A DNA stretch of 23,047 bases from a virus. The stretch spans positions 1 to 23,047 of the IMG/VR virus record IMGVR_UViG_3300043667_000001; one strand, written 5' to 3'. The notes below the pieces were generated by a model. The model did no database searches and was not told the origin of the DNA. It saw only the letters and a list, made by a program, of their open reading frames with translations. The stretch's first letter is position 1, and each line of letters starts with the position of its first letter. Positions 1 to 23,047 of this stretch are shown piece after piece. The position numbers and the translations under genes are program-made.

Positions 1-387
1 CTGCCTCACGACCTCGGGCGCGCTGATCCTGCGGCGCTGGCCATGAACGGCTACCTGGAGCGGGGCTACCAGTTCTGGACGCATGAGGCGATCGCCTTCG
101 AGTCCGCACTGTTCGCCGCGCTCAAGGGCGCGTGTCTCGTCGCGGCGAATCCTGCGTTCGACGCTGCATTCCTCCGGGCCCGTTGGGGTGAGTCTCCCTG
201 GCATTACCGCCTGTTGGACGTCGAGGCATACGCCATGCCCGCGCTCAATCTTGACCGGCCCCACGGTCTCGCTTACATCGCCGAACAGTTGGGCGTTACG
301 GCGCCGGACCATTCCGCCGAGCAGGACGTGCTCACTCTCCGCGCCTGCTACCTCAAACTGCACGACAACTACGCGGAGGCGCGATGA
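1..387 (+). CDS. DnaQ-like 3'-5' exonuclease, 5' end missing
   Basis: The open frame runs in from the window edge, so only the last 128 residues are seen; the internal ATG at 43 is probably not the start. Two of the three DEDD exonuclease motifs are visible: Exo II as NPAFD (visible residues 50-54) and Exo III as HSAEQD (104-109), the HxAxxD form of the DnaQ/epsilon family. The Exo I DxE motif should lie upstream of the window. Such enzymes remove nucleotides from DNA 3' ends, for proofreading or end processing. The stop overlaps the next ATG (ATGA), the first of a chain of coupled genes. Family assignment is fairly sure; the exact role in phage replication is inferred. Confidence 0.8.
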   Translation: MPHDLGRADPAALAMNGYLERGYQFWTHEAIAFESALFAALKGACLVAANPAFDAAFLRARWGESPWHYRLLDVEAYAMPALNLDRPHGLAYIAEQLGVTAPDHSAEQDVLTLRACYLKLHDNYAEAR

Positions 388-548
388 CCACTCTCATCGT
401 CGCGCTCCACCACCGCGACGCCGTGGCCCGCGCCAAAGCCGAAGGCATCCGCCGCCGGACCGGCATCACCCCCGACACCGACTGGCTGTTCCCGCCGGCC
501 ATGCTCGACGCGATCGGGCAGGCCATCCGGGCAGGCGAGGCAGCATGA
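384..548 (+). CDS. Small hypothetical protein, 54 aa
   Basis: A short gene of 54 codons that fits between two recognisable genes by ATGA overlaps on both sides (384-387 and 545-548). That packing is the main reason to believe it. The product begins MTTLIVALHHRDAVARAKAE, is rich in Ala and Arg, and shows no Cys cluster or membrane segment. I do not recognise it. Its place between a DnaQ-like exonuclease and the YqaJ exonuclease suggests an accessory role in DNA metabolism, which is only inference. Confidence 0.6.
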   Translation: MTTLIVALHHRDAVARAKAEGIRRRTGITPDTDWLFPPAMLDAIGQAIRAGEAA

Positions 549-1315
549 CCGCCGACGAGCTGGCCACCCGCCGGGCCGCGATGGACGGGCTCGGCGACCT
601 GATGGCCGCGGCCATGGACCCCCCCGTCCTGCCTGAACTTCCCGGGCGTCTCGACACGTTCCCCGACCTCATCCAGGGCACCGACGAATGGCTGGACCAG
701 CGCCGCGGCATGATCACCGCATCCGTCGTCGGGCAGCTACTCACCACGAAGAACCTGGCTGTGGCCGACAACGACACCTCGCGCGGCCTCACTGCCCTAC
801 TGGCCGCCGAACGCATCACCGGCTACACCGACCCTAACTACGTGAACGACGACATGCTGCGCGGCACCGAGGACGAACCGAGAGCCGTCGAGGCGTACAG
901 CCAGCACTTCGCCCCCGCCATCACCGATGGATTCATGGTCCGCAGCTGGGGCCGCTGCCGGTTGGGCTACTCACCTGATGGCCTGGTCGGTACTGACGGG
1001 CTGCTCGAGGTCAAGTCCCGCCGGCAGAAAGGCCAGCTGATGACCGTCGTCGCTGGCGAAGTACCGGCCCCCAACATGGCGCAATGTCAGGCCGGGCTGT
1101 TCGTGACCGGCAGGCAGTGGCTCGACTACATCTCGTACTCGGGCGGGATGCACCTATTTCCCATCCGCGTCCTGCCGGATCCGAAGTGGTTCGCCGCGAT
1201 TGTCGCTGCGGTCGACGCATTCGAGCAGACCGCGGCCGACATGGTGGCCGCCTACATGACAGCCGTCGAAGGGCTGCCCCTCACCGAACGCCCCGCCACA
1301 GAAATGATCATCTGA
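545..1315 (+). CDS. YqaJ-family viral recombination exonuclease
   Basis: The 256-residue product starts at the ATG that overlaps the previous stop; the frame is open further upstream but that part is shadow. It has the lambda-exonuclease/YqaJ restriction-like fold pattern: an N-terminal TDEWLDQRRGMITAS segment (about residues 46-60), the GTEDEPRAVEAYSQHF helix (107-122), and the catalytic pair SPDG (Asp145) and LEVK (Glu155, Lys157). Enzymes of this family resect double-stranded DNA 5'-3' and normally work with a single-strand annealing protein. The usual RecT/Erf/Bet partner is not recognisable nearby; the next gene takes that position. Family assignment is strong; the recombination role follows from family knowledge. 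Confidence 0.88.
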   Translation: MTADELATRRAAMDGLGDLMAAAMDPPVLPELPGRLDTFPDLIQGTDEWLDQRRGMITASVVGQLLTTKNLAVADNDTSRGLTALLAAERITGYTDPNYVNDDMLRGTEDEPRAVEAYSQHFAPAITDGFMVRSWGRCRLGYSPDGLVGTDGLLEVKSRRQKGQLMTVVAGEVPAPNMAQCQAGLFVTGRQWLDYISYSGGMHLFPIRVLPDPKWFAAIVAAVDAFEQTAADMVAAYMTAVEGLPLTERPATEMII

Positions 1316-1316
1316 C

Positions 1317-1991
1317 ATGGACCTGACCGACACGATCATCCCCCGTAGCGACCAGATGAACGCCGAAGACCTGCTGACCGGACCCCGTACGTTCACCATC
1401 AAGGAAGTCCGCAAGTCCGGCTCGGACGACCAGCCCGTCGAGGTGGTGCTGGCCGAGTTCCCGCCCGGCCGACCGTTCAAACCGAGCAAAACAGTGCGCC
1501 GGATCATGGTCGCAGCCTGGGGCACCGAGGCCGCCAACTACGCAGGCCACCGGCTCACCCTGTACCGCGACCCGCTGGTCAGGTTCGGCGGTCAGGACGT
1601 CGGAGGGATCCGCGTCAGCCACATGTCGCACATCGAAAAGCCGCTGTCGATCGCGCTCACAGTGACTCGTGGGAAACGCGCGTCGTACCGTGTGGAGCCG
1701 CTGCCCGACGACGCACCGGTGACGCACGCGGTTTCGTCCGACACTCTCGACGAACTGCTTGGACTGTTCGCCCGGAAGGGGATTTCGGAGGGTGCGCAGC
1801 TCGCTGGAGTGAACCGGATTACCGGCGGTTCCGCGACCGACCTCGAGGTCATCACCGAGGCTGAGGCCCGTCTAGTGATCGCCAGCCTCAAGCACCGTCC
1901 GGACGAGCAGTACGCCCCCACGGCCCCGTATGACCCGGCCGCCGAACCCGAAGGCTGGGCCTCAGATCAACCCAAGAAAGAGGAAGCATGA
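1317..1991 (+). CDS. Conserved-looking phage protein next to YqaJ exonuclease
   Basis: The product has 224 residues, starts one base after the exonuclease stop and overlaps the next gene by ATGA. The N-terminus (MDLTDTIIPRSDQMNAEDLL) and the following beta-rich part with an RIMVAAWG segment resemble a conserved protein I associate with actinophage and prophage recombination blocks, without known function. The middle is basic and beta-rich, then comes a helical segment (about 145-195) and a polar Pro/Glu tail ending in lysines and glutamates. By position it could replace the annealing protein that pairs with a YqaJ exonuclease, or bind single-stranded DNA. I see no RecT, Erf or Rad52 motif, so this is a hypothesis. 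Confidence 0.72.
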   Translation: MDLTDTIIPRSDQMNAEDLLTGPRTFTIKEVRKSGSDDQPVEVVLAEFPPGRPFKPSKTVRRIMVAAWGTEAANYAGHRLTLYRDPLVRFGGQDVGGIRVSHMSHIEKPLSIALTVTRGKRASYRVEPLPDDAPVTHAVSSDTLDELLGLFARKGISEGAQLAGVNRITGGSATDLEVITEAEARLVIASLKHRPDEQYAPTAPYDPAAEPEGWASDQPKKEEA

Positions 1992-2281
1992 CCAAGCTCG
2001 CATCCACTCTGCCCAAGGCCCTCGAAGACGACGGCCTCGCCAGCCTCAACCGGCGCCTCATCGAGAACCCGGAACAGCAGCACCTGGTCGTCGCGGTTGT
2101 CGACTGCAAGAAAACCGAGACCGTGATCGACGAGGGCGCGACCATCGCCACCGCCCGGGTGGTGCAGATCGAACCGGTCTACGACGAAGCCGACCAGGAC
2201 ACGGTGGCCGAGGTGCTGCGGCGGGCGTCGGACAAGCGCAACGGCCGGGTAGCACTACCGCTGGACCTGCCCCGTGGTTAA
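1988..2281 (+). CDS. Hypothetical protein, 97 aa
   Basis: The product has 97 residues, with an ATG overlapping the previous stop. It begins MTKLASTLPKALEDDGLASL and has a beta-rich centre (LVVAVVDCKKTETV, then ATIATARVVQIEPV) followed by a helix. It looks like a small globular alpha/beta protein with no transmembrane segment or metal-binding cluster. I do not recognise a named family. It lies in the exonuclease-to-resolvase block and probably shares its transcript. Confidence 0.68.
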   Translation: MTKLASTLPKALEDDGLASLNRRLIENPEQQHLVVAVVDCKKTETVIDEGATIATARVVQIEPVYDEADQDTVAEVLRRASDKRNGRVALPLDLPRG

Positions 2282-2420
2282 CGACGGCCAGCTGTACCCG
2301 TCCTGGCACACCGACGAACCGCCCACCCGCGGCGAAGACCCGGCCACCATCCGGCACCGCAAGCAGGCGCAGAAGCGACGCAAAATGCAGAAGGCATCCC
2401 GGAAAGCCAACCGGACATGA
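2274..2420 (+). CDS. Small basic hypothetical protein, 48 aa
   Basis: A GTG-started frame overlaps the end of the previous gene by 8 bases and the next ATG by ATGA. The 48-residue product has an acidic/polar first half and a very basic last half (RHRKQAQKRRKMQKASRKAN), suggesting nucleic-acid binding or just a charged tail. Support comes mainly from the tight fit between two longer genes. Confidence 0.5.
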   Translation: MVNDGQLYPSWHTDEPPTRGEDPATIRHRKQAQKRRKMQKASRKANRT

Positions 2421-2737
2421 CCGCCATCGAAGGGTCCGACCTCATCGCCGCCATCGCCGGCCTGATCGGGCACACCGGTGCCGAGCAGTTCCAGGTCCGC
2501 TACCACGACGACGAGCAGCCGGTCGTCTGGGTCTCGGTCGCCACCTACGCCGATGGCAGGGCAGAGGCCGATGCTGCGCTGACGCCGGACCAGGCCGCAT
2601 GGCGGCTCGCTGAGCGCTTAGTCGATGGCGGGCGCTGCACTCTGTGTTCACGGCCGACTGCCCTTGTGGAGAACGAGGACGACCTCACCTCGGGCGTCGA
2701 CTTCCTCTGCCAGTATCGCTACCGGTCGGGGATGTGA
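2417..2737 (+). CDS. Hypothetical protein with C-terminal Cys pair, 106 aa
   Basis: The product has 106 residues and an ATG overlapping the previous stop. The N-terminal part (SDLIAAIAGLIGHTGAEQFQ, then VRYHDDEQPVVWVSVATY) reads as an alpha/beta fold. The C-terminal part has a GGRCTLCSRP knuckle with one further Cys near the end, a partial zinc-binding arrangement. Proteins of this shape are common, unnamed members of actinophage replication regions. No enzymatic motif is evident. Confidence 0.68.
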   Translation: MTAIEGSDLIAAIAGLIGHTGAEQFQVRYHDDEQPVVWVSVATYADGRAEADAALTPDQAAWRLAERLVDGGRCTLCSRPTALVENEDDLTSGVDFLCQYRYRSGM

Positions 2738-2761
2738 CAGCCTGCCAGTCGGGACCCGCCG

Positions 2762-3046
2762 GTGAGGGTCGCCGAGCTCACCTACGACCAGGCCGCCGCA
2801 CTGGACCCGGCCACCCTGCAACCCGGGCAGGCGATCACAGTCCGGTTCACCACCAGCCGGGTCGGCGTCATCGGCCTCATCCCGTCCGGGTGGGGCCCGC
2901 CGATCCTGTGCGGCGAGCTGCGGTCGGAGGACGGCTGGCACTGGCACCGGACGGTTCGGGTCGCGCCAGCCACCCCCCGCGGGTTGGCGCTGGTCCTGGC
3001 GGCGCTGGAAAGCCTGGCCTACGGGTGGAGGCGGCGGGCGTCATGA
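2762..3046 (+). CDS. Hypothetical protein, 94 aa
   Basis: A GTG start 24 bases after the previous stop opens a 94-residue frame that overlaps the next gene by ATGA. The product begins MRVAELTYDQAAALDPATLQ, followed by beta strands (GQAITVRFTTSRVGVIGLI) and a short Arg-rich end. Upstream of the GTG there is only a weak GGTGAG-type site, so the start is less sure than the frame. Function is not recognised. Confidence 0.55.
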   Translation: MRVAELTYDQAAALDPATLQPGQAITVRFTTSRVGVIGLIPSGWGPPILCGELRSEDGWHWHRTVRVAPATPRGLALVLAALESLAYGWRRRAS

Positions 3047-3309
3047 TGCTGACCTTCCACGTGACCGCCCGCTGCCAAGGCTGCGGCCAGGTGGTCAAAG
3101 GCGCCATGTGCGCCTTCACGAAACGGATCAACCTCAACTCGTTCGTGACTAAGGACTCCTTTGCCCTGTTGGACCGGCGCTGCGGCTGCGACCCCAACGA
3201 CCACAGCCACGGGGTCGAGGTGCTGGAGTCCCGGCTGACCGAGGAATCCGCCGAACTGGTCGAGAAGGCGCGGGAGAAGATCCGGGCGCGGCGGAAGCGG
3301 GCTGCATGA
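3043..3309 (+). CDS. Small Cys-containing hypothetical protein, 88 aa
   Basis: The start is the ATG overlapping the previous stop; a second ATG follows directly at 3046. The 88-residue product has an N-terminal CQGCG knuckle, a CGCD pair in the middle, and a long charged C-terminal helix rich in Glu, Lys and Arg that ends in basic residues. The two Cys pairs could bind one zinc ion. It overlaps the RusA-like gene by ATGA. No known family is recognised. Confidence 0.62.
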   Translation: MMLTFHVTARCQGCGQVVKGAMCAFTKRINLNSFVTKDSFALLDRRCGCDPNDHSHGVEVLESRLTEESAELVEKAREKIRARRKRAA

Positions 3310-3821
3310 TGCAGGTCAGTTTCACCATCCCGGGCACCCCGCAGCAGCAGGGCAGCAAAACCAAGACGCCGCAGGGCTACTACCGGGAAGACAACCGGGG
3401 GCTCGACCCGTGGCGCAAGGACGCCCTTGCCGTGCTGCAGGGGGTTCGCGACCAGCACACGTTCGGCGACGGACCCAGACTGGGTGTGGCTGACGGCCCG
3501 ATGTTCACCGGCCCCGTGTTCGTCACCATGGTGGCCATCTGGACCCGGCCCGCGTCGCACTACGGCACCGGCCGCAACGCCGGGGTGCTGAAGGCGACCG
3601 CCCCGTTCTGGAAGGCGTCGGCGCCCGATCTGGACAAGGTGCAGAGAGCGCTGGGCGATGTGCTCACGCAGTCCGGCGTGGTTCTGGATGATCGGCTGAT
3701 CGTGCACTGGGACCCGTGCAAGGTGTGGGGGTCGGCGGCGCTGATGCAGGTCACCGTGGCCGACGCCGAACCGATCGCCGGTCCCAGCCTGACCGTCGAG
3801 GCGGAGGCCGTGCTGCTGTGA
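3306..3821 (+). CDS. RusA-like Holliday junction resolvase
   Basis: The 171-residue product opens with the strand FTIPGTPQQQGSK typical of RusA. It carries the family's acidic core: PDLDK (Asp108, Asp110, Lys111), a helix with Asp118, and SGVVLDDRLIVHW (Asp128, Asp129). These residues coordinate the metal that cuts Holliday junctions. The protein is somewhat longer than E. coli RusA because of an insertion around residues 45-100. With the YqaJ exonuclease upstream it gives the phage both ends of a recombination pathway. Start and stop overlap the neighbours by four bases each, which fixes the frame. Confidence 0.88.
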   Translation: MMQVSFTIPGTPQQQGSKTKTPQGYYREDNRGLDPWRKDALAVLQGVRDQHTFGDGPRLGVADGPMFTGPVFVTMVAIWTRPASHYGTGRNAGVLKATAPFWKASAPDLDKVQRALGDVLTQSGVVLDDRLIVHWDPCKVWGSAALMQVTVADAEPIAGPSLTVEAEAVLL

Positions 3822-4018
3822 CCGCTGCCACCCTGGTCATCGTCTACTGCGACACCTGCGGGCCGGCAGGCTCGGAACTGGCTACCCTCGCCACCGCGGA
3901 CGCAGCCCGCCGCCAGTTGGCCGGCCGCGGCTGGCAGGTCAACGTGTCCCACCCGCAGGCGCCGGGTCGTCGGCTCGACTTCTGCCCGCAGCACCGGATC
4001 GGGCGACCGCATGACTGA
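3818..4018 (+). CDS. Small Cys-rich hypothetical protein, 66 aa
   Basis: A GTG in a GTGA overlap with the resolvase stop starts a 66-residue product. It has CDTCGPAG near the N-terminus and FCPQHR near the C-terminus, which would fit a small CxxC...CxxH zinc finger. Between them lies a helix plus strand (ADAARRQLAGRGWQVNVS). The end overlaps the methyltransferase start by eight bases. A DNA- or protein-binding role is possible but not shown. Confidence 0.62.
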   Translation: MTAATLVIVYCDTCGPAGSELATLATADAARRQLAGRGWQVNVSHPQAPGRRLDFCPQHRIGRPHD

Positions 4019-4856
4019 GCCCTACTACCAGGACGATCTGGTCACCCTCTACCACGGCGAGGCCCTTGACATCCTGCGACAACTGCCCGACGCATCTGTA
4101 GATGTCCTCCTCACCGACCCGCCCTACTCGTCAGGCGGCGCGTTTCGTAGCGACCGCAACGCCGAACCGACCACTAAGTATCGGGGGTGGTCACAGAACC
4201 CCGACGGCAGCAGCAGGGCGCCGACTGCCGTTTACGGCTCATTCGCGGGCGACAGTAGAGATCAGCGCTCGTTCCTCGCCTGGGTCGGTGCGTGGAGTTT
4301 CCAAGCTCTGCGGATGACCCGAACGGGTGGCCACGCCTTCATGTTCTCTGACTGGCGACAACTGCCACTAGCGACCGATGCGCTGCAACTTGGGGGATGG
4401 GTCTGGCGCGGTCTGGCTGTGTGGGACAAGGGCGTCGGGCGACCGATGAGAGGCCGATTTAGGAACCACCTGGAGTTCGTCGTCTGGGCCACCAACGGGG
4501 CCACCGTCGAGGAGTCCGACGACTATCCCTCTGCGCTGATTTCGGTGCCGACTGTCCCGCCGTACGACAGGCAGCATGTCACTCAGAAGCCAGTTCGACT
4601 GCTGGAACATCTACTGCGCCTCGCCCCTGCCTCAAGCACTGTCGTTCTTGACCCCTTCAGCGGTTCAGGTTCCACACTCGTCGCGGCTAAGGCGCTAGGT
4701 CGCAAAGCTATCGGGATTGAACTGGACGAGTCCTATTGCGAGATCGCTGCGGTTCGCCTAGCGCAGGACGCGCTCGACTTTACGGGCACCGACGACACCG
4801 TGGCGGTACCTCAGGAAGAGTTCCGGCAGGCGTTCGACTTCGGCGGTGTCGCATGA
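4011..4856 (+). CDS. DNA N4/N6 (adenine or cytosine) methyltransferase
   Basis: The 281-residue product has the catalytic motif IV TDPPYSSGG (DPPY at 36-39) near the N-terminus. The S-adenosylmethionine motif I, DPFSGSGSTLVAAK (214-227), is near the C-terminus, followed by IGIELDESYCEIA. This order (IV before I) is that of the beta-type amino-methyltransferases of the N6_N4 family. The TQKP segment (191-194) before motif I is also typical. No cognate restriction gene is adjacent, so it is probably a solitary phage enzyme for protection from host restriction or for regulation. DPPY fits both N6-adenine and N4-cytosine targets; specificity cannot be read from sequence. Confidence 0.9.
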   Translation: MTEPYYQDDLVTLYHGEALDILRQLPDASVDVLLTDPPYSSGGAFRSDRNAEPTTKYRGWSQNPDGSSRAPTAVYGSFAGDSRDQRSFLAWVGAWSFQALRMTRTGGHAFMFSDWRQLPLATDALQLGGWVWRGLAVWDKGVGRPMRGRFRNHLEFVVWATNGATVEESDDYPSALISVPTVPPYDRQHVTQKPVRLLEHLLRLAPASSTVVLDPFSGSGSTLVAAKALGRKAIGIELDESYCEIAAVRLAQDALDFTGTDDTVAVPQEEFRQAFDFGGVA

Positions 4857-4904
4857 CATCCCCCCTAGTCAACGCCGGTTTCCGGGTCGAAACGGGGGCC
4901 GGAT

Positions 4905-4917
4905 TGTGCGATAATGG
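4905..4917 (+). promoter_or_regulatory. Candidate extended -10 promoter for HNH gene
   Basis: TGCGATAAT at 4907-4915 matches an extended -10 element (TGn followed by a one-mismatch TATAAT). It is an island of AT in very GC-rich DNA, about 80 bases before the HNH start. No convincing -35 is seen, which extended -10 promoters do not strictly need. Inferred from sequence only. Confidence 0.4.
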
Positions 4918-4993
4918 AGGCGGCCCCGGAAGTGTCGCGAAACACGTCCAGGGCCTGACCACCCGGCTCGAGCCACAGGAAAGGCGAGCCGAT

Positions 4994-5230
4994 ATGGCTG
5001 TGTCCAAGCGTACGCGTTTCGAGGTATTGCGACGGGACGGGTACCAGTGTCGTTACTGTCACGCGACCGATGTCCCGCTTGTTGTTGATCATGTCCTAGC
5101 GGTGTCACTTGGTGGATCTGACGATTCGTCCAACCTCGTTGCCGCTTGCAAGCCCTGCAATACAGGCAAGTCATCCACCGCGCCCGATCAGGCCGTCGTT
5201 GCTGAAGTGTCCGATGACGCTCTCCGCTGA
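4994..5230 (+). CDS. HNH endonuclease (free-standing)
   Basis: The 78-residue product has a compact HNH domain: CRYC knuckle, then LVVDHVLAVSLGGSDDSSNL with the His-Asn core, and ACKPCNTGKS closing the zinc site. The ATG at 4994 is chosen because AGGAAAGG lies 9 bases upstream and the fold begins directly (KRTRFEVLRRDGYQCRYC). The frame is open from the methyltransferase end (ATG at 4853), but that extension has no HNH-like content. It is separated from its neighbour by about 137 bases with a candidate promoter, unlike the overlapping genes around it, suggesting a later insertion. It may be a homing-type nuclease. Confidence 0.85.
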   Translation: MAVSKRTRFEVLRRDGYQCRYCHATDVPLVVDHVLAVSLGGSDDSSNLVAACKPCNTGKSSTAPDQAVVAEVSDDALR

Positions 5231-5537
5231 TGGCGGCGGCCTGTTCCAGGGCGCCGCCATCATGCAAGCCGAACGAGTGGCGGGCACGGACTTCCTTGTG
5301 GAGTTCTACGACGCATGGGAGCGGGGAACGATGCCCTCCGACTGGAAGTCCACCGTTCTCAACTATGTGAGGAAGGGTCTGCCGCGCGACGAGATCCTCG
5401 ATGCCTGCCAGATCGCGCAGGCCGCCACCTACACCGAGTATCGCTGGGCCTACTTCTGTGGGGTCGCCAAGAAGAAGCTGGAACGGTTGCAAGACATCGC
5501 CGCTGAGCTTCTCGAGGCTGGCGATGGGCAAGGATGA
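5214..5537 (+). CDS. Hypothetical protein, 107 aa, preceding replication protein
   Basis: The frame overlaps the end of the HNH gene by 17 bases. Starts at 5214 (ATG) or 5262 (ATG, giving 91 residues) are both possible. The product is mostly helical, with a WKSTVLNYVRKGLPRDEILD segment and YRWAYFCGVAKKKLERLQDI near the end, ending with a Glu/Asp-rich tail. It overlaps the replication-protein start by 14 bases. The shape resembles small helical partners seen next to phage replication initiators, but I cannot assign a function. Confidence 0.65.
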   Translation: MTLSADGGGLFQGAAIMQAERVAGTDFLVEFYDAWERGTMPSDWKSTVLNYVRKGLPRDEILDACQIAQAATYTEYRWAYFCGVAKKKLERLQDIAAELLEAGDGQG

Positions 5538-5946
5538 TGATGCACCCGAGTTCGATGCCCGCCCCAGCATCCGCCTCGACAACAAGATCCTTGAGAACCG
5601 CAAGGTCATCGGCCTCAGCGACAGAGCTTTCCGCGCCTATGTCGGAGCCATCTGCTACTGCTCCCGCCAAGAAACGGACGGCTGGATCACTGCCAGCGCC
5701 CGCAAGCTCATCGGGTCACCGAAGGTCATCACCGAACTGGTCAAGGCCGGCCTGTTCGAGGAGCACGGAGACGACCTGTACATCCACGACTACCTCAAAC
5801 ACCAGCGGTCATCGGCCGAGATCGACGCCTTCCGCAAGTCCCGATCCGAGGACGGGAAGCTCGGTGCTCATCTTCGCTGGCATGTGCCCCGCCGGCAGAA
5901 GGTCAAGGACTGTGACTACTGCCTCAAGGGGGTCACCAGTGCATAG
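5524..5946 (+). CDS. Replication initiation protein-like, winged-helix N-terminal domain, likely truncated
   Basis: The 140-residue product contains the pattern of phage replication-initiator N-terminal domains: ENRKVIGLSDRAFRAYVGAI, CSRQETDGWI, a helix-turn-helix-like part ending LVKAGLFEEHGDDLYIHDYL, then KHQRSSAEIDAFRKSR and a basic segment. Such proteins bind the phage origin and recruit replication factors. It is short: comparable proteins usually continue with a repetitive low-complexity C-terminus. Here the stop at 5944 is followed, in a shifted frame, by IADPIAPPIGSAIENRW and later a QTQTQTQT stretch, consistent with a frameshift that cut off the tail. Family call by pattern, not by a search. 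Confidence 0.65.
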   Translation: MGKDDDAPEFDARPSIRLDNKILENRKVIGLSDRAFRAYVGAICYCSRQETDGWITASARKLIGSPKVITELVKAGLFEEHGDDLYIHDYLKHQRSSAEIDAFRKSRSEDGKLGAHLRWHVPRRQKVKDCDYCLKGVTSA

Positions 5947-5948
5947 CC

Positions 5949-5974
5949 GACCCTATAGCCCCCCCTATAGGGTC
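5949..5974. repeat. Perfect 10-bp inverted repeat with C6 loop
   Basis: GACCCTATAG at 5949-5958 is matched exactly by CTATAGGGTC at 5965-5974, with six C between. Each arm contains the self-complementary CTATAG. No T-run follows, so it is more likely a protein-binding site than a terminator. Confidence 0.8.
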
Positions 5975-5975
5975 A

Positions 5976-5994
5976 GCCATCGAAAATCGATGGC
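5976..5994. repeat. Perfect 8-bp inverted repeat with AAA loop
   Basis: GCCATCGA at 5976-5983 pairs with TCGATGGC at 5987-5994, with a loop of three A. It starts two bases after the preceding palindrome, so the two form a tandem pair. A further 6-bp arm pair, ATTAGC (6002-6007) and GCTAAT (6022-6027), follows. Confidence 0.78.
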
Positions 5995-6033
5995 CTACCC
6001 CATTAGCTATCAGGCGGGATGGCTAATAGCTAG

Positions 6034-6063
6034 GCAGACGCAGACGCAGACGCAGACGCAGAC
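6034..6063. repeat. Five tandem GCAGAC hexamers
   Basis: Five exact copies of GCAGAC run without interruption. In one frame they read as repeated Gln-Thr, a low-complexity pattern also seen in C-termini of phage replication initiators. They could be origin iterons, a slippage-prone coding repeat, or both. Confidence 0.85.
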
Positions 6064-6239
6064 TTCTGTTCTTACTTCTGATTTCACGAAGACTCTCTGC
6101 CACTCAGCTCCATATCAAGGCTGCCGCCTTCGCTTCGCTCAGTTGCCCTCGATCCGGCTGAAGCAGACAAAGTGCCCAGATCCGCTGAACTCAAGTTCGC
6201 TACTCGACCACAGACCGCGCGCGTGGTGATGGGAGCGGC

Positions 6240-6701
6240 ATGATCGAACTCGACCGACTAGCCGAAGCCCGCATCCGCACCTGCCACCTCTGCGACCCCG
6301 CCGGCTACCTGCCGAACGGCCAGCCCTGCCACCACAACCCCGAGCAGGCACCCTCACCCGAACGCACCGCAGCCAAAGCCCGAGCCCGCGCCGCAGTCAA
6401 GACGGCCCGGCGAAAGTCGACGTGGAAACCCGCCCCGCCACCAGACGAACGGCGCGTACAGGAACCCGAGCCTCCTGGAGGCACCCGCGTGACCGGCTGG
6501 ACACCCGAAGCGCTCGCAGCCGAAGCCGAACGGCGACTCGACTCGGAATCCCGCGGACTCTGCCCCGACTCCGGCTACACCATCGGCGAATGCTGGGCAG
6601 TCGACCTGTGCGACTGCGCCTGGGCACCGCCCCATCCCTGCCCCGAATGCGGCACCAAAGTCTGGGACCTCGCCGACCACGGACGGAGACAACATCCATG
6701 A
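6240..6701 (+). CDS. Cys/His-rich hypothetical protein, possible zinc fingers, 153 aa
   Basis: The ATG follows a GGGAG site 5 bases upstream. The 153-residue product has an N-terminal CHLCDPAGYLPNGQPCHH cluster, a long basic Ala/Arg/Lys and Pro-rich linker (about 40-85), and a C-terminal part with further Cys residues. It ends CPECGTKVWDLADHGRRQH, which fits a C2H2-type finger. This is a plausible nucleic-acid or protein-binding adaptor. It opens a cluster of small Cys-rich genes between the candidate origin and the packaging genes. Family not recognised. Confidence 0.68.
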   Translation: MIELDRLAEARIRTCHLCDPAGYLPNGQPCHHNPEQAPSPERTAAKARARAAVKTARRKSTWKPAPPPDERRVQEPEPPGGTRVTGWTPEALAAEAERRLDSESRGLCPDSGYTIGECWAVDLCDCAWAPPHPCPECGTKVWDLADHGRRQHP

Positions 6702-6886
6702 CCACCCGACGAAAGCACATGATCACCGAGTACGCCAGGCTGCTGATCTGCCATCGCGGGCTGGTCATCTACCGTGCAGCCGACCCGGGCTGGCGCATCA
6801 TGTGGAACCGCTACCCAAACCGCACCATCGGCATCGCCGCCATCACTGGCCGCGTCTGCTGGTCACTCGTCTGGTCCCGAGCATGA
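6698..6886 (+). CDS. Small basic hypothetical protein, 62 aa
   Basis: The ATG overlaps the previous stop and has GGAGA 8 bases upstream. The product (62 residues) begins MTTRRKHMITEYARLLICHR, is basic, and is rich in aromatic and Arg residues (WRIMWNRYPNRTIGIAAITG). It has no true membrane helix. Function unknown. Supported by overlaps on both sides. Confidence 0.58.
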   Translation: MTTRRKHMITEYARLLICHRGLVIYRAADPGWRIMWNRYPNRTIGIAAITGRVCWSLVWSRA

Positions 6887-7086
6887 CCACCCCGCCCCGG
6901 CTGTACCCGCAACACCAACACCATTGGGCTGACCCGCAGGCCCTCACCGTGCCGGCCTCAGTCAGAGCTGCTACCGGCCTGGTCCGCTGCGCCGTCTGCG
7001 GCTTCGAAGTCCCGTGGCGACTCGCCAACCTCGACGGTGTCACAGCCGAGCAGGCACCCGCCACCGACAAAGGCGGCGCCACATGA
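6883..7086 (+). CDS. Small hypothetical protein with CxxC, 67 aa
   Basis: The ATG overlaps the previous stop (ATGA). The 67-residue product starts with a His/Gln/Pro-rich stretch (LYPQHQHHWADPQ) and has one CAVC knuckle in the middle. A single pair is not enough for a full zinc site unless the protein dimerises or uses the His residues. The end overlaps the next gene by ATGA. Function unknown. Confidence 0.58.
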   Translation: MTTPPRLYPQHQHHWADPQALTVPASVRAATGLVRCAVCGFEVPWRLANLDGVTAEQAPATDKGGAT

Positions 7087-7520
7087 CCGACGAGCCCCGC
7101 GGGCTCCGCTGCGAAGACCGCACGCCGCCGTGCGCCATCGTTGGCCCACACGTCCACCCCGACTCAAGTGGTGTATGGCCCGGCGTGCGCGTCATCGCTC
7201 AGCCCGGCGACGTGATACCCGGGTTGAAGTTCGGCACCGGCAACTGGCCAACGAGCTGGCAGGTGCGCCAAGCCCTCACCGATGCCTGGGAGGCTGGCAA
7301 CTGCACCGGCCTGGACGGATGGGTCGGCGAAGACCGCGGAACCCAAGAACCCGACCGACAGGCCATCGAAAACCGGGAGCGCGACGTCAACGAGATCATC
7401 AACCGGCTGTATCCCGACCCCGACACCCGCTGCACCCACCACGACGCCGCCGGGCAATGCCTCGACCACCAAGGCCACCACGGTGACCACCAGCACCCAC
7501 AACCCGAGCAGGAGACTTGA
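7083..7520 (+). CDS. Hypothetical protein with His-rich tail, 145 aa
   Basis: The ATG overlaps the previous stop. The 145-residue product has a beta-rich N-terminal half (GVRVIAQPGDVIPGLKFGTG), a helical middle (SWQVRQALTDAWEAG, DVNEIINRLYPDP), and a striking His-rich end (CTHHDAAGQCLDHQGHHGDH) that could bind metal. I do not recognise a family. It lies in the Cys/His-rich mini-gene cluster and is cotranscribed by position. Confidence 0.62.
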   Translation: MTDEPRGLRCEDRTPPCAIVGPHVHPDSSGVWPGVRVIAQPGDVIPGLKFGTGNWPTSWQVRQALTDAWEAGNCTGLDGWVGEDRGTQEPDRQAIENRERDVNEIINRLYPDPDTRCTHHDAAGQCLDHQGHHGDHQHPQPEQET

Positions 7521-7522
7521 GC

Positions 7523-7783
7523 ATGACCACCAGCGGCGTCACCGTCTATCCCTGCGACCGCGGCATGCCCACAGGAATGACCCGAGGATGGCATCACTTC
7601 GAGGCCAGCCCGAACGGCGTCGTGGTCTGCCGATACTGCGGGCGCAAGCCTTCCTGGCCCGATTCCGTCACCGTTCCGCGAGGCTCGCTCCGCCTCTGTG
7701 CCGCCTGCGTACGCACCGCCGACGACCTCATCCACAACGAGACCGACCGCGACGGTTACCACCCGTTCGTGGCCCGAACCTGA
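7523..7783 (+). CDS. Small protein with two CxxC knuckles (likely zinc ribbon), 86 aa
   Basis: The start at ATG 7523 is preferred over TTG 7517 because AGGAGA (7510-7515) sits 7 bases upstream. The 86-residue product has CRYCGRKP and, about 28 residues later, CAACVRTADD, the spacing of a four-Cys zinc ribbon. An additional Cys lies near the N-terminus. Probably a small nucleic-acid or protein-binding module; no specific function can be read. Confidence 0.68.
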   Translation: MTTSGVTVYPCDRGMPTGMTRGWHHFEASPNGVVVCRYCGRKPSWPDSVTVPRGSLRLCAACVRTADDLIHNETDRDGYHPFVART

Positions 7784-7878
7784 TGACCCGACCGGACACC
7801 GCCCGATTCGGCAGAATGGTCCATGGCCGGCTGCCTCACAGCCCACAGAGCGACGAACAGGGGTTGATGTGTGGTTGA
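7783..7878 (+). CDS. Possible 31-aa peptide
   Basis: An ATG overlapping the previous stop (TGATG) opens 31 codons (MTRPDTARFGRMVHGRLPHS...). No ribosome binding site apart from coupling, and no recognisable content. It may be a real overlapping mini-gene or only chance. The following 48 bases to the next start hold nothing I can name. Confidence 0.25.
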   Translation: MTRPDTARFGRMVHGRLPHSPQSDEQGLMCG

Positions 7879-7926
7879 GGTAGGGCCTGGGGTGCGTAAG
7901 GCTCCTAGCGCGACGGGGCCAGCCGC

Positions 7927-8718
7927 GTGACCACTCATCGGGAACACCTCCTCGGCGCCGCACGGGCGGACTTGACGGCGCTTCCTGCATTGGTGGAGGA
8001 ACTGGCCCGCCTGATCGCCGACCGGCACCACGACGTGATCGGATACCGCAGCAAAGTCGCCGGCAGCCCCGCACCCCTCAGCATTCCCATCGTGCACCTG
8101 GTCGACGACCGGCATAAGCCGGGCTGGGAAGGCGAAGACCCGCGGGTGCAAGACCTCGGCGACCGGTACGGCATCACCCCCACCCTCGAATCGTGGGTCA
8201 GGGTGCTGTGGGAAGAACTGCCCGAACTCCTCGAGCTCACCGAAACCCCGACCGTGCGCGGCGAATGCGACGTGCTCGTCGAGTACTGGCCGTTCATCGA
8301 AGCCCAAAACTGGGCGACCGAACTTGCCGACGACGTGCAGCGGATCATGGGCGCGGTGAAAGCCCAACTCGGCATCCGCCCCGAATATCGGCCACGGTGC
8401 AGGAAGTGCGGGTCTAACGTCATCCCCGTCGACGCCGACCGCACCCTCACCAGTTGGGAGGCCTGCGCCTACGGAGCCTGCACCGGCTGCGAATGGACCT
8501 ACCCGAAAGGCCCGGCGCTCGACGCGCTCGCCCGGGTACAGGAACCGATGACGCTACAGGCCATCGCCGACACCATCGGCGTTCCGCTGAAGACCCTGCA
8601 CCGCTGGCACACCGACGGCCTGATCGTGCCCGACGGAGACCAGAAGCGAGGGCGCAGGTTCGATCTATCAGCCGTGACCGGCGTCGCCAACGTCAAGTTC
8701 GGGCGGAATGTGGGCTGA
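7927..8718 (+). CDS. Zinc-ribbon and helix-turn-helix DNA-binding protein, 263 aa
   Basis: The 263-residue product has three parts. A helical, acidic N-terminal domain (1-150) comes first. A four-Cys zinc ribbon follows, CRKC (158-161) and CTGC (185-188). Last is a C-terminal MerR/excisionase-like helix-turn-helix: LQAIADTIGVPLKTLHRW (210-227), a GLIVPDG wing and RGRRFDLSAVTG. Such proteins are common just before the packaging genes of actinophages and are plausible regulators of late genes. The GTG at 7927 is used; the frame has no better start and only a weak ribosome site. Function is inferred from domains. Confidence 0.78.
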   Translation: MTTHREHLLGAARADLTALPALVEELARLIADRHHDVIGYRSKVAGSPAPLSIPIVHLVDDRHKPGWEGEDPRVQDLGDRYGITPTLESWVRVLWEELPELLELTETPTVRGECDVLVEYWPFIEAQNWATELADDVQRIMGAVKAQLGIRPEYRPRCRKCGSNVIPVDADRTLTSWEACAYGACTGCEWTYPKGPALDALARVQEPMTLQAIADTIGVPLKTLHRWHTDGLIVPDGDQKRGRRFDLSAVTGVANVKFGRNVG

Positions 8719-8731
8719 CTAGCGATGACGC

Positions 8732-8740
8732 TGCTATTCT
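8732..8740 (+). promoter_or_regulatory. Candidate extended -10 promoter before HNH/terminase block
   Basis: TGCTATTCT reads as an extended -10 (TGn plus a near-consensus hexamer) in GC-rich DNA, 37 bases before the HNH start. No clear -35 is seen. It could drive the HNH gene and read on into the head genes. Sequence inference only. Confidence 0.35.
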
Positions 8741-8776
8741 CACTCCCACGTGGCGCATGCCCTCAGGCAGGTGAAC

Positions 8777-9058
8777 ATGGCATTCCCCAAGCCCAGGCGC
8801 AGTACCACCGCACGAGGCTACGGCGCCGAGCACCAACAGGCACGCAAGCAGCTACTACCCAGCGCATACGGCACCCTCTGTGCACGCTGCGAGCAGCCCA
8901 TGCTTGAAGGCCAACCCCTGCACTACGACCACAACGACCAACGCACCGGGTACCTGGGCTTTAGTCATGCGTGGTGCAACAGGCGAGCCGGCGCACGCAA
9001 GGGCGCACGGGTAGCCAACCGACGCAAGGTGGCAACCAGTGAGTACACCCGATGGTGA
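8777..9058 (+). CDS. HNH endonuclease adjacent to terminase
   Basis: The 93-residue product has a CARC knuckle (about residues 35-38), the core LHYDHNDQRTGYLGFSHAWC and NRRAGARKGAR, a classic phage HNH fold. ATG 8777 has AGG 5 bases upstream and fits the usual KPRRSTTARGYGAEHQ N-terminus; GTG 8750 is an alternative. In HK97-like and many actinobacterial phages an HNH protein next to the large terminase stimulates cutting at the packaging site. With no recognisable small terminase between the two, this protein may be part of the packaging machinery rather than a homing nuclease. Confidence 0.86.
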   Translation: MAFPKPRRSTTARGYGAEHQQARKQLLPSAYGTLCARCEQPMLEGQPLHYDHNDQRTGYLGFSHAWCNRRAGARKGARVANRRKVATSEYTRW

Positions 9059-9074
9059 CCAACCAGGAGGAACC

Positions 9075-9176
9075 ATGAACGGCAACTACTGGGCAGTGAC
9101 CCTCGCCGCCGTCCTCATCACGACCGCGACGTGTTGCGACAGCGCAACAGCATTGCGACTGAACGATGGCGGGTAA
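9075..9176 (+). CDS. 33-aa hydrophobic small protein
   Basis: A very strong ribosome binding site, AGGAGG at 9065-9070, lies 4 bases before the ATG, better than most genes around it. The 33-residue product MNGNYWAVTLAAVLITTATC... has an uncharged stretch of about 15-18 residues that could cross or enter the membrane, then two adjacent Cys and a polar end. Function unknown. Evidence is the ribosome site and the placement in an otherwise empty gap. Confidence 0.42.
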   Translation: MNGNYWAVTLAAVLITTATCCDSATALRLNDGG

Positions 9177-9194
9177 AGATCGCATCGTGAAGTA

Positions 9195-9261
9195 GGCGGG
9201 CCTGACTCGCTAGTCAAATCCGAAGATCTCTCTCCCCCGTGCCTCTGTAGGGGGGTGAAAA
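9195..9261. promoter_or_regulatory. Stem-loop region upstream of terL; possible cos or translation control
   Basis: GACT/AGTC arms lie around 9203-9214, and CCCCC (9234-9238) can pair with GGGGGG (9250-9255) across an 11-base loop. The G-run is also the only ribosome-site candidate for the GTG at 9262, so pairing could hide it. Phage cos sites often lie just before terminase genes, so this is also the best place in the window for one. Neither role is proven. Confidence 0.3.
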
Positions 9262-10791
9262 GTGTCAACTACAGAGCTAGCTCGACCAGATGTAGCGGCC
9301 GCTCCCGATCTTGTTCTGGGCAAGACGACTCCGCGGGTTTGGACTCGGCCACTGATACAGGGCCCTCCTGGTCCGTGTGGTTGTGGCTGCGCGTTGACCC
9401 GTGAGACTTCGGCCGGCTTTCAGGTCGATGACTTCGCCCGGGACGTACTGAGGCATCCGTTGGACCCGTGGGAGCGCTGGGCGGTCATTCACGGCATGGA
9501 GTTGCTGCCGAACGGCTGGCCCCGGTTCCGCCAACTGTTGATCTTGGTGGCTCGGCAGAACGGCAAGACCGAGCTGCTGGTCATTTTGAGCATCTTCTGG
9601 ATGTGGGTGCAGCGGGTCGGCATTGTGCTAGGAACTTCGACGAAACTCGACTACTCCCGTGAATCGTGGCTGAAGGTGGTCCGAGTCGTGCGCAATACCG
9701 CCGGACTCGCGCCGGACATCGCGGCCCGTGGCGCGGTGCGGTCGGTGAACGGTGAGCAGGAGGTTTCGACGCCGTGGGGGTCGCGGTACAAGATCGCCGC
9801 AGCCAATGAGACCGGTGGCAGAAGCCTGACGGTTGACCGGCTGGTTGAGGATGAGATTCGGCAGCATCACGACTATTCGGCGCATGAGGCGGCGGAGAAC
9901 GCGATGAACGCGGTCGCCGACGCGCAGGCGTGGGCGATCACCAACGAGGGCGACGACCGGGCGGTCGTGTTGCATGACATGTACGACGCCGCGCTGGGTT
10001 TCGTCAATACTGGCGATGGTGACCGCCGACTCGGCCTGTTCGCCTGGTCCGCGCCGCCTGGTTGTGATCTTGAGGATGTTGAGGCGACGGCGCAGGCGAA
10101 CCCGAATCTGGGCCGCCGGATCTTCTGGGAGAACCTGGAGGGCAAGGCGAAACGGGCGAAGCTGGCCGGCGGTGAGGCTGAGGCGCGGTATCGCACCGAG
10201 GTGCTGTGTCAGCGGGTGACGAGGATGAAGGATCAGCCGATCAGCCTGGATACGTGGGCGGCTACAGCGCTCGATGTCCATCCGTCTGGCGATCCGGTGT
10301 TTTTCGTGACGGTCGCCAAGGAGATGAAGTCGGCGTCCATCTCGGTCGCGGCGTTGCATGAGGGTGTGCCGCATGTGGAACTCGCCGATCATCGTGAGGG
10401 GCCGACGGGTTGGATCACTGGCCGAATCCTCGAGTTGGCGCGGCGGTATCCCTCGGCCAGGTTCGCGGCGTGGTCTGCCGGGCCGGTGAAGTCGTGGGTT
10501 CCGATCCTGGCTGAGCACGGGGTCGAGTTGGTGTTGTTGCCTGCCACCGATGCGGGCGCGGCGTGTGCCCATCTGCAGAAGCTGGCCGACAATCTGGCGT
10601 TCACCCATTCACCGAACCAGATCGTGGCCGAGTCCCTGGCTGGCGCGGAGAAGCGTGACCTTGAGGGCGGCGCCTGGACGTGGGACTGGTCCCATTCGAC
10701 CGGCGACCTGGCCCCCATCGTCGGGCATACGGGCGCGTTGTGGTTGCTGGAGAAGCACCCGGCGTCGAGTCCGACCGTGTATGTCTTCTGA
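9262..10791 (+). CDS. terL: Terminase large subunit
   Basis: The 509-residue product is a phage packaging motor. The N-terminal ATPase has Walker A ARQNGKT (97-103) and Walker B ending VEDE (195-198). The C-terminal half has conserved terminase segments: AGPVKSWVPILAEHG (406-420), AACAHLQKLADN, FTHSPNQ and TGDLAPIVGHTGALW. The first Asp of the RNaseH-type nuclease, expected at the end of the strand DPVFFVTVAK (344-353), appears as Thr350. That needs an alignment before concluding anything. It starts at GTG 9262; the stop overlaps the portal ribosome site. No small terminase gene is recognised upstream. Confidence 0.92.
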   Translation: MSTTELARPDVAAAPDLVLGKTTPRVWTRPLIQGPPGPCGCGCALTRETSAGFQVDDFARDVLRHPLDPWERWAVIHGMELLPNGWPRFRQLLILVARQNGKTELLVILSIFWMWVQRVGIVLGTSTKLDYSRESWLKVVRVVRNTAGLAPDIAARGAVRSVNGEQEVSTPWGSRYKIAAANETGGRSLTVDRLVEDEIRQHHDYSAHEAAENAMNAVADAQAWAITNEGDDRAVVLHDMYDAALGFVNTGDGDRRLGLFAWSAPPGCDLEDVEATAQANPNLGRRIFWENLEGKAKRAKLAGGEAEARYRTEVLCQRVTRMKDQPISLDTWAATALDVHPSGDPVFFVTVAKEMKSASISVAALHEGVPHVELADHREGPTGWITGRILELARRYPSARFAAWSAGPVKSWVPILAEHGVELVLLPATDAGAACAHLQKLADNLAFTHSPNQIVAESLAGAEKRDLEGGAWTWDWSHSTGDLAPIVGHTGALWLLEKHPASSPTVYVF

Positions 10792-10800
10792 GGAGGCGCC

Positions 10801-13236
10801 GTGGGTCTGATCGACCGCCTCTGGGGTTGGTATGCCACCCGCGTCACGCAGGCCGCCGAGACCGAGTCGGCCCGGTTCACTCAGCGCGGGGTTGATCCAT
10901 CCGGGGCGTCGGTGTTGATGACGTCCTACAGCGCTTTCAACGGCAACGAAGGTCCGAGCCTGGTAGGGGACAACCGGGCCGCCTACTCGGGCAACTCAGT
11001 CGTCTTTGGCGCGATCCTGGCCCGCATGTCGCTGTTCTCGGAGGCGACGTTCGCCTTTCGGGACCTGGCCGACAAGCATCTGTCGGGCGCGTTCGAGGTC
11101 GACGGCCGCCGCAACACAGCTTTGCGGAAGCTGGAGAATCCGTGGCCGAACGGCACGACCGGCGAACTGTTGGCCCGGATGATTCAGGATGCCGACTTGG
11201 CCGGCAACGCGTACGTGTGGGACGCCGGCGAGCAACTGGTCCGGCTGCGGCCGGACTGGATCACCATCGTGTCGGAACTGTCCACCGACGGCATCGGGCG
11301 GCCGTACCGGCAAGTGGTCGGGTACTACTACGAGCCGCCGATGACGGCTCGTAAGACTGAGGGTGAGCCGCAGTACTTCACAGTCGACGAGGTGGCGCAC
11401 TGGTCGCCGAACCCGGACCCTGAGGCCAACTTCCGCGGCATGTCGTGGCTGACACCAGTCCTGCGTGAGGTGTGGGCCGACAACGCCATGACCAACTACA
11501 AGATCAAATATCTGGAGAACGCGGCGTCGCCGAACCTGCTGATCCGCTACTCCCAGCGGCTGGGCCAGGACACCGTTGACAACGTCAAGGCCCGCATCGA
11601 GGCCCGGCACGGCGGGGTCGATAATGCGTTCCGCACCTTAGTGCTGGACGAGGGCGCCGACGTGACGGTTATCGGGAACACCTTCGAGCAGATGAACTTC
11701 TCCACGGTGCAGGCGGCCGGTGAGAACCGGATCATCATCGCCTCGGGGGTGCCGGGCATCGTCATCGGCTCGAAGGAGGGCCTGATGGCGGCGCCGCAGC
11801 CGCTCGACGCGAAGATCCTGACCCCTGTGGGCTGGTCGACGATGGGTGAGATGGAAGTCGGCTCTCAGGTCATCGGCCGCGACGGTAAGGCGCACGACGT
11901 GACCGGGGTCTACCCGAAGGGCGAGCAGGACATCTACCGCGTCATCTTCACCGACGGGGCGTCTACCGAGTGCACTGCGGACCATCTGTGGTCGGTCTGG
12001 ACGCCTCGTGACCGCGACTGGGGCTTGCCGCTGCGGTCGTTCACATTGGCGGAGATCATGCGCCGTGGGGTCCTGACAGCTCGCGGTAAGTCGCGCTGGT
12101 CGATCCCGATGCTTGACGACCCGGTGCAGTTCGATGAGCAGCCCCCACTGCCGCTTGACCCGTACCTGCTTGGTGCCCTGCTCGGCGACGGGTCGTTCGT
12201 CAACGGTGCTCTGGCTTTCGCCACGGCCGACGACGAGATGGTCACCAACGTCCGCAACGCGCTGCCCCAGGGTGTCAAGCTGGAGACCACGGGCCAGCCG
12301 TACGGCTATCGGATTACCCGCGCCGTCGAGGGATACCGCAATTCAGTGATCACGGTCCTGCGCGACCTGGGACTGTGGGACCATCTCGGCAAGGACAAGT
12401 TCATCCCGGACTGCTACATGACTGGCGACATCGCCGACCGGGTGGCTCTTCTGCAGGGCTTGGTGGACACCGACGGCAACGTCGAGAAGTCACCAGGCGT
12501 CGGTTTCCGGCTGTCGAACACGAGTGAGCGGCTTGTCCGGCAGGTTGCCGAACTGGTGCTGAGCCTGGGCGGTCGAGCTGCTGTCTTCGCTGAGGGCCGT
12601 GACCGTGGACCGAATGGCAACCCGCAGTGGGTGGTCCACGGCGGTCGGCTGCCGGACGAGATCATCCCGGCGAGGCTGACACGCAAGGTTGCGGACTGGC
12701 GCCCCGCTGGGATGTTGCCGCGGTCAGCGCGGGTCCGGTACATCGCTAGTGTGGTGCCGGTTGGCCGCAAGCAGGCCCAGTGCATCCGAGTCGACGCGTC
12801 GGACTCCCTCTACGTGACTGACGACTACGTGATCACGCACAACACCTACTCCAACTATGAGCAGGCGATGCGCCGGTTCGCCGACATCACGATGCGCCCG
12901 TTGTGGCGTTCGGTGTGTGCCTGTCTGTCGAAGCTGGTGACCGTTCCGCCGGGGACGCGGCTGTGGTTCGACACCGCCGACATTGCGGCACTGCGGCAGG
13001 GCGAGAAGGAACGCGCCGACACGATGCTGGTGCTGGCCGAAGCCGCTGCGGCGCTGATCGCAGCCGGCGGCGAGCCTGACACGGTGACCGCTGCGGTCGC
13101 TGCGGGCGATGTGTCGCTGCTGAAGTTCAAGGAACCCGAGCCGACCCCGCCCGCCCTGTTACAGGCCCCCAAGCAACTCAACGGCGGCAACGGCGGCCTG
13201 CCGCTCGCGATCCCGGCCGGGAAGGTGACCAACTGA
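10801..13236 (+). CDS. Portal protein interrupted by an in-frame intein
   Basis: The frame encodes 811 residues; without the intein (about 332-681) the portal is about 461 residues, the normal size. The portal forms the dodecameric DNA gate at one capsid vertex. Extein features: N-terminal region with the NSVVFGAILARMSLFSEATF segment, RLRPDWITIV, EVAHWSPNPDP, the FRGMSWLTPVLREVWADNAM helix, and VPGIVIGSKEGLMAA. It continues after the intein with TYSNYEQAMRRFADITMRPLW, which joins naturally to the upstream part. GTG 10801 has AGGAGG 4 bases upstream. The intein sits in a conserved part of the protein, as is usual for selfish inteins. Confidence 0.9.
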   Translation: MGLIDRLWGWYATRVTQAAETESARFTQRGVDPSGASVLMTSYSAFNGNEGPSLVGDNRAAYSGNSVVFGAILARMSLFSEATFAFRDLADKHLSGAFEVDGRRNTALRKLENPWPNGTTGELLARMIQDADLAGNAYVWDAGEQLVRLRPDWITIVSELSTDGIGRPYRQVVGYYYEPPMTARKTEGEPQYFTVDEVAHWSPNPDPEANFRGMSWLTPVLREVWADNAMTNYKIKYLENAASPNLLIRYSQRLGQDTVDNVKARIEARHGGVDNAFRTLVLDEGADVTVIGNTFEQMNFSTVQAAGENRIIIASGVPGIVIGSKEGLMAAPQPLDAKILTPVGWSTMGEMEVGSQVIGRDGKAHDVTGVYPKGEQDIYRVIFTDGASTECTADHLWSVWTPRDRDWGLPLRSFTLAEIMRRGVLTARGKSRWSIPMLDDPVQFDEQPPLPLDPYLLGALLGDGSFVNGALAFATADDEMVTNVRNALPQGVKLETTGQPYGYRITRAVEGYRNSVITVLRDLGLWDHLGKDKFIPDCYMTGDIADRVALLQGLVDTDGNVEKSPGVGFRLSNTSERLVRQVAELVLSLGGRAAVFAEGRDRGPNGNPQWVVHGGRLPDEIIPARLTRKVADWRPAGMLPRSARVRYIASVVPVGRKQAQCIRVDASDSLYVTDDYVITHNTYSNYEQAMRRFADITMRPLWRSVCACLSKLVTVPPGTRLWFDTADIAALRQGEKERADTMLVLAEAAAALIAAGGEPDTVTAAVAAGDVSLLKFKEPEPTPPALLQAPKQLNGGNGGLPLAIPAGKVTN
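11794..12843 (+). mobile_element. Class 3 (WCT) intein with LAGLIDADG homing endonuclease, in portal gene
   Basis: The insert covers portal residues about 332 to 681. Its N-terminus (PQPLDAKILTPVGWSTMGEM) has no Cys or Ser at the junction, as in class 3 inteins. Block B reads TADHLW, with Thr392, His395 and Trp397. Block F has QAQCIRVDAS with Cys661. The C-terminus reads VITHN (Thr679, His680, Asn681) before the +1 Thr682. Trp, Cys and Thr at these places are the class 3 W-C-T signature, in which the block F Cys starts splicing. The centre has two dodecapeptide motifs, LLGALLGDG (456-464) and LLQGLVDTDG (550-559), so the endonuclease is probably active. The N-terminal boundary is uncertain by one or two residues. 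Confidence 0.88.
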
Positions 13237-14033
13237 TGACTAAGGAAGCGCTACCGGTCCGGCCGACTGGCTTCGGGCGTCGCTACGAAGTTGAAGATCT
13301 GCACCTGCGCTCTGATGGCTCGGGCCGTGTCGTGGAGGCTTACGCCGCTGTCTTCAACACGGCCACTGCCGTCATTGACCAGGACGGCCACTACAACGAA
13401 GTGCTCACCCCGACGTCGTTCGCCAAGACGATCGCAGAGAAGAGCCCTACAGGTTTCAGCGTGCTGTTCAACCACGGCCGGACCATCGACGGTACCCCCA
13501 ACCCTGAGGCGACCCTGCCGATTGCTGTGCCGCTGGAGGTGGTCACCGACGAGCGGGGCGTGTTCACTGCCTCGCAGTATTTGGACAACCCGTTGGCGGA
13601 CCGGGTGCTGGGGGCAATCAAGGGCGGCGCTATCCGTGCGCAATCGTTCTCCGGGCGGTTCACTAAGTCGCTCAAGTCCTATCCAGACGGCCGGGCGCGA
13701 GGCGCGCTGCCGCTGATCACCCGGCAAGAGGTCGATATGCGCGAGTACGGCCCTGCCGTGTTCGCCGCCTACGAGGCCGCCGCCATCATGGGCACCCGTT
13801 CGGTGGATATGTTCCTGCGGGCCCTTTTGGAGATGCCACGCGACAAGGTGGCTGACTTCATCCAACAGTTTGAGGGACTCACCACTCTGTTGCCAGAGCC
13901 GGAAGCCCTCCCCGTCGGCACTCCAATCGGAGCCGCCGCACCGCTCGATGAGCCGGCGTTACGCCACTCCTCTCAGCCAACCTCCCTACGCTCCCGCATC
14001 CAAGCGGAGCGCCACAAACGAGGCATGGAGTGA
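13236..14033 (+). CDS. HK97-type prohead protease
   Basis: The 265-residue product starts at an ATG overlapping the portal stop. It shows the caudovirus prohead protease (U35-like) pattern: GRVVEAYAAVFNTATAVIDQ, SFAKTIAEK, the FSVLFNHGR segment with the probable catalytic His80, and IRAQSFSGRF with the probable catalytic Ser (137 or 139). It then continues into VDMREYGPAVFAAYEAA. It matures the capsid by cutting the scaffold (delta) domain and itself inside the prohead. The Pro/Ala-rich C-terminal tail (about 215-265) may be an interaction or self-cleavage region. Its place between portal and capsid gene is the normal one. Confidence 0.9.
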   Translation: MTKEALPVRPTGFGRRYEVEDLHLRSDGSGRVVEAYAAVFNTATAVIDQDGHYNEVLTPTSFAKTIAEKSPTGFSVLFNHGRTIDGTPNPEATLPIAVPLEVVTDERGVFTASQYLDNPLADRVLGAIKGGAIRAQSFSGRFTKSLKSYPDGRARGALPLITRQEVDMREYGPAVFAAYEAAAIMGTRSVDMFLRALLEMPRDKVADFIQQFEGLTTLLPEPEALPVGTPIGAAAPLDEPALRHSSQPTSLRSRIQAERHKRGME

Positions 14034-14036
14034 GAA

Positions 14037-15455
14037 ATGCCAATTGCTAGAGCGGAGCAGATCCGCACCCGCCAGGCCGCCATTCGTAGCGACCTGGACA
14101 CCTTGGAGGCCCTTGAGGACCCCCAAGAGGAAGACCATGTGCGTTCCGACGCTCTGCTGCAGGAGTGGGACGAGCTCGTGATGGAGTTGACCCCGCTCGC
14201 TGAGCGGGAGCAGCGGATCGCCGCTGTCCGTGCTGCGATGACCGAGGAAGCCAACCGTGAACGATCGGTTGTGGAGCCGGTAGGCGACCCGAACGTGTTC
14301 GTCCGCGGCAAGCGTGACCCATTCGCCGACCTGGAGTCGGTCCGCTCGGGCATGGCGGTGCCTTCCGACATCCGTGCCCGCGCCGTCAGCGCGATCGAGC
14401 AGTTCGCGGAGCGCTCTGACAAGTGGAGCATGGAACCCGACGCCGCGGAGAACGCGACGAAGATGGTGCAGAAGTCCGGTCATCAGTTCGGCACCGCTGT
14501 GGCGCGGCAGATGCTGGTTACCGGCTCCCCGGAGTATCTGGCTGCGTTCGACCAGTACCTGTCCGACCCAGGCGGCTTCTCCACCCGTGCGGCGCTGTCG
14601 CTGACCCCGGCGAACGGTGGCTACCTGGTGCCGTTCACTCTGGACCCGACGATCATCTTGACCAACGCCGGCAGCGCGAACCCGTACCGGCAGTTCGCGA
14701 ACGTCAAGACGACCACGACCAACGACTGGAACGGTGTCACGTCGGCCGGTGTGACTGCGGAGTGGACCGCTGAGAACATTGAGGCGGCGGACGCCTCGCC
14801 GACTGTCGGCCAGCTGAAGATCACCCCGCAGAAGGCTGACGCCTACCTGTTCGGCTCGTTCGAGGTGCTGTCGGACTCCGACTTCGCCGCGCAGCTCCCG
14901 GAGCTGCTGGCGGATGCGAAGGACCGCATCGAGGAGACCGCGTTCGCTGTCGGCACCGGCTCCGGCCAGCCGTACGGCATCATGACCCGAGGCACTTCGC
15001 AGAACCGGGCCGGCACTGCTGCGGCCGGTCCTGTCGCGCAGGATGTGTACTCGTTGCAGGCTGCGCTTCCGGCCCGTTTCCGTGGCCCGCGGTCACGGAA
15101 CATCTGGGTGGGCAACCTGAACGTCATCAACTCCTTGCGCAACGTCCCCGCGTTCACCGGTGCGACCACGTCGATCGTCAACGACGACACTGACCCGCCC
15201 CGTCTGCTGGGCAAGCCGTTCCTCGAGTCGACGTCAGTGCTGGGCACCTACACGACTGGCAACAGGGTGCTGGCCTATCTTGACGCGAACCAGTACTACA
15301 TCGTGGATCGGGTCGGCATGTCGGTCATCTACGATCCGATCGTGCTCGGCGCGAACCGCCGTCCGACCGGCTCGGGCGCCTGGTACGCCTTCTGGCGCGT
15401 CGGTGCCGATGTGGCTACAGCCACTGCCGTCCGTGTCTTCGCGACCCTCACCTGA
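14037..15455 (+). CDS. Major capsid protein, HK97 fold
   Basis: The 472-residue product begins with a helical, charged delta-type scaffold segment of about 115 residues (MPIARAEQIRTRQAAIRSDL onward), expected to be removed by the upstream protease. The mature part has HK97-fold signatures: GYLVPFTLDPTI, the EWTAENIEAADASPTVGQLK spine strand, KADAYLFGSFEVLSDSDF, then the E-loop/A-domain region to VRVFATLT. GGAG lies 6 bases before the ATG. The gene order terminase, portal, protease, capsid confirms it. No sign of damage. Confidence 0.92.
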   Translation: MPIARAEQIRTRQAAIRSDLDTLEALEDPQEEDHVRSDALLQEWDELVMELTPLAEREQRIAAVRAAMTEEANRERSVVEPVGDPNVFVRGKRDPFADLESVRSGMAVPSDIRARAVSAIEQFAERSDKWSMEPDAAENATKMVQKSGHQFGTAVARQMLVTGSPEYLAAFDQYLSDPGGFSTRAALSLTPANGGYLVPFTLDPTIILTNAGSANPYRQFANVKTTTTNDWNGVTSAGVTAEWTAENIEAADASPTVGQLKITPQKADAYLFGSFEVLSDSDFAAQLPELLADAKDRIEETAFAVGTGSGQPYGIMTRGTSQNRAGTAAAGPVAQDVYSLQAALPARFRGPRSRNIWVGNLNVINSLRNVPAFTGATTSIVNDDTDPPRLLGKPFLESTSVLGTYTTGNRVLAYLDANQYYIVDRVGMSVIYDPIVLGANRRPTGSGAWYAFWRVGADVATATAVRVFATLT

Positions 15456-15484
15456 GCCAGAACGCTCAAAAGGAGAAATGAATC

Positions 15485-16036
15485 ATGGTTGACAAGACGG
15501 AGGCTTCGAAGACGGAGCCTCAGAAGGACCAGGGAGCCAGCAAGGTTCCGAGTGGTGACGCAGTCGGTTCGCCGCCTGCGCAGGCCGAGAAGCCGGCGCC
15601 GACCGCATCGGCTGATCCGTTCTCGCTGAAGGCCAGCGAGGCCATCGACCCGCGCACCGGTGAGGACTTCAAGCCGGCTGTGCCTCAAGGCGGCGTGGCC
15701 GGGTTCGATGTGCTCGAGGGAACGGTCGGAGCCGTGCCCTCGGTGAATCCGGACCGGATTCCGGCGGACGTGACGCATGGCGTGTCGCCGGATGCGGGCG
15801 GCAACAAGCTGCTCGCTGCGGCTCAGGCGGCAGCGCCGAGCCTGACCCAGGAGTTCGTCGACACCTACAAGCTGTCCGATGAGGTGCTGGGGGCGATCGC
15901 GCGCCGCGAGATTCCCCCGCCGCCCACCAACGGGCCGCTGCGGACGTCGGATCTGTATCTGACGCCGGGTGGTTGGCAGTCGGTGCCTCCGGGTCAGAAC
16001 CCGGAGGATGTCGGGAAGAACGCCATCTCCCGGTAG
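15485..16036 (+). CDS. Pro/Ala-rich protein after capsid gene, unknown, 183 aa
   Basis: AGGAG at 15471-15475 serves the ATG at 15485; an earlier ATG at 15478 ends after four codons. The 183-residue product has a disordered-looking first half rich in Lys, Ala, Pro and Ser. A more ordered C-terminal part follows (FVDTYKLSDEVLGAIARREI), then PPPPTNGPLRTSDLYLTPGG. The C-terminal part recalls a small conserved protein found after the capsid gene in actinophages, possibly capsid-associated. A strong hairpin follows, ending the head operon. It could be a head accessory or a linker to the virion; not known. Confidence 0.7.
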   Translation: MVDKTEASKTEPQKDQGASKVPSGDAVGSPPAQAEKPAPTASADPFSLKASEAIDPRTGEDFKPAVPQGGVAGFDVLEGTVGAVPSVNPDRIPADVTHGVSPDAGGNKLLAAAQAAAPSLTQEFVDTYKLSDEVLGAIARREIPPPPTNGPLRTSDLYLTPGGWQSVPPGQNPEDVGKNAISR

Positions 16037-16047
16037 CGTTTTTCGCA

Positions 16048-16080
16048 GAGAGGCCCCGGGGTCGACCCCCCGGGGCTCTC
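16048..16080 (+). terminator. Strong GC hairpin ending the head gene block
   Basis: GAGAGGCCCCGGGG (16048-16061) pairs with CCCCGGGGCTCTC (16068-16080), with one unpaired G and a short loop. It is very stable but is followed by CTCA and a C-run rather than a T-run, so termination efficiency is uncertain. Confidence 0.65.
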
Positions 16081-16084
16081 CTCA

Positions 16085-16094
16085 CCCCCCCCCC
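16085..16094. repeat. C10 homopolymer before the peroxidase ribosome site
   Basis: Ten consecutive C lie between the hairpin and the AAGGAGGG ribosome site. Such runs slip during replication and sequencing, so length here may vary or be misread. Confidence 0.8.
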
Positions 16095-16111
16095 AAGGAG
16101 GGCCGCGCATC

Positions 16112-16162
16112 ATGAGATGGGCCACCGTTGTCGCCACCGCGTTTGTGGCGCTGCGGCGGTGA
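16112..16162 (+). CDS. 16-codon signal-peptide-like leader coupled to peroxidase
   Basis: AAGGAGGG (16095-16102) is well placed for the ATG at 16112, which encodes MRWATVVATAFVALRR and then a stop. The peptide has an N-terminal Arg and a hydrophobic core, like the start of an export signal. Its TGA (16160-16162) overlaps the GTG (16159) that opens the peroxidase frame. It could be a translational-coupling leader, or a signal peptide separated from the peroxidase by a frameshift or sequence error. Confidence 0.4.
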   Translation: MRWATVVATAFVALRR

Positions 16163-17463
16163 AGGATCCGTTCATCCGAACCTTCCCCAACCTGCCCGGG
16201 TTCACCCAGCCCACCCAGCAGCAGATCGCGGACCTGGCACAAACCCAGCTGGACCCGAACGCCGACGCGCAGAACAACGTCGGGGTGAACTCCGGGTTCA
16301 CTTACTTCGGGCAGTTCCTGGATCATGACTTGACCCGGGACCTGTCCGGCCCGCCGACCGACTTCGTCGACCCGACCACCCTGACCAACGTGCGGACGTT
16401 CAGCTTCGACCTTGACTCGGTGTACGGCGACGGACCGGCCGGGTCCCCGCAGCTGTATGAGGCGGACGGGAAGCGGCTGCGGTTGCAGGAGTCCAACCTG
16501 AACGGGGTCCGTGACCTGCCCCGCAACCCTGACGGCTCCGCGATCCTGGTGGAGCCGCGCAACGATGAGAACCAGGTCATCTCCCAGATCCACGTGGCGT
16601 TCCTGAAGGCGCATAATCGGCTGGTCGATTCCGGCCTGTCGTTCACCGACGCCCGTGCCACCCTGCGGGCGCACTACCGGCTGGCGATCTTCGACGACTT
16701 CGTGCCGCACACCCTGACCGCCGTGGATCCGGGGCTGGTGAAGAAGTTGGAGCCGAGGAAGACCGGCACCCCGGTCGAGTTCTCGGTTGCGGCGTACCGG
16801 TTCGGGCACACCCAGGTCAGGTTGGCGTACCGGCTGAACGGCGACAACGCCGACGGGAACGCCGCGAACGGTACTTGTGACAACTTGCAGGTGTTCAGCC
16901 TGACCGCTCCGGCAGCGTCGCTGATGGGTGGCCGGCCGTTGCAGGCTGGCCGGCAGATCGACTGGGGCATGTTCTTTGAGGACTTCGACCAGCCTACGGG
17001 TTGCGCCGGTGTGCAGCCGCGCAACATCTCCCGTCAGATCGATCCGCTGATTTCGGCGTCGCTGTTCCGGTTGCCGATCCCCGGTGCGGAGGCGACCGGG
17101 TCGAACGTGTTGGCGTTCCGCAACATGTCCCGGGCCCATTTCTACCGGCTGCCGTCTCTGCAGTCGGTGCAGAAGGATCTGGGTCTGCCGGTGATCACCC
17201 CCGAGCAGTTGAACCTGAGCCCCGGCTTCGAAACGGGCACGCCCCTCTGGTACGGGGTGCTCGCCGAGTCGCAGCGGACCGAGGGCGGCGCACGGCTGGG
17301 TCCGACTGGCTCGGTGATCGTGAAGGCCGGGTTCGACACCGCCCGGACCAACGCGGTCAAGGCGGAGACCGGCAACCCCGGCACCGTGCCTAACGCGACC
17401 ATCACCGGCCCCGATGGGGTCATGACGGTCAGCGACCTGTTCAGATTCGCCGGCGTGGCCTGA
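16159..17463 (+). CDS. Animal-type haem peroxidase in phage structural module
   Basis: The frame from GTG 16159 gives 434 residues of the peroxidase-cyclooxygenase (animal haem peroxidase) superfamily, which uses haem and hydrogen peroxide to oxidise halides or organic substrates. Visible landmarks: GFTYFGQFLDHDLTRD (46-61) with distal His56 and calcium/haem-side Asp57; FSFDLDSVYGDG (81-92); EPRNDENQ with the probable catalytic Arg134; the helix ISQIHVAFLKAHNRLVDSG; and AAYRFGHTQVRLAY with proximal His217. The C-terminal domain ends FRFAGVA after a complete-looking fold, with no internal stop. The start is uncertain: ATG 16117 lies in the same frame but gives an implausible Cys/His/Arg N-terminus. 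Placement among virion genes suggests a virion-associated or lysis-time enzyme. Confidence 0.88.
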   Translation: MKDPFIRTFPNLPGFTQPTQQQIADLAQTQLDPNADAQNNVGVNSGFTYFGQFLDHDLTRDLSGPPTDFVDPTTLTNVRTFSFDLDSVYGDGPAGSPQLYEADGKRLRLQESNLNGVRDLPRNPDGSAILVEPRNDENQVISQIHVAFLKAHNRLVDSGLSFTDARATLRAHYRLAIFDDFVPHTLTAVDPGLVKKLEPRKTGTPVEFSVAAYRFGHTQVRLAYRLNGDNADGNAANGTCDNLQVFSLTAPAASLMGGRPLQAGRQIDWGMFFEDFDQPTGCAGVQPRNISRQIDPLISASLFRLPIPGAEATGSNVLAFRNMSRAHFYRLPSLQSVQKDLGLPVITPEQLNLSPGFETGTPLWYGVLAESQRTEGGARLGPTGSVIVKAGFDTARTNAVKAETGNPGTVPNATITGPDGVMTVSDLFRFAGVA

Positions 17464-17521
17464 CCGGGTCGACAAGCCGTAGCACCCCCCCAATCTGACC
17501 CTGCGCTTTAGAGGAGCCCCC

Positions 17522-18130
17522 GTGCCGCAGAACGACCTGGAAATCCCCGACGTCGAGGATTCCGAAGACATCGAAGTGGCGCAGGACGATCCGGCGCAGC
17601 CTGAGCAGCGGGCCGGGGAGCCGTCGTTCCACGGCTCGGTACTTATCCAGGTCGTCGGCGAGGACGGCGGGGTCAAGGATGAGCGCAAGATCGGGAACTT
17701 GATTACGACGGCTGGCGACGAGTACTACGCGAAACGCGGTGCGGCCGGTGTGCTCCCGGCGGCACCGGCGGATGTCACCAAGGTGACCGGGATGAAGCTG
17801 GGCACTGGCACCACCGCAGCCGCGAAGAGCGGCGCGGGTGCGCTGCTGGTGACTTACGAGCCGGCGTCGAACAACCTGTTCGATGCCTCGTTCCCGGTAC
17901 TGGTGGACCTGACGGGGGACACCGGCTGGCAGATCCAGTACAAAACGACGTGGGCTGCCGCGGACGTCACCGAGGTTGCGCTCACCGAGGCCGTCATCGT
18001 CAACGACGCCGCGGCCGATGCTACGAGCACGGCGCCGAATACGATCTCGCGCGTGGTGTTCACGGCCATTAACAAGACGGCCACAGATTCTTTAGTAATC
18101 ACATGGAATCACACCTTTAACGCGGCCTGA
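17522..18130 (+). CDS. Virion-like beta-rich protein, 202 aa
   Basis: AGAGGAG (17509-17515) lies 6 bases before the GTG start. The 202-residue product has an acidic N-terminal tail (1-35, many Glu/Asp). A beta-rich domain follows: FHGSVLIQVVGEDGGVKDER, NLITTAGDEYYAKR, VTGMKLGTGTTAAAKSG, and paired strands to the end (SRVVFTAINKT, SLVITWNHTF). This layout resembles phage tail or decoration proteins with an LGTG-type motif that sit on the virion surface. The last 40 bases are AT-richer and use a TTA codon, unlike the neighbours. The exact family was not identified. Confidence 0.7.
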   Translation: MPQNDLEIPDVEDSEDIEVAQDDPAQPEQRAGEPSFHGSVLIQVVGEDGGVKDERKIGNLITTAGDEYYAKRGAAGVLPAAPADVTKVTGMKLGTGTTAAAKSGAGALLVTYEPASNNLFDASFPVLVDLTGDTGWQIQYKTTWAAADVTEVALTEAVIVNDAAADATSTAPNTISRVVFTAINKTATDSLVITWNHTFNAA

Positions 18131-18198
18131 CCTGATTCTGCGGCCGCATTGTCGCGGCGCTTCCTGTCCTGTCGACCCGTTCACGTTCAGGAGTTCCC

Positions 18199-20334
18199 GT
18201 GACGCTGTCCGCTGACAACATCGTCCAGTTCGACGAGGGTTCGGTCGCGGCGACGGCTGCAGTGGTGGCGTCGCTACCGGCGGGCACGACTGCCGGTAAC
18301 ACGGTGATCGTGTTCCTTGGGGCGCATGCGACTGGCGTCACGGCCCCGTCTGGCTTCGTCGGCGTCCATTCGCTCGGCACCCCTGCCTACTACTACAAGT
18401 CCGCGGTGTCGGCGGCCGAGACGTCGTGGACGTTCACCCAGAACACGGCGCAGGACGCGACCTGGGTGGCGCTGGAACTGTCCAACATCGACATCGATCC
18501 GATGGAGTCGACGCAGACCTCCACGCCGACGTCCACATCGAACGGCGGGACCCGGACCAGCGGGACGACTGTCCCGATCGGCTTGTCCTCGGTGACGTTC
18601 GCGGTGTTCTTGGCGACATCGTCGACGGAGCTGAAGTCGTGGGACTCCTATACGAATGACTTCGTCGAGATCACCGAGTACGACTCGCCGTCTGGCGCCA
18701 ACCGACCTTGTGTAGCGGTGGCGGCCCGGTTCACCGATGGCACGCCGACGCCACTGTCCTGCACGGGGACGTTGACGATCGCGGCGGGCAGCGCAACGGC
18801 GTCGGTGCGCACCATCGTGTTCCGCGAGTTGGGGTCGCCGGTGTCGGCACCGCTGATCAGTCTCACCGGGTTCGAGTTCGGCCACCATGGCGGGCTGGCG
18901 GAGACTACGGTCCACGCGACCGGCGTGAACCAGCCGCTCGGGCCGGGGTCGCTGTCCGCGACGATCGTTCCGGTGGGGACGTGGGGCACCCACTACCAGA
19001 TCGGCGCGTTCGGCCGTAACGGTGACTACGGGATGCGGATCTCGACGTCGGCGGCTACGGCGTACGTCCCGATCGGCCGGCCGGCAGCGAACGTCGGCTC
19101 GTACGGGCAGAACATCCGGGTGATATCCGGGTCGGGTACTCCGACGGTGATGACGTGGGACGTTGCCACCGGCACCGATCTGTTGCTGGTCTATGACGTG
19201 GCGACGGAGATGTTCGGGTTGCGCTGGGACGCCGGGACAGTGGAATGGCAGACCGGGACGACACCGCTGAACACGTGGGCGTGGGTTGAGGTTCGGGTCA
19301 GGACGGTCGATACGGTCCACCGGGCCGACTGGTGGTGCGAGACCGGCACCGGTGACGGGCTGCAGACCTCGCCTGCCTATCTGACGGGTCAGGTGTCGAC
19401 CACCATCACGAAGGTGACGCTGTCAGGGTTGGGTTCGCAGACGGTCACGGCCGACTTCGACGACCTTGTCGCGGCCGGCCATTACGCGGCGTTCCCGCTA
19501 GGCCCGCACAAGGTGGTCCGGCTGGTGCCGGAGGCGACCGGCTCGACTGTATTCGGCACGTCGGCCAACTTCTCCCGGTTCACCGCCAACGGCACCCTGG
19601 CTGCCCTCACCGTCGACACGGTGGGCGCGTTGCTGGATGAGGTGCCACCGACCGTGTCGGCATCGGCGGACGGTGTGGTGCAGACCGCGGTCGCCGCGTC
19701 GGATTACATCGAGATCCCGATGCAGACCTACACATTGGCGCCGAACGAGGTCATTGCCGGGGTTCGGATGATCGCAGCCATGTGGGGCGGCACCGGCACC
19801 GGCACGGGCACGCTGGAGATTTGGGGCTATGACGGGGTGACCGTCGCGTCATTGATGCCCCTGCGGATCTTCGATGCCGGGTCGCCGACCGAGTACTCGG
19901 CGACGGAGCCGCTGTGGATGGCGAGGGCGTGGGGGGCCACCCCGGGCACCCCGTGGACTCCGACCCGGCTGAACGCCGCGTGCATTCGGATGGGCTACTC
20001 GAACGATGCGACCCCGGACATGGGCATGTCGGCGGTTTACCTGGAGGTGGCGACCCGGGAGACGGTCCCGTTCGTCGTGCACCGGCTGACCGATGATGAG
20101 GACCCGGAGGCGGTCGCGGCAGTGGTCACCGAGACTTTGCATCCGTACAACTCGGGGGTTCAGACCTACACCGTCTCCAACAATGACTTGACCCGGACGG
20201 CTGTCTTCAACTATTCGATCGGCGGCACCCCGCAAACCCCTGTGGTGGTGGATCCTGGCGATCCTCCGGTGGATGTCACGGTGGGCGCGGGGGCTTTCGG
20301 CGAGGTGGACTCGACGTCGTTCGGCTGGCAGTAG
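18199..20334 (+). CDS. Large beta-rich virion/fibre-like protein, 711 aa
   Basis: The GTG has CAGGAG about 6 bases upstream. The 711-residue product is rich in Thr, Ser, Gly and Val with few charged residues, typical of phage fibres. It appears multi-domain. The N-terminal domain (1-215) is beta-sandwich-like (VVASLPAGTTAGNTVIVFLG to TASVRTIVFREL). A central domain (220-430) has the concanavalin/LamG-like pattern (GDYGMRISTS, LLLVYDVATEMFGLRW, WVEVRVRTVD). Next is a third beta domain (440-650), and last a C-terminal part with HPYNSGVQTYTVSN and a Pro/Val/Asp-rich end. A lectin-like middle domain would suit sugar binding on the host surface. Inference from composition and pattern. Confidence 0.75.
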   Translation: MTLSADNIVQFDEGSVAATAAVVASLPAGTTAGNTVIVFLGAHATGVTAPSGFVGVHSLGTPAYYYKSAVSAAETSWTFTQNTAQDATWVALELSNIDIDPMESTQTSTPTSTSNGGTRTSGTTVPIGLSSVTFAVFLATSSTELKSWDSYTNDFVEITEYDSPSGANRPCVAVAARFTDGTPTPLSCTGTLTIAAGSATASVRTIVFRELGSPVSAPLISLTGFEFGHHGGLAETTVHATGVNQPLGPGSLSATIVPVGTWGTHYQIGAFGRNGDYGMRISTSAATAYVPIGRPAANVGSYGQNIRVISGSGTPTVMTWDVATGTDLLLVYDVATEMFGLRWDAGTVEWQTGTTPLNTWAWVEVRVRTVDTVHRADWWCETGTGDGLQTSPAYLTGQVSTTITKVTLSGLGSQTVTADFDDLVAAGHYAAFPLGPHKVVRLVPEATGSTVFGTSANFSRFTANGTLAALTVDTVGALLDEVPPTVSASADGVVQTAVAASDYIEIPMQTYTLAPNEVIAGVRMIAAMWGGTGTGTGTLEIWGYDGVTVASLMPLRIFDAGSPTEYSATEPLWMARAWGATPGTPWTPTRLNAACIRMGYSNDATPDMGMSAVYLEVATRETVPFVVHRLTDDEDPEAVAAVVTETLHPYNSGVQTYTVSNNDLTRTAVFNYSIGGTPQTPVVVDPGDPPVDVTVGAGAFGEVDSTSFGWQ

Positions 20335-20338
20335 CACC

Positions 20339-21307
20339 ATGGCCATCGCGGTCGGCGCGGTCGGCGCGGTCGCCTCGGGTACCGGTGACATCACGCCCGG
20401 TCTGCCCGCCGGTTGGGCACCGGGCTGGATCCACGTCCTGGTGGTGGAAACCTCCAACGAGTTGCTGCCGTTCATGTCGGGCTGGCTCAACGTCGGCGCC
20501 GGGTCGATCAGCCTGGCCACCGGCACCGTCACCGCTCTGGTCGTGCGTTGGCGACGGGCCATGGACGGCGACACAGACCCGACCGTGCCGGACTCCGGAG
20601 ACCACCAGATCGCCCGGATCATCGGGTTCACCGGCTGCGCAGCCACCGGCGACCCGTGGAACGTGGCCCTGTTCGCCACCGAGAACATCTCCGACACCAC
20701 GGTCGGCTTCCCGAACCCGTCGACCACCGTCGCGAACACGATGATCGTGCACGTCTTCTCCACCGGGCAGGACACCAACACCGCCCAGTCGTCCGGGGCC
20801 GGGACGAACGCCGGCCTGACCGGGCTGACGAGCCGGATGAACAACTGGACCAACGCCGGTAGCGGCGGCGGGTTCGCCATGATCACCGGTGCCAAAGCCA
20901 GCACCGGCGCCATCGGGGTCACCACGACCACGCTCACCACGGCCAACGTGAAGGCGCTGTTCACCGGCGCGCTGACCCCGGCCGGGACACCGACCGTGCC
21001 TGTCGTCAGCATCGGCGAGGACTCCTGGTGCGTGGTCGGCGGCACCTTCGGCCGGGTCGCGGTGGAGAACGACACCGGCTCGGCGATCACAGCTAGGGAG
21101 TGGAAGGTCATCTCCGGTCCGGCCGATGCCGGGAACGTGGTCGGCACCGAGGTGGCGAACACCTGGGCGCCCTCGGTGACCGGTTCCTACGTGATCCGCT
21201 ACACCGCGACCAACGGGGTCGGTGCGTCGTTCGATGAGCTCAACCTTGAGGTCGGCGGCGCCATCGAGGGCCCACAGAACAGCATCACGAACGTAAGCCG
21301 CCGCTGA
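20339..21307 (+). CDS. Virion/fibre-like protein with C-terminal Ig-like domain, 322 aa
   Basis: The ATG lies five bases after the previous stop with no strong ribosome site, so it is probably coupled. The 322-residue product begins MAIAVGAVGAVASGTGDITP and has a beta-sandwich domain (1-220) including WRRAMDGDTDPTVPDSG, IARIIGFTGCAATGDPWN and GSGGGFAMITGAKAS, a pattern I know from actinophage structural proteins. The C-terminal 90 residues (VVSIGEDSWCVVGGTFGRVA to YVIRYTATNGVG) look like an Ig/PKD-type fold. Such domains on phage virions bind surface sugars or decorate the capsid or tail. The stop overlaps the next ATG. Confidence 0.75.
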   Translation: MAIAVGAVGAVASGTGDITPGLPAGWAPGWIHVLVVETSNELLPFMSGWLNVGAGSISLATGTVTALVVRWRRAMDGDTDPTVPDSGDHQIARIIGFTGCAATGDPWNVALFATENISDTTVGFPNPSTTVANTMIVHVFSTGQDTNTAQSSGAGTNAGLTGLTSRMNNWTNAGSGGGFAMITGAKASTGAIGVTTTTLTTANVKALFTGALTPAGTPTVPVVSIGEDSWCVVGGTFGRVAVENDTGSAITAREWKVISGPADAGNVVGTEVANTWAPSVTGSYVIRYTATNGVGASFDELNLEVGGAIEGPQNSITNVSRR

Positions 21308-22008
21308 TGGTCCTCTCGCTGACCGTCTTCGAGGCGGACTGGACCAGCACAACCGACCCGAAGACGGTTGTCGCCACCGGCGCCTTAACGGGTGACTGGC
21401 TGTTCGTCATCGCCGGTTCCGCCCATACCGGCGGCGCGCAGGTCACCGCGGCTGCCACCTCCACCACCGTCGGTTCCACCGGCTCGTGGACCGAGCCGCA
21501 GGAGAATCTCAACTCCCCGACCAATGAGCCGTGGATCACATCTGCCGTGGCGCAGGTCACCGGAAACGGTGATGTGACTGTGCAGGTCGACCCGGTCAAG
21601 GCCGCTACCACGATGTGGGGTTTCGTGGTGATTCAGGCGCGCGGCTCGGATGGGCTGGGCACCTCGGGGGTGGTTGACGCATCGACGACGCAGGTCATTA
21701 GCTTGACTGTCGCTGACGGCTCCGCAGTGCTTTACGCCGCGTTCGACTGGGACGTCACCAACGGCACCGGCTGGACCCCGACCGCCGACGTGACCCAGGT
21801 CGAGCGGTCCCAGCCGGGCGCCAACTACGCCGTGGACGTGGCCTACTGGGTCAATCAGGCGGCCGGCACCCGGAACTACGGCACGACCGGCGCTACCGGG
21901 ACTCTCCGCAAATCGGTGGCCCTGGAGATCCTGGCGACCCCGACCGTGCAGGCGGAGGGATCGAAGAACAGCGACGGGATGCACCTGATGGGCAAGTCGT
22001 ACTACTGA
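21307..22008 (+). CDS. Beta-rich virion-like protein, 233 aa
   Basis: The ATG overlaps the previous stop by one base. The 233-residue product is a single beta-sandwich-like domain: FEADWTSTTDPKTVVATGAL, DWLFVIAGSAHTGG, WGFVVIQARGSDGLGTSG and RKSVALEILATPT, then a polar tail. Its strand pattern resembles the first domains of the two preceding proteins, so the three may be divergent copies of one virion fold. No enzymatic motif. Likely part of the same fibre or decoration complex. Confidence 0.7.
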   Translation: MVLSLTVFEADWTSTTDPKTVVATGALTGDWLFVIAGSAHTGGAQVTAAATSTTVGSTGSWTEPQENLNSPTNEPWITSAVAQVTGNGDVTVQVDPVKAATTMWGFVVIQARGSDGLGTSGVVDASTTQVISLTVADGSAVLYAAFDWDVTNGTGWTPTADVTQVERSQPGANYAVDVAYWVNQAAGTRNYGTTGATGTLRKSVALEILATPTVQAEGSKNSDGMHLMGKSYY

Positions 22009-22029
22009 TGAGAAAGTGCGGGTGAGATC

Positions 22030-22172
22030 ATGACCTCCGGCATGCGGCGCACCTTCCTGGCTCTATTGCGTGGGTCCGGGTCAATGCGGATCAGGTACCG
22101 CCCTACACCACTGAAAATGTGACTGTGACCCTAACTATTACGTGCGTGGTCGGCGGAGGGGCAAATGCCTGA
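22030..22172 (+). pseudogene. Possible frameshifted small virion gene
   Basis: ATG 22030, after a GGGTGAGA-type site, opens a frame reading MTSGMRRTFLALLRG and stopping at 22120-22122. In another frame the same stretch reads SIAWVRVNADQVPPYTTENV then TVTLTITCVVGGGANA, ending at 22170-22172. That is credible beta-strand protein and it overlaps the next ATG, yet it has no usable start of its own. A single-base shift near 22055-22062 would join the two into about 46 residues. It may be a decayed gene, a programmed shift or a sequence error. Confidence 0.4.
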
Positions 22173-22839
22173 CCTTAATGCGAACATCACAGCGGGCATA
22201 GACGCCCGCGGCTACCGGCGGTTCGCATCCGGGACAGGGCCCTGGGATCAGTATGTGGTGCCGGTGCGGGACCGGATCGTGTCGTTCTCCGGCCGGGTGT
22301 CGACGTTCATCACCCCGGGCCGCGCCGCGGTCGGGCAGAAGCTGCTCGCTTTGCACAACGCGACCGGCTCATCGGTGATCGTGTGCGTCAACCGGATCAC
22401 CGTCGACGTGCTGTGCACCGCCACGAAGGCGATCACGGTCATTCCGCCGGTCATCCGGATTCACCGGTTCACCGCGATCCCGACGGGCGGGACCGCGCTG
22501 ACGAAGGTGCCGATGGATTCCTCGCAGTCCTCGAATGCGTCGGTGACGGCGTGGGGTAACGCGTCCGGCGACGGCACCGGGTCGGGCACCGAGTTGGCCG
22601 TCACCATTCCGGCCGGGTCGTGCCTGCACCAGAAGTACGCGCCGCGGCTGTTCGGCACCGCCCCGATCGGCTATGAGTCGATCGACACCGCGCCGTTCTT
22701 CGAGGGCGAACCGGACATCACGTTGAGAGCGCTGGAGGGGATCTGCGTGTTCCTGGACCAGGCGGTGGTAACGACCGGTAACCCGTCGTCCGATCGCTGG
22801 ATCGCCACGATCGACCATGAGGAGTACACCAGGCCCTAG
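22165..22839 (+). CDS. Phage structural-family protein, 224 aa
   Basis: GGAGGGG lies 4 bases before the ATG. The 224-residue product contains a pattern known to me from actinophage virion genes: VSTFITPGRAAVGQKLLALH, NATGSSVIVCVNRITVDVL, PPVIRIHRFTAIPTGGTALT, SSNASVTAWGNASGDGTGSG, then ITLRALEGICVFLD and a terminal strand. It is beta-rich throughout with a low charge. Function within the virion is not known; its place in a row of fibre-like genes suggests part of the tail-tip or decoration assembly. The frame is intact. Confidence 0.75.
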   Translation: MPDLNANITAGIDARGYRRFASGTGPWDQYVVPVRDRIVSFSGRVSTFITPGRAAVGQKLLALHNATGSSVIVCVNRITVDVLCTATKAITVIPPVIRIHRFTAIPTGGTALTKVPMDSSQSSNASVTAWGNASGDGTGSGTELAVTIPAGSCLHQKYAPRLFGTAPIGYESIDTAPFFEGEPDITLRALEGICVFLDQAVVTTGNPSSDRWIATIDHEEYTRP

Positions 22840-22874
22840 CAAGATCATCTAGCTAGGGTTGGGAGGCACGGACC

Positions 22875-23047
22875 ATGCCGCTGATCCCGCTGTTCGCAGG
22901 CTCGGGCGTCGCGTACACGGTCACCCAGACCGACTCGGCTGGCCTGACCGACGCCCGAGTTCTCGACCTGGCGAAAACCCAGACCGACTCTGCCGGGCTG
23001 ACCGATCAGGCCCGGTTCGACCAGGCCAAGGCCCTCACCGACTCGGC
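22875..23047 (+). CDS. Repeat-containing fibre-like protein, 3' end beyond window
   Basis: GGGAGG (22861-22866) lies 8 bases before the ATG; 57 complete codons are visible before the window ends. After MPLIPLFAGSGVAYTV come 18-residue repeats with the core TQTDSAGLTD: units TQTDSAGLTDARVLDLAK and TQTDSAGLTDQARFDQAK, and a third begins with ALTDSA. Such TDSAGLTD repeats occur in phage surface proteins and probably form an elongated stalk. Total length and the rest of the protein cannot be seen. Confidence 0.72.
   Translation, partial: MPLIPLFAGSGVAYTVTQTDSAGLTDARVLDLAKTQTDSAGLTDQARFDQAKALTDS

Follow-up and report, generated by a model that had tools for sequence, protein, structure and literature searches.

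The peroxidase-cyclooxygenase superfamily is defined by a signature of GQxxDHD, RxxE and a proximal His that is hydrogen-bonded to an Asn; halide oxidation is the dominating activity in most of its studied members, and the conserved Gln has been linked to halide binding (PMC4420034). Here we analyze a putative member of this superfamily encoded on the plus strand at positions 16159–17463 of the window, by which we mean the complete IMG/VR record IMGVR_UViG_3300043667_000001 of 23,047 bases. The phage enzyme is closest in kind to the short bacterial peroxicins (putatively family 5 and not family 6), which are also short and single-domain and have GQxxDHD, RxxE and the proximal His (PMC4420034). 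It differs from peroxicins in being phage-borne, in belonging to a clade of its own and in the consistent presence of leaders in that clade, whereas most of the sampled cellular homologues are leaderless. With the structurally characterized enzymes, i.e. the Cyanobacterium TDX16 peroxidase (8s6c), DdPoxA (6erc), myeloperoxidase (MPO) and LPO, it has the fold and the catalytic residues in common, but it is shorter and only ~17% identical to them. In MPO, a methionine follows RxxE (RSSEM); the phage enzyme has no methionine there and reads RNDEN. The Orpheovirus haem peroxidase (BFVD A0A2I2L5A1), the only fold match with E < 0.001 among predicted viral structures, is likewise virus-encoded, but it comes from a giant eukaryotic virus, is 16% identical and lies in an unrelated context. 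A Yasminevirus alpha-dioxygenase falls just above E 0.001 in the same set. The locus resembles exported morons of phages, and auxiliary metabolic genes generally, in being non-structural, placed in the late block and slot-mobile, but a haem peroxidase of this type was not found in the open-licence phage literature, where a search for phage haem peroxidases gave nothing relevant. Set against annotated phages, the PHROG families and this literature, an MPO-type haem peroxidase is new as a phage gene and would represent a new type of auxiliary gene.

The frame 16159–17463 is stop-free and translates into 434 amino acids, with GTG 16159 as a possible in-frame start. A sequence-only reading of this DNA had proposed an animal-type haem peroxidase on the basis of three motifs in an intact frame. 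The profile search agrees, with PF03098 matching the protein at E 2.4e-12 to 3.8e-12 (46.7 bits against a gathering cut-off of 25), and all three motifs are found at the residues proposed. The distal motif GQFLDHD comprises G51, Q52, F53, L54, D55, H56 and D57, the sequence EPRNDEN gives R134-N-D-E137, which provides the distal Arg and, at the position of the ester-forming Glu, E137 of the R-x-x-E in the superfamily signature, and the proximal His is H217, within RFGH. PF03098 was also found in all 15 phage homologues searched. In their alignment Q52, D55, H56, D57, R134, E137 and H217 show no variation, and G51 and N322 are kept in most of the homologues; N322 lines up with the Asn of 8s6c and is replaced by Asp in L014 and L016. 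These residues match the published signature (PMC4420034). A sequence profile built from the phage homologues retrieves Dictyostelium peroxinectin A and the cyanobacterial 8s6c; searches of PHROGs and NCBIfam gave no match for the window peroxidase. With moderate confidence (mean pLDDT 70, pTM 0.79), AlphaFold2 predicts an alpha-helical haem peroxidase fold. The top Foldseek matches of the model all belong to the peroxidase-cyclooxygenase superfamily, namely 8s6c, 6erc, MPO and LPO (probability 1.00, TM ~0.6 and ~17% identity for this moderately confident model), followed by COX and DUOX. Profile match, residues and predicted fold together confirm an intact peroxidase domain of the myeloperoxidase superfamily with a complete set of catalytic residues.

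The phage virion gene block in which the peroxidase had been placed is real. Upstream on the plus strand are genes for the large terminase subunit (9262–10791; phrog_9, E 6e-58), a portal protein (10801–13236; Phage_portal 2e-33, LAGLIDADG_3 7e-10), a prohead (S78) protease (13236–14033; E 6e-13) and an HK97-fold major capsid protein (14037–15455; E 5e-32), and in the gap between capsid and peroxidase a gene for a 183-residue protein with no family match (15485–16036). Downstream, on the same strand, follow a 202-residue protein of phrog_5417 (17522–18130), with homologues in the L011 and L106 contigs too, and several long fibre-like proteins, among them one of 711 residues (18199–20334) that is fibre-like by composition alone and matches no family. 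GC content is even over the late region (0.66; range 0.64–0.68), and a YqaJ/RecE-type exonuclease gene lies upstream of the terminase. The terminase is 33% identical to terminases of Microbacterium and Arthrobacter phages and the capsid is 36% identical to that of Gordonia phage Eyre; overall these two proteins are 33–36% identical to those of Microbacterium, Arthrobacter, Gordonia and Mycobacterium phages, and the host is thus most likely an actinobacterium. The portal is interrupted, in frame, by an intein at approximately residues 335–690 that includes a LAGLIDADG homing endonuclease, and the portal of L018 (471 residues) has no intein. The window also encodes an N6/N4 DNA methylase (4011–4856; PF01555, E 1.3e-28) with no obvious partner nuclease adjoining. 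The GC-rich hairpin described earlier, downstream of the capsid operon and ahead of the peroxidase, does have a predicted stem (16048–16083, plus strand), but its stability is not unusual for its composition (z –1.57 against shuffles) and no T run follows. It is possibly, on weak grounds, a terminator, an attenuator or an RNA-processing site, and of these the two features just given make it a weak candidate for a terminator.

Scans of IMG/VR revealed relatives of the peroxidase, 36–74% identical to it, in ~30 contigs including near-duplicates (~24 distinct), and 50,697 GenBank phages contained no relative. All phage relatives are metagenomic contigs, whose hosts were deduced from phages only distantly related to them. 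On the majority of these contigs there are genes for a terminase, portal, protease, capsid or tape measure; as a terminase probe phrog_9 performed better than PF03354, which was poor. In the tree, 23 phage sequences form a single clade (support 100/97) with zero cellular members inside, the cellular side being a sample retrieved with patterns or profiles. When 84,980 species genomes were scanned, the best cellular matches were ~36% identical. In 395 genomes from a single actinobacterial class, a profile search gave 16 strong matches, all nearer to cellular references by BLAST, and one of these, L150 from an actinobacterial genome, is the long-branched sister of the phage clade. Recent capture of a host gene was rejected, given that cellular matches reach only ~36% and that the clade has no cellular member. 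From the second tree we excluded L020, whose copy is broken and long-branched, and L129, a partial copy. The viral-contig copies L017 and L019 were kept and are placed outside the phage clade, so peroxidases entered viral contigs more than once. The contigs L017 and L020 are similar and carry a non-clade peroxidase (2122–3324 and 1019–2214, respectively) beside a small repeated gene; in L020 its continuous frame is lost.

An N-terminal export signal is predicted in 23 of 23 phage relatives when the frame is read upstream in phase, 10 of them Sec-like and 13 of the twin-arginine type (e.g. DRRTLLRLG). These assignments follow a simple rule of hydrophobic core and charge, not a trained predictor; a loose script pattern gave 15 Tat signals, and L004 and L011, which have KR and not RR, were counted as Sec. 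The Tat type makes up one tree subclade of 12, the thirteenth Tat copy being L129. Among cellular homologues, 7 of 37 scored with a leader, two of the seven from doubtful starts. Five peroxidases from actinobacterial MAGs (L028, L029, L031, L064 and L069) have Sec-like leaders, unlike most cellular homologues. Predicted export is kept in the phage clade while the route swaps between Sec and Tat, which suggests that extracytoplasmic location is what matters.

The window copy departs from this pattern. A Sec-like leader ORF, MRWATVVATAFVALRR followed by a stop, is found at 16112–16162 (plus strand), and direct reading of the sequence places a ribosome-binding site AAGGAGG for its ATG at 16095–16101 on the same strand. 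Relative to the peroxidase frame the ORF is shifted by one base, and its stop codon shares bases with the GTG start (GTGA); a C10 homopolymer lies near the ORF, just upstream of the peroxidase. At the corresponding place the 74% identical relative L002 has an in-frame leader, MWKKIAAIAAALVLVATPSLAEGAVKDPF. The original start of the window gene was probably other than GTG 16159, and the one-base offset would be an error made in sequencing or assembling GC-rich DNA, or else a genuine mutation; if genuine, a leaderless enzyme may be produced by re-initiation. With its leader out of frame, the window copy may therefore be unexported or truncated. A programmed frameshift at 16112–16159 was rejected, no slippery motif being seen, and coupled re-initiation via the GTGA overlap is conceivable, but the leader is in frame in the homologues.

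The position of the peroxidase gene varies between contigs. In L006 it follows the portal gene and lies between small genes before a fibre gene, and in L003 and L004 it comes after the fibre and papain-like genes; the terminases, portals and capsids of these three contigs are 80–85% identical to one another. L018 has it between portal and protease and the window after the capsid, and these two have the terminase, portal, protease and capsid families in common. As to the survey of capsid–peroxidase order called for by the sequence-only reading, the same association recurs in several unrelated contigs, but the order is not conserved. A gene that moves this freely among slots is not expected to encode a fixed component of particle assembly. 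Values of dN/dS are 0.15–0.32 in five pairs, which indicates purifying selection and hence that the protein is maintained. Patchy occurrence, mobile slots, selection and absence from the 50,697 phages are the features of a moron or auxiliary metabolic gene.

We consider it quite likely, judging from sequence, that the gene encodes an exported, late accessory haem peroxidase of an uncultured, soil-type actinobacteriophage. Such a moron-type gene would be mobile among actinophages and probably transcribed late, together with the virion genes. Its product would carry a Sec or Tat leader when translated, leave the cytoplasm through host export and receive its haem from the host. Outside the cytoplasm the enzyme would use H2O2 via the distal His56 and Arg134 and the proximal His217 to oxidize small substrates. 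Given Gln52, halide or thiocyanate oxidation is possible, and plain peroxidase activity and halide oxidation appear equally possible. The likeliest benefit would be control of oxidants at the surface of the infected cell late in infection, where H2O2 would be removed and/or turned into an oxidant against competitors or the envelope. The phage-specific clade, the purifying selection and the two export routes imply that extracellular oxidant chemistry matters in phage infection of soil actinobacteria.

Two narrower versions of the exported accessory enzyme can be envisaged. The first, a credible though tentative one, is an auxiliary metabolic gene for H2O2 detoxification only, which would shield infected cells where soil or rhizosphere is rich in oxidants. 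External H2O2 would be met at the location to which the protein would be exported; on the other hand, catalases outdo peroxidases as bulk scavengers of H2O2, which counts against detoxification as the only function. Peroxicins have been proposed to have evolved against reactive oxygen, which favors this version, but the conserved Gln52 is tied to halide binding and speaks against it (PMC4420034). The second, somewhat more doubtful, is a weapon or exclusion system in which the secreted enzyme turns halide or thiocyanate and H2O2 into oxidants of the hypohalite type; these would be lethal to competing cells, would inactivate phages arriving from outside or would weaken the envelope in favor of lysis. 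The dominance of halide oxidation in the superfamily (PMC4420034), the intact catalytic residues, the late-block location and the predicted export are all consistent with it, but substrate specificity is unreadable at 17% identity to solved enzymes and no source of H2O2 was identified near the gene. Unlikely, in our estimate, is the full proposal that an actinophage lineage uses, late in infection, an MPO-superfamily enzyme secreted through Sec in some phages and through Tat in others to make hypohalite- or hypothiocyanite-type oxidants against competitors, superinfecting phages or the envelope; if true, it would be the viral counterpart to the antimicrobial peroxidases that animals deploy in innate immunity, i.e. 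a phage parallel to an innate-immune weapon.

The place of the gene in the structural block had suggested to the sequence-only reading that the enzyme rides on or in the virion, where it would oxidize the host surface at adsorption or cross-link the particle. The gene does lie among capsid, fibre and tail genes and is co-directional with them in many contigs, and the window frame could begin leaderless at GTG 16159. Every relative with a readable N-terminus, however, has a Sec or Tat signal. Tailed-phage particles assemble in the cytoplasm, from which such leaders would remove the protein, and this counts against virion assembly. Moreover, the slot varies relative to every structural gene, the capsid included, no fusion to a structural domain is seen, and the peroxidase is missing from all GenBank phages searched. 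The accompanying parallel with encapsulin cargo has no sequence basis, as the DyP peroxidases carried by encapsulins belong to a different superfamily. We regard a virion component as very unlikely, and the present analysis corrects the virion-cargo reading. An assembly chimera, or a host gene caught at a contig edge, has next to no likelihood: the metagenomic origin and the homopolymer and frame offset just upstream could point that way, but phage genes flank both sides, GC is uniform, the same clade occurs in independent phage contigs and the nearest cellular matches are only ~36% identical.

Two further genes recur near the peroxidase. A phrog_16701 gene, annotated as a peptidase and papain-like by eye, is found in four phage contigs (L003, 9167–9913; L004, 9190–9912; L006, 10808–11491; L011, 7115–7846). 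In Tat-type phages a common gene lies downstream of the peroxidase (L009, 7055–7795; L016, 11623–12381) and, from a look at its sequence, may encode a glycosyltransferase.
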